A DNA stretch of 64,000 bases from Acidobacteriota bacterium (GTDB lineage Bacteria > Acidobacteriota > Terriglobia > Terriglobales > Acidobacteriaceae). The notes beneath the pieces are model-generated. The model was not told the origin of the DNA. It was given only the letters and a program-made list of their open reading frames with translations, and searched no databases. The position numbers and the translations under genes were made by a program. Within the stretch, counting starts at the first letter, position 1; each line of letters begins with the position of its first letter. The stretch is taken from positions 558,001-622,000 of the forward strand of contig JAFDVQ010000006.1 in NCBI GenBank assembly GCA_018268915.1, in the 5' to 3' direction. Of the stretch, positions 1 through 64,000 are shown piece by piece.

Positions 1-2
1 TC

Positions 3-2138
3 ATCCAGAACCAGCCCACCGACGGCGCTCCCGCCACCCAGAACACTGAGGTCTGGCTTGCTCGCACCGCCAGCGCGCTCTACGTGGTCTTCATCTGCTT
101 CGACCAACACCCCGAGCAGATCCGCTCTCATCTCGCCCGTCGCGAAAACATCCAGAAAGACGACTGGGTCTCGGTCCTTCTCGATCCCTTCCAGGACCAC
201 CAGCGTGGCGTTCGCTTCGAAGTGAATCCCGCCGGCGTGCAAGCCGATGCATCCTGGACCGAAGCTGTCGGCCCCGATTACAGCTACGACCAGGTCTGGA
301 ACTCCGACGGCCGCATCACCAGCAACGGCTGGATGGCCCTCATATCCATCCCCTTCCGCAGCCTCCGTTTTCCCGCCGCAGGTCGCGACTGGGGCGTCAT
401 CTTCTGGCGCAGTTTCCCCCGTAACAGCGAAGTCGACTTCTGGCCTCGCGTCAATGCCAGCGTCAGCGGAATCCTCAGCCAGGAGGGCGCACTACAAGGC
501 ATCAAAGGCGTCACCGGTTCGCACAATGTTCAGCTAAATCCCTATGTCCTCGGCCAGAACGTGCACGTCCTCGACCAGCTCGATCCCAGCAATCCTAACT
601 TCAGCACCCGCAACGCCGAAGCCACCGCCGGCGGCGAGGCAAAAGCCGTCTGGCGCGACTCCATCGTCTTCGACGCCACCTTCAATCCCGACTTCAGCGA
701 CGTCGAAAGCGACCAGCCGCAGTTCACCGTCGACCAGCGCTACCCCGTCTACTTCCCTGAACTCCGCCCCTTCTTCCTCGAAAACGCCAGCTACTTCGCC
801 ACGCCCCTCACGCTTCTCTACACGCGCAACATCATCCGCCCCGACTGGGGCCTTCGCGTCACCGGCAAAGCCGGACATACCAACCTCGGCTTTCTCGCCA
901 TTGACGACCGGCAGCCTGGCCGCACCATCGAGCCCGGCGATCCGCTCCACGACAACAAAGCCGGCTTCTACGTTGGCCGCGTCTCCCACGACATCGGCGA
1001 GGGATCAAATTTCGGCCTGATGTACACCGATGAGGAATTCGGTGGCGGATGGAACCGCATCGGCGGAGCCGATCTCACCTGGCGGGCCGATAAGCATTGG
1101 ACCGTCCTCGCGCAGATGGTCGAAAGCTCAACACATCACAGCGAGTCCGACAGCGCCGCAGACATCTTTCCTCCCGGCTACTCCGCCGGTCCCGCCGCCG
1201 ACATCCAGGTCAACCGCAGCGGCCACGCCTTCAATATGTTCGACGAGTTCCAGGACATTAGCCCCGGCTTCAAAACCCTCACCGGCTTCCTCCAGACCGC
1301 CAACATCCGCAGCAACCACCTTCACGCCAACTACCAGTGGTATCCGAAGAAGAGCACCGTTCAGTCGTTCGGCCTCGAGCTCAACCAGCAGATCGCCTTC
1401 GACCACCAGCACAATCGCGTCTACCGCTACACCACCTTCGACCCCTTCTGGCTCCTCACGCGCAGCATCGTCCTCGCCCCTCTCTTCGGCGAAAACTCCG
1501 ATACCGTTGGACCTCAGAACGGCTATCCGCTCGCATCCAACCGCAACTTCACTGAGAACTTCGCCGGCTTCGTCGCGCGCGGCCAGCCCTGGTCCATGTT
1601 GAACTTCAACATCATCGCCCTGCGCGGCGGCAACGTGAACTACAACCCGGTCGCCGGCTCGAACCCATTCCTCATGGACCAGCAGACCGTGCAGGCAATC
1701 TTTAGCATCAATCCGCTGCGTCAACTCACGGTCGACAACACCTGGCTTTTCGATCGCGACAAATCCGTCAGTGACGGCCAGCTCGTCTACGAGATCGAAG
1801 TTTTTCGCACGAAGCTCAACTACCAGTTCACCCGCGCCTGGTCAGCGCGCATCATCGCCGAGTACGACTCCACGCTCGCTAATCCCCTCGAGACCTCATT
1901 GCAGCGCACCAAGCAGATCCAGACCCAGGCCCTGCTCACCTGGCTCCCGCATCCCGGCACCGTCATCTACGCCGGCTGGAACAACGACCTGCAGAACTTC
2001 AACCACTCCCTCTGCACCCTCCAGCCCACCGCAACTCGCCAGTGCGACCCAGCTTTCCCGATCCTTCCGCGCGGTCCCGACTTCCTGAACGACGGCCGCC
2101 AGTTCTTCATCAAAGGCAGCTACCTCTTCCGCTTCTGA
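3..2138 (+). CDS. CBM9-like / DUF5916 outer-membrane-type protein, 5' end missing
   Basis: The reading frame is open from base 3, so the gene begins upstream of the window; the GTG at 84 is only an internal codon. The visible 711 codons start inside a CBM9-like (DOMON-type) beta-sandwich, roughly the first 170 residues, with the family features VWLARTAS..LYVVFICFD and DPFQDHQRGVRFEVNP. The rest matches the DUF5916 pattern often fused to this domain. The C-terminus ends in alternating hydrophobic residues and a terminal Phe (GSYLFRF), typical of an outer-membrane beta-barrel. The family is abundant in Acidobacteriota and is presumed to bind or import glycans or other polymers, but no substrate can be read from the sequence. 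The family call is confident, the function is not. Confidence 0.85.
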   Translation: MQNQPTDGAPATQNTEVWLARTASALYVVFICFDQHPEQIRSHLARRENIQKDDWVSVLLDPFQDHQRGVRFEVNPAGVQADASWTEAVGPDYSYDQVWNSDGRITSNGWMALISIPFRSLRFPAAGRDWGVIFWRSFPRNSEVDFWPRVNASVSGILSQEGALQGIKGVTGSHNVQLNPYVLGQNVHVLDQLDPSNPNFSTRNAEATAGGEAKAVWRDSIVFDATFNPDFSDVESDQPQFTVDQRYPVYFPELRPFFLENASYFATPLTLLYTRNIIRPDWGLRVTGKAGHTNLGFLAIDDRQPGRTIEPGDPLHDNKAGFYVGRVSHDIGEGSNFGLMYTDEEFGGGWNRIGGADLTWRADKHWTVLAQMVESSTHHSESDSAADIFPPGYSAGPAADIQVNRSGHAFNMFDEFQDISPGFKTLTGFLQTANIRSNHLHANYQWYPKKSTVQSFGLELNQQIAFDHQHNRVYRYTTFDPFWLLTRSIVLAPLFGENSDTVGPQNGYPLASNRNFTENFAGFVARGQPWSMLNFNIIALRGGNVNYNPVAGSNPFLMDQQTVQAIFSINPLRQLTVDNTWLFDRDKSVSDGQLVYEIEVFRTKLNYQFTRAWSARIIAEYDSTLANPLETSLQRTKQIQTQALLTWLPHPGTVIYAGWNNDLQNFNHSLCTLQPTATRQCDPAFPILPRGPDFLNDGRQFFIKGSYLFRF

Positions 2139-2183
2139 CCGCGCACTTCCACTGCCCGCTTGTGACGACTCCAAATAAACTCG

Positions 2184-2258
2184 GCTGTCATTCTGAGTGC
2201 ACGGGGCTCCAGGCGTAGTCTTCGGCCTGGGGGTGGTAAGCGAAGAATCTGCTTCTCC
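2184..2258. repeat. Dispersed CTGTCATTCTGAG..GAAGAATCTGCTT repeat, copy 1
   Basis: This stretch starts CTGTCATTCTGAG and ends GGTGGTAAGCGAAGAATCTG. It is repeated almost unchanged at 24667-24740, with only the middle hairpin arm (CCAGGC..GCCTGG here, CCACGC..GCGTGG there) differing. The middle segment forms a small hairpin whose two arms covary between copies. Confidence 0.8.
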
Positions 2259-2330
2259 TCGCCTAGCCGGGTGCCCCCGGTCCCTCGCATCTGGGGACCG
2301 GGGTTGTAAAAGCAAGGATCTGGGGTGCCC

Positions 2331-2366
2331 CATCCTAAATTGGTCGTCAGACCAATTTAGGGTGGG
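2331..2366. repeat. Perfect-stem hairpin, possible terminator
   Basis: CATCCTAAATTGGTC (2331-2345) pairs with GACCAATTTAGG (2350 onward), giving a long stem with a 4-base loop. It lies between the 3' ends of two convergent genes. There is no T-tract, so it may be a mobile palindromic repeat rather than a true terminator. Confidence 0.6.
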
Positions 2367-2419
2367 AAGCAATGCTGCTCTCTCAACTCGAGCTCGAGCA
2401 GTCTTCCTGAACGAAGGTC

Positions 2420-3820
2420 CTATTGGCGGATCACAAACTTTCTGTCGCTCTTCAGCGTGCCTTTGTTCGTCGTCACAGTGATCCATCCCGTCGCGGCCCC
2501 ACTCGGTACGACCACCTTCATATATGTAGGAGCAACCGCGACAACCTGTGCACGAACTCCATTGAAGAACGCCTTGCTGTCGCCGCTGAAGTTTTCTCCC
2601 AGAATGTCGACCTGCGTGCCAACTCTTCCATAGCTGGGCAAGTACGAAACGAATGGCGCAAGCCCGAGGTTGTAACTGTAGAAGGTGCTATAGGTGGGCC
2701 CACCCGCATCCATCCCTCGTGTCTCGTTGGCCGTGTCTCCGTACAGAAGCCCGTTGGTGTGCTGGATGAGAGCAACAGGCACGTCGCCCGGGGAGTCTTC
2801 TCCGCTGTTGAAGTTGTGCAGCACGCTGAATTGTCCGCTCGGAGTCAGTCGAAACAAAACTCCCCCGCCCTTCACGTTCAAGCGAATGCTGGTTCCGTAC
2901 AGATTCCCATCCGACCCGAGCACCAGATTGCGCGGAAACGCACCGTCGCTTTCCCCGCTGAAGTTGTGAATCAGCGTGAACTGCCGCGATGGCGATAGTC
3001 TGTAAACCGCTCCGAAAGCACTTAGGCCGTCATCTTGCGTAGTTCCATAAAAGCTGCCGTCATTCGCCTGCACGAGCCAGCCGTTGGGAAAAATGCCATG
3101 CGCTCCGTCAAAGCTGTACACCGTTTCGAAATGACCGTCACGATTGATCCGGAAGATGCTGCCTTTCCCATGCGCCCCGCCAAGCCCCGTCGTTCCGTAG
3201 ATCCATTCGTCAAAACCCTGGATCAGGCGCCCGGCGGCCTTGTCTCTGTCTGCAAAAGAGAAAACATGAAGAACGGTGAAGTTTCCGTTTCTGCTCAATC
3301 GGTAGATCACTGCGTAACTCTCTCCAAGTGAGCTCCCTCCTGAACATCCACCTTCCGTCGTCCCGTAGAAATCGCCGGACATACTTAGGATGGGTGGATT
3401 GAAGGGACACCCGCCGTTGTCGCCTCCCGTAAAGGTGTGAAGCGTCTTCACTGTTCCATCCGGAGTCATCTGGAAAACCTTCCCTACGTTGTAATCAGTG
3501 CCGTACTCTGTAACCCCATAGAAGCGTCCATCCGTCCCCAGCGTCAGGCCGCCGGAAGGATTGAAGAAGTAGTGATTGGAGTCGCCCGGCGCGAACGGGT
3601 GCAGATATGTGAATGTGCCTGAAGTCGTGAATCGAAATACGCCAGGTGAAAACCCCTGCGGCACCCCGGTCCCCAGCAGGTATCCGCCCCGGCTCTGCGT
3701 CAGGAAATCAGAACCCTGGGTGATGATGTTTCTATCGTTCAGGATTCTAAAGTTCTGCGCGAGCGCGGTAATCGCGAGTGCCGGGATCAATGCCGCTGTC
3801 GCTAGTGGACCCGATTTCAT
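2420..3820 (-). CDS. Secreted GloVer-repeat protein with C-terminal IPT/TIG domain
   Basis: The 466-residue protein opens with a signal peptide (residues 1-21, ending ITALAQ). It then carries about eight repeats of the GloVer type, each with a G-x-L-Y-G-T or F-Y-G-T core and a following T-L/V-H-x-F strand. These repeats are predicted to form a beta-propeller-like fold. The last 75 residues look like an IPT/TIG immunoglobulin fold (YGRVGTQVDILGENF). An AGGAG box lies 6 bases before the ATG. Such proteins are common and multiply paralogous in Acidobacteriota, with no known activity; surface or adhesion roles are inference. Confidence 0.85.
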   Translation of the reverse strand: MKSGPLATAALIPALAITALAQNFRILNDRNIITQGSDFLTQSRGGYLLGTGVPQGFSPGVFRFTTSGTFTYLHPFAPGDSNHYFFNPSGGLTLGTDGRFYGVTEYGTDYNVGKVFQMTPDGTVKTLHTFTGGDNGGCPFNPPILSMSGDFYGTTEGGCSGGSSLGESYAVIYRLSRNGNFTVLHVFSFADRDKAAGRLIQGFDEWIYGTTGLGGAHGKGSIFRINRDGHFETVYSFDGAHGIFPNGWLVQANDGSFYGTTQDDGLSAFGAVYRLSPSRQFTLIHNFSGESDGAFPRNLVLGSDGNLYGTSIRLNVKGGGVLFRLTPSGQFSVLHNFNSGEDSPGDVPVALIQHTNGLLYGDTANETRGMDAGGPTYSTFYSYNLGLAPFVSYLPSYGRVGTQVDILGENFSGDSKAFFNGVRAQVVAVAPTYMKVVVPSGAATGWITVTTNKGTLKSDRKFVIRQ

Positions 3821-4056
3821 GGAAAACTCCTCGCTATCCGCGGCGACAGGCTCTCAGTCGTTGCACAGAGATTCGCCCCTGTAGAACGGATAGCTAGCTT
3901 TTGCATCTGTGTTGCCGAGCGCCAGTAGTTGAAGGAGTCGTGCTCTACGGAGTAGGCAGCAGACAGTCAGATGCTGAATTCCTACCGGCGCGTTTTCCCG
4001 TTCGCTCAGCCAGAACCTCTCACCTGCACCTTCAGCTGAGTTGCTACCATCCCCAC

Positions 4057-4698
4057 ATGGACCACTCCACCGGTTACGAATCCGTTGCTCAAGAATTCCT
4101 CGCCCGCAGAGGCCGCACACCCTGCACAGGAATCGGCGCAAAAGAAGTCCGCAGCTGGGCCCGCGGCCTCTCGCCAAAAAGCAGCGTCATCGACATCGGC
4201 TGCGGCCCCGGCTTCCCGCTTACTGCAATTCTCGTCGAAGAAAAACTCGACGTCTTCGCCGTCGATGGATCCGCAGCCTTCGTCGCCGCGTTCCAGCGCA
4301 ATCTTCCCGGAATCCCCATCCTCTGCGAACCCGTTCAGACCTCAAAAATGTTCGACCGCACCTTCGGCGCCGCCCTCTCCTGGGGCCTCATCTTCCTTCT
4401 CAAAGTCGAAGATCAGCACCGACTGATCCAGAGATTTTCTGAGATCCTCGTCCCCGGAGGCCGTCTCCTGTTCACCGCGCCAGCCCCGCCTTGCTCCTGG
4501 ATCGATGTCATGACCAATCTCGAATCCGTCTCCCTCGGTGCGGATGAATACCGGAAGCTCCTCGCCGGCGCCGGCCTCACCGTCTCCGCTGAATACGAAG
4601 ACGAAGGCCAGAACCACTACTTCGACGCCATCAAGAGTGGTCGCAATGAACAACAAATTCAGCGAAGTTCTGATGCTGGCACTGGCAAAGGCTTCTGA
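4057..4698 (+). CDS. Class I SAM-dependent methyltransferase
   Basis: The 213-residue protein has the Rossmann SAM-binding motif I at residues 44-52 (VIDIGCGPG), an acidic residue after strand 2 (VFAVDGS) and a motif near 140 (LVPGGRLLFTAP) typical of small-molecule methyltransferases. The frame is open from 3901, but the upstream 52 codons show no family similarity, so the ATG at 4057 (MDHSTGYES) is chosen. The substrate is not identifiable. The gene ends about 100 bases before the convergent immunity-type gene, with one dispersed repeat between them. Confidence 0.85.
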   Translation: MDHSTGYESVAQEFLARRGRTPCTGIGAKEVRSWARGLSPKSSVIDIGCGPGFPLTAILVEEKLDVFAVDGSAAFVAAFQRNLPGIPILCEPVQTSKMFDRTFGAALSWGLIFLLKVEDQHRLIQRFSEILVPGGRLLFTAPAPPCSWIDVMTNLESVSLGADEYRKLLAGAGLTVSAEYEDEGQNHYFDAIKSGRNEQQIQRSSDAGTGKGF

Positions 4699-4750
4699 TC
4701 CCTCAGCGCGCGCGATTTTCCCTCGCAAATCAGGTAGGTTCCGACAGCAA

Positions 4751-4790
4751 GTTATCGTCCTCAACTTCCGTATAGCCGGTGACTCAACCG
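4751..4790 (+). repeat. 40-base dispersed repeat (GCCGGT family), copy 1
   Basis: This has the shared layout TCCTCAACTTCC, spacer, then TAGCCGGTGACTC. It lies between the 3' ends of the methyltransferase and the CdiI-like gene. Seven other copies are listed separately. Confidence 0.7.
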
Positions 4791-4795
4791 CAAAG

Positions 4796-5110
4796 CTAAT
4801 TCAGCTTCGGCGAAAGAACAGTTGCGACCTGATATAGCCATTCCCTCGCGGCCTTCCCATCGCCGCTTGGAGAGTAACAGCAGCCCAGCTTTCGGAAGAG
4901 AGTTTGTTCCAATTCCTCGTTGTCGTAGCCACAATCAATCAAGCGAAGAATCGCTTGCGAAAGGCGGATAACCTCGGACGGTGATGCGTCGCAGATGTAC
5001 ATTGCCACGATTCCATCTGGGCTTTCTGATTCGCATATCCAGTCTTCGTGGAAGTACGCCGCAAAGAAGTTCCGCAGGGTTTCGCGTTCATCTTCTCGGA
5101 GAGTGTCCAT
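4796..5110 (-). CDS. CdiI_2-type orphan immunity protein
   Basis: The 104-residue acidic protein has the feature LRNFFAAYFHEDW near residues 12-24, which is the signature of the CdiI_2 family (immunity proteins of contact-dependent growth inhibition and other polymorphic toxins). The rest is helical (SEVIRLSQAILRLIDCG). The start is ATG 5110; a TTG two codons upstream is possible. No toxin, CdiA or TpsB-like exporter lies nearby, so it looks like an orphan immunity gene, which commonly protects against kin toxins. The family call rests on remembered motif similarity and the toxin partner is unknown. Confidence 0.7.
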   Translation of the reverse strand: MDTLREDERETLRNFFAAYFHEDWICESESPDGIVAMYICDASPSEVIRLSQAILRLIDCGYDNEELEQTLFRKLGCCYSPSGDGKAAREWLYQVATVLSPKLN

Positions 5111-5204
5111 GCACAATCATCTTGTGTCACGAATGGTGAAAGCAGCAAGAAAATGGCCTCAAGTTACCCATGGCCGGTTATTCGGGCCGCAATCACGGTC
5201 CAGC

Positions 5205-5666
5205 TCAGTTTCCGGCTTTGCGCACGCACAACGCACGCTTGAAGGTGCTGTATCCAAGCATGTCATTGAACCTCTTCCCGCTGTTGAAATCGAATCGGGG
5301 CGCAGACCCGGAAGGTTTTCCGCGTTCATCGTGGTTGCGACTGCTGCTCCATTCATAGCCTGTAAGAAACAGGTTCCCTTTTACGTGCCAGCTTACAGTC
5401 CTGCCGGACCCTGCAGATCCCGGGCTGTCGAAGTTCACGTCATAGATATCCTGCAACTCGTAAATCGTCGCAAGTCTCCAGTTGGAGTACCCCGCTAACC
5501 GGAGATTGCGGCAATACTTTGTTGCCCCCTGCCAGCTCACATCTTTGCCGTTGTCTTTACCGGCCCACATCAGCCCAGATGTATCAACCCAGTACGCTCG
5601 CGATGGCGTCTCACTCAGAGCACAGGAGATTGCGACAACAAGAACGAGCGCGGCGACCCTTCTCAT
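5205..5666 (-). CDS. Secreted DUF1566 / Lcl C-terminal-domain protein
   Basis: The 153-residue protein begins at ATG 5666 with a signal peptide (MRRVAALVLVVAISCALS). The body is one DUF1566 domain: LMWAGKDNG, WQGATKYCRNLRLAGYSNWRL, then WSSS and RALCVRK at the end. The domain is related to the C-terminal domain of Legionella collagen-like protein. The frame is open to 5783, but those 39 extra codons would place the signal peptide internally. Function is unknown; a carbohydrate- or surface-binding role is inference. Confidence 0.8.
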   Translation of the reverse strand: MRRVAALVLVVAISCALSETPSRAYWVDTSGLMWAGKDNGKDVSWQGATKYCRNLRLAGYSNWRLATIYELQDIYDVNFDSPGSAGSGRTVSWHVKGNLFLTGYEWSSSRNHDERGKPSGSAPRFDFNSGKRFNDMLGYSTFKRALCVRKAGN

Positions 5667-5760
5667 GCAAGTCAAAGTTAGCTCAAAAGGCGACCATTCG
5701 GTTTGGAGTCTGTGACACTTCCGCAAGCTGTCCCTGTGTCGCTCCATGCGTTCTGGAGCC

Positions 5761-5823
5761 AATGGTCGCCAACCCGGACCCAAACCAAGAGATTGCTGGT
5801 TCCGAGTTGCCGGTAACTCGGGA
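5761..5823 (+). repeat. Dispersed repeat (GCCGGT family), two-box copy 2
   Basis: Box 2 (ATGGTCGCCAACCCGGAC) is followed by box 1 (GATTGCTGGTTCCGAGTTGCCGGTAACTCGGG). Box 1 here forms a perfect 7-base-pair hairpin, CCGAGTT/AACTCGG, with loop GCCGGT. The same box order and similar spacing recur at 25531-25597. Confidence 0.65.
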
Positions 5824-5852
5824 TTTAGAGCTCAAACTGTAAGATTTGAAAA

Positions 5853-6451
5853 ATGCTTGGTATCGCTATCGGCATCGGCATTTTCGCCCTTGCCTTCGCA
5901 CAATTCATCCTCCTTCGGCGCGTTCGCGACAAGGCCATGATTTCGCTCGCCTCAGAACTCGGATTCGAGTACTCGGGTCGTTCAGTGCCTAAAACATTCC
6001 CAAGGCACGATGAACGTTTTTCGCAAATCAGCAGCATATGGAATGTCAGCCATGGACATCAGAAATCGACGATTGGGGGCGGCCCATCAAGTTCTGGATT
6101 AGCGGCATCTCGCCGGTCGTACACCGATTGATCGCAACGATCGTCGAGGGCGAGAGTTGGCAGCTTCTCGTATATGACCTGAATGCGCCCCACAGTAGCC
6201 CCGCTGTCTATGTCCTTTCCAAGAACTTTCTACCAAAGCTCTCGTCCTCTTGCAGACAGTCTCTCGGGGTAGTAGGGCTCACCCAAGCAGGGAATCCTGT
6301 AATCGCGGGAAACGACGCTGCATGTACTGGCGAGGCGCACAAACGATGGAAGGTAAAGCAGGACGCTGCAGAGCAATATGCGCGGGCGCTTCCAATGCCA
6401 CAGCATGAGGTAATCATGCTTCTTGCGCCTCGACGTCCGCCAACTTTATGA
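5853..6451 (+). pseudogene. Probable broken gene, N-terminal membrane anchor
   Basis: Frame 3 runs from ATG 5853 to 6131 and encodes a transmembrane helix (residues 2-22) followed by LASELGFEYSGRSVP and FSQISSIWNV. These resemble membrane-anchored unknown proteins seen in Acidobacteriota, but the frame then degrades. A second frame runs from ATG 6038 to 6451 (VHRLIATIVEGESWQLLVYDL) and overlaps it by about 90 bases. The simplest reading is a frameshift near 6060-6130 in one gene. Two unrelated small genes are the alternative. No clear ribosome site precedes 6038. Confidence 0.35.
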
Positions 6452-6655
6452 CGGCCAGTGGCGTCGCGGGAACCATTTAACGTGCGTTCTGAGCCTATCG
6501 TCGGCAACACGTACATTACCGTCCGGTTAAATAAGCTCAACAGGACCTCTACCCCAATTCAGGCACTGAGTGCCGGCCATGGGCCTTGGCAGCCCTTTCT
6601 CCGCCATGCAAGCAGGTTGAGAACGAGAATCTCGGATGAACATCATCTGACACGT

Positions 6656-7681
6656 TCATATCGGCAGCGGATTTCTCTCGGGGGTGTTTCGTTGGTGCCA
6701 GTAGGGATAGGCGGGCTGCACAGCGCTTGCTGCATCAAGCTTCGATACCTGCTCGGCGGTCAGGTTCCACCCCACTGCCCCGAGGTTCTGCTTGAGCTGC
6801 TCTTCGTTGCGCGCGCCAAGAATGATCGAAGAGACCGTCGGACGCTGCAGAAGCCAGTTCAGCGCGATTTGCGGAACAGTCTTGCCGGTCTCGGCCGCCA
6901 CTTCATCCAGCGCGTCGACAACCTTATACAGATACTCATCCGGCATCTGCGGTCCGCCTGCCGCTGCTTTGTGAAGGCGGCTCTGATCGGGCAGGGTCTG
7001 GCCTCGGCGTAGTTTTCCGGTGAGACGTCCCCAGCCGAGCGGGCTCCAAACCAGTGCGCCGACTTTCTCCTGCTGGCCGAGGGGCATCAGTTCCCACTCG
7101 TAATCGCGGCCGATAAGCGAGTAATACACCTGGTGGCCAACGTAACGAGGCCATCCATATCGGTCGGCGACGGCGAGCGACTTCATCAAGTGCCATCCGG
7201 AGAAGTTTGACGCTGCGGTATAGCGGACCTTGCCCTCGCGAACGAAGGACTGAAGCGTGTCCTGCACCTCTTCAATCGGAGTGAGGGCGTCGAAGGCGTG
7301 CATGTGGTAGATGTCGATGTAATCCGTCCCCAGCCGCTTGAGGCTGGCTTCAATCGCCCGCCGCATTCTGAATCGCGACGTTCCCGCATCGTTGGGTCCC
7401 TCGCCAATTCGGAAGTAGGTTTTGGTGGAGATAAGAACCTTATCGCGCCGGCCTTCGAGCGCTTTGCCCAGGATCTCTTCGGAGCGCCCATCGGAGTATC
7501 CATCGGCGGTATCGAAGAGATCGACGCCGGAGTCGAGGCATAGATCGATGAGTCGGCTGGCTTCGGCAACATCGGTGTTGCCCCAGGCTTTGAAGAACTC
7601 GTTACCGCCGCCGAATGTGGCGGCTCCAAAACTCAGAACGGGGACCTTGAGGCCTGAGCCTCCCAGAAGTCTGTATTCCAT
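6656..7681 (-). CDS. Aldo/keto reductase
   Basis: The 341-residue protein is a complete NADPH-dependent aldo/keto reductase (TIM barrel). It begins MEYRLLGGSGLKV at ATG 7681; 27 upstream codons in frame lack similarity. The catalytic tetrad is visible: Asp and Tyr in FDTADGYSDG, Lys in LISTKTYF, and His in IYHMHAFD. The C-terminal NADPH-binding segment (SSIILGARNEEQL) is typical. It is transcribed away from hisS with about 100 bases between the starts. Substrate is unknown; it resembles general stress and YajO/YhdN-type reductases. Confidence 0.9.
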   Translation of the reverse strand: MEYRLLGGSGLKVPVLSFGAATFGGGNEFFKAWGNTDVAEASRLIDLCLDSGVDLFDTADGYSDGRSEEILGKALEGRRDKVLISTKTYFRIGEGPNDAGTSRFRMRRAIEASLKRLGTDYIDIYHMHAFDALTPIEEVQDTLQSFVREGKVRYTAASNFSGWHLMKSLAVADRYGWPRYVGHQVYYSLIGRDYEWELMPLGQQEKVGALVWSPLGWGRLTGKLRRGQTLPDQSRLHKAAAGGPQMPDEYLYKVVDALDEVAAETGKTVPQIALNWLLQRPTVSSIILGARNEEQLKQNLGAVGWNLTAEQVSKLDAASAVQPAYPYWHQRNTPERNPLPI

Positions 7682-7778
7682 GGCGTTTTGGATTAGAGCG
7701 GGGAGGAGGAGGATGCATTGAGTTTCGGTTACGGCGCGGTGGAGGGCGCGTTTCGTGGGCATTTAAACTAGAGGAGAT

Positions 7779-9071
7779 ATGGCCACTTTGAAAGCTGTGC
7801 GCGGGACGCGTGATCTTTTGCCGCCGGAAACCGCGCTTTGGAACCGGATTGAGGCGACGGCGCGCGATGTGTTTGCGCGGTACAACTTTGGGGAGATTCG
7901 GACGCCGATCATTGAAGATACCTCGCTTTTCTCCCGCAGCGTAGGGGAAGAGACGGACATCGTCTCAAAAGAGATGTTCACTTGGCAGGATCGAGGCAGG
8001 TTGCGCTCAGATCATGCCCAGTCGTTGACGCTGAGGCCAGAGAACACAGCCGGGGTTGTCCGCGCTTACGTCGAGCACAAGCTCGGAGATGCAGGTCAGT
8101 TGCAGAAGTTCTATTACATCGGGCCGCAGTTCCGGCGCGAAAGGCCTATGAAAGGCCGCTACCGCCAGTTCTCCCAGATCGGCGCCGAGGTCATCGGGCC
8201 GCCTCACGCAGGGAGTGAATCGCCTCTCCGCGACGCGGAAGTCCTCGAGATGCTCGCCACCCTGCTCGACGAGCTCGGCATCAACGGTTGGACCCTCGAA
8301 TTGAATTCCGTCGGCTCAGCGGCCGACCGTGCCCGCTACAACGAGACGCTACGGCAGGCGCTGATTCCAGTAGCGCCAAAAATGTGCGAAGACTGCCAGC
8401 GCCGCGCCGTGACCAATCCGCTGCGCGTGCTCGACTGCAAAGTCCCCGAAGACCAGCCCATCATCGACACGCTGCCAAAAATCGCCGACTCGCTCGACGA
8501 CGACTCAAAGTCCCACTTCGCCGCCGTGACCGCCGCTCTCGACGCAGCCGGCGTCCCCTACACCCGCAATCACCGCCTCGTTCGCGGTCTCGACTACTAC
8601 ACCCGCACCACCTTTGAATTCACTCACGGCGGTCTCGGCGCGCAGAACGCGCTGCTGGGCGGCGGGCGCTACGACGGGCTGAGCGAGGCGATCGGAGGGC
8701 CGAAGGCTCCGGGCATCGGCTTCGCCATGGGCGAGGACCGCCTGGTTTTGACACTCCAGGCCCTTGAAGCCGCCAAGCCCGAGAAGGCGGATGCCTATAT
8801 CGCTCCGCTGGGCGAGACGGTGAATGCTGCGGCTCTGGCGCTGGCTCGAGAACTGCGACGAGGTGGGCTCACGGTCGAGCTGGGAGACGGATCGTTCCGG
8901 CTGAAGAAGTCGTTTGACGCGGCGGACCGGACGGCCCGGCGGATCATCATCATGGGAGAGGATGAAGTGGCATCCGGTATCCTAACGGTGAAGGACTTTT
9001 CAACCGGAATCCAGACCAAGGTTCCGCGCGCGGAACTGGCGGGCGTCCTGAAGACTCCCGGTGGTAAGTGA
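7779..9071 (+). CDS. hisS: Histidyl-tRNA synthetase
   Basis: The 430-residue class II synthetase charges tRNA-His in the cytoplasm. Class II motif 2 is visible (FRRERPMKGRYRQFSQIGAE), as are the histidine-binding signatures LVRGLDYYTRTTFEF and GGGRYDGL, with a C-terminal anticodon-binding domain (about 330-425). The length is normal. AGAGGAG lies just before ATG 7779. aspS follows in the same direction after about 125 bases that hold palindromic repeats, so the two may be co-transcribed. Confidence 0.97.
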   Translation: MATLKAVRGTRDLLPPETALWNRIEATARDVFARYNFGEIRTPIIEDTSLFSRSVGEETDIVSKEMFTWQDRGRLRSDHAQSLTLRPENTAGVVRAYVEHKLGDAGQLQKFYYIGPQFRRERPMKGRYRQFSQIGAEVIGPPHAGSESPLRDAEVLEMLATLLDELGINGWTLELNSVGSAADRARYNETLRQALIPVAPKMCEDCQRRAVTNPLRVLDCKVPEDQPIIDTLPKIADSLDDDSKSHFAAVTAALDAAGVPYTRNHRLVRGLDYYTRTTFEFTHGGLGAQNALLGGGRYDGLSEAIGGPKAPGIGFAMGEDRLVLTLQALEAAKPEKADAYIAPLGETVNAAALALARELRRGGLTVELGDGSFRLKKSFDAADRTARRIIIMGEDEVASGILTVKDFSTGIQTKVPRAELAGVLKTPGGK

Positions 9072-9114
9072 CGGTTAGTCCGGATATCGAAGCTGGGTCC
9101 TGAGGTTTCCCTCC

Positions 9115-9169
9115 GGGGCTAAAGCCCAAATCTGTTCTAGTCGTTTTGCGGCACGGCTGAAGTCGTGCC
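9115..9169. repeat. Two palindromic repeats between hisS and aspS
   Basis: GGGGCTAAAGCCC (9115 onward) and GGCACGGCTGAAGTCGTGCC (9150-9169) are short hairpins. They belong to a family seen again at 22362-22422, 49231-49332 and 53817-53830. The second covers the GTG at 9165 that would otherwise be taken as the aspS start. Confidence 0.75.
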
Positions 9170-9197
9170 CTTCCAAATCGAGATAGGGATTGGTATT

Positions 9198-11075
9198 GTG
9201 CTCGACTTTCTAGGCAATCTTGAACGCACCCACATGTGCGGCGAATTACGCGCCGCCAACGCCGGCGAACAGGTCGTACTGATGGGCTGGGTCAACCGGC
9301 GCCGCGACCACGGCAATCTCATCTTCCTCGACGTTCGCGATCGCAGCGGCATCGCTCAGGTGGTTCTCGACAAGGAGCTTACGCCCGAAGGCCATCTGAA
9401 AGGCGAGCAGGTCCGGCCCGAGTACGTGATTGCGGCCGTGGGCAAGGTCCGGCTGCGCGGCAAGGATGCGATCAATCCCAAGATGCCTACCGGCGAAGTG
9501 GAGATCGAAGCCACGGAACTGCGCGTTCTCAACGACACCAAGCTGGCCCCGTTCTCGCCCGCTGAAGACGCGATCGCGAACGAAGAGGTGCGGCTAAAGT
9601 ATCGATACATCGACCTTCGCCGTGCGGAGATGCAGCGGAACTTCTGGCTGCGGCATGAGATCACGCGCTCCATCCGCGAGAGCCTCAGCAACCAGGGCTT
9701 TCTCGAAATCGAGACTCCCATCCTCTGCAAGTCAACGCCCGAAGGCGCGCGCGACTTCCTCGTGCCAAGCCGCATTCACGCGGGCGAGTTCTATGCGCTG
9801 CCGCAGTCCCCGCAGATCTTCAAGCAGATCCTGATGATCTCGGGCTTCGACCGCTACTTCCAGGTGGCGCGGTGCTTCCGCGACGAAGACCAGCGCGCCG
9901 ATCGCCAGCTCGAGTTCACGCAAATCGACCTGGAGATGAGCTACCCGCGCCGCGACCACGTCTTTGGCGTTGTCGAGAAGTTCTGCGCAGCAGCCTGGGG
10001 CGCTGCGGGCATCACGCTGCCGACTCCGTTTCCCCGGATCACCTATGACGAGGCGATCCGCCAGTACGGCTCCGACAAGCCCGACCTCCGTCTCCCCGGC
10101 CTCACCGATGTCCGCTCCGCATTTCCCGATGGCTCGCTGGAGACACTTCAGATCGATCCCGCGCTCCCCATCGTCGCCTTCCGTATCCCCTCCGTCGGCG
10201 AACTCAGCCGAAAGGAGCGCGAAGACAACCATCCGCAGTTCGACCAGAAAAAGGGCGCCAAGTTCATCGACGACTTCAAGCGCCTGGCGAAGTCGTTCCC
10301 AGACACGGTAACGAAGATTCGCGAGCTCAGCGGCGCTGCCGATGGCGACTACCTCATCGTGGTTGCCGGCGATCCCGCCCACCACATCAAGGCCAGCGAC
10401 ACGAAGTTTGAAGGCCGGCTGAGCGAGCGCGAGATCAATGTGTACATGGCTGCGGGTAATTTCCGCAGCGAACTCGCAAAGAAATACGCCGACAAGCACA
10501 AGGCGTTTCAACTTACTGACGAACTCGTCCAAAACGCCGACCCACGGAGTGGCGGAAACAAGCTGGACGGGTCGAAGGCGTTCCATCCCATCTGGATCGT
10601 CGACTTCCCGATGTTCGAGTACGACCTGGCCAGCGGCAAGTGGGTGCCTGCGCATCATCCTTTCACTGCGCCGTACGAAGCCGACATGGCAAACCTCACC
10701 ACTGACCCCGCCTCCGTCCGCGCCGACTGCTACGACCTCGCGATGAATGGGCTCGAACTCGGCTCGGGGTCGATCCGTATTCACCGCAAAGACGTTCAGC
10801 AGCAGATCTTCGCCTCCCTCGGGATCTCAGAGGACGAAGCCAAGCAGCGCTTCGGTTTCTTCCTCGATGCTCTGGAATATGGCACGCCTCCGCATGGCGG
10901 CATTGCCCTCGGTCTCGACCGCATCGTCATGCTTCTCGCGGGAGCACCGAGTCTTCGTGAAGTCATCGCCTTCCCCAAGACGGCAAAAGCGATCGACTTG
11001 ATGGCCGATGCCCCGACAACGGTCAGCGAGCAGCAGCTGCGCGAGCTGCACCTCAAGGTGACGGGGCGGAACTAA
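9198..11075 (+). CDS. aspS: Aspartyl-tRNA synthetase
   Basis: The 625-residue bacterial-type AspRS has an N-terminal OB fold ([10 protein letters not shown]), class II motif 2 ([18 protein letters not shown]), an insertion GAD domain in the middle and motif 3 ([13 protein letters not shown]). The start is GTG 9198 ([17 protein letters not shown]), which matches the family N-terminus; the frame is open 11 codons further to GTG 9165, but that lies inside a palindromic repeat. Bacterial AspRS of this type is often non-discriminating and also makes Asp-tRNA-Asn; whether this one does cannot be read here. Confidence 0.97.
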
Positions 11076-11256
11076 CCTCATCTCGACGCTTCCACTATCG
11101 ATGGCTCCCCATCCTGAAAGCACGAAGAGTGTGCTCGCACAACTCCGCCCCTTCTCCGACCCCCACGGCATTGCGCAGTGGGCGCACCGGCCTCGATTAC
11201 TGTGCTTCCCGATTACAGCTCATGGCTATGCGGCTCCGTAGAATACTCTCAATAGC

Positions 11257-12123
11257 ATGATGGAAAGCATCGCAATTCTGGGCACAGGCTTGCTGGGAAC
11301 CTCGGTAGGCCTCGCTCTGCGTGCGGCGCAATTTCCAGGCGAAATCATCGGATGGAATCGCAATCTGGCCCATGCCGAGACTGCTGCCCGGATGGGCGCG
11401 CTCGACCGCATCGCCGGCGATCCCATCACAGCCGCGCGAGAAGCACAGGTAGTCCTCATCTCGGTCCCCATCTACGCAACACTCGATCTCATGGAGCAGC
11501 TTTCAACAGCCCTTGGACCAGATCACCTCATCACGGACGTGGGAAGCACGAAAGGACAGATCACCGAGGCTGCAGACCGCCTGTTCAATACCCCTGATCG
11601 CGCAGGATTTCTTCCCGGGCATCCCATGGCCGGCAAGGAGCGCGGGGGTGCCGAGCTAGGTGATGCCAATCTCTTTCGCGGCGCAGTCTGGCTCTTCACG
11701 GATTTCCCCGCATGGCATAGATCCGACAAGGCAACCGCACTGGCGCGAAGCTTTCGCGAGTGGGTCATCAAAATGGGCGCGCGCGGCATTGACCTTGAGC
11801 CAAGGCGCCACGACGAGCTCGTCGCCTGGGTGAGCCACCTCCCGCAGCTGACCTCCACCGCTTTGAGCGCGCTCTTACAGGACCGGGTCGGTGACGCGCC
11901 CGAGCTCAAGGACGTCGGCGGCCGCGCCCTGCGCGAGATGACCCGCCTCGGCGCAAGCCCGTTTTCCATGTGGCGCGACATCGCCCTTACCAATACCGAA
12001 GCAATCGACGCCGCTCTTCAGGCGCTTGAGCAGCACATCGCGCACATCCGCGAAAACCTCAAGACGCCCGAGTTGCGCGAAGAGTTCGAACGAGCAAACC
12101 GCTTCCGGCAACAAGAGAACTAG
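11257..12123 (+). CDS. tyrA: Prephenate/arogenate dehydrogenase
   Basis: The 288-residue protein has an N-terminal NAD-binding fold (ILGTGLLGTSVGLAL, residues 5-19) and the prephenate dehydrogenase helical dimerisation domain (GHPMAGKERGG; HDELVAWVSHLPQL). It oxidatively decarboxylates prephenate or arogenate towards tyrosine. There is no chorismate mutase or ACT domain, so regulation by tyrosine through ACT is absent. The preceding 180 bases show no other gene. Confidence 0.92.
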   Translation: MMESIAILGTGLLGTSVGLALRAAQFPGEIIGWNRNLAHAETAARMGALDRIAGDPITAAREAQVVLISVPIYATLDLMEQLSTALGPDHLITDVGSTKGQITEAADRLFNTPDRAGFLPGHPMAGKERGGAELGDANLFRGAVWLFTDFPAWHRSDKATALARSFREWVIKMGARGIDLEPRRHDELVAWVSHLPQLTSTALSALLQDRVGDAPELKDVGGRALREMTRLGASPFSMWRDIALTNTEAIDAALQALEQHIAHIRENLKTPELREEFERANRFRQQEN

Positions 12124-12265
12124 CGTAAGACAGCGCACCTGAATCAGCCGTGTCCTGCTCTGCCTCCCGAAAACGGTCCCGTGAAAACCAGATAAATCCA
12201 CACCTCGCAATCTGCTGCCCCTGCATCCTATTCTTCGAACCTGCCCCAACGGTAAGGAGGCATCC

Positions 12266-12769
12266 GTGCGTTTTCTCATCAACGGTCAGCCTGTCGAAGT
12301 CGACGTCGACATGCGAACATCGCTACTCGATCTGCTTCGCGATCATCTCAATCTTCACGGCTCCAAAAAGGGCTGCAATCAAGGCGCCTGCGGCGCATGC
12401 ACCGTGCTTGCGGACGGAGAGCGCATTCTCTCCTGTCTTGCACTTGCGGTGCAGTACCAGGGCAGAGAGATCACCACGATCGAGGGCATCGCCGAAGACG
12501 GCCAGATGCATCCTCTCCAGCGAGCTTTCATCGAGCACGACGGCTTCCAGTGCGGATACTGCACGCCCGGCCAGATTTGTTCTGCAATCGGTATGGCAGC
12601 CGAAGCAAAACGCGGTATGCCGAGCCACATGACCAGGGACCTCGGCGCCGAATTTATCACCCTCGATCGCCACGAAGTTCGCGAACGCATGAGCGGCAAC
12701 ATCTGCCGGTGCGGTGCCTACAACGGAATCGTCAATGCAATCTCTGAAGTCTTCGTGGAGGCCGAATGA
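12266..12769 (+). CDS. Molybdenum hydroxylase iron-sulfur subunit (PaoA/XdhC-like)
   Basis: The 167-residue subunit carries two [2Fe-2S] clusters: the plant-type motif KKGCNQGACGACTVL with a later Cys in ILSCLAL, and the C-terminal motif CGYCTPGQI and NICRCGAYNGI. It passes electrons from the molybdenum centre to FAD. GTG is the start, with a strong AAGGAGG at 12254-12260. Unlike E. coli PaoA, no Tat signal precedes the ferredoxin domain, so the enzyme is probably cytoplasmic. The stop overlaps the next start (ATGA). Confidence 0.93.
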   Translation: MRFLINGQPVEVDVDMRTSLLDLLRDHLNLHGSKKGCNQGACGACTVLADGERILSCLALAVQYQGREITTIEGIAEDGQMHPLQRAFIEHDGFQCGYCTPGQICSAIGMAAEAKRGMPSHMTRDLGAEFITLDRHEVRERMSGNICRCGAYNGIVNAISEVFVEAE

Positions 12770-13752
12770 ACCCCTTCACCTATGCTCGGGCAGAACAGGC
12801 AGAAGACGCTTTGAAGCTCGCCGAAGCTCAGGGAGCCAGATTCCTCGGCGGCGGAACAAATCTCGTTGACCTGATGCGCGAGACCATCGAACGCCCGCAG
12901 TCTCTGGTGGACGTAACCGGCTTGTCCGCGGCAATCGAAGAGACAAGTGCCGGCGGCTTGCGCATCGGAGCTGCGGCCCGCAACAGTGCGGTTGCCGAAC
13001 ATCGTCTGGTCCGAACGCTCTATCCCGTTCTCTCTCGCGCATTGCTTGCTGGAGCCTCCGGACAGATTCGGAACATGGCTACCCTGGGCGGCAACATTAT
13101 GCAACGGACCCGTTGCGCATATTTCTACGACGACGACGGCTCGCGCTGCAACAAGCGCACTCCCGGCCAGGGCTGCGACGCCGCAGAAGGATTCAATCGC
13201 TACCACGCAATCCTCGGCGCTTCGCCGTCCTGCGTGGCGACTCATGCTTCCGACATGTGCGTGGCTCTTGCTGTACTCGACGCCGTCATTCATCTGCGCA
13301 GCCCTCGCGGCGAGCGCACCGTTCCCTTCGTTGACTTCCACCGACTCCCGGGAGAGACACCTCAGGTCGAGACTGTCCTGGAACCCGGTGAACTAATCCT
13401 CACCGTTGAACTGCCCGCCAACCCCATCGCGAAACGCTCCACCTACCGCAAGGTCCGCGATCGCTCCAGCTATGCATTCGCACTCGTCTCTGTCGCCGCG
13501 GCTCTCGAGCTGGACGGCGGAAAAGTAAAAGACGTTCGCCTTGCTCTGGGCGGCGTTGCGCATAAGCCCTGGCGTGCACTCCGCGCGGAAGAAGCCTTGC
13601 GCGGACGCGAAGCCACTCCCGAAAACTTCCGCGCCGCGGCCGGAGCAGAGTTGATCGACGCCAAACCGCTCCGCTACAACGCATTCAAAATCGAACTCGC
13701 CGCTCGCACAATCACAGCGGTCTTGCAGGAACTCGCGGAGGAAGCGCAATGA
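12766..13752 (+). CDS. Molybdenum hydroxylase FAD subunit (PaoB-like)
   Basis: The 328-residue protein has the FAD-binding domain of xanthine dehydrogenases (RFLGGGTNLVDLM; IRNMATLGGNIMQ) and a C-terminal CO-dehydrogenase flavoprotein domain. Between them is an insertion with four Cys residues (RTRCAY, SRCNKR, GQGCDA, PSCVATH), which in PaoB-type enzymes holds an extra [4Fe-4S] cluster. It is the middle gene of three, overlapping both neighbours by 4 bases. Confidence 0.93.
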   Translation: MNPFTYARAEQAEDALKLAEAQGARFLGGGTNLVDLMRETIERPQSLVDVTGLSAAIEETSAGGLRIGAAARNSAVAEHRLVRTLYPVLSRALLAGASGQIRNMATLGGNIMQRTRCAYFYDDDGSRCNKRTPGQGCDAAEGFNRYHAILGASPSCVATHASDMCVALAVLDAVIHLRSPRGERTVPFVDFHRLPGETPQVETVLEPGELILTVELPANPIAKRSTYRKVRDRSSYAFALVSVAAALELDGGKVKDVRLALGGVAHKPWRALRAEEALRGREATPENFRAAAGAELIDAKPLRYNAFKIELAARTITAVLQELAEEAQ

Positions 13753-16058
13753 GCTTGAAATCTGCAGCAATGAAGCTGATGCAGAAGGCGATCGAGCACG
13801 CGCCCGACTCCATGATGCCCGGCGGCAAGCCGGATCCGCTCATTACCCGCAAGCACGGAATTGTCGGCGCACCCGTGACCCGCATCGATGGTCCGCTCAA
13901 GGTAAAAGGCGCTGCTCCCTTCGCAGCCGAATTCGAAGCTGAGGGTCTGCTGTACACAGCGGTAGCATTCAGCACCATCGCGAAAGGCCGCATCACCAGC
14001 CTCGATACCAGCGCAGCCGAAAAAGCGCCCGGCGTCAGGCTGGTGATGACCCATAAAAATGCTCCCAAGCTGAAGCCAACCCCGATGTTCAACACCCAGC
14101 CCAAGGCTGCCGGCCCGAGCGACCTCCCTATCATGCAGGACGACAGCATCCACTGGAACGGTGAGCCGATCGCCGTCGTTCTCGCTGACACACAGGAGCA
14201 GGCGGACTACGCCAAGTCGCTGATTAGCGCGACGTACAAAGAAGAACCCGCCGTCATCGACTTCGACGCCGCGATGAAAAACGCGCACGAGCCGAAGACC
14301 ATTCTTGGCGAGCCTCCGACGATCAACGAAGGAGACGCCGAAGCGGCATTGTCTGCCGCGCCAAACCTTGTCGACAAAACCTATACCACGCCGCGCCACA
14401 ATCACAATCCCATCGAGCTGCATGGCGTCACCTTGTTCTGGGAGGACGGAGAACTCTACGTCCACGACTCCTCGCAGACGGTCGCTCAATCAGCCTGGAC
14501 CCTCGCCGAAGTTTTCGGCCTCGATGAGAAGAAGGTTCATATCTGGTCGCCCTATGTCGGCGGCGGCTTCGGAAGCAAGACGCTCTGGCAGCACCATGTT
14601 CTTGCCGCAGCTGCTTCCAAAATGGCTGACCGGCCGGTCCGCCTGGTCCTCTCGCGCGAAGGCGTCTACCGCACTGTCGGCGGACGCACAACCACTCAGC
14701 AGCGTGTCGCAATCGGAGCCGACGCGGATGGCCGTTTTCAATCGCTCATCCACACCGGCGTTGCGGCGATGACCGAACACAACGACTGTCCTGAGCAGTT
14801 CACCTTCCCCGCGCGCCACCTGTACGCGACGAAGAGCTTCCTCATCGGCCAGAAAGTCGCCGACATGGACATGCTCGCCAACACCTTCATGCGCGCGCCG
14901 GGCGAGTCCATCGGAACCTTCGCCCTCGAGAGCGCCATCGACGAGCTCGCTGAGCAGATAGGAATCGACCCCATTGAGCTTCGCGCCCGCAACGAGCCCG
15001 AGAGCGATCCCACCACCGGAAAGCAGTTCTCATCCCGAAATCTCATCAAGGCCTATCGCGACGGCGCCGAGCGCTTCGGCTGGAACAGTCGTAGTGCCAA
15101 ACCCGCAGCACGTCGCGATGGCGAATGGCTCGTAGGCATGGGCTGTGCCACAGGCACGTATCCGTACTACCGCATGCCCGGAGGCAAAGCGCGCCTGACC
15201 GTCTCCAAAGACGGCTTTGTCACCGCCGAGTTCGCGGCGCATGAAATGGGAATGGGCACTGCGACCACCCAGACGCAAGTGGTTGCCGAGCGCATGGGAG
15301 TCGCGCAGCAATGCGTACAGATAAACTACGGCAGCTCCGACCTCGCAGGAGTCTTCCTTGCCGGCGGCTCTTCGCAGTCAGCCTCTATCGGCGCGTCCAT
15401 CCACGCCGCGCATACCGCCTTGGTCGAGCAACTCATCAAGCTGGCCGGCAGCAAATCGCCACTCCACGGCCTTGATGCAGACGACGTCGAATCGCGCGAT
15501 GGCGGCCTCCACACAAAAAAAGATCCCTCGCACGGAGAGAGCTACGCTGCCATCCTTCGTCGCGCCGGCAAAGATGAACTCAGCGTAGAAGAAAGCGCCC
15601 CTCCCCCGATGGAACTCCAGCACTGGTCGATGCATTCCTTCAGTGCCATCTTCGCAGAGGTCGGCGTCAACACCATCACCTGCGAGACACGCGTGCGGCG
15701 GCTCCTTGGGTCGTTTGACTGCGGGCGCATCCTCAATCCAAAAACGGCGACAAGCCAATTTAGAGGCGGAATGATCATGGGCATCGGCCTCGCTCTGATG
15801 GAGGAGACAATTTGGGATTCCCGCAAGGGACGCATCATGAACCCGAGCCTCGCCGAGTATCACGTTCCCGTGCATATGGACGTACCGGAGATCGATGTCA
15901 TGTGGACCGACATTCCCGACCCGCACACACCATTGGGTGCGAGAGGCATCGGCGAAATCGGAATCACAGGAGTGGGCGCAGCCATTGCCAACGCGATCTA
16001 CAACGCGTGCGGCAAGCGCATCCGCGAACTGCCCATCACCCTCGACAAGCTGATGTAA
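13749..16058 (+). CDS. Molybdenum hydroxylase large subunit (PaoC-like)
   Basis: The 769-residue subunit binds the molybdopterin cofactor and oxidises the substrate, probably an aldehyde or N-heterocycle. Visible features are VTRIDGPLKVKGAAPF at the N-terminus, the Q/G loop SPYVGGGFGSKTLW, MRAPGES, and the C-terminal GARGIGEIGITGVG, whose Glu is the family's catalytic base. It closes the operon. No XdhC-type sulfurase chaperone is adjacent. PaoC-like aldehyde oxidoreductase is preferred over xanthine dehydrogenase because of the PaoB-type FAD subunit. Confidence 0.92.
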   Translation: MSLKSAAMKLMQKAIEHAPDSMMPGGKPDPLITRKHGIVGAPVTRIDGPLKVKGAAPFAAEFEAEGLLYTAVAFSTIAKGRITSLDTSAAEKAPGVRLVMTHKNAPKLKPTPMFNTQPKAAGPSDLPIMQDDSIHWNGEPIAVVLADTQEQADYAKSLISATYKEEPAVIDFDAAMKNAHEPKTILGEPPTINEGDAEAALSAAPNLVDKTYTTPRHNHNPIELHGVTLFWEDGELYVHDSSQTVAQSAWTLAEVFGLDEKKVHIWSPYVGGGFGSKTLWQHHVLAAAASKMADRPVRLVLSREGVYRTVGGRTTTQQRVAIGADADGRFQSLIHTGVAAMTEHNDCPEQFTFPARHLYATKSFLIGQKVADMDMLANTFMRAPGESIGTFALESAIDELAEQIGIDPIELRARNEPESDPTTGKQFSSRNLIKAYRDGAERFGWNSRSAKPAARRDGEWLVGMGCATGTYPYYRMPGGKARLTVSKDGFVTAEFAAHEMGMGTATTQTQVVAERMGVAQQCVQINYGSSDLAGVFLAGGSSQSASIGASIHAAHTALVEQLIKLAGSKSPLHGLDADDVESRDGGLHTKKDPSHGESYAAILRRAGKDELSVEESAPPPMELQHWSMHSFSAIFAEVGVNTITCETRVRRLLGSFDCGRILNPKTATSQFRGGMIMGIGLALMEETIWDSRKGRIMNPSLAEYHVPVHMDVPEIDVMWTDIPDPHTPLGARGIGEIGITGVGAAIANAIYNACGKRIRELPITLDKLM

Positions 16059-16059
16059 A

Positions 16060-16545
16060 TCAGTCTGCCGACGCGATCTGCTTCGCCGCTTCCAGAACAT
16101 CCGTCTCAGGATTGAGTGCCTGAAAGCCCTCTGCCCGAGCCGCTTCCAGCAGCATCGGCGACGCCGAAACGAAAACGATTTCCGTTCCGCGGAACATCTC
16201 TCTCGCGACCATCGCCGCTCCAAGCTGCAGCGCATCCGTCCACCGCAAACGAGAGCGATCCAATAGCTGGCGGGCCGCTTCAAGCACCGCCGGGTTGAGC
16301 GGCTCCTGCACCATCCTGGCTGCTTCAATTCGAAGAATCTCGAAAGCAGACGCTGCGTTTGCGGCGCTGATATCACCAGCGCGCTCGCGTCGCCGGATCG
16401 CCGCATAAACCTCGAGCGGTGCCGAGGCAGCGATGAGCTTGCGATTATCCTCGACCGACTCCATCAGTCGAATCAGCGGGTCCGTCCCCGGCTCCAGCAC
16501 GAAGAGCTTGGCGAAAGCCGTAGACTCGAGGAAATAGCAGTTCAC
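16060..16545 (-). CDS. PIN-domain protein, VapC-like, altered active site
   Basis: The 161-residue protein is a VapC-type PIN domain: CYFLESTAFAKLF at the N-terminus, an acidic residue at 45 (LEVYAAI), WTDALQLGAAM at 102-112 and VFVSASPMLLEAARAEG at 124-140. In active VapC ribonucleases the first position is Asp; here it is Glu7. The fourth acidic position, usually Asp in S-x-D, is Ser129. Activity may be weak or lost. GTG is the start and it overlaps the stop of the upstream gene by 4 bases, so the two are translationally coupled. It faces the molybdenum hydroxylase operon tail to tail with almost no gap. Confidence 0.8.
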   Translation of the reverse strand: MNCYFLESTAFAKLFVLEPGTDPLIRLMESVEDNRKLIAASAPLEVYAAIRRRERAGDISAANAASAFEILRIEAARMVQEPLNPAVLEAARQLLDRSRLRWTDALQLGAAMVAREMFRGTEIVFVSASPMLLEAARAEGFQALNPETDVLEAAKQIASAD

Positions 16546-17255
16546 AGCTTGCCCCGCTCCTCATGGATGTCTTCCGTGATCGGATCGCCCTGCACCACAA
16601 CTGGATGAAACCGCTGCGCCTCTTCCGGAACTCCAGCCTCGGCGCGGTTCAAACGTATTGTCGTGGTCGGGTAGGCTGGCGTCTTCGGATTGGCGATTTT
16701 GCTCGTCAGCACAACTCCCCGCTGAATCGCCTCCGCCAATACCGCCTGCCGTGATTCGGGATGCTGATTCCACCGGAATGTCTTCCGCGGCAGAAAAGAA
16801 TCGCGAAACCACTTCAGCGCGATGAATGCATGCCCGCCCCGTTCTGCTTCCGCCAGTGCGGCGCAAAGTTCCTTCACCCGCGCATCGAGGTCGGCCGGGA
16901 TCGCAGCTGCTTCTTCTGGCTCGTCATCGAAGTCCCTCTCGATGGGGCCCCGCGTGCGGCTCTGTCTTGCGGGCCCGGTGCCGTCATCAAGGCGCTCGAA
17001 ATAGATCCGAACTTCATCCTCTTCCGGAGACCACGCCTCTGCCGACGCGTTTCGCCGCTTGCTGCGGCCATTTTCACTGCAGAGCTCCACGATTGCCTGG
17101 TATCCCGGAGGTGCCAGGAACCGCAGTGCGCGAACAAGGCCCGGGTCCTGCGAGAAGGCAAGCTCGCTTAGGGCTTCTTCGATGATTTCTTCGGCGTCTG
17201 GAATGCTGAGATTGCTAACGTCTGCGCTGCTTTGCGCAGCCCGATTCGACTTCAT
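16542..17255 (-). CDS. Unknown 237-residue partner of the PIN-domain gene
   Basis: I do not recognise this protein. It has an acidic N-terminal helix (DAEEIIEEALSELAF), a charged low-complexity middle rich in Glu, Asp and Arg (about 70-120), a helix LDARVKELCAALAEAERGG, and a C-terminal segment with Trp and Phe residues (LKWFRDSFLPRKTFRW and then NPKTPAYPTTTIRLNR) that could be a small winged-helix-like fold. It sits where an antitoxin would sit, upstream of and overlapping a VapC-like gene, but is about three times the usual antitoxin length. A role in restraining or guiding the PIN protein is inference from position only. Confidence 0.7.
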   Translation of the reverse strand: MKSNRAAQSSADVSNLSIPDAEEIIEEALSELAFSQDPGLVRALRFLAPPGYQAIVELCSENGRSKRRNASAEAWSPEEDEVRIYFERLDDGTGPARQSRTRGPIERDFDDEPEEAAAIPADLDARVKELCAALAEAERGGHAFIALKWFRDSFLPRKTFRWNQHPESRQAVLAEAIQRGVVLTSKIANPKTPAYPTTTIRLNRAEAGVPEEAQRFHPVVVQGDPITEDIHEERGKL

Positions 17256-17678
17256 AAAGATTCTCCGTATAAAGCATCTCTAGCCTGTTTGTTCCCGCCG
17301 CGCTCTATTGCATTTCCCGACCTTTTTCTAAAGCAGGCGCTATGGTGGTGGGTCACAGGTTCCTATTCTGGCTGTAACGGACCGAATTCCGTTTCCCGAA
17401 CATTTGTAAGGTACTCATCACGGCGATTTAGTCTGGCTGAAGCAGCCCCATGGTCAAAGCCTCTGCTTCGTTCTGACAGACACCCCACAGGGTCGAGAAA
17501 ACTTTAAGTAGAAAGCACTTCCGGGCTCAAAAACCCGTGTAAATGATTGTGCAACTTAACCCTTTGCCGGTGCAAGACCAGCACGGTGTCCCATCTAAAG
17601 GAATTTAAGTCTAAGAGAGACATGAGATGTGTGGTCCATGGAATGCTTTGTTGCTCTACATCTCCGTACAATAGAGAA
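17256..17678. other. Gene-free divergent promoter region
   Basis: These 423 bases separate two divergent genes. The plus frame is open from 17547, but that part carries no similarity and lacks a signal peptide, so I treat it as untranslated. No repeat, terminator or clear promoter boxes were found. Confidence 0.5.
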
Positions 17679-20219
17679 ATGCGGCGAATTTCCCTGGTGT
17701 TGTTCCTGATTCTGGTTTGTTTGGGGAGCAAGCCTGCACAGGGTCAGGCCGGGCCACCGGCTTTTGACCTGGTCGGCCCGAAGGTTGACGTGCATGTGAA
17801 GCGGGGCGAGGAGACCCTGCCCATCGGACAGGTCCCGAACCTTATGCCCGGTGACCGGCTCTGGATCCATCCTGACTTCCCAGAGAGCCAGTCAGCGCAC
17901 TACGTGCTCATCGTTGGCTTCCTTCGCGGAGCGACCAATCCTCCGCCTTCTGAATGGTTTACGCACGTTGAAACCTGGTCGAAGAAGGTCCGCCAGGAGG
18001 GGGTCTTCGTCACCGTACCCGCCGAGGCGCAGCAGGCGATCTTGTTCCTGGCGCCTTCCACAGGCGGCGACTTCAGCACGCTCCGAAGCGCGGTTCGCGG
18101 ACGTCCTGGCCTCTTTGTCCGCTCGACTCAGGATCTGAACTTCGCCAATGCCGACCGCATGCGGCTCGATACCTACCTCTCCGAAGTCAAAGTCACCTCC
18201 CAGACCGACCCCAAGTCCCTGAAAGACCGCGCACAAAAAGCGGCCGCGGTGCTAGGAATTCGTGTCGAGCAGCAGTGCTTCGACAAGCCATCCGACCAGC
18301 AGGCGCCTTGCCTTACTCAGCACACCGAGGGCATGGTCCTCGATGACGCCAACGTTTCCAATCGCGTCTCCCAACTGACCAGCGGCAGCAGCGTCGACCT
18401 GATGAACCAGCTGGCCTACTCGCCCATCGGCGGTGCCGGGGTATTCAGTCCCTACATCGGAGCAATTCTCGACACGGCGCGAATCCTCGCCTCTCTTCAC
18501 ACAGCGCACTTCCAGTACATTCCTGCTCTGTCATTGCCAACCGACGACACGCTGAATTTGCGGCTGAGTGTCCCGCCCTCATTCAAGGATCCCAAGTCTG
18601 TCGTCGTGATTGCGCTTCCCCCCGTTGGTCCGGCGAAAATGCCGCCTCTTCATCCCTCGAATCCCTCTGAACAGTTCTGCGCCCAGAAGCCCGGATTGGT
18701 TCTGCCTGCTGAAGGCGCGCCTATGGTCTACGGAAGCCCAGAGGCCCACGACCTCAAGTTGCGAATTCAGACCAAAACAGGTCCGATCGAAATCCCTGTC
18801 AAAGCAGACGCCGGCCAGGGCGGCCTGGTACTCACCAAGCCTGCTCCTGCTCTGCCGCCGGGCGATCTGACTGGGGTTGTGGTTGGCAAGTGGGGATTCG
18901 ACAACTGGGAAGGACCCCGCTTCCACTTGGTAGCATCCGGTCCGGGCAAGTGGAGAGTCGCCGCCAGCGACGAGCTCGCCCTGGTTGTCGGGCGCGAGGA
19001 CACGCTCCACGTACAGGGCGAAAACACCCTGTGTGTAGCAAAAGTTAACGCGCAGCCGAATGGCGGCGTTCCGCTTGACGTTCAATGGAAGTCTCCACGA
19101 CCGCAGGCGCTTGAGTTCGCCGTTCCGCTGAAAGATGCGAAGCCCGGCGAGGTTTCCATCAGCATCCATCAATATGGATTGGATAAACCCGACAAGCTGA
19201 CATTGATGGCCTACTCCGAAGCGGCATCGCTGGATCGCCTCACCCTGAGCGCCGGAGATCCCGAGGCGATTCTTTCCGGAACGCGCCTCGATGAAGTGGC
19301 AAAGGTTTCCTTCAGCAACATCGACTGGACGCCGGCGGAGTTGAGACGTGTGCAGGATGTCGATCAACTCAGCTTGAAGGCGGGCAGTGCGACAGAGACT
19401 CTCGAACCCGGCAAGCGCTACACAGCCAAGGTCACACTCAGAGATGGCCGCGATCTGAAGGTGCCCGTCACCGTAGAGCGCTCACGCCCCCAGGTCGCAC
19501 TTCTGAGCAAGGGCTCGCAGGAAGAAGAGACCGCCGATCCCTCGCCCGTGCATCTGGGAAGCCCGAACGATCTTCCCGTCGAGCGCCGCCTGGTCTTCTT
19601 TTTGAAGTCGAAGTCTCCGCAGAATTTCCCGCGCGATCAGAAAGTAGAAGTCGCCGCTGCCGACAATAGCTTCCACACCACACTCTCGCTGAGCGACGGA
19701 ACGTTGATGCTTGAAGACTCGAGCACCGCGCTCGGAGTCGTGGAACCCCTCGCGAAGTTCGGCTCGTCCGCATTCGGACCCGTTCAGGCGCGTGCGGTTT
19801 CAGGCGATGGAGTCCCCGGAGAATGGCTCTCGTTGGGCACCCTGGTCCGTCTGCCTGGCTTCAAGGAACTGCGCTGCCCCCATGCTGTCTCCAAGCCATG
19901 CACCTTGACCGGGACAAACCTGTTCCTGGCCCATTCCATTTCGGCATCGTCAGACTTCGACAGTCCCGTAGATGTGCCGGCCGATTTCACCGGGACGCAG
20001 ATGACGGTGCCCCACCCATCAAACGGCGTGTTGTATCTAAAACTCCGCGATGATCCCGAGACGGTTCAGACACTCGGGCTCACGGTTCTGCCTGCGACGC
20101 CAACCTCGTCCGTGGCAGCGAAGTCAACTGAGAAACCCAGCGAATCCAAACAAACTGAATCCAGACAGTCAGACCAGCAGAGTGCCCAAACTCCCCCTCA
20201 GTCAAAGACAGACCCATAA
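17679..20219 (+). CDS. Large secreted protein of unknown function
   Basis: The 846-residue protein begins at ATG 17679 with a clear signal peptide (RRISLVLFLILVCLGS, cleavage after about AQGQA). I do not recognise the family. The N-terminal 300 residues look folded and alpha/beta; later there are several immunoglobulin-like stretches, two of which resemble IPT folds (AILSGTRLDEVAKVSF near 560 and CTLTGTNLFLAHSISA near 755). The last 45 residues are low complexity (Ser, Gln, Thr, Pro). An in-frame upstream ATG at 17547 would add 44 residues but bury the signal peptide. Likely an envelope or extracellular multi-domain protein typical of Acidobacteriota. Confidence 0.75.
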   Translation: MRRISLVLFLILVCLGSKPAQGQAGPPAFDLVGPKVDVHVKRGEETLPIGQVPNLMPGDRLWIHPDFPESQSAHYVLIVGFLRGATNPPPSEWFTHVETWSKKVRQEGVFVTVPAEAQQAILFLAPSTGGDFSTLRSAVRGRPGLFVRSTQDLNFANADRMRLDTYLSEVKVTSQTDPKSLKDRAQKAAAVLGIRVEQQCFDKPSDQQAPCLTQHTEGMVLDDANVSNRVSQLTSGSSVDLMNQLAYSPIGGAGVFSPYIGAILDTARILASLHTAHFQYIPALSLPTDDTLNLRLSVPPSFKDPKSVVVIALPPVGPAKMPPLHPSNPSEQFCAQKPGLVLPAEGAPMVYGSPEAHDLKLRIQTKTGPIEIPVKADAGQGGLVLTKPAPALPPGDLTGVVVGKWGFDNWEGPRFHLVASGPGKWRVAASDELALVVGREDTLHVQGENTLCVAKVNAQPNGGVPLDVQWKSPRPQALEFAVPLKDAKPGEVSISIHQYGLDKPDKLTLMAYSEAASLDRLTLSAGDPEAILSGTRLDEVAKVSFSNIDWTPAELRRVQDVDQLSLKAGSATETLEPGKRYTAKVTLRDGRDLKVPVTVERSRPQVALLSKGSQEEETADPSPVHLGSPNDLPVERRLVFFLKSKSPQNFPRDQKVEVAAADNSFHTTLSLSDGTLMLEDSSTALGVVEPLAKFGSSAFGPVQARAVSGDGVPGEWLSLGTLVRLPGFKELRCPHAVSKPCTLTGTNLFLAHSISASSDFDSPVDVPADFTGTQMTVPHPSNGVLYLKLRDDPETVQTLGLTVLPATPTSSVAAKSTEKPSESKQTESRQSDQQSAQTPPQSKTDP

Positions 20220-20232
20220 GCTTCTCATCCCG

Positions 20233-20302
20233 ACTGGAGGGAGCAGCGGCCTTCAGGCTGCTGATTGCCGCTCTCACCGTTGAACCGGCTTTAGCCGCGG
20301 AA
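20233..20302 (+). repeat. 70-base direct repeat, copy A
   Basis: It begins GGAGGGAGCAGC, contains CCTTCAGGCTGCTGATTGCC and ends GGCTTTAGCCGCGGAA. Copy B at 20558-20627 is nearly identical outside the 12-base centre. Each unit contains a GGCTTTAGCC palindrome. Confidence 0.85.
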
Positions 20303-20397
20303 CCGCTCGATTGCTATCAACGCCTTCAGCCTTGGTGGCACAATGAGCGACGAAATGAAGTGATCGCAATTCTTTTCAGCTGAACTCTGTCTTGAAG

Positions 20398-20422
20398 GGG
20401 CACGGATTTATCCGTGCCGCCA
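20398..20422. repeat. GGCACGGATTTATCCGTGCC hairpin
   Basis: A short perfect palindrome with a small loop, related in form to the other GGCACG..CGTGCC repeats of the window. It lies between the two 70-base repeats. Confidence 0.75.
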
Positions 20423-20557
20423 AGTCGCAAAAGTGAACACGGCTTCAGCCGCTGAGGGGATGGTTCAGCGCATTCAACCGGCGAAGGGACTGTTCAGCTC
20501 GCAGTCTAAAGGCCAACGAAGAATTGAACACTGTCTTGAGATCTCAACCTTCGAAAC

Positions 20558-20627
20558 CGGAGGGAGCAGCAGCCTTCAGGCTGCTGATTGCCGCTCTCGC
20601 GAGTCGAGGCGGCTTTAGCCGCGGAAT
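20558..20627 (+). repeat. 70-base direct repeat, copy B
   Basis: Second copy of the unit at 20233-20302, in the same orientation, differing mainly in a short centre (CGCGAGTCGAGGC here against ACCGTTGAACC there). The 431 bases between 20220 and 20650 hold no gene I can support and consist largely of such repeats. Confidence 0.85.
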
Positions 20628-20650
20628 CTCTTGCCGTCGGACCTTAAAAG

Positions 20651-20902
20651 CTAATTGAAATACGCCCGGTTCTTCTCCACAAATTCCGCTTTATCAGCCG
20701 GCAGATCGGCCTCCGCAAATATCGCGTTCTGCGCGCAGACGCTGGCGCAATTCCCGCAGTCAATGCACTCATCGGGATTGATGTAAACCTGCGACACCGT
20801 CTCCGCGGCCGCATCAGATTGCTGCGGCGCGATAGCCGCCGTGGCGCACTCTGAAACACAGACAAAATCCTTGGTGCATGCATCGGTTACGACATAAGCC
20901 AT
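20651..20902 (-). CDS. 7Fe-type ferredoxin
   Basis: The 83-residue ferredoxin has Cys at 9, 15 and 19, then C46-x2-C49-x2-C52-x3-C56. That is the seven-Cys set of [3Fe-4S][4Fe-4S] ferredoxins, but with a shorter first loop (x5 instead of the usual x7) and Ala instead of Pro after both terminal cysteines. AAGGAG precedes the ATG by 9 bases. It stands alone among repeats, so its redox partner is not evident. The shortened loop may change the 3Fe site. Confidence 0.88.
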   Translation of the reverse strand: MAYVVTDACTKDFVCVSECATAAIAPQQSDAAAETVSQVYINPDECIDCGNCASVCAQNAIFAEADLPADKAEFVEKNRAYFN

Positions 20903-21064
20903 GAACGATTGCTCCTTGAAGAATGGCAGCGCGATAGGCTTCGCGCTGTATCGAGCCTACCGACCGACAGTCAAGGAACTCCGTGACTCGAGTCACACCC
21001 CGCCGCTGACAGCCCCGAGCTGACGCACCGGAAATCACTTCAAAAACAGCGCGACGCCTCTAGC

Positions 21065-22273
21065 TCACCCGCAAAACACAATGCACGCCGGGCTGCCCAC
21101 CCCTGAGTACTTCCCGGTGAAGAGTAGACGACCACCCTTCGCATCAACGCGGAACGTCGTGATCACGTCGCTGCGCTGGTTGCAGGCGTACAGGAATCCG
21201 CCATCCGGAGACAGCGCAATGTAGCGGGGATAGTCGCCTTCAGTCGGTGTGTCATCCAGATGCTGCAGTCTCCCGTCCGTCCCAATAGAAAACGTAGCGA
21301 TCGAGTCGTGCAGCCGGTTCACTCCATAAACAAAGCGACCATCGTGAGAGATCGCAATCTCCGAACAGAAGTTCGTCCCCTCATATCCAGCGGGCAGCGT
21401 CGAGAGCGTCTGTTGATGCGCAAGCGCGCCGCTCTGCTCGTCATATCCGAAGAACGAAATCGTTGATCCCTCTTCCTGAATGGAATAGAACCATCGCCCG
21501 TTTGGATGAAACACAAAATGCCTCGGCCCGTCTCCCGGCGGAAACGTCACGAACGGATTTGCCGCCGGTGTCAGTTGCCCCTTATCCGCGTCGAACCGGT
21601 TCACGTAAATCCGGTCCTGCCCCAGATCGGCATATAAGACGAAATGATTCCGCGGGTCTGCCTGAATCATGTGCGCGTGCGGTGCATCATGTCCGCTGAT
21701 CGCGAAGCTCCCCTGCGGCGCATTCGATGCACGCTTCGGTCCCAGAGAACCCGCATCCTTGTGCTCGAAACACGCGGGTCCCAGCCGTCCGTCCCCAAGA
21801 ATGGGAAGGACTGCAACACTGCCGCCGTTATAGTTGGCCACGAATGCAAACTTGCCGGTTGCATCAACACTCATGTGCGCCGGGCCCGCGCCGCCCGAGT
21901 TCACCGTGTTCAGTGTTCGCAGCTCCCGGGTCTGAGGATCGATCGCAAACGATGTCACCGATCCGCTGTTTCCCTCGAACGTCGAAACCTCGTTCACGGC
22001 ATACAGATACTTGCCGGATGGATGAAGGCTCAGCCACGAGGGGTTCACCGTTTCCACCGCCAGCTTCATCTGCTTCAGTTCGCCGGAGCCTCTGTCCACT
22101 TCGCAAACGTAGATGCCCTTGCCGTTGCCCGAACCATCAACAGGCAGGGTGTACGTCCCCACATACGCAAAAAGCGGTTTCAGGCCCGCAGCTGCTGCCA
22201 ATCGTGTCCGGTGCGCCGCCGCAATTCCGAATGCCGCACCGCTTAGAAGAAATGATCGTCTCGAGTTTCGCAG
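21065..22273 (-). CDS. Lactonase-family beta-propeller, Tat-exported, CTG start
   Basis: The protein is a lactonase / 6-phosphogluconolactonase-like seven-bladed propeller (FAYVGTYTLPVDGSG; HPSGKYLYAVNE; SPDGGFLYACNQRSD). A TTG at 22201 begins just before the propeller, but 24 in-frame codons upstream encode a twin-arginine signal (RNSRRSFLLSGAAFG followed by an Ala-rich stretch). The only start-like codon between the upstream stop and that signal is CTG 22273, and AGGAGAGG lies 4 bases before it. I therefore propose CTG as the start, giving about 402 residues. Secreted acidobacterial members of this family have no proven substrate. Confidence 0.85.
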   Translation of the reverse strand: MRNSRRSFLLSGAAFGIAAAHRTRLAAAAGLKPLFAYVGTYTLPVDGSGNGKGIYVCEVDRGSGELKQMKLAVETVNPSWLSLHPSGKYLYAVNEVSTFEGNSGSVTSFAIDPQTRELRTLNTVNSGGAGPAHMSVDATGKFAFVANYNGGSVAVLPILGDGRLGPACFEHKDAGSLGPKRASNAPQGSFAISGHDAPHAHMIQADPRNHFVLYADLGQDRIYVNRFDADKGQLTPAANPFVTFPPGDGPRHFVFHPNGRWFYSIQEEGSTISFFGYDEQSGALAHQQTLSTLPAGYEGTNFCSEIAISHDGRFVYGVNRLHDSIATFSIGTDGRLQHLDDTPTEGDYPRYIALSPDGGFLYACNQRSDVITTFRVDAKGGRLLFTGKYSGVGSPACIVFCG

Positions 22274-22361
22274 CTCGCCTCTCCTCGGCCAGATAAATCA
22301 AGGCTGGCTAAATCATATTGCAGTCCGCTCGTCATTCGATCTTTGCAGCGCTCTGTAATCA

Positions 22362-22422
22362 GGGCACGACTTCAGTCGTGCCGCAACAGCCCAAGAAAAA
22401 AGAGCAGGGCTTTAGCCCCTGC
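22362..22422. repeat. Pair of palindromic repeats
   Basis: GGCACGACTTCAGTCGTGCC (22362-22382) and GCAGGGCTTTAGCCCCTGC (22404-22422) are two perfect or near-perfect hairpins, the same pair type as at 49231-49332. They lie in the 360-base gap between the lactonase and the SGNH gene, which otherwise holds only one dispersed repeat. Confidence 0.85.
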
Positions 22423-22528
22423 AGAATGTCTCAAGCTCATAAGAAGACGGCGAATCTCGTCAAAGTCATTGAATGTGGTGCGTCGCTGGGTCCGCAGTTT
22501 TTTCCGCTAGTCAGATATGCGATGAACA

Positions 22529-22567
22529 ATTGTCGTTCTCAACAACCCACATAGCCGGTGACTCGCC
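22529..22567 (+). repeat. Dispersed repeat (GCCGGT family), copy 3
   Basis: Layout TTGTCGTTCTCAAC, spacer, ACATAGCCGGTGACTCGCC. It lies about 65 bases 3' of the minus-strand SGNH gene. Confidence 0.7.
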
Positions 22568-22633
22568 CTCAAAGCCGCGAATCGCAAGGGTGAATAAGAT
22601 ATCCCAAATTGATCTGTGCTGGAGCTTATGTTC

Positions 22634-23863
22634 TTACTGCTGGTGCGCAGTCAGCCACTCTTGCACCGCCTTTGCGACCACCGTGTAGCCGGTACCATCT
22701 GGATTGTTCGTATTCATAGAGCCGTCTCCGCTCAGGTGCAAAGAGTCGGCGGCGATCCATGCTGCGGTGCTCAGGTGAGTAGCGGCTGAGGTTTGCCCAT
22801 ATCCACGGGTGCAGGCATAAGCTCCGTCCGTTCCACCACTGATGAGAATGTATTCCGAATCTACAACGACGATGTAGTTGCCCGGTACCCTCTTTCCGAA
22901 ACTGATCGCGCAGGTGCTTGTATCTCCGATCCCAACTGAAAGTTTTCCCGCATCATCGAAAGCTCTCAGACTGAATGGTGGAAATCCATTTTGGTGATCG
23001 AGCACGTCTGCTCCGTTGCCGGGATTGTAAGCAGCGACTACGGGCGCATTGATCTCCAGACTGTTATTTGGGAAATTGGCCAGAATCCAACTATTGATCG
23101 CGCTAGTCCAATCGTAGGCTGTGCTTTGAGGTGTACCCTCCAGGACTCCGTGGAGTACAGTCAGCACTAGGGCTTGCCCTTTGTGAGCTGTAACATACGA
23201 AGTCATCGCTGCGATGTTGCTGGCTGCTGGACAATTCTGGGGCGTGACGTTGGATGTCGGACACAAACTCGTATCGTTTCGACCCGCCCAGATGATGTTC
23301 ATGCCAGACAGCATTCCATCCGGAAGCACAGGGGTCCACGAATCGCCGCTGCTTACGCTCTGCGCTGTACCGGAGCTGACTCGCGTCAATGTGTAGGCGC
23401 CGTTCCCCGCATCTTGACAGTAGACCTGTACGCCGTCGATGGTGCCTTGGACAAGCCCTGGCGCACCGGCATTTCGGCACGGAGCGTGCCCAGATTGAAA
23501 CGTAACCTCAGAAACCGAACCGCTCGCTGGAATCGCAAAAGAGTTCATCACGCTCGTGGGCACGGCCCCCATACGGACGGCAATCTCCGTTGAGGTTTCG
23601 CCTCCGATGCCTTCATCGTTGACGATGCTGCCAGGAATCAGCTTCAGCAGTTGATAAGGATACGAACAAGCAGGAGGTGTGCCATCCTCACAACCAGCCG
23701 TGAGCGAATCTCCCCAGGCGGTATAGATCTTTGGAGTCACCGTGGGTGGCGGGGAAGAACTACCAGTCCCGCCATTTGAGGTCCCCGCGCCCCCGCCACA
23801 TCCGATAAAGAAGACTGAGAAGGACCCTACAAGGGAAAGGAAAAAATATCCGAGCCGTTTCAC
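22634..23863 (-). CDS. SGNH/GDSL hydrolase lipoprotein
   Basis: The 409-residue protein starts at GTG 23863 with a lipoprotein signal (FFIGC lipobox, then Gly/Ser/Thr/Pro-rich linker). All SGNH blocks are visible: block I WGDSLTAG with the nucleophile Ser, block II GIGGETS, block III AGRND, and block V DSLHLSGDG with the Asp-x-x-His pair. It is probably an extracytoplasmic esterase or lipase acting on acylated glycans or lipids; the substrate is inference. The central region carries several Cys residues (CPTSN, CPAAS) that may form disulfides. Confidence 0.88.
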   Translation of the reverse strand: MKRLGYFFLSLVGSFSVFFIGCGGGAGTSNGGTGSSSPPPTVTPKIYTAWGDSLTAGCEDGTPPACSYPYQLLKLIPGSIVNDEGIGGETSTEIAVRMGAVPTSVMNSFAIPASGSVSEVTFQSGHAPCRNAGAPGLVQGTIDGVQVYCQDAGNGAYTLTRVSSGTAQSVSSGDSWTPVLPDGMLSGMNIIWAGRNDTSLCPTSNVTPQNCPAASNIAAMTSYVTAHKGQALVLTVLHGVLEGTPQSTAYDWTSAINSWILANFPNNSLEINAPVVAAYNPGNGADVLDHQNGFPPFSLRAFDDAGKLSVGIGDTSTCAISFGKRVPGNYIVVVDSEYILISGGTDGAYACTRGYGQTSAATHLSTAAWIAADSLHLSGDGSMNTNNPDGTGYTVVAKAVQEWLTAHQQ

Positions 23864-23996
23864 AATTTCAATCTCAACCTTGTGCGAAACTAGTGGCCTG
23901 CAAACCTGCGTCCCGATTGTAGCGCAATAGAAATTCCCGCTGCCAATCAACCTTATGCGGCATCGTTGGCGTGTGATCTCTTAGGATGACCTTGGC

Positions 23997-24038
23997 AACT
24001 TCTTGTCCTCAGCATCCAGATCGCCGGTCGCTCGCTCT
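23997..24038 (+). repeat. Dispersed repeat (GCCGGT family), copy 4
   Basis: Layout CAACTTCTTGTCCTCAGC, spacer, TCGCCGGTCGCTCGCTC. It ends 3 bases from the 3' end of the DUF1851 immunity-type gene. Confidence 0.7.
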
Positions 24039-24040
24039 CG

Positions 24041-24517
24041 TCAGGAGTCTTTCTTCGGAGTTTGTACCACTAGCCTGACTTTCGCTCCGTCCGGCAGTGT
24101 TGAGATTTGGTGGTGGATGTCGCCGAGAAAGCTGACGTGTTCATATAGATCGGCAATATAAGCCGAGTCGAGTCCGCCGCCCTCAGCGAATACCACGGGC
24201 GTGCTGAAGCCAATACATTGCTCGGCGCCGGGAATTAAACCACGCTCTTTGGCAGCGTTCATTGCCTCTTTCTTAAACCACTCTTCTTGCATGTCTGGCG
24301 TTAACGCAAGCCTTCTGAACTCGGGAACTGATTCGGCGATGAGGGTGAAATTGCCCGATCCGACCTCAAGCCTGTGAACTCTCCCCGCCTCGTCTCCGAG
24401 GAAGAGGTCACCGAACGCGTTTCTATCGATCACAGTAAAGGGCTGAGGACAGAGCCATCGCCATTCACGAAGCAGGCGCTCGCTATCCAGATCCTTTCCA
24501 TTGCTGCTTTGGCCCAT
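24041..24517 (-). CDS. DUF1851 / Tdi1-type immunity protein
   Basis: The 158-residue protein matches the DUF1851 (T6SS immunity Tdi1 C-terminal) family: WRWLCPQPFTVIDRNAFGD, LFLGDEAGRVHRLEVGSG, then CIGFSTPVVF and FLGDIHHQISTLPDGAKV at the C-terminus. The start is ATG 24517 (MGQSSNGKD); the frame is open to 24610 but the extra part overlaps a dispersed repeat. Family members neutralise Tde1-like DNase effectors or are orphan immunity genes. No effector, VgrG or Rhs gene is nearby, so this is a probable orphan. The gene is bracketed by dispersed repeats on both sides. Confidence 0.75.
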   Translation of the reverse strand: MGQSSNGKDLDSERLLREWRWLCPQPFTVIDRNAFGDLFLGDEAGRVHRLEVGSGNFTLIAESVPEFRRLALTPDMQEEWFKKEAMNAAKERGLIPGAEQCIGFSTPVVFAEGGGLDSAYIADLYEHVSFLGDIHHQISTLPDGAKVRLVVQTPKKDS

Positions 24518-24574
24518 GGATGAAATCTTCCCAAATTGCTCGATGAATTGAAAGCTCGCTCGACGGGGAACTTG

Positions 24575-24615
24575 CAACCTCTTGCTCTCAAAGCGACGCT
24601 TGCCGGTCATTCGCT
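24575..24615 (+). repeat. Dispersed repeat (GCCGGT family), copy 5
   Basis: Layout CAACCTCTTGCTCTCAAAGC, then GCTTGCCGGTCATTCGCT. AGCGA and TCGCT arms flank the GCCGGT core. It lies 5' of the DUF1851 gene. Confidence 0.7.
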
Positions 24616-24666
24616 AACTGACTGTTCTTTGATCGACCGCGCTGGAACCCACTTCTTCAAATCAGG

Positions 24667-24740
24667 CTGTCATTCTGAGCGCACGGGGCCCCACGCGCTT
24701 TCTTCAGCGTGGGGGTGGTAAGCGAAGAATCTGCTTTTGC
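24667..24740. repeat. Dispersed CTGTCATTCTGAG..GAAGAATCTGCTT repeat, copy 2
   Basis: Second copy of the element at 2184-2258, same orientation. Its central hairpin reads CCACGCG..CGTGGGG, keeping pairing with different bases. Confidence 0.8.
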
Positions 24741-24750
24741 TTCACCCAAA

Positions 24751-24786
24751 ATGGCTCAAAGTCAGAGTGGCCAGTGACTCGACCGC
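24751..24786 (+). repeat. Dispersed repeat (GCCGGT family), copy 6
   Basis: Layout ATGGCTCAAAGTCAGAGTGG, then CCAGTGACTCGACCGC. AGTCA and TGACT arms flank the core, which here is GGCCAGT. It lies 15 bases 3' of the next minus-strand gene. Confidence 0.6.
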
Positions 24787-24801
24787 ATAGCAAAAACAGC
24801 T

Positions 24802-25485
24802 TCACTCTTTCGGAACTTCGTGGTTCACATACCCCTGTATCTTGCACCCGTTGTCCCACCTGAAGGTGCGGAACTGCCAGAGGATACGCGCAGTCGGCAT
24901 CGCTGAATCCAGCCCGTCGAGAAGCTCACACATTCTTGCGATCCGGATATGGGCTTCTCCTGTGAGGCCAGATCCAACCAGAGTGATGTCCAGCATGTCG
25001 GTGCCCCGCCGATGATTCGCGCTTTCGAGCTTCTTCCTCCCGCGTGAATCGTACCAACGGAGGTCAAGTGCTTTCAGACCTTCCAATATGCGTTTCATCT
25101 CCCCCTTGGAGACAAAGATGTTTGCTTGATCGTCCGCGATGAAGTCGGTCAACTCGACCTTGTGCAATCTCTGATCGGTGTCAGGAACGACGAAGAAGTT
25201 TACAGGGTTTCTGAAATGGCTCTCCATATCGCCAAACCAGAAAAAGCTCAGCGCAGTCTCTTCGCTAATCGGAGCGTCTAGAAGAACACTTGGCTGGCTT
25301 CGCTGAGCTGCTGTGGGCAAGACTCTGGGCGCCTGTGGGCCGCGTGCTTCGGCGAGGAGCCTGTGATTCTCGGCCGCAAGTTTCTGTTCTCTTATTCGAA
25401 AGACGACCGCCAAACTCGACGTGATCAGCGCAATGACCACGAGGACTATTGACAAAACTCGATGCGAGGGCAGATGAATACTCAT
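24802..25485 (-). CDS. Membrane-anchored protein of unknown function
   Basis: The 227-residue protein starts at ATG 25485 and has one N-terminal transmembrane helix (VLSIVLVVIALITSSLAVVF, about 11-30), a short coiled stretch (REQKLAAENHRLLAEA) and a soluble domain of about 160 residues that I do not recognise (SEETALSFFWFGDMESHF; WYDSRGRKK). The soluble part would face the periplasm. It is flanked by dispersed repeats at both ends, like the neighbouring immunity-type gene. Confidence 0.7.
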   Translation of the reverse strand: MSIHLPSHRVLSIVLVVIALITSSLAVVFRIREQKLAAENHRLLAEARGPQAPRVLPTAAQRSQPSVLLDAPISEETALSFFWFGDMESHFRNPVNFFVVPDTDQRLHKVELTDFIADDQANIFVSKGEMKRILEGLKALDLRWYDSRGRKKLESANHRRGTDMLDITLVGSGLTGEAHIRIARMCELLDGLDSAMPTARILWQFRTFRWDNGCKIQGYVNHEVPKE

Positions 25486-25530
25486 ATCGGGCAATCGTCA
25501 TCAAGAGGAACGGATAATTGTATTCCGGGT

Positions 25531-25597
25531 GAGTGGTCGCCAATCGGGACACTGACAAGACTTTGCTCTCAACTTCCCGGTGCCCGGTCACTCGGAC
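25531..25597 (+). repeat. Dispersed repeat (GCCGGT family), two-box copy 7
   Basis: Box 2 (GAGTGGTCGCCAATCGGGAC) then box 1 (CTTTGCTCTCAACTTCCC, GTGCCCGGTCACTCGG). It is the same order as copy 2 and lies just 3' of the SpoIIE phosphatase gene. Confidence 0.7.
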
Positions 25598-25614
25598 GTT
25601 CTAGCTTCCGTACT

Positions 25615-27783
25615 CTAACCTGCTGACGTCAGCGCCGGTTCAATAACCGGTACACGGGTGACGGAGATAACACTGATGTCGTCGGCTTGGCCGAAGGATT
25701 GCGCGGCGTTCGCAACTTCCGCGGCGCATTTTGCGGAGTGCAACAACGCGTGAACGCGCTCGAATCCAAACAGGTGACCTTCGGCGTCGGTGGCCTCTGC
25801 GATGCCGTCGGACATTAAAACCAGTTTGTCGTCCGGCCTCAATTGGAAGTGCATGACGGAAAACTCTGCGCTTTCCAGCATTCCCAGCGGCAATGCGCCT
25901 TCCATTGCAATCGGTTCTGAATTGAGATAGGGCGCCATGTGCCCGCCATTGGCCAGCGTGACTGCGCCATCAGCCGTAATCTTCAGTGCGAGGCAAGTAG
26001 CCTGCGAATCATCGCGGCCCAGGAGGCGTTGATTCAGAGCCTTCAGTATCACAATCGGATCGGTGCTCCAATCTGATGTGCTGCGAATAGCCCCGACCAG
26101 CAGCGCGACGAGCATGCCCGCCTGGAGTCCTTTGCCAGTTACGTCTCCGGCCACAATCAACACGCTGTCGTCGCTCTGGTTCGGAATGATCTGGAAGAAA
26201 TCGCCGCCCACTTCGCGCGCTGGCCGGTACTCGCTCTCGATGGTGAGTCCCGGCAGCGCCATCCGTGCTTCGGGCAGGATCACCTGCTGGACCTCCTGCG
26301 CCTGCTTCACATCCAGCGCCATGAGCCGCTGGCGCTTTACCGATTGCAACAGCCGCCGCAGCAGAAGCAGGGCGATCACCACCGCCACCAGCAGATTCGC
26401 GATTGTGCTAAGGGAGACAGTCACGCCGAATGGGAACCAATAAACCCTGACATGGAGAAGCGTGAGTTGTGGCGAGAAGGCATGGATCCCCCGCAATACA
26501 ACCAGAGGCAGAACTATCCAGCCCTCCACGCCCTGCCGGCGAATGCCTTCGAGCACGACCCACAACAACAAGGCGAATACGAGCACTCGAAGAACCAGCG
26601 AGACCGTTACGAACTGGACTGCAACCCCGTGAGGGACGAGCCCGAAGAAGATCTCCTCGCCCAAAATCGTAGATACCATCAACAGCAGCGTCAGCACGGA
26701 AGTGAGCCGGGGCAGCCACAGCGGACGCTGCAGCCCGAACCACACCCGAAACACCATGACCCATGCGGCGGAAATCGCAGGGCTCACAAGACCATCCAAT
26801 AGCAGGTTGTTGACTCGGATGCTCTGAAGTTCCGTGCAGACGCCGATGAAAATGAAGGCTGAGTTGACAGCGAAAAGCAGGAAGAGGAATCCCATCCACA
26901 GGTAGACCCGGTCGGAGCGGTCAAACAGGATGAGAGTGAAGGCGACCGCCGCCAGCAGGCCGAACAGCGGAGCCTGGACGGCCGAAATTGCGTAAGTGCG
27001 GATCAGTTCTAGCCAACGCATCTGGTAGCCCGCCGCCACCGCGCCTGCCTCGCCCAGCACCGGCGCCGAGTGCATGCCGCCAGCATCGGGCTGATTGATC
27101 AGCGCGAAAGGCCCCATCCACAGGCGAAAGGCCAGAACCCGCGTTCGCTCAACCGGGCCAGTTTCGTCGGATTCGGTTCCTCCTTGCCCGGTTCCTTCTT
27201 GTCTGGTTTCGGCGTCGTGACTTCCCGGTTGCGCCAGAGAGAACATTTTGGGCTGGGTGAAGTAGACGACGGGCTCGCTGCCGGTAAAGTCGCCGAAGTG
27301 CCCGGCCAGCTCTCCGTCGTCGAACACCTGATAGGCGTCATCTACGTCGGCCGGCCCCACCAGCGCCAATCCCTCACTCGGCCGCGCCTGCACCTGCACC
27401 CGGATGCGGTACCAGGCATAGCCAAAGTAGCCGGGGTGTCCCTGGGCCGTCCAGCCGGGCTCATAGCCTGAGAGCCCATTGGCCGGATCAAATGCGCCAT
27501 CCTTCGGCGTCAGGTCCACCGTCTCCCACTTCGAGTCGTCAAAAACCGGCTCGGCCCAGAGCGGCTTGCCGGTCTTGGGGTCAGTCGGAGAGTCGCCCAC
27601 GGTGAACTTCCACGGCCCGTAGAGCGGCACGGCGGCCTGGCCGAGGGTGATGCGCGCTGCACTCTGTGCCTGCGCGAGCGCAGCACGTGGGATTGCGGGC
27701 GGCCTGGCCGGCTGAGCCGCAGCCAGGTTACTGCACACTAAAACAGCAGCCGTCAACAATAAGAAAGCGGCGCGTCGTGCCAT
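25615..27783 (-). CDS. 7TM sensor with SpoIIE/PP2C phosphatase domain
   Basis: The 722-residue protein has a signal peptide (FLLLTAAVLVCSN), an extracytoplasmic beta-rich sensor region to about residue 230, seven hydrophobic helices (about 245-470), a linker and a C-terminal SpoIIE-type PP2C phosphatase (EYRPAREVGGDFF, IVAGDVTGKGLQAGML, LANGGHMAPYL, MSDGIAEATD). The metal-binding Asp residues are present. ATG 27783 follows GAGGACA; 86 upstream codons are open but unlike the family. Such 7TM-RsbU-type proteins dephosphorylate anti-sigma-factor antagonists; no partner-switch gene is adjacent. Confidence 0.9.
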   Translation of the reverse strand: MARRAAFLLLTAAVLVCSNLAAAQPARPPAIPRAALAQAQSAARITLGQAAVPLYGPWKFTVGDSPTDPKTGKPLWAEPVFDDSKWETVDLTPKDGAFDPANGLSGYEPGWTAQGHPGYFGYAWYRIRVQVQARPSEGLALVGPADVDDAYQVFDDGELAGHFGDFTGSEPVVYFTQPKMFSLAQPGSHDAETRQEGTGQGGTESDETGPVERTRVLAFRLWMGPFALINQPDAGGMHSAPVLGEAGAVAAGYQMRWLELIRTYAISAVQAPLFGLLAAVAFTLILFDRSDRVYLWMGFLFLLFAVNSAFIFIGVCTELQSIRVNNLLLDGLVSPAISAAWVMVFRVWFGLQRPLWLPRLTSVLTLLLMVSTILGEEIFFGLVPHGVAVQFVTVSLVLRVLVFALLLWVVLEGIRRQGVEGWIVLPLVVLRGIHAFSPQLTLLHVRVYWFPFGVTVSLSTIANLLVAVVIALLLLRRLLQSVKRQRLMALDVKQAQEVQQVILPEARMALPGLTIESEYRPAREVGGDFFQIIPNQSDDSVLIVAGDVTGKGLQAGMLVALLVGAIRSTSDWSTDPIVILKALNQRLLGRDDSQATCLALKITADGAVTLANGGHMAPYLNSEPIAMEGALPLGMLESAEFSVMHFQLRPDDKLVLMSDGIAEATDAEGHLFGFERVHALLHSAKCAAEVANAAQSFGQADDISVISVTRVPVIEPALTSAG

Positions 27784-28043
27784 CGCTTGTCCTCGAATAT
27801 ATGGAACCGATTCAAGAACTATACGCAGTCCATCCCCAGCGGAGGAAAGAATAATCCTCAAGCTGACGATGCTGTTTGAACTCCTACCGACATCCTTCGC
27901 AAGCCGGATGACGATGAAGGGAATGAGGCCGCAATGAAATATCTGATCGAGGTGCGCTTGAATGTTCCGGGCAGATTGTCGCCCACTATCGCTTTGAGAT
28001 GAAGAAGTAGGAAAAGGTGCCGCTTGCGGTGTAGATTCCACGC

Positions 28044-28481
28044 ATGACGCTTAAAAGAATGGATAACGTAGGAATTGTCGTCGACGACCTCGGAGGGGCA
28101 ATCGACTTCTTTCGAGAGCTAGGCCTTGAGCTCGAAGGCCGGGCCATGATCGAAGGAGAATGGGCAGGACGCGTCACCGGACTTGTCGGTCAGCGTGTCG
28201 AGATCGCAATGATGCACACGCCTGATGGCCACAGCCGTCTCGAACTCTCCCGCTTCATCAGTCCATCGGTCATCGCAGATCACCGTAACGCTCCCGTCAA
28301 TGCCTTGGGCTATCTTCGGGTAATGTTCGCCGTGGATGACATCGACGAGACACTTGAGAGGCTCATCAAACGTGGTGCACAGCTCGTCGGCGAAGTAGTC
28401 AGATATCAGGACTCGTATCGGCTCTGCTATATCCGGGGACCCGAGGGGCTTCTCATCGGACTCGCCCAGGAAATGGGCTGA
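28044..28481 (+). CDS. VOC/glyoxalase-fold protein
   Basis: The 145-residue protein has two beta-alpha-beta-beta-beta modules of the vicinal-oxygen-chelate fold (MDNVGIVVDDLGGAIDFF at the start; YLRVMFAVDDIDETLERL near 95; YIRGPEGLLIGLAQ at the end). Candidate metal ligands are the Glu in SRLELSRF and the Glu in GPEGLL. It could be a glyoxalase, dioxygenase or antibiotic-resistance-like member; activity cannot be assigned. Confidence 0.88.
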   Translation: MTLKRMDNVGIVVDDLGGAIDFFRELGLELEGRAMIEGEWAGRVTGLVGQRVEIAMMHTPDGHSRLELSRFISPSVIADHRNAPVNALGYLRVMFAVDDIDETLERLIKRGAQLVGEVVRYQDSYRLCYIRGPEGLLIGLAQEMG

Positions 28482-28526
28482 GCGCACGCAGATCCAACGG
28501 TGATCCCCTCACTATTTCATGAACTA

Positions 28527-28606
28527 CAACCCTTGCTCTCAAAGCGATGTTTGCCGCTTACTCTCCCAGATCAAGGGATTGTCAGAAGTAGAGTGGTCGC
28601 CCCTCG
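28527..28606 (+). repeat. Dispersed repeat (GCCGGT family), copy 8
   Basis: Box 1 (CAACCCTTGCTCTCAAAGCG, TTTGCCGCTTACTC) with AAGCG/CGCTT arms, followed 25 bases later by box 2 (GAGTGGTCGCCCCTCGG). The box order is reversed relative to copies 2 and 7, as if part of a longer tandem. It lies between convergent gene ends. Confidence 0.6.
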
Positions 28607-28654
28607 GCGCCTGACCATGAATTGTATCCAGCCTTCCGCACCAACAAGTTCCCT

Positions 28655-30937
28655 TCAGCGCGTGAATTCGATATCCGCCCCATCATGCTTCGGCTGGTTC
28701 GCGCGCCTCTGATGCTTCGCCACGTACATGGCCGCATCCGCCGAATTCAGCAGGCTGTCCTGCGTATTTCCGTCCACAGGAAAGAGCGCAACGCCGAAGC
28801 TGGCCGCTCCGCGAATTTGATTCTCACCCACCTGGAACGGATCGGAGAAGCAGCCCTCAAGGCGCTCCACAACCGCATCGATCTCTTCGTGGCTTGATGC
28901 ATGGTAAAGCAACACAGCAAACTCGTCGCCACCAAGCCGCGCCATCACATCGTTCGGCCGAAGCTGGTGCTTCATGCGCAGCGTGACTTGTTGCAGATAG
29001 CGATCGCCCACCTGGTGGCCGTATTGATCGTTGATCAGCTTGAATCCATCAAGATCCACGTAGACTAATCCGAAGCTGGACTTCTCCACCTTTGCTCGTT
29101 CGATCATCTCCCCGAGACGCTTCTCAAGAGAGAAGCGATTGTGGAGTTCTGTCAGCAGGTCGAATTCAGAGCGATGCTGCAGGTCCGAATAGAGCCGGCG
29201 ATTTTCGATCGCCAGCGATATTAGTCCGGCCGCTGAAGAAAGTGCGTCTGTCTCGATTCTGGTCGGCTTGGTCTTGGCGTGAAGCGCGGCGCTGATCACA
29301 CCCAGTTGCGTGCCCGATCGCGACAGGATCTGGTGCTCGATGATCCGCAATCCCGTGAATTGTTTCGGCCGCGTTCCCCGTTGCAGCCCATCGGCAATCT
29401 CGCACCAGCAGGCTGCTCCGTTCAGTCGGAACGAGACAATCTCCGTCGCTTCTTCCACCATATCTAGCAGGCTCGTCGACCCGTTCAGGTGCTCGAGCAC
29501 GCGGCTTCGCATCTGCTCCATCCGCGCCAGGCGGGCGATATGGGTACGTCCCCCACGCTCTCGGCGCCATGCAAAGATGCCGATCAACACCATGCCCGCC
29601 AGCAGCGCGCCTGTGAGAAAAGTCAGATTCCTCACCGTGAGGAACGATGGCCCGGCGAGTACCGTCAGATCCTCCGGAGAACGCAGTAGAATGTCGAACG
29701 CTGTCGGCTTCTGGCTCTCCTGAGCCTCTGTCACCCGGCAGACGCCCACGATCCGCACCATCGATCCTGCCTCGATTTGCCGCATGGGCCCAGGCGCGCC
29801 ATCGAGATGCCGTGGGTGCTGAAGAATCGCCTTGAAAAGGTGCTCACCCGAGACAAAGACATATTCGTCCTGCCCTGCCTCTCGCACCGCGGTGATCAGT
29901 TTCGCCTCGATCGATACCAGGTCGAGTGCGTGTCCTCCCCGCGCCAGTACATCTGAACTGGACTCGACGGGAGCGACGCTTGACGGCGAATTCAGAACGT
30001 CCACCGCGCCGCTGGTCAGAACCAGGGAGCCGTTCTCCACATCCGGAAATCCGCTCACCGTCGCAAGGTTCCCCACCTTGGCCGGCCGCTCGAATTGCGT
30101 GGTCACCAGCACACTTCGGTCGCCATTCTGCAAAACCAGCGTCGACCCCGGCAGGTAGTAAGTGATCGTCCCCGTGATTTTTACCCGCCCGGTGTTGTTC
30201 TGAACGCTGTAGCCGCTCAGCATCTGGTCGATCGGGGTGATGGGCAGGTCTTTCGGAGCGACCGCAGCCGGACGGATGACCTTCAGGTCAGCGACCGATG
30301 AGGCCTCGATCAAAATGCCCGTGATCTGCATCTTTCGATCGAACCTGCCTGCGACTGCGCCGGTAAGCTCCACCTCAGCGTCGAGCAACGACGCCAGGTC
30401 GGTCGGACCGCTCTCCGGCATCTGCGCATCGACCGTCCCGTCCTTCATCTGCAGCTGCAGATAAAGTATCGAGTTTCCTTCGTCCTTCACTACGTTCGCG
30501 CTTCGTACGAAGCCTCGAACTGTCGCTCGCTGGCAATCGAGCTCTGCTCGAATCAGCTGCCGAAATTCAGCCTGAACCGGCGCGGGCGGCTCCCCGTGGC
30601 CTTGCACCACGATCCTGTCAGCCTTTACCTCAGGTCGAAAACTCGCCCGCGTAGTTCCCGTTACAACAACCCGATCTCCCGGCGCCAGGGTCTGGCTGGG
30701 AGTCGTTTCAACGTAGATAGCGGTTTGGCCATCCTGCACGAACAGGTCCACATTGCCGTTCGCGTAGTAAGTCACCACGCCCGAAAAGGAAACTGGAAGC
30801 CCCCGGCTTGCCTCCTGATTTGTAAGAGAGTGAATCGCACCAAGCGTCGTCAGCGGGGCAGTCTCCGCCGTTCCCATCACCGCCGTGCACAGCAGCACCG
30901 CGAAAAAGACCTGGCCGAAGGTGCGGTAAAGCTTCAT
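28655..30937 (-). CDS. Diguanylate cyclase with periplasmic sensor region
   Basis: The 760-residue protein has a signal peptide, about 400 residues of extracytoplasmic beta-rich repeats (FSGVVTYYANGNVDLFVQDG; TGTITYYLPGSTLVLQNGD, OB-like), one transmembrane helix (FLTGALLAGMVLIGIFAW, about 440-460), a GAF-like linker and a C-terminal GGDEF domain. The active site is intact (RLGGDEFAVL), and RPND five residues before GGDEF is an allosteric I-site. It should make cyclic di-GMP in response to an envelope signal. It shares its direction with the SpoIIE gene but the VOC gene lies between. Confidence 0.9.
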   Translation of the reverse strand: MKLYRTFGQVFFAVLLCTAVMGTAETAPLTTLGAIHSLTNQEASRGLPVSFSGVVTYYANGNVDLFVQDGQTAIYVETTPSQTLAPGDRVVVTGTTRASFRPEVKADRIVVQGHGEPPAPVQAEFRQLIRAELDCQRATVRGFVRSANVVKDEGNSILYLQLQMKDGTVDAQMPESGPTDLASLLDAEVELTGAVAGRFDRKMQITGILIEASSVADLKVIRPAAVAPKDLPITPIDQMLSGYSVQNNTGRVKITGTITYYLPGSTLVLQNGDRSVLVTTQFERPAKVGNLATVSGFPDVENGSLVLTSGAVDVLNSPSSVAPVESSSDVLARGGHALDLVSIEAKLITAVREAGQDEYVFVSGEHLFKAILQHPRHLDGAPGPMRQIEAGSMVRIVGVCRVTEAQESQKPTAFDILLRSPEDLTVLAGPSFLTVRNLTFLTGALLAGMVLIGIFAWRRERGGRTHIARLARMEQMRSRVLEHLNGSTSLLDMVEEATEIVSFRLNGAACWCEIADGLQRGTRPKQFTGLRIIEHQILSRSGTQLGVISAALHAKTKPTRIETDALSSAAGLISLAIENRRLYSDLQHRSEFDLLTELHNRFSLEKRLGEMIERAKVEKSSFGLVYVDLDGFKLINDQYGHQVGDRYLQQVTLRMKHQLRPNDVMARLGGDEFAVLLYHASSHEEIDAVVERLEGCFSDPFQVGENQIRGAASFGVALFPVDGNTQDSLLNSADAAMYVAKHQRRANQPKHDGADIEFTR

Positions 30938-31473
30938 ATCCTAGCCGATCACCAATCTTTCATCGTGCTGGACGTGCGGATAAGGTCCGGACGATGAGAT
31001 CGGAGGAGTTTCCGCTCCTGCGAGATCGCGAGGCCCAATATGTGTATTTGATTAAGTCTAACGCCCCTCTCGCTGTATCCCCCCCGTACAAAAACAGCAC
31101 CAGGTGACTTTGGATTTATGCGACAACTTTCCATGTTCCAGTCCCAGATCGGGACAACATCAAGTCCGTCCAATCGCGATACTCTCCGCCGCAAAACGAC
31201 AACAAAAAACCCACCGTTCCCGGTGGGCTCTTTGTTTGTGGGTCAAAATCGGTCAACACTCGCCTCAACCCACGCTGCATCCACAATAGGTCACCTCACG
31301 CCCGGTCGCATCCCTCATCGGTAACCGCCGAGGCCAAAAGAACAAAACCAAAGTACGTTGACGTCCGAAAAATCATCTCGGCGAAGAGCCGTTTCTGCCG
31401 AAGGCCTCCGTTGCCGCAAACGAATCTCCGCTATTCGGCCGCTCGCACAGCGTGATAGCGTAAGAGGACCGAA
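30938..31473. other. Divergent intergenic region with an orphan terminator
   Basis: These 536 bases between divergent genes hold no supported gene. They contain a strong hairpin at 31209-31226 and, just after it, a paired GGTCAAAA/GGTCAACA motif (31242-31260). See the separate terminator entry and finding. Confidence 0.5.
31209..31226 (-). terminator. Intrinsic terminator without an obvious gene
   Basis: CCCACCG and CGGTGGG form a 7-base-pair stem with loop TTCC. On the minus strand it is followed by TTTTTTGTTG, a good U-tract; on the plus strand by CTCTTTGTTT. No coding gene on the minus strand ends here. Confidence 0.7.
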
Positions 31474-32181
31474 ATGAGCAGCTTCCCCGTCCGAAAAGCA
31501 AAAATCTGCGCTCCAGCAAGGACCACACATGCCTGCGCAACCGGGCTGATAGCCGTTCTGCTGCTCACTTTCGCACCGATCCCGTCTCGCTCTCAGGCCA
31601 GTGGCGGACCCTCCGTAGTCCAGCCAGGCGCTCCCGGAGAACCCACAAAGACCCTCCCGAACGACACCCATGCGACCCTCCCGCCCATATCCCGTGCCGA
31701 CGTGGACTTCATGCAGGGAATGATCATGCATCACTCGCAGGCCGTGGAGATGACGGCATTGATCCAATCGCACACAGAGAACAAAAACGTCCGGGCAATG
31801 GGCGCCAAGATCAGCAGTTCCCAGGCCGACGAGATCCGAATGATGCAGCGCTGGCTTGCGGCCCGCGGCCAGGCAACATCCATGGAGATGCCGGGCATGC
31901 CGGGAATGGACATGGGTGGAAAGGCGATGGCCCCGATGCCTGGAATGCTGACGCCCGATCAGATGACCGCCCTCAAGCATGCCACGGGAACCGAGTTCGA
32001 CCGCCTGTTCCTCTCCGGAATGATTCAGCATCATGGCGGTGCGCTGGTCATGGTGAAAGATCTGTTCAACAGTGCCGGTGCGGGGCAGGACGCGGAGATC
32101 TTCGATTTCGCGACAGATGTCGACAACTCGCAGCGGGCAGAAATCAAAATCATGCAGAAATATCTGGAGGAGCTTCATTGA
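31474..32181 (+). CDS. Secreted DUF305 protein (two DUF305 modules)
   Basis: The 235-residue protein has an N-terminal signal/anchor (ATGLIAVLLLTFAPIPS) and two DUF305 four-helix-type modules. Each carries the metal-binding pattern F-M/L-x-G-M-I-x-H-H: FMQGMIMHHSQA near 77 and FLSGMIQHHGGA near 180. The Met-rich linker (EMPGMPGMDMGG) resembles copper-binding proteins. Ferritin-like DUF305 proteins are linked to metal, often copper, handling. The stop overlaps the start of the LVIVD gene, so the two are coupled. Confidence 0.9.
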   Translation: MSSFPVRKAKICAPARTTHACATGLIAVLLLTFAPIPSRSQASGGPSVVQPGAPGEPTKTLPNDTHATLPPISRADVDFMQGMIMHHSQAVEMTALIQSHTENKNVRAMGAKISSSQADEIRMMQRWLAARGQATSMEMPGMPGMDMGGKAMAPMPGMLTPDQMTALKHATGTEFDRLFLSGMIQHHGGALVMVKDLFNSAGAGQDAEIFDFATDVDNSQRAEIKIMQKYLEELH

Positions 32182-34196
32182 ATTCGACGCGAAGTCTGAC
32201 ACTTCCCCTCGCCGCAATGGCCGCGGTTCTCTTCTTCCCCTCGCAGAGCAATGCACAGGAACAAAAACCGGGCCCCGATGCCGCCGCACAGCCCGCGCCT
32301 CAGGCGCAGGAAAAGCCAAAAGAGGAAGGCGACCCATTCGCTCCTCAGCCCGCTCCACCTCTGCCGCCGGGTATGACAGGATCAGATACGAAAGACCCGC
32401 GGGCATCGCTGAAGCCCGGAATGTATGACGCGGGCGAGATCGCCAGGGGCATGAAGCATGTGGCCCACATCAAGAAGCCGGACGCGTTTCAGCTTCAGGC
32501 GACATCCAGCGATGATCCCAGCGTGCAGAAGGTTCTCGGCCAGCTAGGCATCGGCGCTGTTGAGAAAATGCCCAAGGCTCTGCAGTTGGTAATTGCGCAG
32601 CTGGCGTTTGCAAACTCCGACTTCGCCTTCCAGGGTACCCACCTCTTTCAGGGCAACTTCTACGGAGTGAACATCTACGACATCAGCAATCCTGCCAAGG
32701 CCTCGCTGCTGACCTCGATGGTCTGTCCCGGAGGTCAGGGCGACGTCTCGGTCTACGGAAACCTGATGTTCATGTCCGTTGAAATGCCAAATGGCCGCGT
32801 CGACTGCGGCGCTGACGGATTCCCCCCGGAGCCCGCGCCGGAGTCGGGCAAGGAAAAAGAAAAGCGCCTGCCCGTTCCGCAGAAGGATCGCTTCCGCGGA
32901 GTCAGAGTCTTCGACATATCGGACATCAAGAAGCCCAAACAGGTCGCAGCCGTGCAGACATGCCGCGGCTCCCACACCCACACTCTTGTCCTCGATCCCA
33001 ACGACAAAGAGAACGTGTACATCTACGTTTCGGGAACATCCTTCGTGCGCCAGTCTGAAGAGCTGGCCGGCTGCTCCGGCGAGGGTCCGGAAAAAGATCC
33101 AAATACAGCCCTCTTCCGCATCGACGTGATCAAAGTCCCCGTCGCCCACCCTGACCAGGCAGCCATCGTCTCCCATCCGCGCGTCTTCATCGATCCGCGT
33201 TCAGGCGTGGTCAACGGCCTCAACAACGGCGGAAGCCATGGCAAGGGCGAAGAGAAGCCGCGCGATACCGATCAGTGCCACGACATCACCGTGTACTCGG
33301 CAATTGGGCTCGCCGCCGGCGCATGTTCCGGTAACGGCCTTCTCCTCGACATCAAGGACCCCGTAAATCCCAAGCGCGTAGACGCCGTCAACGACCCGAA
33401 CTACTCCTACTGGCATTCCGCTTCGTTCTCCAACGACGGAACAAAGGTGGTCTTCACCGACGAGTGGGGCGGCGGCCTTGGAGCACGTTGCCGTGCCAAC
33501 GACCCGAACAAGTGGGGCGCCGACGCCATCTTCAACTTGAAGGATGACAAGCTGACCTTTGCCAACTACTACAAGCTCCCCGCTGCTCAGGGCGACACAG
33601 AGAATTGCGTCGCGCACAACGGATCGCTCATTCCAGTGCCGGGACGCGACATCGAAGTGCAGGCCTGGTATCAGGGCGGCGTCTCCGTCATGGACTTCAC
33701 CGACCCGGCTCACCCGCAGGAGATCGCCTACTTTGATCGCGGCCCGATCGATCCAAAGATGCTCGTGCTCGGCGGCGACTGGTCGGCCTATTGGTACAAC
33801 GGCGCGATCTACGGCTCTGAAATCGCCCGCGGCCTCGACGTCTTCGAGCTCACCGCTACCGATCTCCTCTCGCAGAACGAGATTGACGCTGCCAAAGCCG
33901 TCCAGGTCAAAGAGCTCAACGTCCAGAACCAGCAGAAGCTGGAGTGGCCGTCAAAGCTCGTCGTAGCGAAGGCCTATGTCGATCAGCTCGAAAGATCGCA
34001 GGCCCTGCCAGCCGATCAGATCGCATCCTTGCGAAAGGGAATTCGCGATGCTGAGAAGTCGCACCTGAAAGAGAAGCAGGTGGCAAAGCTGCGAGCAATG
34101 ACAGAGAAGTTGGCTGCCAATGCATCTTCTGCGAAGCCCGCCGACGCAACCCGGCTTCAGGCACTCGCCGAGATCCTGAAGCATCCCGTGGCCTAG
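32178..34196 (+). CDS. Secreted LVIVD-repeat propeller protein
   Basis: The 672-residue protein starts at TTG 32178, overlapping the DUF305 stop by 4 bases. It has a signal peptide (LPLAAMAAVLFFPS), a Pro/Gln-rich linker, then LVIVD-type propeller repeats (GNFYGVNIYDISNPAK; RGVRVFDISDIKKPKQV; YWHSASFSNDGTKVVF; GGVSVMDFTDPAHPQE). The last 110 residues are helical and charged. The pairing with DUF305 recurs in Acidobacteriota and suggests a joint envelope function, perhaps metal-related; this is inference. Confidence 0.87.
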   Translation: MNSTRSLTLPLAAMAAVLFFPSQSNAQEQKPGPDAAAQPAPQAQEKPKEEGDPFAPQPAPPLPPGMTGSDTKDPRASLKPGMYDAGEIARGMKHVAHIKKPDAFQLQATSSDDPSVQKVLGQLGIGAVEKMPKALQLVIAQLAFANSDFAFQGTHLFQGNFYGVNIYDISNPAKASLLTSMVCPGGQGDVSVYGNLMFMSVEMPNGRVDCGADGFPPEPAPESGKEKEKRLPVPQKDRFRGVRVFDISDIKKPKQVAAVQTCRGSHTHTLVLDPNDKENVYIYVSGTSFVRQSEELAGCSGEGPEKDPNTALFRIDVIKVPVAHPDQAAIVSHPRVFIDPRSGVVNGLNNGGSHGKGEEKPRDTDQCHDITVYSAIGLAAGACSGNGLLLDIKDPVNPKRVDAVNDPNYSYWHSASFSNDGTKVVFTDEWGGGLGARCRANDPNKWGADAIFNLKDDKLTFANYYKLPAAQGDTENCVAHNGSLIPVPGRDIEVQAWYQGGVSVMDFTDPAHPQEIAYFDRGPIDPKMLVLGGDWSAYWYNGAIYGSEIARGLDVFELTATDLLSQNEIDAAKAVQVKELNVQNQQKLEWPSKLVVAKAYVDQLERSQALPADQIASLRKGIRDAEKSHLKEKQVAKLRAMTEKLAANASSAKPADATRLQALAEILKHPVA

Positions 34197-34216
34197 AGCG
34201 CAGATAGTCAGTATCC

Positions 34217-34250
34217 AAAGCCCGGCCGTGCATATGCGGCCGGGCTTTCT
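34217..34250 (+). terminator. Strong intrinsic terminator after the LVIVD gene
   Basis: AAAGCCCGGCCG and CGGCCGGGCTTT form an 11 to 12 base-pair stem with an ATAT-containing loop, followed by a short T-rich stretch. It ends the DUF305/LVIVD transcript. Confidence 0.85.
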
Positions 34251-35064
34251 ATTTGATCCCTCAAATCTCGCAATCAAAAGTAGGTCAAAGAATAAGCAGC
34301 CGGATAACTCCCCGACGATTTTCAGCGTCTCTACTTAGCAACGATGCCCGTGCGTAGCGGGGCAGTGCGTTACATGGGGAGACTCTGTCTGGTTCACGGG
34401 GAGTAAATTCAGGAAGCTATTCAAGAGTTAGAGCGAGACTAAGTAAGCTGTTCACCTTCTGCAGTACAACCGCTTGACATCATTGCATTCACTCGGGGCG
34501 CAGGAGAAATCTGTGCGGCTCGCGCGCAGACAGGGACGAACTTGTCTCCGACATATCCATCTAACTCCCGCAATCGGAAACGTTGATATATGGAATTCAT
34601 TTCTCAATTGGTATTTGTGCCAGAGGCAGGTAAGCTCCTTCGCAAAATCGTTAGTCTCTCCCGAGAACCTTTACTCTCGCTGGATAGAAAAAATGGCATG
34701 AACCGTGTAGTCCTTACACTCCCCTCTTTGCAACTCATTGCCTCACAAGAAATTGCCGCAACCAATAGCGCGCACTGGAATCACAGAAAACCTGCGTGCA
34801 TGAAAGTCGCACAAAGCAAAGAACTAAAGCCCGCTGTGAGGAATCTGGCATCTCCCTCAAAATGCCGCGAAATCGCCAGTCAAGTCCCCAAAGGTCCATC
34901 ACCGCAGATTGGCCATTCAGGTGCTTTATCTAGGGCGAGATATATACCGGCTTCGGAAACAGACAGCCGGAAAGCTTACATCGCAAGCCCATGCGCAAGC
35001 CATCCGGAGTTCAAGACCGATGGATCCGGAAGGGCATGGAATTACAAGAGCGAGGGTATCGCGA
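34251..35064. other. Long leader region before the polysaccharide locus
   Basis: About 800 bases separate the terminator from the chosen start of the priming transferase. Two open frames (34474-34701 and 34590-35078) cross it, but neither shows domain similarity or a good ribosome site. A TTGACA at 34474 lacks a convincing -10 partner. The length suggests a regulated leader, but no known riboswitch was recognised. Confidence 0.45.
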
Positions 35065-35856
35065 ATGCAAGGCAATAATACGCAAGGCAATAATGCATTA
35101 GATATATTGGAGAGCGACAGTCCGGCCCTAGGGACACTTTCGGCTGTCAGCGTACTGCGTGAAACCTTTCCGGCGTCATCCTGGAGACGTCCGTCGCCGT
35201 TCCTTTCTTCGGCTGTCAGGCATGCATTCTCACTCCGGTACGCTGTAATGAAGCGCACCATCGATATCGTTCTTTCGAGCCTCCTCATTCTTGCGCTCTT
35301 CCCCGTAATGTTGGCGGTCGCCATCGCGGTGGCAGTCACGTCGCAGGGACCGATCTTCTTCACGCAGGAGCGGCTCGGACGCTTCGGCGTGCCGTTCCGG
35401 ATCATCAAATTCCGCTCCATGTTCTCGCGCCAGCACAAGAACAACGTGCAGGCCATCAATGTTAAGCGCGAGATCCACCAGCGCAACGAGCAGGCCTATC
35501 CTCTGAACAAGGACATCCCTGATCCCCGCATCACTCCCGTCGGACGCATCCTCCGCAAGTTGAGCCTGGACGAACTTCCCCAGCTCTTTAACGTCCTGAA
35601 GGGCGACATGTCCCTGGTTGGCCCTCGTCCGATCGTCGAGGCAGAGGTCGAGTTCTACGGACAGGAATTCCCGTTCTACGACCTCTTCAAACCCGGCATC
35701 ACCGGTCTCTGGCAGGTCTCAGGGCGCAGCGACATCGGATACGAGCGTCGTGTTCAGTTCGATCGCGAATATGCAAGCAACTGGAGCTGCTCGCTCGACT
35801 TCGAAATCCTGACGCGAACCATCCCCGCCGTCATCACCATGAGAGGCGCCTACTAA
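35065..35856 (+). CDS. Polyprenyl-phosphate sugar-1-phosphate transferase
   Basis: The 263-residue protein is a small monotopic phosphoglycosyltransferase (bacterial sugar transferase family) that starts polysaccharide units on undecaprenyl phosphate. A re-entrant hydrophobic helix lies after [10 protein letters not shown] (about 60-85), followed by [21 protein letters not shown], the catalytic [21 protein letters not shown] (Asp-Glu dyad) and [14 protein letters not shown]. The frame is open to 34909; ATG 35065 is preferred because GAGGG lies 8 bases before it, though ATG 35020 is possible. The multi-TM N-terminal part of WcaJ/WbaP is missing. Confidence 0.9.
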
Positions 35857-36081
35857 CTCCTCTCCTGCCGCACGGGTTAGAGCTGAGTAGTTTAGATCAC
35901 CATTAAATTAGAGCTTCACCCAAGCCGCGCAAGGCGCAGAAAGATACAGGCGCCCGGCGCGGCTTTAGAATTTTCAGGTGCTCTGTTGCTAACTCAGGCT
36001 GCTGAATGTCCCTCAAAAATCATCAAAGCTAACAAGACCCTCTGAACCGAAAGACCGGCCCATCAGACTAAAGGAAGCAAG

Positions 36082-37440
36082 GTGAACGTGCGGAGCGAAG
36101 GAAAGACCAGGGATGTGCATCTAGGCAGTCCCTCGTCGCCGCCTTCTCGCGCCGCCCAGGGCGATCTGACTTTCCTGGATCTGCTCCTCATCCTCACCCA
36201 GCGTAAAAAGCTAATCGTCTCCGCAACGGCGCTCTCCGTCATCGCCGCCCTGATACTCGCGTTCGCGCTCCCGCAAAGATTCACCGCAACCGTGCTCGTT
36301 CTTCCTCCCCAGGGGAATTCCTTGACGAGCCTCATGCTCGCAACCCAGATCTCCCGGAAGAACGGCGCCGCGAGTTGGAAGCCCGGTGGCCTGCCTGCGG
36401 AAAAAAACATCAATGACATGTATGTGTCGTTGATGAGAAGCCCTTCCGCGGAAGACGCCGTGATTCGCCAATACGGGCTCCAGTCGGAGTACCGCCGGCA
36501 AAATCTTGAAGACACCCGCAAGGCCCTCGAGAGCCATACCGTCATCGACGGAGCCACGAAAGACGGCTTGATCCGGCTCAGCTTCACCGATCGCGATCCG
36601 AGGCGCTCTGCCGAAATCGCAAATGGCTACGTCGATCAGTTCAAGATCCAGACGCAGCGTCTGAACCTCACCGAGGCCTCGCAGTGGCGGACGATCTTTG
36701 AAAACCGGCTGACTGAGGCCAAGACCGACCTCGAGACTGCCGACGAGGCCCTCAAGAAAGCGCAGCCTTCCTCTCGGTCGGAACAGCCCGCTCCGCTCAC
36801 TCTGGCAATGATCCAGTCCGCGGCTCGCATGCGGGCTCAAATCGTCGCCAGGGAAGTCCAGCTCGACGCGATGCAATCCTATCCGGGCGATGAGTACCCG
36901 GCACTGTCGCAGGCCAAAACAGAGTTGGTTCAGCTGCGGACGCAGTTTGACGTGCTGGACGCATCGAAAGATACATGGCCCGCCGCTATGCAACTAGGGC
37001 AAACATCCCCGCAAGCCTCCCCGGACTACCTTCGGCGGCTTCGCGATGCGCAGTTTGCCGAATCCACCGTAGCCGCGCTCACCGAGCAGCTGGAGCTTGC
37101 CAGGCTCGACGAAGCGCGCGAGCGAGCCTTCCTCCAGGTAGTCAGCCCGGCAGTCACTCCCCACAAAGCCTCCTCCCCGAAGCGCGCGCTACTCGTCATT
37201 GCGGGATTATCCGTCGGCTTCACGATGGGAATAATGCTGGCGTTGTTGCAGGGCGGTCTGGTCCGCATGCAGCAGAATCCAGCGAATGGAGAAAAACTCC
37301 AACTGCTCAAGCAGTCACTCGAGATTGGCTCCCATGCAGCATCAGACCTCACAGCAAAAGCGGTCGGCGAGAACGAAGAGGTTGGCAGTCTCCGCCCCAC
37401 GCAACCGGAACCATCGAGATTCGAAACTTCGCGTTCTTAA
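36082..37440 (+). CDS. Wzz-type chain-length / polysaccharide co-polymerase
   Basis: The 452-residue inner-membrane protein has a transmembrane helix at about 45-65 (LIVSATALSVIAALILAF), a long periplasmic coiled region (about 150-350) and a second helix near 370-390 (ALLVIAGLSVGFTMGIMLALL), the layout of Wzz/PCP proteins. The Pro/Gly-rich motif near TM2 is partly present (SSPKRALL). There is no fused tyrosine kinase. GTG 36082 follows AAGGAAG. It sets chain length of the polymer made by the Wzy-type protein at 39891. Confidence 0.88.
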   Translation: MNVRSEGKTRDVHLGSPSSPPSRAAQGDLTFLDLLLILTQRKKLIVSATALSVIAALILAFALPQRFTATVLVLPPQGNSLTSLMLATQISRKNGAASWKPGGLPAEKNINDMYVSLMRSPSAEDAVIRQYGLQSEYRRQNLEDTRKALESHTVIDGATKDGLIRLSFTDRDPRRSAEIANGYVDQFKIQTQRLNLTEASQWRTIFENRLTEAKTDLETADEALKKAQPSSRSEQPAPLTLAMIQSAARMRAQIVAREVQLDAMQSYPGDEYPALSQAKTELVQLRTQFDVLDASKDTWPAAMQLGQTSPQASPDYLRRLRDAQFAESTVAALTEQLELARLDEARERAFLQVVSPAVTPHKASSPKRALLVIAGLSVGFTMGIMLALLQGGLVRMQQNPANGEKLQLLKQSLEIGSHAASDLTAKAVGENEEVGSLRPTQPEPSRFETSRS

Positions 37441-37489
37441 CCTGTAGTTTCTCAGAACGACATACATTTCTTAGATTAGGCCTCGAATC

Positions 37490-38905
37490 ATGCTGACCGA
37501 AACGCCAACTTCGCCGCAACCCTCGCCAGGCACATGGGGGTCAGTGAAGTATTTCCTCCGCTACAAGGTCGCGCACGCCATCGGACTTGATCGGGCCATC
37601 GCCTTCACCGTGCTCGGCCGCATCGTCCAGGGCCTCGGCAGCGTCGGAAGCGTTCTGCTGATCGTGCACTTCCTCACCGCCGCAGAGCAGGGATACTACT
37701 ACGCACTCTGGAGCCTCGTCGCCCTGCAGAGCGTATTCGAGCTCGGATTCTCCTTCGTCATCCTGCAGGTCGCTGCGCACGAACGCGCCCACCTCGAGTT
37801 CCACGCGGACGGAAGCATCACCGGCAGCGAGAATTCGCATCTGCGTCTGGCGTCCTTGCTGCAGCGCGCCGTCAAGTGGTACACAAGCGCCGCCGTCGTT
37901 ATGGGAATCGTCCTCCTCCTCGGCGGCATGCGATTCTTCTCCCTCCATCAGCAGCCCCAGGCGCCAAACATCTGGATCGTCCCTCTTCGAGTAACGGTCC
38001 TCGCATGCGCCATCACTTTCTCAATCGGCCCCATCCTGTCCTTCCTCGAAGGATGCGGCCAGGTTACCCACGTTGCCCGTATGCGCTTCTTTCAATCCAT
38101 GGTGAGCGTGGCAGCGTCGTGGACAGCGATGCTCAGTCACCACGGCCTTTTCTCGCCCGCAATGGTTTTGCTTGGCCAGGGATTCGTCGCCAGCATCCTC
38201 CTCTACTCCCGACGTGATCTCCTGCTGCCGCTCCTGCGAAAACATGTTCGCGGGCAGGGCATCAGCTGGCGTCGCGAGGTCTGGCCCTTCCAGTGGAAGA
38301 TCGCCGTCAGCTGGCTCTGCGACTACTTCATCTTCCAGTTGTTCACGCCGGTGTTGTTTGCCTTCCGCGGCCCTGAAGAAGCCGGTCGAATGGGCCTGTC
38401 CATGAACATCGTCACGCAGATGAGCGCGATGATGCTGGCGTGGATGACGACCAAGGCCGCGCCTTTCGGCAGCCTGATCGCCAGGAAGGAACGGCCGGAA
38501 CTCGACCGCATGTTCTTCCGGTCCCTGCGTCAGTCCCTCGTCCTCTTTACTGGAGCAGCAGTCGCGGTCCTCATCGGTGTGCTCGCTTCGCCGTATATCT
38601 TGCCGAAGATCAGCCGGCGTATCGAAAGCTGGCCGATCTTCCTGCTGCTGCTGCTGACAGCTCTCGGCAGTCACGTCGTGCAGAGCGAAGCCATCTATCT
38701 TCGCGCCCACAAGATGGAGCCGTTTCTCATCCAATCCATTGTCATCGCCACGTGCACAGCGGCCAGCGTAGTAGTCCTGGCAAAGACATCCGGCGCGATG
38801 GGAGTTTCCCTGGCCTATTTCCTCGTGCTCGGTGTCGCCGGCGTAATCTCCGCTACAACGATCTTTCGAACCAAGCGCAGACAATGGGCGCAGGCGGAGG
38901 TGTGA
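37490..38905 (+). CDS. Wzx-type lipid-linked oligosaccharide flippase
   Basis: The 471-residue protein has about 12 hydrophobic helices spread over its length (for example SVLLIVHFLTAAEQGYYYAL near 50, SILLYSRRDLLLPLL near 225 and IGVLASPYILPKI near 360). This is the MOP/polysaccharide-flippase fold. It would move undecaprenyl-linked repeat units across the inner membrane. The stop overlaps the start region of the next gene. Confidence 0.87.
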   Translation: MLTETPTSPQPSPGTWGSVKYFLRYKVAHAIGLDRAIAFTVLGRIVQGLGSVGSVLLIVHFLTAAEQGYYYALWSLVALQSVFELGFSFVILQVAAHERAHLEFHADGSITGSENSHLRLASLLQRAVKWYTSAAVVMGIVLLLGGMRFFSLHQQPQAPNIWIVPLRVTVLACAITFSIGPILSFLEGCGQVTHVARMRFFQSMVSVAASWTAMLSHHGLFSPAMVLLGQGFVASILLYSRRDLLLPLLRKHVRGQGISWRREVWPFQWKIAVSWLCDYFIFQLFTPVLFAFRGPEEAGRMGLSMNIVTQMSAMMLAWMTTKAAPFGSLIARKERPELDRMFFRSLRQSLVLFTGAAVAVLIGVLASPYILPKISRRIESWPIFLLLLLTALGSHVVQSEAIYLRAHKMEPFLIQSIVIATCTAASVVVLAKTSGAMGVSLAYFLVLGVAGVISATTIFRTKRRQWAQAEV

Positions 38906-38907
38906 CG

Positions 38908-39894
38908 ATGCGTGCCAGTGATAGAAAATCCGATCTTCGCACATCGGTGGCCATGTGCACCTTCAACGGCGGCCGCTACCTCGAAGAACAATTGCAGAGT
39001 ATAGCGGAACAGACTCGCCTGCCCTTCGAAGTCGTAGTCTGCGACGACGGCTCAACAGACAACACCATCGCAACCCTCAAAACATTCAAGGCGAATGCGC
39101 CATTTCCGGTCACAATCGTCGAGAACACCCAGCGCATGGGTTCCACGCGCAACTTCGAACAGGCGATCGAGATGGCAAAAGGAGACGCCATCGCCCTCTG
39201 CGATCAGGATGATCGCTGGCTGCCTCACAAATTGCAGCGTCTCTCCGATTGCCTCATCGACAATCCCTTCCTGGGCGGAGTCTTCTCTGACGCGGAGCTG
39301 ATCGATGGGGACGGAAAGCGGGTAGACAAAACGCTCTTCGCGCGCCACAAGTTTACGCCTGCCAAACAGCGTAGCTTCGTCCACTGCCCGACAGCCACGC
39401 TGCTGAAGCACGACATCGTGACCGGAGCAACGCTGATGTTCCGCTCCGCGATCCGCCGCTACTGCTCCCCGATCCCAACCACCTGGGTGCATGACGGATG
39501 GCTTGCCTGGATGCTCGCACTGCACTCCCGGCTGACTCTCATCTCCGAGCCCCTGATCGAATATCGAATCCACGCCGCGCAGCAGCTTGGAGTCGGAACC
39601 TCCCAACCAGCACAGCGCGGCAAACAGGAAACCCGCCGCCAGTTCTATGCACGTGTCGCCCGCCAGTTTGAAGATCTGCTGTCTCGCGTGCTCACAGAGG
39701 GCTGGAGCGACCACGACCCGCTCGTTGGGAAGATCCGTGCCAAGATCGCATTCCTCAAACGCCAGTCCGCACTGTCGCCGCAGCTCGGCGTAAGAACCAT
39801 GCAGATGCTCGGCCAGCTTCCCAACTACCTGCACTACGCACGCGGCCTTGCCTCGGTACGAACAGACCTCCTGCTTGGTCGTGAGATGCTATGA
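38908..39894 (+). CDS. Family 2 glycosyltransferase
   Basis: The 328-residue protein is a GT-A enzyme: TSVAMCTFNGGRYLEEQLQS, VVVCDDGSTDNT (nucleotide Asp), IALCDQDDRW (the D-x-D metal site) and HDGWLAWML near 190. The start is ATG 38908 after GGAGG; a much longer open frame from 38440 overlaps the flippase and is out of family. It is cytoplasmic and adds a sugar to the growing repeat unit; donor unknown. The product resembles rhamnosyltransferase-like enzymes and the second half of the fusion at 41156. Confidence 0.9.
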   Translation: MRASDRKSDLRTSVAMCTFNGGRYLEEQLQSIAEQTRLPFEVVVCDDGSTDNTIATLKTFKANAPFPVTIVENTQRMGSTRNFEQAIEMAKGDAIALCDQDDRWLPHKLQRLSDCLIDNPFLGGVFSDAELIDGDGKRVDKTLFARHKFTPAKQRSFVHCPTATLLKHDIVTGATLMFRSAIRRYCSPIPTTWVHDGWLAWMLALHSRLTLISEPLIEYRIHAAQQLGVGTSQPAQRGKQETRRQFYARVARQFEDLLSRVLTEGWSDHDPLVGKIRAKIAFLKRQSALSPQLGVRTMQMLGQLPNYLHYARGLASVRTDLLLGREML

Positions 39895-41159
39895 GCGAGC
39901 GTTTATTGAGCACCAGCCCGCCTGCGGAGGCATCTATGTCTTCACCGGCCCTTTTTGCGTCGCTCACCGAGAAGTTCGCGAACCGCAAGCAGTTGCGCGG
40001 TGAGTTGAACCCCCTCACCGAGCTCCCGCTCTTCTGTAACCCCCTGGCGATCTTTCTCGGCAACTGGGCGCTGATGATGATCTCGCTCAGCTTTCAGGTT
40101 ACGTACGTCTCCTATCCGCACGCGGGAATGCCCCTCCTCCTCTTCAGCATCGCGCTCGGATCGTTCCTCTTCGGATACATCGTCTCGCGCATGCTGCTCC
40201 GCAGGTGGCCGGTCTCGAATAGTTTGTCGATGTACTCGCTCGATGCCACTCAGCTCTGGCAAATAAACGTGCTGCTCTGTCTCGCCGCACTTATGATCGT
40301 GGCCTTCAACTGGATATCTTCAGGTCCGCCTCCCGCCGTTGGCGATCCAACCTCGTACCTGACCTACGGCCGATTCAAGCAGGTCCTCTTTCCCTTGCTG
40401 GTAACGGTCACGGTGAATGCAACCCTCGACCCATCGAAGTGGCGCAAGTCGCTCCTCATCCTCTTCGGAATGGCCGGCATGACGCTCTACATCACGCGCG
40501 GCCTCATCATGGTGGCTTTGCTGCAGATGTTCTTCGTCTTCTCGCTCAAAACGCGCATGAGCCGTCGAAAACTCTACACGATCCTCGTCTGCTTCCTCGT
40601 ATTCGCGGTCGCCGTCATCACCCTCATCGGCAACGCGCGCACCGAGCACAGCGTCTTCCTTCAGTATCTGCAAATCAGGCATACCTACTCTCACTGGCCG
40701 ATGTCCTTCCTGTGGGTCACATCCTATATTTCGATTCCGTTTTCCAATCTGTGCTGGCTCTTCGCCAAAGAAACTTTTCACGGTCCGACGCTGGCTTTCC
40801 TTTACCCCCTGCTGCCGTCGTTCCTTATGCCGCCGGATCCCCACGCCTACATTCACAACGATCTCAGCATCATTGATGGCGCAAGCACCTATCTCGCGGG
40901 CTATGCCCTCGACTTTTCCTATGTCGGCGTTTACCTGGCCAATCTGTTGCTCGGAATAGGCTGCGGGTGGATGCGTGAGCGTGCATTGCCGAGGAGCCTT
41001 CTGGTGTCCAGCATTCTTCTTACTTGTCTGTCGTTCATCTTCTTCAGCGACATGTTCACTCCGCTCTCCACAATCCTGCAGTTGGCGATTCAGAGCGTAG
41101 TGCAACGAAGGTGTTTCCATTGGGGCGAAGAACAGGTTGTGGGGATGGTGGCGCAATGA
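39891..41159 (+). CDS. Wzy-type polysaccharide polymerase
   Basis: The 422-residue protein has about 10 to 12 hydrophobic helices, with a periplasmic loop between helices near 215-300 (RHTYSHWPMSFLWVTSYISI) and the oligosaccharide repeat-unit polymerase pattern (ITRGLIMVALLQMFF). It would join flipped repeat units in the periplasm. ATGA overlaps with the gene before and after. The family assignment is by topology, context and weak motifs, as usual for Wzy. Confidence 0.8.
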   Translation: MSERLLSTSPPAEASMSSPALFASLTEKFANRKQLRGELNPLTELPLFCNPLAIFLGNWALMMISLSFQVTYVSYPHAGMPLLLFSIALGSFLFGYIVSRMLLRRWPVSNSLSMYSLDATQLWQINVLLCLAALMIVAFNWISSGPPPAVGDPTSYLTYGRFKQVLFPLLVTVTVNATLDPSKWRKSLLILFGMAGMTLYITRGLIMVALLQMFFVFSLKTRMSRRKLYTILVCFLVFAVAVITLIGNARTEHSVFLQYLQIRHTYSHWPMSFLWVTSYISIPFSNLCWLFAKETFHGPTLAFLYPLLPSFLMPPDPHAYIHNDLSIIDGASTYLAGYALDFSYVGVYLANLLLGIGCGWMRERALPRSLLVSSILLTCLSFIFFSDMFTPLSTILQLAIQSVVQRRCFHWGEEQVVGMVAQ

Positions 41160-42865
41160 GCGAGATCAGGCCGGTATTCACAGAATCGGCAACACCCTTG
41201 AAGGCGATGGTCGTCATCGTCCTCTATCGGATTGCTCCGCAGGAATCACCCGCATTCCGCAGCGTCATCGCCGCGAGGGAGGTCATTAATCAGAATGCAG
41301 GCGAGGTCCGGGTCCTGTTGTGGGACAACAGCCCAACACCCGGCTCAGGAGACAACCTCCCCGACGGCGTGGCCTATTTCGGCGATAAGAGCAACTCCGG
41401 CCTGGCGACCGCCTACAACCGTGCGATGGAGTGGGCCGAGCTGCACGGCGCCGAATGGCTCTTGACCCTCGATCAGGACACAGCCGTCCCGTCGGATTTC
41501 TTCGCCAGGATGGCTGCCGCGGCAACCGCAAGTTCGCGCTATGCCGGCATCGGTGCGATCGTCCCGCAGATCGCCGCCGAAGGCAGGCAGCTCTCGCCGA
41601 ACTGGTTTCAATTCGGCGCAATTCCGCGCTGGTACAGCAGCGGATACACCGGCGTTCCTGCGCATCCCGTATTCGCATTCAACTCCGGCGCGATGCTGCG
41701 CCTCGATGCGCTGAAGCAGGTCGGCGGCTACGATCCGCGATTCTGGCTTGACGACAGCGATGCCATGATCTTCAGCAAGCTTCACCAGCACGGCAAGCGT
41801 GTTTACATTGCTGGCGACATTCAGGTCGAGCACGAGTTCTCCATGAAAGACATGCAGCGCCGCATGAGCGTGGCGCGATACCAGAATGCGCTCTGGGCAG
41901 AGACCGCCTTCTGGGACCTGCGCATGAATTGGCTGGCCGGATGGGAGCGAACCCTGCGGCTCATGGTGCGCATGGTCAAGCACTACATCCGCGGTGATTC
42001 AGCCGAGCTCCGGCGAATCACTTGGGCTGCCCTGATGCGCCGTCTCTTCACGTCACGGCGGAAGCGGATCAAAGAGTGGATGGCCTCTACCGATGAGCGG
42101 GCGCGCACCGCGCAGCAGCCGATGCGCGATCCTCGACTCTCCGTCTGCATGGCCGCCTACAACGGCGGACGCTTCGTCGAAGCGCAGCTGCAGTCAATCC
42201 TTCCCCAACTCGGGCCAAACGATGAAATCGTCATCGTCGACGACCTGTCGAAAGACGACACCGTCCTGCGCATTCAGGGATTCAACGACGCACGAATAAG
42301 GCTGCTGAGACACGAAGCCAACGCCGGCGTCCTCGCCACCTTTGAAGATGCGCTTCGATCCGCTACCGGAGAAATCCTCTTCCTTTCGGACGACGATGAC
42401 GTCTGGGCTCCGGAAAAGGTCCTGCGCTTCATGGATGTCTTCAACAGCAATCGCGAAGTGGAAGTGGTATCGAGCCGCGTGCGCATGATCGACGAAAACG
42501 ATCAGCCTCTTCCCGACTCCCGCATCAATCGCGGCGGCAGGTTCCGCGCGGGCTTCTGGCGAAACCTCTACAAGAATCACTACCAGGGATCGGCAATGGC
42601 CGTTCGCGCATCCTTGCTGGGCAGCGTACTGCCGTTCCCCGCGCAGAACTCCTTCCTCCATGACGCCTGGATCGGGACCCGAAACGATCTGCTTGGCGGC
42701 AGGGCAGTCTTCATCGACGAAGACTTGTTGCTCTATCGCCGGCACGCCAAAAATGCGAGCCGGACAAAATCTCTCTCTCGCCAGTTACAGACTCGCATTG
42801 ATCTGCTGCTGGCTCACCTGAGATATGCGCTGTCCATCGGCACAACCAGCCAGGCGGAGTGGTAA
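41156..42865 (+). CDS. Two-domain family 2 glycosyltransferase fusion
   Basis: The 569-residue protein starts at ATG 41156 (overlapping the Wzy stop); an upstream open frame from 41024 is not coding. The N-terminal half (about 15-290) is a rhamnosyltransferase-like GT2 (VVIVLYRIAP, LLWDNSPTPG, LTLDQDTAV with D-x-D). The C-terminal half (about 325-560) is a second GT2 (LSVCMAAYNGGRFVEAQLQS, IVIVDDLSKDDT, LFLSDDDDVW, FLHDAWIGTR). The second half is closely similar in motif layout to the gene at 38908. Two transfers by one polypeptide are likely. Confidence 0.9.
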   Translation: MSEIRPVFTESATPLKAMVVIVLYRIAPQESPAFRSVIAAREVINQNAGEVRVLLWDNSPTPGSGDNLPDGVAYFGDKSNSGLATAYNRAMEWAELHGAEWLLTLDQDTAVPSDFFARMAAAATASSRYAGIGAIVPQIAAEGRQLSPNWFQFGAIPRWYSSGYTGVPAHPVFAFNSGAMLRLDALKQVGGYDPRFWLDDSDAMIFSKLHQHGKRVYIAGDIQVEHEFSMKDMQRRMSVARYQNALWAETAFWDLRMNWLAGWERTLRLMVRMVKHYIRGDSAELRRITWAALMRRLFTSRRKRIKEWMASTDERARTAQQPMRDPRLSVCMAAYNGGRFVEAQLQSILPQLGPNDEIVIVDDLSKDDTVLRIQGFNDARIRLLRHEANAGVLATFEDALRSATGEILFLSDDDDVWAPEKVLRFMDVFNSNREVEVVSSRVRMIDENDQPLPDSRINRGGRFRAGFWRNLYKNHYQGSAMAVRASLLGSVLPFPAQNSFLHDAWIGTRNDLLGGRAVFIDEDLLLYRRHAKNASRTKSLSRQLQTRIDLLLAHLRYALSIGTTSQAEW

Positions 42866-42870
42866 AGACT

Positions 42871-43791
42871 GTGACGCCCGGCCGCATCGAAGTCATCATC
42901 CCGACCTACAACGCCGCCCGCTACTGGCCGGCGCTGTCGGCCGGAATCCGTGCGCAGAGCCTCAGGCCCGCTCGCGTCATCGTCATCGATTCGGCTTCAA
43001 AAGACGGCACCGCCGACCTCGCCCGAGACGATGGCTTCGAAGTCCTGGAGATAACACCGCAGCAGTTCAATCACGGCGGCACCCGCCAGATGGGAGCGGA
43101 CTACGCCTCCGATGCCGCCATCCTCATTTACCTCACTCAGGACGCTGCCCCCTTCGGAGAGGATGCGTTCGCAAATCTGGTCAGGCCGTTCGAAAATTCT
43201 GAAATCGGCGCGGCATATGGCCGCCAGCTTCCTCGGGACGGAGCAAGCCCGATCGAGGCCCACGGAAGGCACTTCAGCTACGCGGAAAGTCCCATGCTCC
43301 GTTCGTGGGAGAGCCGCCAGACCATGGGTTTCAAGTCGATATTTTTCTCCAACGCCTTCGGCGCGTACCGCCGCGAAGCCCTGATGAGCGTCGGCGGATT
43401 CTCCTCCGATGTCATCTTCGGCGAAGACACCCTCGTCGTCGCCCGGATGCACCGCGCCGGATGGAAGACGGCATATGTTGCCGATGCGCTTACGAAGCAC
43501 TCGCACGACTACACCATTGGCGAAGAGTTCCGCCGCTATTTCGACATCGGCGTGCTCCACTCGCGCGAGAGCTGGCTCAACGAACACTTCGGCAGCGCAT
43601 CCGGAGAAGGCCGCCGCTTTGTGTTCTCTGAGCTGAAGTACCTGCTCAGAAAAAGTCCGCACCACATTCCGTCAGCCGTGGCCCGCACTTTGGCAAAATA
43701 TCTCGGATACAAAATCGGACGCCGCGAAAGCCGCATCGCGCCCCGTCTCAAGCACCGCCTCGGCATGAACCGTCAGTACTGGCTTCGGTAA
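42871..43791 (+). CDS. Family 2 glycosyltransferase, rhamnosyltransferase-like
   Basis: The 306-residue protein has RIEVIIPTYNAARYWPAL, VIVIDSASKDGTADLA, the D-x-D-like LTQDAAPFG, and a C-terminal half with SVGGFSSDVIFGEDTLV and a helical tail. The start GTG 42871 is favoured because GGCGGAG lies 11 bases upstream; GTG 42859 would overlap that site. It ends the polysaccharide operon, tail to tail with the histidine kinase gene. Confidence 0.88.
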   Translation: MTPGRIEVIIPTYNAARYWPALSAGIRAQSLRPARVIVIDSASKDGTADLARDDGFEVLEITPQQFNHGGTRQMGADYASDAAILIYLTQDAAPFGEDAFANLVRPFENSEIGAAYGRQLPRDGASPIEAHGRHFSYAESPMLRSWESRQTMGFKSIFFSNAFGAYRREALMSVGGFSSDVIFGEDTLVVARMHRAGWKTAYVADALTKHSHDYTIGEEFRRYFDIGVLHSRESWLNEHFGSASGEGRRFVFSELKYLLRKSPHHIPSAVARTLAKYLGYKIGRRESRIAPRLKHRLGMNRQYWLR

Positions 43792-43815
43792 TCCTGAGCT
43801 TTCTGGTTTGCTGAA

Positions 43816-45279
43816 TCAACCTTCAGAGTAGGGCACTGTAAAGTAGAAAGCCGCTCCCTTGTCGACATCGCCGTTCGCCCAGATCTTCCCTCCGTGGCGG
43901 GTAATGATCCGGTACGCCGTTGCCAGCCCCACTCCCGTGCCGTTGAACTCGCTCTGCGAGTGCAGCCTCTGAAATGGCCGGAATAACCGGTCTGCATAGC
44001 GAGGATTGAATCCCGCGCCATTGTCTTTCACAAAGAAAACCGTCTCGCCGTTCTCGTCCCGGTACCCAAACTGAACAAGCGCCGCATCCTGCTTCGATGT
44101 GTACTTCCACGCATTGCCAATCAGGTTGTCGAGCACCACCTGCATCAGCCCCTCATCGGCGAAGACATGCGCGCCCTTCGCTACATCGAAACGAACGCTC
44201 CTTCCATCCTTCTCAGCCTCAAGCCGAGCCACGATCGAATCCGCAATATGGCTCAGATCGATTGGCCTCCGATGCAGCGGATGGCTGCTGGCGCGCGACA
44301 GGTTCAACAGGTCATCAATCAGCACCGACATGCGCTTCGAGCCTTCCAGCAGGCGGTCGACAAGCATGCGGCCCTCCGCATCGAGGCTTTTTGTCGACGA
44401 GTGCTGCAGCAGAAAGCCAATGTTGTTGATATGCTGCAGCGGCCCGCGCAGATCGTGCGCAACTGAGTACGAAAATGCCTCCAGCTCCTTGTTGGTCGAG
44501 GAAAGCTCAGCGGTTCGTTCTTCAACGCGCTGCTCAAGCTCCGCGCGTGACGACTCCAGCGCTCGATCGCGAACCTGAATCTGCTCGAGCATCTCGTTGA
44601 ACGACTTCACTAGAAAAGAAAGCTCGTCGCTCGAAGGCGGAATCTTTGCCCGCACCGAGTAATCGCGTTCCCGCGTCACAACCTGCGCCGTGCGTGCAAG
44701 ATCTGTGAGCGGATCGCTCACCAGGTGTCGTATCGTCGCCGTCGACAGCAGTGCAATGGCGAAGCAGACAATCAGCATCCCTGCCGAGATGAGCCCGAAA
44801 CGTTCAATGCTGCGCGCTACGCCGCTTGTCTCCGCAAGCATATAAACCGAGCCGACCCACCCTCCTTGGAATCGAATGCGCGTCCCGAGAAGTATGTCGC
44901 GCCCCTTCGTCCAGAAACGCTCGCTCTCGTTGAGCGTCAAGTGCTCATTCAGCTGAAACTGGCTCGAAGGATTTCGAACGTATCGCGCGAACTCCGTCCC
45001 ATCCGGCCGAATGATGACCGCCGCCCGGATCTGCGACGAGTTGCGCAGCGCCGCCATCGTATTTTCCGCAGCCTGCTTGTCGTCGAACTCAAGCGCGCTT
45101 ACGCAGTTTGCACCGATGATGTTCGCCTCAGCCGTCATCGAGATCATCAGCTGCTGGCGCAGGCTGTACAGGTCGTAAATCAGAAACGATATGTACGCGA
45201 GCAGCAATGAGACCCCGCCAACCAGCAGCGTCATGCGTGTGAGCTTGTCTGAGATGGACTGGCTCTTCCAGATGCTCAT
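43816..45279 (-). CDS. Sensor histidine kinase (CHASE8-HAMP-HisKA-HATPase)
   Basis: The 487-residue kinase has a first membrane helix (MTLLVGGVSLLLAYISFLIY, about 16-35), a CHASE8-like periplasmic region, a second helix near 155-178, a HAMP linker, a coiled stretch, the HisKA box FSYSVAHDLRGPLQHI with the phospho-His, and an HATPase domain with DNLIGNAWKYT, KDNGAGFNPRYADRLF and GTGVGLATAYRII. It shares a 4-base overlap with the YfiR gene before it. Such pairs control cyclic-di-GMP or surface functions; the target here is unknown but the polysaccharide locus is adjacent. Confidence 0.92.
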   Translation of the reverse strand: MSIWKSQSISDKLTRMTLLVGGVSLLLAYISFLIYDLYSLRQQLMISMTAEANIIGANCVSALEFDDKQAAENTMAALRNSSQIRAAVIIRPDGTEFARYVRNPSSQFQLNEHLTLNESERFWTKGRDILLGTRIRFQGGWVGSVYMLAETSGVARSIERFGLISAGMLIVCFAIALLSTATIRHLVSDPLTDLARTAQVVTRERDYSVRAKIPPSSDELSFLVKSFNEMLEQIQVRDRALESSRAELEQRVEERTAELSSTNKELEAFSYSVAHDLRGPLQHINNIGFLLQHSSTKSLDAEGRMLVDRLLEGSKRMSVLIDDLLNLSRASSHPLHRRPIDLSHIADSIVARLEAEKDGRSVRFDVAKGAHVFADEGLMQVVLDNLIGNAWKYTSKQDAALVQFGYRDENGETVFFVKDNGAGFNPRYADRLFRPFQRLHSQSEFNGTGVGLATAYRIITRHGGKIWANGDVDKGAAFYFTVPYSEG

Positions 45280-45902
45280 GGCAAAGCTCCAGCCGGAGGC
45301 TTGCCCGAGACCGACGAAGCCACACGTAACAATTCCGAACTCAGCACCAGGTGCGTCCGGTTAACAGCATCGAGGTTAACGGCCATGCGTACCCGGCCCG
45401 ACGCCTCCACGAACTGAATCATGCCGCCACGCTCGAGAAAATCAGGCGCATCGCTGACCGTGAGAGCATCGGCGTTGCCGAGGATGGCGAGATCTTCGCG
45501 GACCCGGGCGCTCTCGACCGAGCCAATGAACACTATCGCGCAGCTCTTCGCGACCGAAATATCGGGAAGATGAATCACCCTGACGGGAAGGCTATTGACC
45601 CGTGCGTTGCCGGCGATCGCTTCGAGCGACGACGCCACCGAATCCTGGCCGAGCGTGCAAATCTCAAACGATGTCCGGGCCGGAAGCGGTCGCGACAGAC
45701 GCACGAACTTTCCCAGATTTAAGAGATAGGCGGCCTTTGCATCGGACTCGCTAGGCTTTTGAGGCGGCGCGGCATGCCCCGCTGGAGCTCGCACCAGAAA
45801 CAGGATCGCGGCTAGTACGCGGGTAACAGCGAAAGTCCACGATGGCTCAGCGGGTCGATCGAGTTTCGATCGCCTCCGCTCAGTTGGAGATACCGGCGGC
45901 AT
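45276..45902 (-). CDS. YfiR-family periplasmic protein
   Basis: The 208-residue protein has an N-terminal signal helix (VTRVLAAILFLVRAP) and the YfiR/DUF4154 domain: KAAYLLNLGKFVRL near 68, CTLGQDSVASSLEA, SCAIVFIG, LTVSDAPDFLERGGMIQFV and RVRMAVNLDAVNRTHLVLSSELLRVA. YfiR in Pseudomonas is a periplasmic repressor of the YfiN diguanylate cyclase; here it lies next to a CHASE8-type kinase instead. The frame is open to TTG 45953; ATG 45902 is chosen but its ribosome site is very close. Confidence 0.88.
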   Translation of the reverse strand: MPPVSPTERRRSKLDRPAEPSWTFAVTRVLAAILFLVRAPAGHAAPPQKPSESDAKAAYLLNLGKFVRLSRPLPARTSFEICTLGQDSVASSLEAIAGNARVNSLPVRVIHLPDISVAKSCAIVFIGSVESARVREDLAILGNADALTVSDAPDFLERGGMIQFVEASGRVRMAVNLDAVNRTHLVLSSELLRVASSVSGKPPAGALP

Positions 45903-46003
45903 CCCTTCCACTTTCAAAGAATTCAGTAGCTCCAGGCTGACTTCGCGGCGCAAAATACCACTGACTTGGATGTGTCGCCCGGCGCAAATGTTGCCAATAG
46001 GAA

Positions 46004-46414
46004 CTATCGATTCTCGGCAGCGGACTGCATGTGGTCAATAGCGCCGGCCCGCGGCGTGCTCAAGTATTGCGCCACAGTCTCCAGCAGCATCGCGGGCTCC
46101 CCCTTGCGAACGAACCCGGAAACAAACGGAGCGATATCCGTGGGAAGCGCCCACAGATCCGAGAGCACCAGTATCGGTATATGCGGATAGGCAGCGCGAA
46201 TCTCCTGCGCAAACTCTGGCGAGGTCCTCGTCGAATTCAAACGGTAGTCGAGAAGCGCCAGTCCCACCGGTTGATTTCTCGGAATCTCGGTGCCCGTAAA
46301 TCGCACCAGAAGTGGAAGGGATTCGTAGCCGGCTTGTTTCATCAGAAGCCCGTAGATCTCGAGATGCATGGGGTCATCATCAACAATGAGAACTCTTTGA
46401 TGACTCGAGTGCAT
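46004..46414 (-). CDS. Single-domain response regulator
   Basis: The 136-residue protein is a receiver domain alone: RVLIVDDDPMHLEIY (acidic pair), LALLDYRLN with the phospho-acceptor Asp, VLSD with the conserved Ser, and FVRKGEP with the conserved Lys. GGAGG precedes the ATG. It is the first gene of a minus-strand set with YfiR and the histidine kinase, so it is a likely phospho-acceptor of that kinase. There is no output domain, suggesting a protein-protein role. Confidence 0.9.
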   Translation of the reverse strand: MHSSHQRVLIVDDDPMHLEIYGLLMKQAGYESLPLLVRFTGTEIPRNQPVGLALLDYRLNSTRTSPEFAQEIRAAYPHIPILVLSDLWALPTDIAPFVSGFVRKGEPAMLLETVAQYLSTPRAGAIDHMQSAAENR

Positions 46415-46576
46415 GTCCTACCTCCGCGAGTGCCAGCGTAGAGCATAACCGCAGGCCGGGATTGGGTCAAAAGGGAATCGGGCCCACAAAACTGGCCCGG
46501 GAGACCATCAGATTCAGCCTATCTCCGTCTCTCTAAAGGACGAATCAGGACCGATTTCGCTATCCACAGGCAGAGA

Positions 46577-46822
46577 ATGAATTCCGATAAAATGATAAAG
46601 ATGAGTTTCCCGGTCAAAACCTGCGTCGTCTGCGGAGAGGAATTTGAGCTGAAGCCCGACAAGCCCGGGTTTGCGAACCGCTGTCCAGAGTGCAGCGTAG
46701 CCGAAGAAGAGCCCGAGCAGAAGAAGCAGAATCTCAGTCCCGAAGAACGCAAAGCAGAAGCTGAAGCAAACGCCGAGCGCCGCAAGGCTATCCGCGATCT
46801 TCTCTACAAAAAAGACCGCTGA
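46577..46822 (+). CDS. Small zinc-ribbon-like protein
   Basis: The 81-residue protein has a four-Cys cluster CVVC (16-19) and CPEC (36-39), which can bind one zinc ion, followed by a highly charged helical tail (about 45-80). The last half is Glu/Lys/Arg-rich. Starts at the two downstream Met codons (46592, 46601) are also possible. Similar small proteins occur in Acidobacteriota without known function. A minus-strand ORF overlapping it lacks motifs. Confidence 0.75.
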   Translation: MNSDKMIKMSFPVKTCVVCGEEFELKPDKPGFANRCPECSVAEEEPEQKKQNLSPEERKAEAEANAERRKAIRDLLYKKDR

Positions 46823-46999
46823 GAGAGTCTAGACCGCCAGTTCCAGCGCTCGTCTTGATCGTGATTCACGCAGGGAAGCCCCGAACGCCTGCAGCTCTTA
46901 CGCACATCGCGGCTCATCAAAACCGATAACAACAACCCGCAAGATCCAATGCATCCTCTTGCTCCGTGCCCATCGCTCTCCCGGAGGGAGAACCGACTT

Positions 47000-47059
47000 T
47001 AGCCCAGGGTGAAACCCTGGGGTAACTCCACCCAAAAAGCCCCCGAGCCCCGTAGGGGC
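47000..47059. repeat. CCCAGGGTGAAACCCTGGG / GCCCCGTAGGGGC hairpin pair
   Basis: CCAGGGTgaaACCCTGG (47004-47020) and GCCCCgtaGGGGC (47047-47059) are two hairpins 27 bases apart. Such pairs recur in intergenic DNA of Acidobacteriota and Planctomycetes. The remainder of the 543-base gap from 46823 to 47365 shows only the terminator listed next. Confidence 0.75.
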
Positions 47060-47241
47060 GGCCGAAATCCCGAGCCCAAACCGCGATAGAAACCTGTCAA
47101 CCCCTCTTGCATCTCGCACCTGCCTAACCACCTCATTCCATTCATAAAATTCCCGTCGCCCGGTTTGCATGTTCCTCACCCCATTCGGCGCAAACTTATC
47201 TCGTAGTCAAAATCTCTTTCGCTAACTCGGCTCATAGCGGC

Positions 47242-47268
47242 GCCCGGCAACACAGTTGCCGGGCTTTC
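47242..47268 (+). terminator. Strong intrinsic terminator
   Basis: GCCCGGCAAC and GTTGCCGGGC form a 10-base-pair stem with loop ACA, followed by TTTCT. A second small hairpin GTGCGCgccaGCGCAC follows at 47275-47290. It lies about 420 bases after the zinc-ribbon gene, which may have a long 3' tail. Confidence 0.8.
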
Positions 47269-47365
47269 TAACGTGCGCGCCAGCGCACGCTAACTCCGCT
47301 AACTCCTCCGCTTATTCACGAACAGGCCAATCCCTGTTCCCTAATCTCTGATGCCTTGGAGAAAT

Positions 47366-47974
47366 ATGTTCGCCAAATGTACGCACACCCTCGAATCCGG
47401 CAGCACATGCCAGTCACCCGCCGTCCGTGGAACCAAACTCTGTTTCCACCACACGCCTCACCAGAAACTGGAGCGGAAATGGCCCCACGAAAGCGAGCCA
47501 TTGGAGCTTCCTGCGCTCACCAGCAAAAACAATATACTGATCGCCGTCGGCGACGTCCTGCGAGCCATGGCCGAGCGCCGCATCAAGCGCTCCGAAGCTG
47601 ACACACTTCTCCACGGTCTCAAGTTTCTCGATCGCCTAATGACCGAACTCGATCAGCAGGCCCCCTCGCTTCCAGTCGGGCCAGGCATCCGAATCCCTGG
47701 GCGCTCGCAACCAAATCCCCCATCCAGCCCGACGCACGCCCGCATTTCCAAACAAGCACACTCCGCCTGGCCGGGAACCAAACCACCTTCCCTCTCGGAA
47801 TCCCGCATCAATCATGGAGACATATTCAAGCCATATCTCAAGTCCGCCGGCATCAACCCACACCCCCACGCGCCAGCTTGGTCCAGGGACGACGAACCTT
47901 CCTTCGTGCAGCTGCTCTGTTCCAAAGCCAGCGCAGCCGCGATGGCACAGGCCTCACAACCGATCCACGGCTAA
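47366..47974 (+). CDS. Small Cys/His zinc-binding protein, acidobacterial type
   Basis: The 202-residue protein starts at ATG 47366, with GGAG 5 bases upstream; ATG 47351 is an alternative. The N-terminus has a likely zinc site, C-x-H-x7-C-x10-C-x2-H (KCTHTLESGSTC..LCFHH). A helical segment (AVGDVLRAMAERRIKRSEADTLL) follows, and the last 100 residues are Pro/Ser-rich and disordered. The CxH..GxxCxxPAxxGxxxCxxH pattern is common in many-copy hypothetical proteins of this phylum. Role unknown. Confidence 0.75.
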   Translation: MFAKCTHTLESGSTCQSPAVRGTKLCFHHTPHQKLERKWPHESEPLELPALTSKNNILIAVGDVLRAMAERRIKRSEADTLLHGLKFLDRLMTELDQQAPSLPVGPGIRIPGRSQPNPPSSPTHARISKQAHSAWPGTKPPSLSESRINHGDIFKPYLKSAGINPHPHAPAWSRDDEPSFVQLLCSKASAAAMAQASQPIHG

Positions 47975-48201
47975 ATCAAGTCCACTGAGGAATTTGACAA
48001 AAAAGCGGGACAATTCGAGCGCGGAGTTTCTTGAGCCACACGCGCACTCTTCAGCTTCGAACAGGGCGGCTAGCGAGTCAGAATCACACGTCGCCGCCAC
48101 ACAAAATCAAAAGTCGCGTGTCTCTCACACCGCACCCGGCCGAAAGAGCGGGAAAGCTCCGTCGCAACCAAAGCGTTATCACAAGCCGGCCGTTGGCTTT
48201 C

Positions 48202-49059
48202 TTACGCTGCAGCAACCCGCCTGATCAGGTCCGATTGTTCGCCATCAGTTTCGGCGCCGATCGTGAAAGCATCGAGAACTCCCGTGCCAAGAGCAAAGCG
48301 GATCGCCTCGTCCTGCCGCTTTCGCATCGCGCCCTGGCCCAGAATCTTCATTCCGATAATTCCCTTCCCTTGAGCGCGCATCTCCTTGATTACGCCGACG
48401 ACCGTCTGCGGATCCGCATCCATGTGCGCGCCAACCGGATTCAAACGAACAAGATCCACGTCTACCCACGGCGACGCAGCCGCCGCGCGCAACGCTTCGA
48501 TGCTGTGGCACGAAACGCCGTGAGCCTTGATGATCCCCTTTTGCTTGGCTTCTGAAAACACATCCATCACGCCCCGATAGCGTGTGCTCCAATCTCCTTC
48601 CGTGACGCAGTGGATGAGCAGGATGTCGATGTAGTCCGTCTTCAATTCGCGCCGGTAGCGATCGATTGCACCCTTCGCCTCTTTCGGCTCGCGAATATCG
48701 CATTTCGTCATGATCACAACTTTGTCGCGCGGAAGCTTCGAGACCGCTTCGGCAACCTCAGGGTGAGAACCATACGAGTCGGCAGTGTCAAATAGCGTGA
48801 GCCCGCGATCGTAACCCGTACGCAGCAGGCGCGTGAGGCTGCCCCCCCGCGTCTGATTCGACGAGCCGCCGAAGCCAACCGTGCCGGTGCCCATGGCCAG
48901 GCGGCTGGTGCGAATTCCGGTCTTGCCGAGCACGACGGTGTCTGTAGCTTCAGCCCGGTGAGGCGTGTCGAGAACAAGCAGATCGGCAATAGCGCGCGGA
49001 GCGAGGTACGATGCGCCTAGCCCAGCTGCAGCATGCGAGATGAATTTTCGCCGATTCAT
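48202..49059 (-). CDS. Aldo/keto reductase with Tat signal
   Basis: The 285-residue protein begins NRRKFISHAAAGLG, a twin-arginine signal, followed by a shortened aldo/keto reductase barrel. The catalytic tetrad is intact: FDTADSYG (Asp, Tyr), MTKCD (Lys) and LLIHCVTE (His). GGAGGTC precedes the ATG. Secreted aldo/keto reductases with Tat leaders are unusual because NADPH is cytoplasmic; the cofactor would be bound before export. Substrate unknown. Confidence 0.88.
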   Translation of the reverse strand: MNRRKFISHAAAGLGASYLAPRAIADLLVLDTPHRAEATDTVVLGKTGIRTSRLAMGTGTVGFGGSSNQTRGGSLTRLLRTGYDRGLTLFDTADSYGSHPEVAEAVSKLPRDKVVIMTKCDIREPKEAKGAIDRYRRELKTDYIDILLIHCVTEGDWSTRYRGVMDVFSEAKQKGIIKAHGVSCHSIEALRAAAASPWVDVDLVRLNPVGAHMDADPQTVVGVIKEMRAQGKGIIGMKILGQGAMRKRQDEAIRFALGTGVLDAFTIGAETDGEQSDLIRRVAAA

Positions 49060-49230
49060 TTTGACCTCCAGAGTCGCGAACGAACGGGGACGCGCAAACC
49101 GGAGCCGGATGGATTACGACACCGGTGCAGTGATTCTACGCCGGGTCTGAATACCTGACTACCCACATGCAGCGGCCGAGAGCTTGACTCTCAGGCTCGA
49201 CTTCAATTGTGAGCGATGGGAAAGTATCAG

Positions 49231-49332
49231 GGCACGACTTCAGTTGTGCCATCAGCATTTCTTCAAAGAGTGAAGGGTACGGGCTTTGGCCCGTACGCAA
49301 CAAATCTTCAGATTGAGTGGGGCTTTAGCCCC
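49231..49332. repeat. Three successive palindromic repeats
   Basis: GGCACGACTTCAGTTGTGCC (49231-49250), GTACGGGCTTTGGCCCGTAC (49278-49297) and GGGGCTTTAGCCCC (49319-49332) lie in the 348-base gap downstream of the 49408 gene. The first and last match elements at 22362-22422 and 9115-9169. No gene is supported in this gap. Confidence 0.85.
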
Positions 49333-49362
49333 TGCGCTATTCGATTAGCGAAGCCAGCAGAA

Positions 49363-49390
49363 AAGCCCGGCGCTGCACGCCGGGCCTTCT
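49363..49390 (-). terminator. Intrinsic terminator of the 49408 gene
   Basis: On the minus strand GCCCGGCG and CGCCGGGC form a stem followed by TTTTCT, just after the stop of the gene at 49408. Confidence 0.85.
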
Positions 49391-49407
49391 GTCAGGAAAC
49401 AACGAAA

Positions 49408-50037
49408 TTACGGACGACCACTCATCAAGTGATCCCACGCTACCCGATATCCGCGGCGATAGCCCTCCTGGAAAGGCCGCTTCTGATCGCGCGGAACATC
49501 CGGATGCCGATACGTGTCGTGCCGATTGATGTCCTGGCTACGGTGATTCTCGTAGTCATCCCGCGCGGATTCAATCCCGTGCCGGAACCCGTTGCGGCGA
49601 ACATCATCATACCCGTCCGGAAATGCATCCCATCCGCCGCGTCCAACCGGGCCCTGGCCATAAGCGGGTGGTGGTGGAGCGTACGCCGGAGGCGGACCTG
49701 CCAGGTGCGACATCGCTACGTTATAGCCGCGAACGAACCCATCACGATATGCCTGCTTCGCACGCCCTGGGACATGCGGATGGCGATAGGAGTCATGATC
49801 ATCGACATTGGGTCGCCGGCGGTTGGCAACATCACTGCGCGCAGCTTCGATGCCGTCGCGAAAGCCGCTGCGCTGGATATCGTTCCACGTGTCGTCGGGC
49901 CGATCCCAGCCGCCGCGGTCCTGCATGAACCCGGCAGCAAAAGTGGGGGAGGATAATGCGTGAGAGCGAGGTGCAGAGAGCAGTAGGAATGCCGCACACC
50001 CGCTTAGCGACGCGATGCGAAGCCAGTTGAGATTCAT
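49408..50037 (-). CDS. Secreted protein with two GFR-GIE-AR-D repeat units
   Basis: The 209-residue protein starts at ATG 50037 with a signal peptide (LNWLRIASLSGCAAFLLLS). It has two copies of a unit of about 64 residues. Each unit reads GFR-x-GIE-x-AR-x-D, then a variable stretch, HD-x-YRHP-x-VP, then Y/F-x-x-G-Y/F-x-x-GY-x-VA-x-x-HL. The copies are at about 50-115 and 135-205, joined by a Pro/Gly/Tyr linker. One more copy occurs in the neighbouring gene at 50231. I do not recognise the unit; His, Asp, Arg and Tyr positions are conserved. Envelope location is inferred. Confidence 0.8.
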   Translation of the reverse strand: MNLNWLRIASLSGCAAFLLLSAPRSHALSSPTFAAGFMQDRGGWDRPDDTWNDIQRSGFRDGIEAARSDVANRRRPNVDDHDSYRHPHVPGRAKQAYRDGFVRGYNVAMSHLAGPPPAYAPPPPAYGQGPVGRGGWDAFPDGYDDVRRNGFRHGIESARDDYENHRSQDINRHDTYRHPDVPRDQKRPFQEGYRRGYRVAWDHLMSGRP

Positions 50038-50182
50038 TTCAACAAATCTCCTTTTCGAATCTATTTGTAACAACCTCAGCAAAGAATGCTAAAGCTGTGA
50101 TGCTCAAGCTGCCAACCAAATATCGGCAGGCAAAGATATCAACCCGGATTACCTCGGAGTGTTGTGTGCGAACTGGCAGAAG

Positions 50183-50207
50183 AATGCCCGGCCGTGAGCC
50201 GGGCATT
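50183..50207 (-). terminator. Intrinsic terminator of the 50231 gene
   Basis: AATGCCCGGC and GCCGGGCATT form a 10-base-pair stem with loop CGTGA, just downstream of the minus-strand gene. The U-tract is weak (TTCTTCT). Confidence 0.7.
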
Positions 50208-50230
50208 AAAGCTCCTTAGTTCATCTCAAC

Positions 50231-50638
50231 TTACGGCCGATCGTAGTCACGGTCACGATCTCGGGCATGCTTCATGTGGTCCATCGCCCGGCGATATCCC
50301 ACCTTGAAGCCCTCGCGAAACTCTCCGCGGTCATGCTCATCGACGGGCGGGTGTTTGTACACCTGATGGTCGTCAGCATCGGCATGACGGCGGTCCATGT
50401 AGTCGCGGCGGGCGGCTTCAACGCCCTCGCGGAAACCCTGGCGTTGGGGATCGCGATAGGTATCAGGCGTCCGGTCCCAGTCCCGGTCACGATCCTGGTA
50501 CTGATCCTGGTATTGTGGCGCGCTGTATTGCGGCGCAGGTGGCGGCGGACCCGGTTCCTGTGCAGCGGCCTTGGTCGCTACAGGAGCGGCGATAAAGAGA
50601 GCAAGAGCAGGAATCGAAAACCACTTTATGTTTTTCAT
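50231..50638 (-). CDS. Secreted protein with one GFR-GVE-AR-D repeat unit
   Basis: The 135-residue protein starts at ATG 50638 (GGAGG about 10 bases upstream) with a signal peptide (WFSIPALALFIAAPVATKA). It has a Pro/Gln/Tyr linker and one unit of the repeat seen twice in the 49408 gene: GFREGVEAARRD, DDHQVYKHP, GEFREGFKVGYRRAMDHM. The C-terminus is Asp/Arg-rich (RDRDYDRP). The two genes are probable tandem paralogues, each with its own terminator. Confidence 0.8.
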   Translation of the reverse strand: MKNIKWFSIPALALFIAAPVATKAAAQEPGPPPPAPQYSAPQYQDQYQDRDRDWDRTPDTYRDPQRQGFREGVEAARRDYMDRRHADADDHQVYKHPPVDEHDRGEFREGFKVGYRRAMDHMKHARDRDRDYDRP

Positions 50639-50933
50639 AAGATATGTAACCTCCGTAGGAGCTAGAGCTCCACGTACGAAGGATAGAGATGAGGACCGGC
50701 AGGTCCGCGTTGCCCTTCGATGGGTTGCCCGGTGTGGAAAGAAACTAGCCGGTGTAAGGCGCTGCGATGGCTGGGGTTGGAGATCGCGGATCAGTTTCTT
50801 GACTGAACACCCCACCTCAAGCGACGGCCTGCCATCCCCAACCGAACGAAGGTCAGGTTACTGGCGGGAGTCGGGCTCGCGCTGGGATTGCACATCATTA
50901 CCACCATCTGGCCTAAGATGAGCTTAAAGACTC

Positions 50934-51515
50934 ATGAACAAGGTCGAGAGATGGGCGGGTCTGTGGCTCGCTTCAGCCATTTGGGTTGCAGCGGCGGTAT
51001 GGACTGCCCCGGCGTGCATTGCGCAATCGAGCACGAAGCACGCGAAGAAGGCTGCGCCGGTCAAGGAGCCCACTTCAGCGGAGTTGTTCGCTTACATGCG
51101 TGGAGTGCTGTTGCAGTACAGCGCCGACGATGGAGTCAACGACAACCTCGAAGTGGCGATCGATCCGACTGCGACCGTGCTCACCATCAGGCAGCCCGAT
51201 GGACACTGCGACATCTTTCTGAGCGCTCTCGACGCTAACACGATTTCCTGGGATGTCTACGACGCGACGGATTCCATGCAGACCCGCGCGCCTCTCGCGC
51301 GCCTGACCGTCGTATCCGTCGCGGGCAAGAAGGCGCGTACCTGCTACGACGTCGAGAACAACATCGACCCTGCGCCAACCGCGACCAGGGCGCGGATTCT
51401 CTTTTCATGGGAGAAGATCCCCGAAGGATCAGGCTTCCAGTCGAAGTTCACAAAGGCCTTCAAAAAGCTCATCACCCAAAGCGGCGGCGCCGCAGAAGCA
51501 AGTCTCTTCAAGTAG
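50934..51515 (+). CDS. Secreted protein of unknown function
   Basis: The 193-residue protein has a signal peptide (LASAIWVAAAVWTAPACIA, residues 12-30), a Lys-rich spacer and a folded domain of about 130 residues (LFAYMRGVLLQYSADDGV; PDGHCDIFLSALDANTISWD; RARILFSWEKI). Two Cys residues (about 92 and 137) could form a disulfide. I do not recognise the family. It is divergent from the 50231 gene. Confidence 0.7.
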   Translation: MNKVERWAGLWLASAIWVAAAVWTAPACIAQSSTKHAKKAAPVKEPTSAELFAYMRGVLLQYSADDGVNDNLEVAIDPTATVLTIRQPDGHCDIFLSALDANTISWDVYDATDSMQTRAPLARLTVVSVAGKKARTCYDVENNIDPAPTATRARILFSWEKIPEGSGFQSKFTKAFKKLITQSGGAAEASLFK

Positions 51516-51714
51516 AGCCGCTACACGACAAATCACTTCCGTATAGCCCGTAATGATGCGGGAGTATCCACCTTGTGCAGGCGCGCCCGGGCACAAAGGC
51601 AGAGGCTCAGGAATTGCGATTTGACCTGACATCGGTCGGGCTCATTCGCCGCAACTTTTTGGGGAGAGTCAGAGCATCGGCATTCGAGAACAAAATAATT
51701 CCTTCCCGTAGCTA

Positions 51715-52368
51715 TTAGAGGGACGAAGTATTTTGCGGGATTTGCCGAGCATCTTGCAAAATGTGTTTCAATGTCGAATCCAGATTCACTTCGTGGTTGA
51801 TACCGTTCTGGGTGAGGCGTTGCGGCTTGTGAACACGTTCACATCCTCCAAGGTTAAGCCCCGACGGTGTGAGCCCGGACGGTAAGGCGTAGCACCTGGA
51901 AACATCGTCGCCCCCGTCGACTACGTGAACTGGAATGCCTTTATCGACAAGCATGGTCAACCAATCGTGAGGTTCTCGTTCAGACCAGGATGACGATACG
52001 AAGACAAGCGCTTTCGGACCGGAATAACTGGCAAGCAGCCTCGCTGCCGCTGACAATGATGACTCTCTTTCTGAACCAGCCGGCAAGGAATGGTCAGCGA
52101 GTGCCGCTTCAAGCGACGAACTCGCGACGTATGGCGTATAGGTGCCGTCTGGCCGATTGATGCTTATGAGCCAGCCGCTTGCCGACAACGCTCGTAGTTT
52201 CCGTGCCAATTTGCCACTACCCGGACGTTTCTCTCCAGCTCTGTAGATCAAGAAGAGATGGCCAGCCTCTACACCCTCGTCCGTCTGGACTGGACAAGCC
52301 GCCGGATAGCTCAAAACAGGGATTAGAAGCAAAGAAAGCCAAGTGACTACTGTACGTCGTGCGTTCAT
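51715..52368 (-). CDS. Secreted VWA-like protein
   Basis: The 217-residue protein starts at ATG 52368 with a signal peptide (VVTWLSLLLIPVLSYPAAC). The domain resembles a shortened von Willebrand A fold: LSAAARLLASYSGPKALVFVSSSWSE and MLVDKGIPVHVVD, although the D-x-S-x-S metal site is not clear. It is typical of the VWFA-related secreted proteins of Acidobacteriota. Family call is moderate because of the missing metal motif. Confidence 0.6.
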   Translation of the reverse strand: MNARRTVVTWLSLLLIPVLSYPAACPVQTDEGVEAGHLFLIYRAGEKRPGSGKLARKLRALSASGWLISINRPDGTYTPYVASSSLEAALADHSLPAGSERESSLSAAARLLASYSGPKALVFVSSSWSEREPHDWLTMLVDKGIPVHVVDGGDDVSRCYALPSGLTPSGLNLGGCERVHKPQRLTQNGINHEVNLDSTLKHILQDARQIPQNTSSL

Positions 52369-52724
52369 AGCGAGTCTCCGCCACAGAGATGGACAACAGT
52401 AGACAAGATACTGCCAAATTCTTCGCTTTGTCTCTTGGTCGGCAAGGAATTGCATTTCAGGTGGGCGAAAAGCAGAAAGCTGACTGCCGGTTTCTCTGCT
52501 TCGCCCTGCGCTTTACGCAGGTCTGCAGTCGAAATGACAGTCTGTACAGCTGTGCAACCTGAACACGAATGCCAGTTGGTGTTGCAGAAATTGAAGCCTG
52601 CAGCGGGATAGTGACGAGGGAGGCACTTGGTGAGATACACCCCCGCCTCCCGTTTTGCTCGGGAGGCGGAGTGGTCATAAACGGCCGGAGCTAAAAGCTG
52701 AGGGCTGATAGCTGAAAGCTGCGT
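52369..52724. other. Gene-free gap with a hairpin and a 3' repeat
   Basis: A stem CCGCCTCCCG / CGGGAGGCGG lies at 52643-52669. Bases 52689-52720 are a low-complexity run (AGCTAAAAGCTGAGGGCTGA then TAGCTGAAAGCT) sharing a 17-base inverted match with 59619-59638. An ORF at 52365-52640 has no supporting motif. Confidence 0.5.
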
Positions 52725-53213
52725 TCAATCCGCGACAGCCGTGTGAACTGGCTCAGCCGCTTCCTGTGCTGCATCGGCTGCGACGTGCACGCCGACGTGA
52801 GCGGTGACTTCGCGGTGCAGCTTGACTGACACAGTGAAGTTGCCCAGGCTCTTGATCGGCTCAGAGAGTTGGATTTTGCGGCGGTCGATTTCGAAGCCCT
52901 TGGCGGCGAGTTCGCCTGCGATGTCGGCGGTGGTGACGGAGCCGAAGAGCTGGCCGTTTTCGCCGGACTTGCGAGTGAAGCTGAGGGTGAGGGGCTCGAG
53001 CTCGGCAACGAGGGCCTGCGCCTGAACCTTTTCTTCGGCGGAGCGGCGCGCGGCAGCGGCTTTCATCTGTTCAATGACGGCCTTGTTTGCCAGTGTTGCC
53101 TGCAAGGCCAGCTTGCGGGGAAGAAGGAAATTGCGTCCGTAGCCGTCGGCAACTTTCACCACGTCGCCGCGGTGACCGAGATTGGCTACGTCTTCTTTCA
53201 GGATGACTTCCAT
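52725..53213 (-). CDS. rplI: 50S ribosomal protein L9
   Basis: The 162-residue protein has the L9 N-terminal signature (EVILKEDVANLGHRGDVVKV, residues 2-21), GYGRNFLLPRKLA, the long connecting helix and the C-terminal domain (GSVTTADIAGEL; LHREVTAHVGVHV). A short Ala/Glu tail follows. The frame is open to 53324, but ATG 53213 is the family start. Third gene of the rpsF-rpsR-rplI set. Confidence 0.97.
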   Translation of the reverse strand: MEVILKEDVANLGHRGDVVKVADGYGRNFLLPRKLALQATLANKAVIEQMKAAAARRSAEEKVQAQALVAELEPLTLSFTRKSGENGQLFGSVTTADIAGELAAKGFEIDRRKIQLSEPIKSLGNFTVSVKLHREVTAHVGVHVAADAAQEAAEPVHTAVAD

Positions 53214-53404
53214 GTGAAACTCTCCAGATTTACGGGCAGCCGAACTTGGGTGCCGTCCGTCCGTGTTGTTAGACCCAGGCGTACGACTTTCAGTTGCGCC
53301 GCGCCAGATTCTATCGCGACTCAAGCGCGGGCGTCGCCTGCGAAATTGTTAAGCCGGCTACAACTAACGCGTCATTCGTAACGGACGCGCCAGAAGCGTT
53401 CCGG

Positions 53405-53776
53405 TTAGTGCCTTGTTGCGAAGGGCAGCAGAGCGATATTGCGGGCCTGCTTGATGGCGCGGGTCAGGCGGCGCTGATGCGTAGTGCAGACGCCGGTGAG
53501 ACGACGGGGCACAATCTTGCCGCGCTCGGCCACAAAGCCTTGCAACAGACGGACATCCCGATAGGGGATGGCGTCGATCTTCTCGGTGCAGAACTTGCAG
53601 ACCTTCTTGCGGCGGAAGAACTTGCCGCGTCCGCCGGGGCCTCCGGGACCGCCCGGCCGTCCACCGGGGCGTCCGCCCGGACCACCACCGGGACCGCCTG
53701 CGGGGCGGTCGGATGGGGGACCACTCTGAGCGGCTGGTGCGGCTTCGGGTGCTTTTACCTGGTTCTCATCAGACAT
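53405..53776 (-). CDS. rpsR: 30S ribosomal protein S18, with Gly/Pro/Arg-rich extension
   Basis: The S18 core is complete ([20 protein letters not shown], then [27 protein letters not shown]) with a Cys set (C-x2-C and C-x2-H) that can bind zinc. An N-terminal extension of about 50 residues, mostly Gly, Pro and Arg (residues 24-50), precedes it; ordinary S18 is about 75-90 residues. The extension is likely disordered. It lies between rpsF and rplI. Confidence 0.95.
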
Positions 53777-53816
53777 GTTGTTTCCTCTTCAAGTACTGAC
53801 GGGTTTATCGACCCTT

Positions 53817-53830
53817 CAGGGGCTAAAGCC
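53817..53830. repeat. GGGGCTAAAGCCC palindrome
   Basis: A single short palindrome of the same type as at 9115 and 49319, in the rpsF-rpsR gap. Confidence 0.65.
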
Positions 53831-53882
53831 CAGTTAATTTCTCGATCTCTTACCGCTCGACTGAAGCGTGCTCAGAAAGCTC

Positions 53883-54317
53883 CTATGCGCTTGCCGGGGC
53901 TGCTTCCGCAGCAGCGGTTTCGGCGGCCGGCGGGTGAGCAGCCGGAGCAGGAGGCGCAGCGGGCGCTTCCGCGCTCACCTTGCGACGGGTACCGCGGATC
54001 GCCTTGATCTTGGCAAGCCGCTTCTCTTCCTCGTCCATGCGCACGGTGATGAACTTGATCACCGGCTCAGAGACGCGGAGACGGCGCTCGAGTTCCAGCA
54101 CCACGGGGCCAGCGGCCTCGATGGTCATCAGAATGTAGTTGCCGTCGTTAAATTTGCGGACAAGGTAGGCCAGCTTGCGGCGGCCCATCTTCTCGACGTT
54201 CTTCACCACGCCGCCACCATTGGTGACGCTGGTTGTGAAGCCGGCGATCAGCTTGTCGACGTCTTCGTCGACCGCATCCGGCCGAACGATGAACATTACC
54301 TCATATAAGCGAGACAT
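53883..54317 (-). CDS. rpsF: 30S ribosomal protein S6
   Basis: The 144-residue S6 begins MSRLYEVMFIVRPD at ATG 54317 and has GRRKLAYLVRKFNDGNYILM and the conserved end (VIKFITVRMDEEEKR). The C-terminal 40 residues form an Ala/Pro/Glu-rich tail beyond the usual core. No ssb gene lies between rpsF and rpsR, unlike the common bacterial order. Confidence 0.96.
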   Translation of the reverse strand: MSRLYEVMFIVRPDAVDEDVDKLIAGFTTSVTNGGGVVKNVEKMGRRKLAYLVRKFNDGNYILMTIEAAGPVVLELERRLRVSEPVIKFITVRMDEEEKRLAKIKAIRGTRRKVSAEAPAAPPAPAAHPPAAETAAAEAAPASA

Positions 54318-54344
54318 CCGTGTTTCCTTTCGCCGCAACAGCGG

Positions 54345-54486
54345 CAGTGATCAGTGGTCAGTGAACAGTGATCAGAAGTTCCTGACCATGCCACTTGAAT
54401 CTCTTACCTCCGCAAACTTTCGGTCGAGAGCCGTTTCGCTCTGGGCCGCTGAACACTGAGCACTGATCTCTGACCACTGCTCACTG
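54345..54486. repeat. Imperfect inverted repeat between rpsF and pth
   Basis: The left arm (54345-54375, CAGTGATCAGTGGTCAGTGA and on) and right arm (54449-54486, CTGAACACTGAGCACTGATC and on) are roughly complementary over about 30 bases. The right arm covers the pth stop codon. The segment between shows no gene. Confidence 0.75.
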
Positions 54487-55122
54487 TTCCTTGCGGTTAA
54501 ACTCGTTCATCGCGGGGCTCGGGCCGTCCTGGATGATGCGCCGGGAGGCGGTTGCCACCTTGTCGAGCACCTCGTCCAGTTTTCCCAGATCCCCTTTGCG
54601 CATCGGCGATAGCAAATAATCTTTGCCCGGCCGTTTGCCGCCAGCCTCTTTGGCCTCGGGCGGCAAGTCCAACCCAACTCCTATGCGCAACCGCAGCCAC
54701 TCCTGGCTGCCGAGAGCGCTGGTTACGCTGCGGGCTCCGTTGTGTCCCGCGGGCGAACCTCGCTCCCTGATCTTGAATGTCCCCAGCACCAGGTCCAGCT
54801 CGTCGTAAATGACGAGAAGGTCTCGTGCCGGGTCCACTTCCAACTCCCGAATCAGAGCGGCAACGGAAACACCGCTCAGATTCATAAAAGTCTCCGGCTT
54901 GGCCAGGACCACTTCGCGTCCTGCCATACGGCAGGTTGCGGTAACGGCCCGGCATCGCCGGTTTTGAACCACAACGCCCTCTTGTTCAGCGATGCGGTCG
55001 ATTGCCATGAACCCCGCGTTATGCGGCGTCCATAAGTACTCGAGTCCCGGATTGCCGAGCCCAACCACCAAAAAAGGTCGATTGGGCCCGGGCTTGTTTT
55101 CGTTCTCGAGCACTTCGTCCAA
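54481..55122 (-). CDS. pth: Peptidyl-tRNA hydrolase
   Basis: The 213-residue enzyme recycles peptidyl-tRNA. It shows GLGNPGLEY with the conserved Asn, TPHNAGFMAID with the catalytic His, KPETFMNLSG, VIYDELDLVLG and RGSPAGHNGARS. An N-terminal extension of about 16 residues precedes the family core; the start is TTG 55122, 3 bases after the rplY stop. GTG three codons downstream is an alternative. Coupled with rplY. Confidence 0.95.
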   Translation of the reverse strand: MDEVLENENKPGPNRPFLVVGLGNPGLEYLWTPHNAGFMAIDRIAEQEGVVVQNRRCRAVTATCRMAGREVVLAKPETFMNLSGVSVAALIRELEVDPARDLLVIYDELDLVLGTFKIRERGSPAGHNGARSVTSALGSQEWLRLRIGVGLDLPPEAKEAGGKRPGKDYLLSPMRKGDLGKLDEVLDKVATASRRIIQDGPSPAMNEFNRKEQ

Positions 55123-55125
55123 ACC

Positions 55126-55818
55126 CTACTTCTTGGCCGGTGCAGCGCCTTCTGCTGCCGGTTCGGCCTTGCCCTTCTTGGCCACTTCCGGTTCGGCAGG
55201 TGCGGCACCGGCTTCTCCGGCTGCTGCTGCCTCGCCCTCTGCGGGAGCGGCTACTTCTTCGCGAATCGTGATAACGTGCGCCACGGTTGCGTCTTCGTTG
55301 CTCAGGTACTTGATCTTCTCGTTGTGTGGCAGGTCGCTGACGCGGAGCACGCCGTGAAGCGCGAGCCCGGTGACGTCGACATCGATGTGATTCGGGATAT
55401 CGGCCGGAAGGCACTCGATTTCGACTTCGCGAAGGACCTGGTCCAGAATGCCGCCTTCCGTCTTGACGCCCACCGGAATGCCGATGAGCTTGACGCGGAC
55501 GCTGACCTGGAGAAGCTTGTCGAGCGCGATCCGCTTCATGTCGATGTGAATAAGACGATCCTTGATGGGCTCACGCTGCCACTCGACGATCATGGCCTTG
55601 GCGGAAGGAACACCCGCAACCTCGACGTCGAAGATGGTGTTATGGCCGGTCTCAGAGAAGAGGATCCGCGTGATCTGCTTGGGATCGACTTCAACGGCGA
55701 TGGCATCCGCACCTGCTCCATACAGGACGGCAGGAATCTTTCCGGCGGCACGCACGCGGCGCGCGGCATTCTTGTTGAACTTGCCCTCACGGGGCTTGGC
55801 TACGACGACTTCAGGCAT
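55126..55818 (-). CDS. rplY: 50S ribosomal protein L25, Ctc (general stress) form
   Basis: The 230-residue protein has the L25 core (GKIPAVLYGAGADAIAVEVD; HIDMKRIALDKLLQVSVRVK) and the Ctc C-terminal domain (GGILDQVLREVEIECLPADI; HIDVDVTGLALHGVLRVSDL). The last 40 residues are Ala/Glu/Pro/Lys-rich and probably disordered. It binds 5S rRNA. pth follows after 3 bases. Confidence 0.95.
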   Translation of the reverse strand: MPEVVVAKPREGKFNKNAARRVRAAGKIPAVLYGAGADAIAVEVDPKQITRILFSETGHNTIFDVEVAGVPSAKAMIVEWQREPIKDRLIHIDMKRIALDKLLQVSVRVKLIGIPVGVKTEGGILDQVLREVEIECLPADIPNHIDVDVTGLALHGVLRVSDLPHNEKIKYLSNEDATVAHVITIREEVAAPAEGEAAAAGEAGAAPAEPEVAKKGKAEPAAEGAAPAKK

Positions 55819-55883
55819 TTGTATCTCTCTTTTCTGTATTCGGGCACGGGGATGGTGAAATCCTGTCGCTCCCTTTGTTGGGC

Positions 55884-56003
55884 CAGAGGGCAGAGAACAT
55901 AGATCAGAGAGTTTCGATCGTTGTTCTGTGCCCGAGAATCTGGCAAGGTCGTTTGTCGTGGGTCAGGCTTTAATGATCTCTGACCCCTGTTCTCTGATCA
56001 CTC
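55884..56003. repeat. Imperfect inverted repeat between rplY and prs
   Basis: The left arm (55884-55911, CAGAGGGCAGAGAACATAGA and on) and right arm (55975-56003, GATCTCTGACCCCTGTTCTC and on) are partly complementary. The right arm runs into the prs stop codon, the same position pattern as in the pth case. Confidence 0.65.
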
Positions 56004-57138
56004 ACGAAAACAGCGTACTTACGCTGGTCTCCATGTGGATGCTTTCGATGGCGGCGCCTAACAGACCCGCGATGGAGAGCACCTTGATTTTGGGCAATTT
56101 CTGAGCGGCTTCACGCAATGGAACTGTGTTGGTGACAACCACCTGATGCAGGCGGGAAGCAGCGATTCGTTCAATCGCCGGACCGGAAAAGATTGCGTGG
56201 CTCGCGCAGGCGTGCACGCTGGCTGCGCCGTTGGCATAGAGCGCGTCCACGGTCTTCACAAGGGTTCCGGCGGTATCGATGATGTCGTCGATGATCAGGC
56301 AGGACTTGCCGTTCACATCGCCGACTACGTTCATGACTTCGGCAACGTTGATGTCGGTACGGCGCTTGTCGACTATAGCGAGCGGTGCTCCCATCTTCTG
56401 CGCGAAGAAGCGCGCGCGTTCCACGCCGCCCGCATCGGGCGAGACGACTGTGAGATTGGGAAGATTGAGCTCGCGGAAGTAGCTGACAAGAACGGGGCTG
56501 GCGAAGAGGTGGTCGACGGGTATGTTGAAGAAACCTTGGATCTGCGCCGCGTGAAGATCGACGAAGAGAGCTCGGTTGGCGCCGGCGGTGGTGAGCAGAT
56601 CGGCGATGAGCTTGGCGCTGATGGCGACGCGGGGGCGATCCTTGCGGTCTTGCCGGGCGTATCCGTAATAAGGAACGACTACCGTGATGCGGGCTGCGGA
56701 GGCGCGCTTGAGTGCGTCGATGATGATGAGGAGCTCAACCAGGTTCTGGTCGACGGGATAGCAGGTGGGCTGTACGACGAAGACGTCGACGCCGCGGACA
56801 TTCTCAAGCAACTGAAAATAGACTTCGCCATCAGCAAACCGCTGCAGTTTGGCTTCGCCGACCGTGACACCGATGTGACGCGCGATCTCGTCGGCGAGAG
56901 GACGGTTGGCAGTACCGCAGAACAGCTTGAAGCGGCGATCCTCGCTAAGATTGCGGGTGCGCTTTCGCTCAGCTGCGGGCTTTGCGTCCTTCGCCTTCGG
57001 ATCGGGGTTGGAACCCTGCCCACCAGGCTGCTTTGGAGCGCCACCGTCTTTATTAGCGTCGTGACGCTTTTCTTCGCCGGGATCGCCTGAGCCGGGTTGT
57101 TTTTCTTCCAGTGTTGCGGTCGTCGTTCCCACTTCCAT
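56002..57138 (-). CDS. prs: Ribose-phosphate pyrophosphokinase
   Basis: The 378-residue enzyme makes PRPP from ribose 5-phosphate and ATP. Visible are FKLFCGTANRPLADEIA, FADGEVYFQLLENVRG, VVPYYGYARQDRKDRPR with the catalytic His replaced region read as YYGYARQDRK, VDLHAAQIQGFF, VVSPDAGGVERARFFA and the PRPP loop CLIIDDIIDTAGTL. ATG 57138 follows GGAGG; ATG 57174 is also in frame. An acidic, Gly/Lys/Pro-rich N-terminal extension of about 60 residues precedes the core, longer than the usual 315-residue protein. Confidence 0.95.
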   Translation of the reverse strand: MEVGTTTATLEEKQPGSGDPGEEKRHDANKDGGAPKQPGGQGSNPDPKAKDAKPAAERKRTRNLSEDRRFKLFCGTANRPLADEIARHIGVTVGEAKLQRFADGEVYFQLLENVRGVDVFVVQPTCYPVDQNLVELLIIIDALKRASAARITVVVPYYGYARQDRKDRPRVAISAKLIADLLTTAGANRALFVDLHAAQIQGFFNIPVDHLFASPVLVSYFRELNLPNLTVVSPDAGGVERARFFAQKMGAPLAIVDKRRTDINVAEVMNVVGDVNGKSCLIIDDIIDTAGTLVKTVDALYANGAASVHACASHAIFSGPAIERIAASRLHQVVVTNTVPLREAAQKLPKIKVLSIAGLLGAAIESIHMETSVSTLFS

Positions 57139-57206
57139 CTCCAATACCTCCAAGCCGGTTAGCGTTGGCTGCATTTAAGGCTTCGCGGATGGCAGAGAAG
57201 CAGTAC

Positions 57207-57280
57207 TGGCTGGGCGACCTGGATTCGAACCAGGATAAATGCCTCCAAAGGGCATTGTCCTACCATTGAACGATCGCCCA
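57207..57280 (-). tRNA. tRNA-Gln (anticodon TTG)
   Basis: The 74-base minus-strand cloverleaf has acceptor arm TGGGCGA/TCGCCCA, discriminator G and encoded CCA (57207-57209). The anticodon arm is ATGCC/GGCAT with loop CTTTGGA, so the anticodon is TTG. The T arm reads CCTGGTTCGAATCCAGG. It lies between ispE and prs and reads in the same direction. Confidence 0.95.
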
Positions 57281-57367
57281 ACTCCGCTTCTGCAACCCAC
57301 TGTGATTGACAGCCGATGGCGAGTTTCTAATCCGCCGTGGAGCACTGTCAACCGCTTGCACAGAGAC

Positions 57368-58504
57368 TTATTCCACAATCATTTCAGACCAGTACTTCGA
57401 CCGGGGCAGCGTCTGCGTGATCTTGCTTCTTACGCCCGCCGCGGTCAGCCGTTGCTGGGCTGCCTGTGCGTGTTCCCGGGTCAGGTACAACCCGAAAAGT
57501 GCCGAACCGGACCCTGACAGGGACGCCAGCAGAGACGAAGCAGGGCAGGCTGCCTCCGGATGACCGTCAGCCGCAAGAAGACGCTTGATCTCAGCAAGGG
57601 AGGGATGCTGGGGGAAGACGACTCGTTCGAAGTCGTTCTGTATCCAGCTCGTGATCCCGGTGCGGACAAGCGCGGACTCTTGAGGTCCGGCCAGGTCCCT
57701 GTCGTTTGCAGGGACACCGGAGGAGCCTTTGCCATGCATTGCCTCGGAAAAGGCCCTGACATAGGCGCGGCTCAACTGTTCCAGTCTATCTTCTGATGCA
57801 TCAACGGTCAAACCTTCGCTGGCGCAGAGAGTATCCCAGTCACGGAAGGCCTGAGGGGTGGAAACGCCGATGGGCGGGGTAGCGACGACGCACCAGGTGG
57901 ACTCGAAGTCGGGCAGGGGATAGACGATCTCGCCGCGTCCCCGGCCCAGAACGGCCCCGCCGATCAGGAAGAGGGGTACATCCGAGCCGACCTGGGCGGC
58001 GAGATCGAGCTGGCGGGAAGGCCAATTGCCGGTATTAAGGTCCAACGTCTCGTTGGACGGAACTCCCATGTTTTGTGCGAATTGACTAGGATTCAGCCAG
58101 GTCGCTGCACGGCTGGTGAGAGCCCGTTCAGTTTGGCCGACTCGCTCCAGTTCGGTCTCCAGCCCCACCAGTGCCGCGATGGCATTGGCAGAGCCGGCGC
58201 CGAGACCACCCTGAATGGGCAGGCGCTTATCGATATAGATGGAGACACTGGCGGATGTTCCGGAGTCCTGAAGCGCCGAGGCGACCATCTTCCATGCAGT
58301 GTTCCGGCTGTCGGTGGGGACGCGATGGTCGTTCGATGTAAGGCGGATCGAGGTTTCGGTGTCGGGATGGGCGGTCACCGTGACGAAATCGTGGAGCTCA
58401 AGTGTCTGATAGACGGTGGCGAGGGGGTGATAGCCATCCGGACGCGGCGCGCCTATGTACAGGCCGAGGTTGATCTTGGCATGCGAACGGACAGTTGTGG
58501 GCAT
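57368..58504 (-). CDS. ispE: 4-diphosphocytidyl-2-C-methyl-D-erythritol kinase
   Basis: The 378-residue GHMP kinase phosphorylates CDP-methylerythritol in the MEP isoprenoid pathway. It shows AKINLGLYIGAPRPDGYH at the N-terminus with the catalytic Lys, the ATP loop IQGGLGAGSANA, SDVPLFLIGGAVLGRGRGE and the third motif SLSGSGSALFGLY. It is longer than the usual 290-310 residues because of an insertion at about 245-290 (HGKGSSGVPANDRDLAG). Upstream of tRNA-Gln and prs on the same strand. Confidence 0.95.
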   Translation of the reverse strand: MPTTVRSHAKINLGLYIGAPRPDGYHPLATVYQTLELHDFVTVTAHPDTETSIRLTSNDHRVPTDSRNTAWKMVASALQDSGTSASVSIYIDKRLPIQGGLGAGSANAIAALVGLETELERVGQTERALTSRAATWLNPSQFAQNMGVPSNETLDLNTGNWPSRQLDLAAQVGSDVPLFLIGGAVLGRGRGEIVYPLPDFESTWCVVATPPIGVSTPQAFRDWDTLCASEGLTVDASEDRLEQLSRAYVRAFSEAMHGKGSSGVPANDRDLAGPQESALVRTGITSWIQNDFERVVFPQHPSLAEIKRLLAADGHPEAACPASSLLASLSGSGSALFGLYLTREHAQAAQQRLTAAGVRSKITQTLPRSKYWSEMIVE

Positions 58505-58637
58505 ACCGGTCCATTGTAGAGCGGGGCCGTTTTAGGGTGCTGTGGCGTGGCTGGTCACGGAACCCGAACTTCCTCTCCGAAGCGAACGTACAATCGGTTG
58601 CATTCCGGCATGGCAGGTGCGCGGACGGGAGGGCATC

Positions 58638-59606
58638 ATGACTCCGATGAGCAGAGTTCGGACCACTAGGACCCTCCTGTTGTGGGCGGCCGCTTCCCTG
58701 CTTGCAGGACCCGGCTGGTCGCAGAATGCCCCAACCGCGTCTATGATCCCGATCGAACTGATCCACGACAAGCCCTACGTGATGGTATTGGTGAACGGCC
58801 ATGGGCCCTACCGATTCCTGATTGATACGGGCACTGGTACGCAGGCGCTGATTTCGCCGGAACTGGTGCAGGAACTGGCGATTCCGGCGGTGGGCCATGC
58901 GCGGCTGACCGACCCAAGCAAGCAGGGCGAACAGCGGTCGGATGTTGTCTGGGTAGAGTCAATCAAGATCGGGAATGTCGAATTCGAAGAGGTGCAGGCG
59001 GTTCAGCACAGGTTGTTCCGCGAGGAGCAGAACTGCCAGGGAGTGCTTGGATTCCCTCTGTTCGAGGACTATCTGCTGACACTGGATTTTCCCGGGCGGC
59101 GAATGATTCTGAGTTCCGGAACGCTGGCGGAACGCGCTGGCGGATCGCTGGTGCCGTTTCAGGTATCGGATGGCGTGCCGATAGCGGCTGTCCAGATTGA
59201 CGGAGTGAACGTTGATGCCCAGATCGATTCCGGCGGGACGGGATTGAGCCTTCCGGAGACGGTAGCGGAGCGGATGAGATTTGAGTCAGCTCCGGTCGAA
59301 TACGGGATTGCCGAGTCCCTTACGACAAGGTATTCGCTCAAGGCTGCGCGACTTCGCCCGGATGTGCGATTCGGGAGTTTCGTCTTCAGAAAAGCATTTG
59401 TGGAGATCAATTCTGCATTTCCGGTGGTGAATATCGGGTCGACGCCGTTGAAGAACTTCGTCATCACCTTTGACCAGCAGGAAGGCTTGATGCGGGTGGA
59501 TGGCAAAGAGAAGGTGATGTCTGTGGAAGCCTCGCCGGTCCTCATGGAGTTGCAGAACGCACCGCAGCGGCAGGCCTCCGATGCCAAGCTGGTGCCGGTG
59601 GGGTGA
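58638..59606 (+). CDS. Secreted retropepsin-like aspartic protease
   Basis: The 322-residue protein starts at ATG 58638 (GGAGGG upstream) and has a signal peptide (TLLLWAAASLLAGPGWSQ). Two pepsin/retropepsin-like half-domains are visible, each with a catalytic motif: FLIDTGTGTQALIS near 75 and AQIDSGGTGLSLPE near 195. Thus both Asp residues can be present in one chain. Hydrophobic-hydrophobic-Gly motifs follow (GVLGFPLF). Periplasmic protease activity is inferred; substrates are unknown. Confidence 0.85.
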   Translation: MTPMSRVRTTRTLLLWAAASLLAGPGWSQNAPTASMIPIELIHDKPYVMVLVNGHGPYRFLIDTGTGTQALISPELVQELAIPAVGHARLTDPSKQGEQRSDVVWVESIKIGNVEFEEVQAVQHRLFREEQNCQGVLGFPLFEDYLLTLDFPGRRMILSSGTLAERAGGSLVPFQVSDGVPIAAVQIDGVNVDAQIDSGGTGLSLPETVAERMRFESAPVEYGIAESLTTRYSLKAARLRPDVRFGSFVFRKAFVEINSAFPVVNIGSTPLKNFVITFDQQEGLMRVDGKEKVMSVEASPVLMELQNAPQRQASDAKLVPVG

Positions 59607-59618
59607 GAAGCAGCCTTT

Positions 59619-59638
59619 AGCTTTCAGCTATCAGCTCT
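59619..59638. repeat. AGCTTTCAGCTATCAGCTCT repeat at a gene 3' end
   Basis: This low-complexity element lies 12 bases after the protease stop. Its reverse complement matches 17 bases at 52689-52720, just 3' of rplI. Confidence 0.6.
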
Positions 59639-59760
59639 GAGTCATCTGTGGCGAGCCCCAAAGCTAGATCATCCGCGTGCAGTTTTCGTTTGTGGGCGAA
59701 TAGCTGACATGCGTAGTCTGAAGGGCGTTACTTCCCTACTCTTTGTCACGCGGAGATCCG

Positions 59761-60315
59761 ATGAGGCGGCGTTCGTTCTTGAAGAGTGCGGCAGCGTTGT
59801 TGCCGGCTGCGGGATTTGATCCTTTGTCGATGGCGGAGACCCCCGCGCTGGGCCAGGAGCATGTCATTGCTGCTGGGCAGGACCGGCTCGGAGAGGCTCA
59901 CTCTCGCGGATACAGTTCAATTCTGTTCAAGGTGCTGCCGCGAGAGACGAACAACGGATTGTTCGTGGTTGAGCACATGAACCTGGTGAGTGGCGGACCA
60001 CCTCTGCACATGCACCCACACCAGGAGGAGTACTTCTACGTAATCTCGGGAGAAGTAAGATTCGCATTGGGAGATCAGCGAGTGGTGCTGAGGGCGGGCG
60101 ATTCAGTACTTGGACCTCGCGGCGTACCGCATACTTTCTCGGCGGTCGCAGAGAAGCCGAGCCACATGCTGATTGCGTTTACACCGCCCGGAAAGATGGA
60201 GCAATTCCTCCGAGCTACGGCTGTTCCGAATCCGCCGAAACAAGATGCGGCGTTCTGGCGATCGTTTGATCTTGAATTGATCGGGCCTTCGCCCTTTGCC
60301 GAGTCGAAGACCTAG
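59761..60315 (+). CDS. Cupin-domain protein with Tat signal
   Basis: The 184-residue protein begins RRRSFLKSAAALLPAAG, a twin-arginine leader. It has one cupin barrel with metal-ligand motif 1 (PPLHMHPHQEEYFYVISGE, with His, His and Glu) and motif 2 (GPRGVPHTF). A C-terminal Ser/Pro tail follows. The start is ATG 59761; the frame is open to 59743. Possible roles are a dioxygenase or sugar isomerase, but nothing specific is visible. Confidence 0.85.
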   Translation: MRRRSFLKSAAALLPAAGFDPLSMAETPALGQEHVIAAGQDRLGEAHSRGYSSILFKVLPRETNNGLFVVEHMNLVSGGPPLHMHPHQEEYFYVISGEVRFALGDQRVVLRAGDSVLGPRGVPHTFSAVAEKPSHMLIAFTPPGKMEQFLRATAVPNPPKQDAAFWRSFDLELIGPSPFAESKT

Positions 60316-60431
60316 CCACATTCGCGGCAAGACTGAAACAAAGTGCGTGTATTACGCGTACTGGTGGTAGAGCTACACTAGTGCGGCACAGGAGACCTGT
60401 GTCTACGGACACGGAAAGGCGAAACGAGACG

Positions 60432-61220
60432 ATGAGGATCATTCAGGGATTTGCGGTGGTCGCAGTTTTGGTTGGCGCAATGGGATTGAAGGCACAGGAG
60501 CCGGCACCTGCACCGGTGGCACAGGCGCCAGCAACAGCGGCGGGCGCCCCCACGGCAGATGAGATTGTGGCCAAGCATATTGAGGCGATCGGCGGTAAGG
60601 CCGCGATCAGCCAGGTGAAATCGATGACCATCGAGAGCTCTACGTCCGTGATGGGCAACGAGGCTCCGACGGTGACCACCTTGGTCGACGGGGTGGGATA
60701 CAAGAACGAGACGGACTTCAATGGCACGAAGATCGTTCAGTGCTACAACGACAAGGGCGGCTGGATGGTCAACCCGATGACCGGAGCTGCCGACCCCACT
60801 CCAATGCCAGACGATCAGTACAACCAGGGCAAAGGGCAGATCTACGTTGGTGGCCCGCTGTACGACTATGCCGCGAGAGGCGGCAAGGTCGAGCTGATGG
60901 GGAAAGAAGGAACTGCATACAAGATCAAGCTGACGTCGAAGGAAAATGCAGAGATGACCTTTCTGATCGATTCGACCAGCTACATGATCACTACAGTCAT
61001 GGGAAAAGCAAAGATGCAGGACCAGGACGTCGATATCACGACGAAGTTTTCGGATTATCGCAAGACGGATGTCGGATACATGGTTCCCTACGCGATCGAC
61101 ATCGATCTCGGGCAGTTCCAATTGTCGGTTGCAGTGAAAAAGGTCGAGCTGAACAAGACCATCGACCCGGCGGTATTCCAGATGCCGAAGGCCGCGGACG
61201 CGCCGAAACCGGCCATGTAA
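60432..61220 (+). CDS. Secreted LolA-like outer-membrane lipoprotein-sorting-type protein
   Basis: The 262-residue protein has a signal peptide (GFAVVAVLVGAMGLKAQ) and an Ala/Pro-rich spacer. The domain ADEIVAKHIEAIGGKAAISQ followed by repeated beta strands (TIESSTSVMG; IVQCYNDKGGWMVNP; YKIKLTSKEN; FSDYRKTDVGYMVPY) matches the LolA/LppX/LolB-like fold found in many secreted acidobacterial proteins. It could bind a lipid or hydrophobic ligand. ATG 60432 is chosen over 60381 because of the signal peptide. Confidence 0.75.
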   Translation: MRIIQGFAVVAVLVGAMGLKAQEPAPAPVAQAPATAAGAPTADEIVAKHIEAIGGKAAISQVKSMTIESSTSVMGNEAPTVTTLVDGVGYKNETDFNGTKIVQCYNDKGGWMVNPMTGAADPTPMPDDQYNQGKGQIYVGGPLYDYAARGGKVELMGKEGTAYKIKLTSKENAEMTFLIDSTSYMITTVMGKAKMQDQDVDITTKFSDYRKTDVGYMVPYAIDIDLGQFQLSVAVKKVELNKTIDPAVFQMPKAADAPKPAM

Positions 61221-61247
61221 GCGTGGAGCGCTGACAGCCGCGCTCTG

Positions 61248-62147
61248 TTAGAGCGCGGCTGTTGTGCTTGCCACCATCTCTCGCGCCTTGCGAAGCGATG
61301 TGACGGCGTCGCCGAGTGGTTTGAATTCCATCGCGGCTATGTGCTTGTACTTGAGTTGAGCTAGTTTCCGATAGACATTCGCATAGTTGATCTCGCCCGT
61401 GCCGGGTTCGTGGCGGCCGGGAACGTCGGCGATATGAATCAGGCCGATGACGTCGATGTGCTTGTCCAGCTTTTCAATGAGATTGCCTTCGGCAATCTGC
61501 TCATGGAAGAGATCGTAGAGGAACTGGACCTGCGGGTGGTTGACGGCACGAATGATCTCGATAGCTTCAGCGGCTGACTGCAGGAAATATTTCGGATTCT
61601 CTTCCGGATCAATGCACTCGAGCAGAAGGCGAACTGGCTGGCCGTCGATCTGCTTCCCTTCCACAAGCGCGGCAGCGCGTTTCAGACCCTCAATACAGCT
61701 GGCATGTTGAGCTTCGTGAGAGAGGCCAGGGACGATATTGCCTGACATGACGATCATCGCCGGACAGGAGAGCTTCTCCATGGGAGTGAACGCCTCTTTC
61801 AACTCGGCAAGAAAAGCGTCACGGACGGCGGGATTACCGACTCCATTATGCAACCCTGCGGTTGTGTCGAAGTGGATTCCATGTTGTTTGGCGGCCGCGA
61901 TCGCTTTGGCGTAATCAGCTTCAGACCACTTGTTGTATTCGCCGACGAGCTCGACGTTGGTGTATCCGGCTTCGGCGACCTTGGCGAGACGCTCCTCGAA
62001 GGGAAGGTCGGTGAAGACGGTCCAGAGCATGATGGATAGCGGGAAGGGAGTCGTGCCGCTCGGGGCATTTTCGGCAGCTTCAGTGCGAAGGGCCGAGGCG
62101 GCCAGGGTAGCGGAGGCGATTCCTTGAGCGAATTGACGACGATTCAT
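61248..62147 (-). CDS. Tat-exported sugar phosphate isomerase/epimerase family protein
   Basis: The 299-residue protein starts NRRQFAQGIASATLAAS, a twin-arginine leader, then an AP endonuclease 2-type TIM barrel (hydroxypyruvate isomerase-like). Metal and catalytic residues include Glu in VELVGEYNK, Glu in LLLECIDP, the Asp-x-x-His in FLYDLFHEQ, and His/Asp in IHIADVPGRHEPGTGEI. Sugar epimerase activity is the family expectation. Overlaps the DUF2252 gene by 4 bases (ATGA). Confidence 0.88.
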   Translation of the reverse strand: MNRRQFAQGIASATLAASALRTEAAENAPSGTTPFPLSIMLWTVFTDLPFEERLAKVAEAGYTNVELVGEYNKWSEADYAKAIAAAKQHGIHFDTTAGLHNGVGNPAVRDAFLAELKEAFTPMEKLSCPAMIVMSGNIVPGLSHEAQHASCIEGLKRAAALVEGKQIDGQPVRLLLECIDPEENPKYFLQSAAEAIEIIRAVNHPQVQFLYDLFHEQIAEGNLIEKLDKHIDVIGLIHIADVPGRHEPGTGEINYANVYRKLAQLKYKHIAAMEFKPLGDAVTSLRKAREMVASTTAAL

Positions 62148-63469
62148 CGGGTCCTCTTTTTTGTTAGTTCAACTTTGCCGGAACGGCGCAGGGTCTGCCA
62201 ATCTTTTTCGGTCTGGTCAGCATACAGGGAACCGAACTGGGCCAGAGCTTCGGCGAAGGCTTCTCCATTGCCGAGATAGCCGGAAATTACAAGGGGGTCG
62301 CCGGAACGGGCATGGCCGCGGGCGAGAAGCTCGCCGCAAACCTCAGCGAAGGCGATGAGACCGCTGCCAGCTAGATCGGTCAGGTCGATGGAGCCCTTGT
62401 GGTCGTTGAGCTGGCGAACGAGAAACTGGCGCGAGCCGATATGTGTCCATCCCAGAAACGGATCTGACTGCAGCTGCATGGCACGCTGGCCGATAACGAC
62501 TCGCTGGCCATTATGAGGAGATGGATGCGAGTGCTGCAAATACGGCGTATAGGCTGAGACGGTCTCTTCCTTGATCTGGAGGAAGAGAGGGTCATTAGGC
62601 CCATTGCCTTCGAGGTAAATGCAGTAGTCGCGCAGACCTACAGATCCGGTGCCGACGATCTTGAAGGCGACGTCGACCGGATGGTAGAGCGAGAGCAGGT
62701 GCTGCCGCTGCGGCTCGAGGACCTCGCGGTAGGGAGCCAGAGCGTTGAGGATCTTTTCAGCCTGTGCTCCTGTGATTCGGCTCAGGCATCCGTTGATTTC
62801 CCGAAAGCGGCGTGTGCCGGGCTTGCCGTGAACGGGCTCGGTGAGCAGGTCGAGGCTATGGAGGGGAGTGGCGCGTTCGGCTTTGACGAGCGCTGCATGC
62901 ACGGGCTGGATGTCGCCGAGCCGATGGACCTGAAAGCGAGCGACTTCGAGAAGCGGCAGACGGGCGAAAGCGCGCATGTGGTCGCAGTAGCGCAGGATGC
63001 AGTGCTGGACGGCGTCGCGTGCCGCGGTTTCTTTGTGCTGTGACTCGCGACCGGCGAGCACGATGGATGCGGCCATGCGCTTCAGGTCCCACTCGAAAGG
63101 ACCGCGGATGGTTTCGTCGAAGTCGTTGATGTCGAAGACCAGCCTGCCGTCGGGCGCGGCGAATGCACCGAGGTTGCGTACATGGGCGTCTCCGCAGATC
63201 TGCGCTTCGATACCGGTGTTGGGAATGACGGCGAGGTCAGCGGCCATGATCGGAGCCGCTCCGCGAAAAAAGACGAAGGGCGACTGCGCCATGAGCTGAT
63301 GTTTGAGCTTGAGGAGAGCCGGTACACGGCCTCTCTCGGCACGCTGGAGAAGTGTAAGCGGCGGAGATTTGCGGTCCTTGATACTGAGTTGATCGTTCTG
63401 CAGTCTGCCGACCTGCTTACGGCGTGAGTGTCCCAGATTGCGTCGCTCTTCCGGGGATGCCCAGGACAT
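62144..63469 (-). CDS. DUF2252 protein
   Basis: The 441-residue protein matches DUF2252, a kinase-like fold: SPFVFFRGAAPIMAADLA near 63, QICGDAHVRNLGAF and LVFDINDFDETIRGPFEWDLKRMAASI near 90-140 (catalytic-loop-like and DxD), KIVGTGSVGLRDYCIYLEGN near 270. Biochemical role is unknown. It is the upstream gene of a two-gene set with the Tat isomerase. Confidence 0.9.
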   Translation of the reverse strand: MSWASPEERRNLGHSRRKQVGRLQNDQLSIKDRKSPPLTLLQRAERGRVPALLKLKHQLMAQSPFVFFRGAAPIMAADLAVIPNTGIEAQICGDAHVRNLGAFAAPDGRLVFDINDFDETIRGPFEWDLKRMAASIVLAGRESQHKETAARDAVQHCILRYCDHMRAFARLPLLEVARFQVHRLGDIQPVHAALVKAERATPLHSLDLLTEPVHGKPGTRRFREINGCLSRITGAQAEKILNALAPYREVLEPQRQHLLSLYHPVDVAFKIVGTGSVGLRDYCIYLEGNGPNDPLFLQIKEETVSAYTPYLQHSHPSPHNGQRVVIGQRAMQLQSDPFLGWTHIGSRQFLVRQLNDHKGSIDLTDLAGSGLIAFAEVCGELLARGHARSGDPLVISGYLGNGEAFAEALAQFGSLYADQTEKDWQTLRRSGKVELTKKRTR

Positions 63470-63628
63470 CGAGGCGGAGCTCCAGTGTTCTCCAGATGGA
63501 AGGATAGACGCTCAAGGCTGTGTCCGGCATTGGGACGACCAGCGGTCTGATTTTGCTCGGGTAAACTGGAGCCCGGCATAGCTCACATACCTGATTCCGA
63601 AGGATGATGCCAGCCTGGAGGAAGTTCC

Positions 63629-64000
63629 TTGAGGTCTTTTGCACGCTGGGTTGCGATTGCGTCGGCGGCAACGGTTTTATCGACGTTTGGAGCACAGGGG
63701 CAGGAAGCCGCGAGTGAGCTGACGGTGGAGAAGATCTTCGGCCACGGGCCTCTGGCAGGAACTCCGCCAAGCGCATTGGAATGGTCGCCCGATGCGCAGC
63801 ACCTTACCTATATCGACGGCGGCGAATTGATTGCGATTGAACCGGGGGTTGGCAAGCCGCATATCCTGGTCGGACATACGAAGCTGGCAACGCTTCGCGC
63901 CAAAAGCGAATTGAACGATGAGGACCAGGACCATCGCCAGCGTTATGGGATGCCGAGCTATCAGTGGGCTCCGGATTCGAAGCACCTGCTCTTCGACTCG
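63629..64000 (+). CDS. DPP IV-type S9 peptidase, 3' part beyond window
   Basis: The reading frame starts at TTG 63629 (GGAGG 7 bases upstream), runs to the window end and has no stop. It begins with a signal peptide (ARWVAIASAATVLSTFGAQG), then ELTVEKIFGHGPLAGTPPS, LEWSPDAQHLTYI and YQWAPDSKHLLF, the first blades of the DPP IV N-terminal beta-propeller. The catalytic hydrolase domain lies outside the window. An opposite-strand ORF here is a shadow. Confidence 0.85.
   Translation, partial: MRSFARWVAIASAATVLSTFGAQGQEAASELTVEKIFGHGPLAGTPPSALEWSPDAQHLTYIDGGELIAIEPGVGKPHILVGHTKLATLRAKSELNDEDQDHRQRYGMPSYQWAPDSKHLLFDS

Follow-up and report, generated by a model that had tools for sequence, protein, structure and literature searches.

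What purpose is served by keeping chromosomal toxin-antitoxin modules is a long-standing question. In type II modules, toxins tune the oligomerisation or the DNA affinity of their antitoxins, a behaviour termed conditional cooperativity. The closest functional model for the gene pair described here is MtvT/MtvA, which is presented in the available portion of its source (PMC11826091) as an inactive type II module, plasmid-borne in Pseudomonas, that regulates conjugation and virulence genes. As far as that portion goes, MtvT/MtvA and the model proposed below have in common a toxin without detectable toxicity and a pair acting as a transcription regulator, while the former is carried by Pseudomonas plasmids and the regulatory role of our pair is suggested by evolutionary evidence only. 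VapKSC, in the part of the article available (PMC13373217), is similar in that its VapC-like PIN protein is bound by an antitoxin with an unusual fold and that inhibition requires the C-terminus of this antitoxin; it differs in its STAS-domain antitoxin, its control by a kinase and its active VapC. The type II VapBC systems (PF01850) share with our pair the antitoxin-toxin gene order, the 4-base overlap, the PIN fold and a putative docking tail with a conserved arginine, and distant relatives of the pair carry the full acidic quartet. Unlike VapBC, however, the clade to which our pair belongs lacks the fourth catalytic aspartate, and the partner protein is approximately three times the usual antitoxin size, has a predicted winged helix where VapBC antitoxins usually have a small DNA-binding scaffold, and belongs to no antitoxin family described in Pfam, NCBIfam or PADLOC. 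In the literature searched, whose coverage mostly excluded subscription journals, the pair was not described.

The pair is located in a 64,000-nucleotide stretch of DNA, analysed as a whole and referred to as the window, from a 5.9-Mb Acidobacteriaceae genome. The nearest named relative found was Occallatibacter savannae, with a partner 93% identical to that of the window. The features of the locus are as follows:

16060..16545, minus strand: PIN-domain (VapC-like) protein of 161 aa with a GTG start and the quartet E7 E45 D104 S129
16542..17255, minus strand: partner of 237 aa, antitoxin-like, with a predicted winged helix
16542..16545, minus strand: GTGA overlap of the partner stop and the PIN start, with the same 4-base overlap in 79 of 80 related loci (best 80 of 135)
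16620..16904, minus strand: predicted winged-helix domain of the partner, residues ~118-212, from AlphaFold pLDDT and VIA-align Z
16545..16622, minus strand: putative C-terminal PIN-docking tail of the partner, residues ~212-237, ending in RFHPVVVQGDPITEDIHEERGKL
16992..17204, minus strand: predicted N-terminal domain of the partner, residues ~18-88, with two helices and two strands (AlphaFold block pLDDT 67-84)
17682..20219, plus strand: divergent gene encoding a protein of 845 aa (from the ATG at 17682), large and probably secreted; a candidate target

Both minus-strand open reading frames called by the first-pass annotation, of 161 and 237 aa, were present where it had placed them, with the partner TGA and the PIN GTG sharing the bases GTGA, and a convergent molybdopterin dehydrogenase gene lies downstream of the pair. 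Pfam detected the PIN domain in the window protein with an E value of 0.00069 and 20.7 bits, below the 23.6-bit cut-off, and PF01850 was matched at E <= 0.01 by all 43 members of the PIN alignment A2. The best Foldseek matches were archaeal VapC-type PIN proteins, none with E below 0.001; the low-score matches included Nmd4 and SMG6, eukaryotic PIN proteins of RNA decay. A sequence search for relatives with solved structures found none. In genome G000, the only other PF01850 match lies at 123380-123703 of contig 9, within a 371-aa open frame.

The composition of the active site raises the question of whether this PIN protein still cuts. The four VapC positions are occupied in the window by Glu7, Glu45, Asp104 and Ser129, as the first-pass annotation had read them. 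Among 80 distinct close relatives (alignment A4), position 7 is Glu in 72 and Asp in 8, position 45 is Glu in all 80, position 104 is variously Asp (46), Glu (22), Ser (6), Gly (2), Gln (2) or Ala (2), and position 129 is mostly Ser (63), with Asp (6), Ala (5), Cys (2), His, Leu, Thr and Asn (1 each) making up the remainder. Since their entropy ranks are 120 and 102 of 146 columns, respectively, columns 104 and 129 belong to the more variable ones. Changes were counted on a tree of 108 rows, which was built without the four acidic columns and with rows of identical partner and PIN merged; the tree is a quick one, in which several branches are long and the deep joins unsure, and it excludes L044 and L032 (truncated partners), L015 (equal to L014) and L156 (with a seemingly broken PIN). 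A full quartet was found in all 16 distant rows (DEDD in nine, EEDD in seven), while Asp129 was found in 0 of the 73 rows of the window clade, where position 104 is Asp in 45, Glu in 16, Ser in 6 and Gln, Ala or Gly in 2 each. Three acids are thus kept in 61 of these 73 rows, the window included, and only two in the 12 rows with no acid at position 104. The tree requires 15 changes between Asp and other residues at position 104, 6 between acid and non-acid there, and 3 between Asp and other residues at position 129. Outside the tree, the distant member L044, whose partner is truncated at a contig end, has the noncanonical quartet EEEN.

Judged from the sequences, the PIN active site of the window clade is decayed, with the fourth aspartate gone and the third position variable, and the toxin of the pair has probably lost its cutting site. 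Two residues had been singled out as departures from active VapC; Ser129 proved telling, but Glu7 is not diagnostic and was ruled out as a sign of inactivity, being carried by 7 of the 16 distant rows in which E45, D104 and D129 are intact. PIN proteins with three acids may still cut, human SMG6 being an example. In the available portion of PMC4229260, VapC1 of Haemophilus influenzae is reported to have Asn at the fourth Asp position and a compensating Glu120, and other PIN proteins to be inactivated by mutation of the fourth Asp. Compensation of the VapC1 type, by an acid at +3, was ruled out for our PIN proteins, since every row has Leu, Met or Val at position 132. Of the 76 rows without Asp129, 69 carry an acid at position 134, against 7 of 18 canonical rows, and this acid (Glu134, +5) could substitute for Asp129.

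Is the PIN gene nevertheless maintained? The median NG86 dN/dS over 19 close pairs was 0.077 for the PIN gene and 0.082 for the partner gene, values indicating that the PIN is still under purifying selection. The catalytic columns drift while the protein is tightly held; hence, its present role is probably not the one for which those columns were needed.

One additional line of evidence is provided by the end of the partner, which appears to be a toxin-docking segment. The partner C-termini include RFHPVVVQGDPITEDIHEERGKL in the window, FHPIHIKGEPLSATILRERR in L048 and RFNPVRIRGGSISDTVLDDRN in L154. Arg234 of the tail is found in 100 of the 101 rows with a PIN and in 12 of 12 in which position 104 is not acidic. 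The tail motif F.P[VI] occurs in 99 of the 101 rows with a PIN versus 0 of the 7 without, an association of tail loss with PIN loss that rests on a single evolutionary event. A tail model of 26 positions, trained on the tails of 96 partners, was applied to the last 40 residues of open reading frames near related PIN genes that stand beside other antitoxins (24 loci, which gave 23 upstream frames, L137 giving none). The 99th percentile of 887 control frame ends was exceeded by 22 of the 23 frames directly upstream of a PIN, and 18 of the 23 non-homologous upstream antitoxins scored above all 887 controls. For three tail-bearing antitoxins the best Pfam matches were Phd/YefM (below the cut-off), AF2212-like (above it) and RHH (below it). 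In the Phd/YefM and VapC pair of an Acidithiobacillus caldus plasmid (L157), the tail PLAIGGKEISRLILDERG scored 7.7, again above all 887 controls, and the PIN is 34% identical to that of L154, a distant relative of the window PIN; unlike our partner, the L157 antitoxin has 73 aa, a Phd N-terminal domain and no winged helix. Because the tail model matches unrelated antitoxins, the tail can be viewed as a docking module common to several antitoxin scaffolds, which suggests a single type of docking tail in winged-helix, Phd, AF2212-like and RHH antitoxins. The partner tail is that of ordinary VapC antitoxins, and the pair therefore descends from a toxin-antitoxin module. An arginine of many VapB proteins displaces the metal in the VapC active site, according to the accessible part of PMC13373217.

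Two unusual frames were observed beside related PIN genes. In L164 (G109), a 75-residue frame before the PIN has a strong partner-type tail (score 35.2) and no winged helix, and represents either an isolated tail or a partner that has been truncated. In L188 (G510), a 439-residue frame upstream of the PIN ends in the same docking tail (score 17.8) and, if its start is right, would be another unusually large antitoxin.

The scaffold that carries the tail in the window was modelled with AlphaFold from 38 sequences (mean pLDDT 71.8, pTM 0.40). The model consists of an N-terminal part (residues 18-88), a disordered linker (93-119), a winged helix and a weakly predicted tail, the winged-helix blocks reaching a pLDDT of 83-92 over residues ~121-210. 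With VIA-align, the winged helices of SarX, RecQ, MarR and PadR matched residues 112-213 at middling Z scores of 7-8.8, all four kinds of chain alike, whereas in Foldseek searches E was never below 0.018. Some of the winged-helix structure matches are ribosome-assembly proteins, and winged helices are also known to serve protein contacts. The window partner had no Pfam, NCBIfam or PADLOC match, its winged helix included; its 31 homologues had no consistent Pfam match; and PF02604, the Phd N-terminal DNA-binding domain, was absent from all of them. By these comparisons, the partner is a putative antitoxin on an undescribed scaffold. What had been read as only a possible winged-helix-like end is a predicted domain of ~95 residues (118-212) followed by a separate tail.

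How widespread is the pair? Of 300 genomes sampled from the family, 54 carry the partner, among them 20 of the 21 genus members in that sample; of 396 sampled across the phylum, 11 do so, three of which belong to another family (f21). Within the family sample, the PIN adjoins the partner downstream in 47 of the 54 genomes that have the partner, and an open PIN frame directly follows it in all 80 of the additional loci examined (the best 80 of 135), with an overlap of 4 bases in 79 of these and 8 bases in one. Such counts show that the adjacency is not due to chance. Among the first 54 loci, the two genes of the more distant pairs (L045-L054) do not overlap but lie 1-4 bases apart; loci L165 and L166, two of the genes also numbered L041-L043, have 4-base overlaps. 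An origin from phages or mobile elements was rejected, no relative of the partner being found in phage records, plasmids or IMG/VR contigs. In L093, on a contig labelled as a Rhodoferax MAG, the partner is 77% identical to that of the window; this is probably a misbinned acidobacterial contig.

In seven genomes of genus g44, the partner is present without the PIN, a loss that corresponds to one event on the tree (7 rows). A search with A2 found no PIN relative at all in six of the seven genomes and one VapC elsewhere in the seventh; for L036, the sequence stops 129 bases downstream of the partner, and the neighbourhood was only partly seen. The partners of these seven species have lost the tail and kept the winged-helix part, and they remain constrained (dN/dS 0.087-0.148, 4 pairs). 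In a different family, f21, the partner tail of L156 (G321) is intact, but the PIN downstream of it is apparently broken and continues into the adjacent gene, which might represent a second, independent PIN loss. A single locus thus offers a natural series, from the full quartet through the partial quartet and two acids to no PIN, in which the antitoxin docking tail tracks the presence of the PIN, so that the idea of a toxin retained as a regulator becomes directly testable.

Taken together, the data lead us to favour, with moderate confidence, a domesticated VapBC-type module composed of a winged-helix regulator and a docked PIN co-regulator; an old addiction module may, in this soil bacterium and its relatives, have become a gene switch. 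The partner would be a DNA-binding transcription regulator, as its predicted winged helix suggests, and would hold the PIN by its C-terminal tail, the terminal arginine reaching into what is left of the acidic pocket (E7, E45). RNA cutting by the PIN would be gone or nearly so, and the docked PIN, by analogy to conditional cooperativity, would tune the oligomerisation or DNA affinity of the partner. The operon of the two genes themselves would be the likely target, perhaps together with the divergent gene for a secreted protein. The first-pass proposal of a PIN system with a regulatory role, as opposed to a simple toxin-antitoxin pair, agrees with the decayed site under purifying selection, the winged helix and the PIN-less lineage, although the partner, with its ordinary VapC antitoxin tail, is less foreign than had been supposed. 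We consider plausible but on balance doubtful a lineage-wide version, in which the PIN throughout the 73-row Acidobacteriaceae clade would be a pseudo-nuclease, a VapC without catalysis preserved by selection as a subunit docked to a winged-helix regulator of a large envelope or secreted protein, and in which the regulator of one lineage would later have shed tail and PIN and continued alone.

The main alternative is a toxin that is still active with three acids: E7, E45 and D104, perhaps with Glu134, would suffice for RNA cleavage and the partner would be its antitoxin. The window and 60 more of the 73 clade rows do keep three acids, an acid at 134 is enriched where Asp129 is missing, the tail and Arg234 are kept, and VapC1, in the available text of PMC4229260, shows that the fourth position is flexible; but VapC1 has its compensating Glu at +3, where our rows have Leu, Met or Val, and the same text reports that fourth-Asp mutation inactivates other PIN proteins. 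Moreover, 12 of the 73 clade rows are down to two acids, and 15 changes between Asp and other residues at position 104 are unexpected for a catalytic residue, which makes this reading rather unlikely in our assessment. The gradual loss of acids, the complete loss of the PIN once, in 7 species, and the broken appearance of the PIN beside the partner in G321 would also suit a former toxin-antitoxin module losing its function stepwise, with the PIN as a passenger on the way out. Such decay is improbable for a gene whose dN/dS equals that of the partner, whose frame is open in 80 of 80 loci (best 80 of 135) and whose partner keeps the docking arginine in 100 of 101 rows. An action of the pair on RNA rather than DNA, with a dead PIN holding RNA and a winged helix binding RNA or protein, could account for Nmd4 and SMG6 among the low-score Foldseek matches of the PIN and for ribosome-assembly proteins among the structure matches of the winged helix; it is made very improbable by the best PIN matches being archaeal VapC-type proteins, even if none has E below 0.001, and by the partner tail being an antitoxin tail.

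A divergent gene is located upstream of the partner in 112 of 134 loci, including all seven PIN-less loci. The 22 loci without it comprise 15 distant ones (L040-L054, with upstream sequence scarce in L044 and L051), three located at the end of a contig (L015, L032 and L117) and four (L084, L086, L088 and L119) in which 3000 bases upstream of the partner gave no match. The divergent gene is present in 200 of the 300 family genomes, some with several copies, compared with 54 for the partner, and so does not need the partner; the divergent gene is likewise missing from G261, the only sampled genus member that has no partner. By eye, its product has a signal-peptide-like start, and no Pfam family exceeds its cut-off. 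Adjacency makes the divergent gene a candidate target and no more. A search for a shared operator upstream of the partner with four patterns gave 0 of 7 PIN-less loci, and a promoter and terminator scan of the divergent region found nothing; 8- to 10-mers are enriched upstream of the partner in the window clade. At 17660-17690 on the plus strand, a -10-like TACAAT (GTACAATAGAGAAATG) precedes the ATG of the divergent gene by ~10 bases, and ATTGTACG is present in 24 of 92 upstream regions; this gene may be transcribed leaderless.
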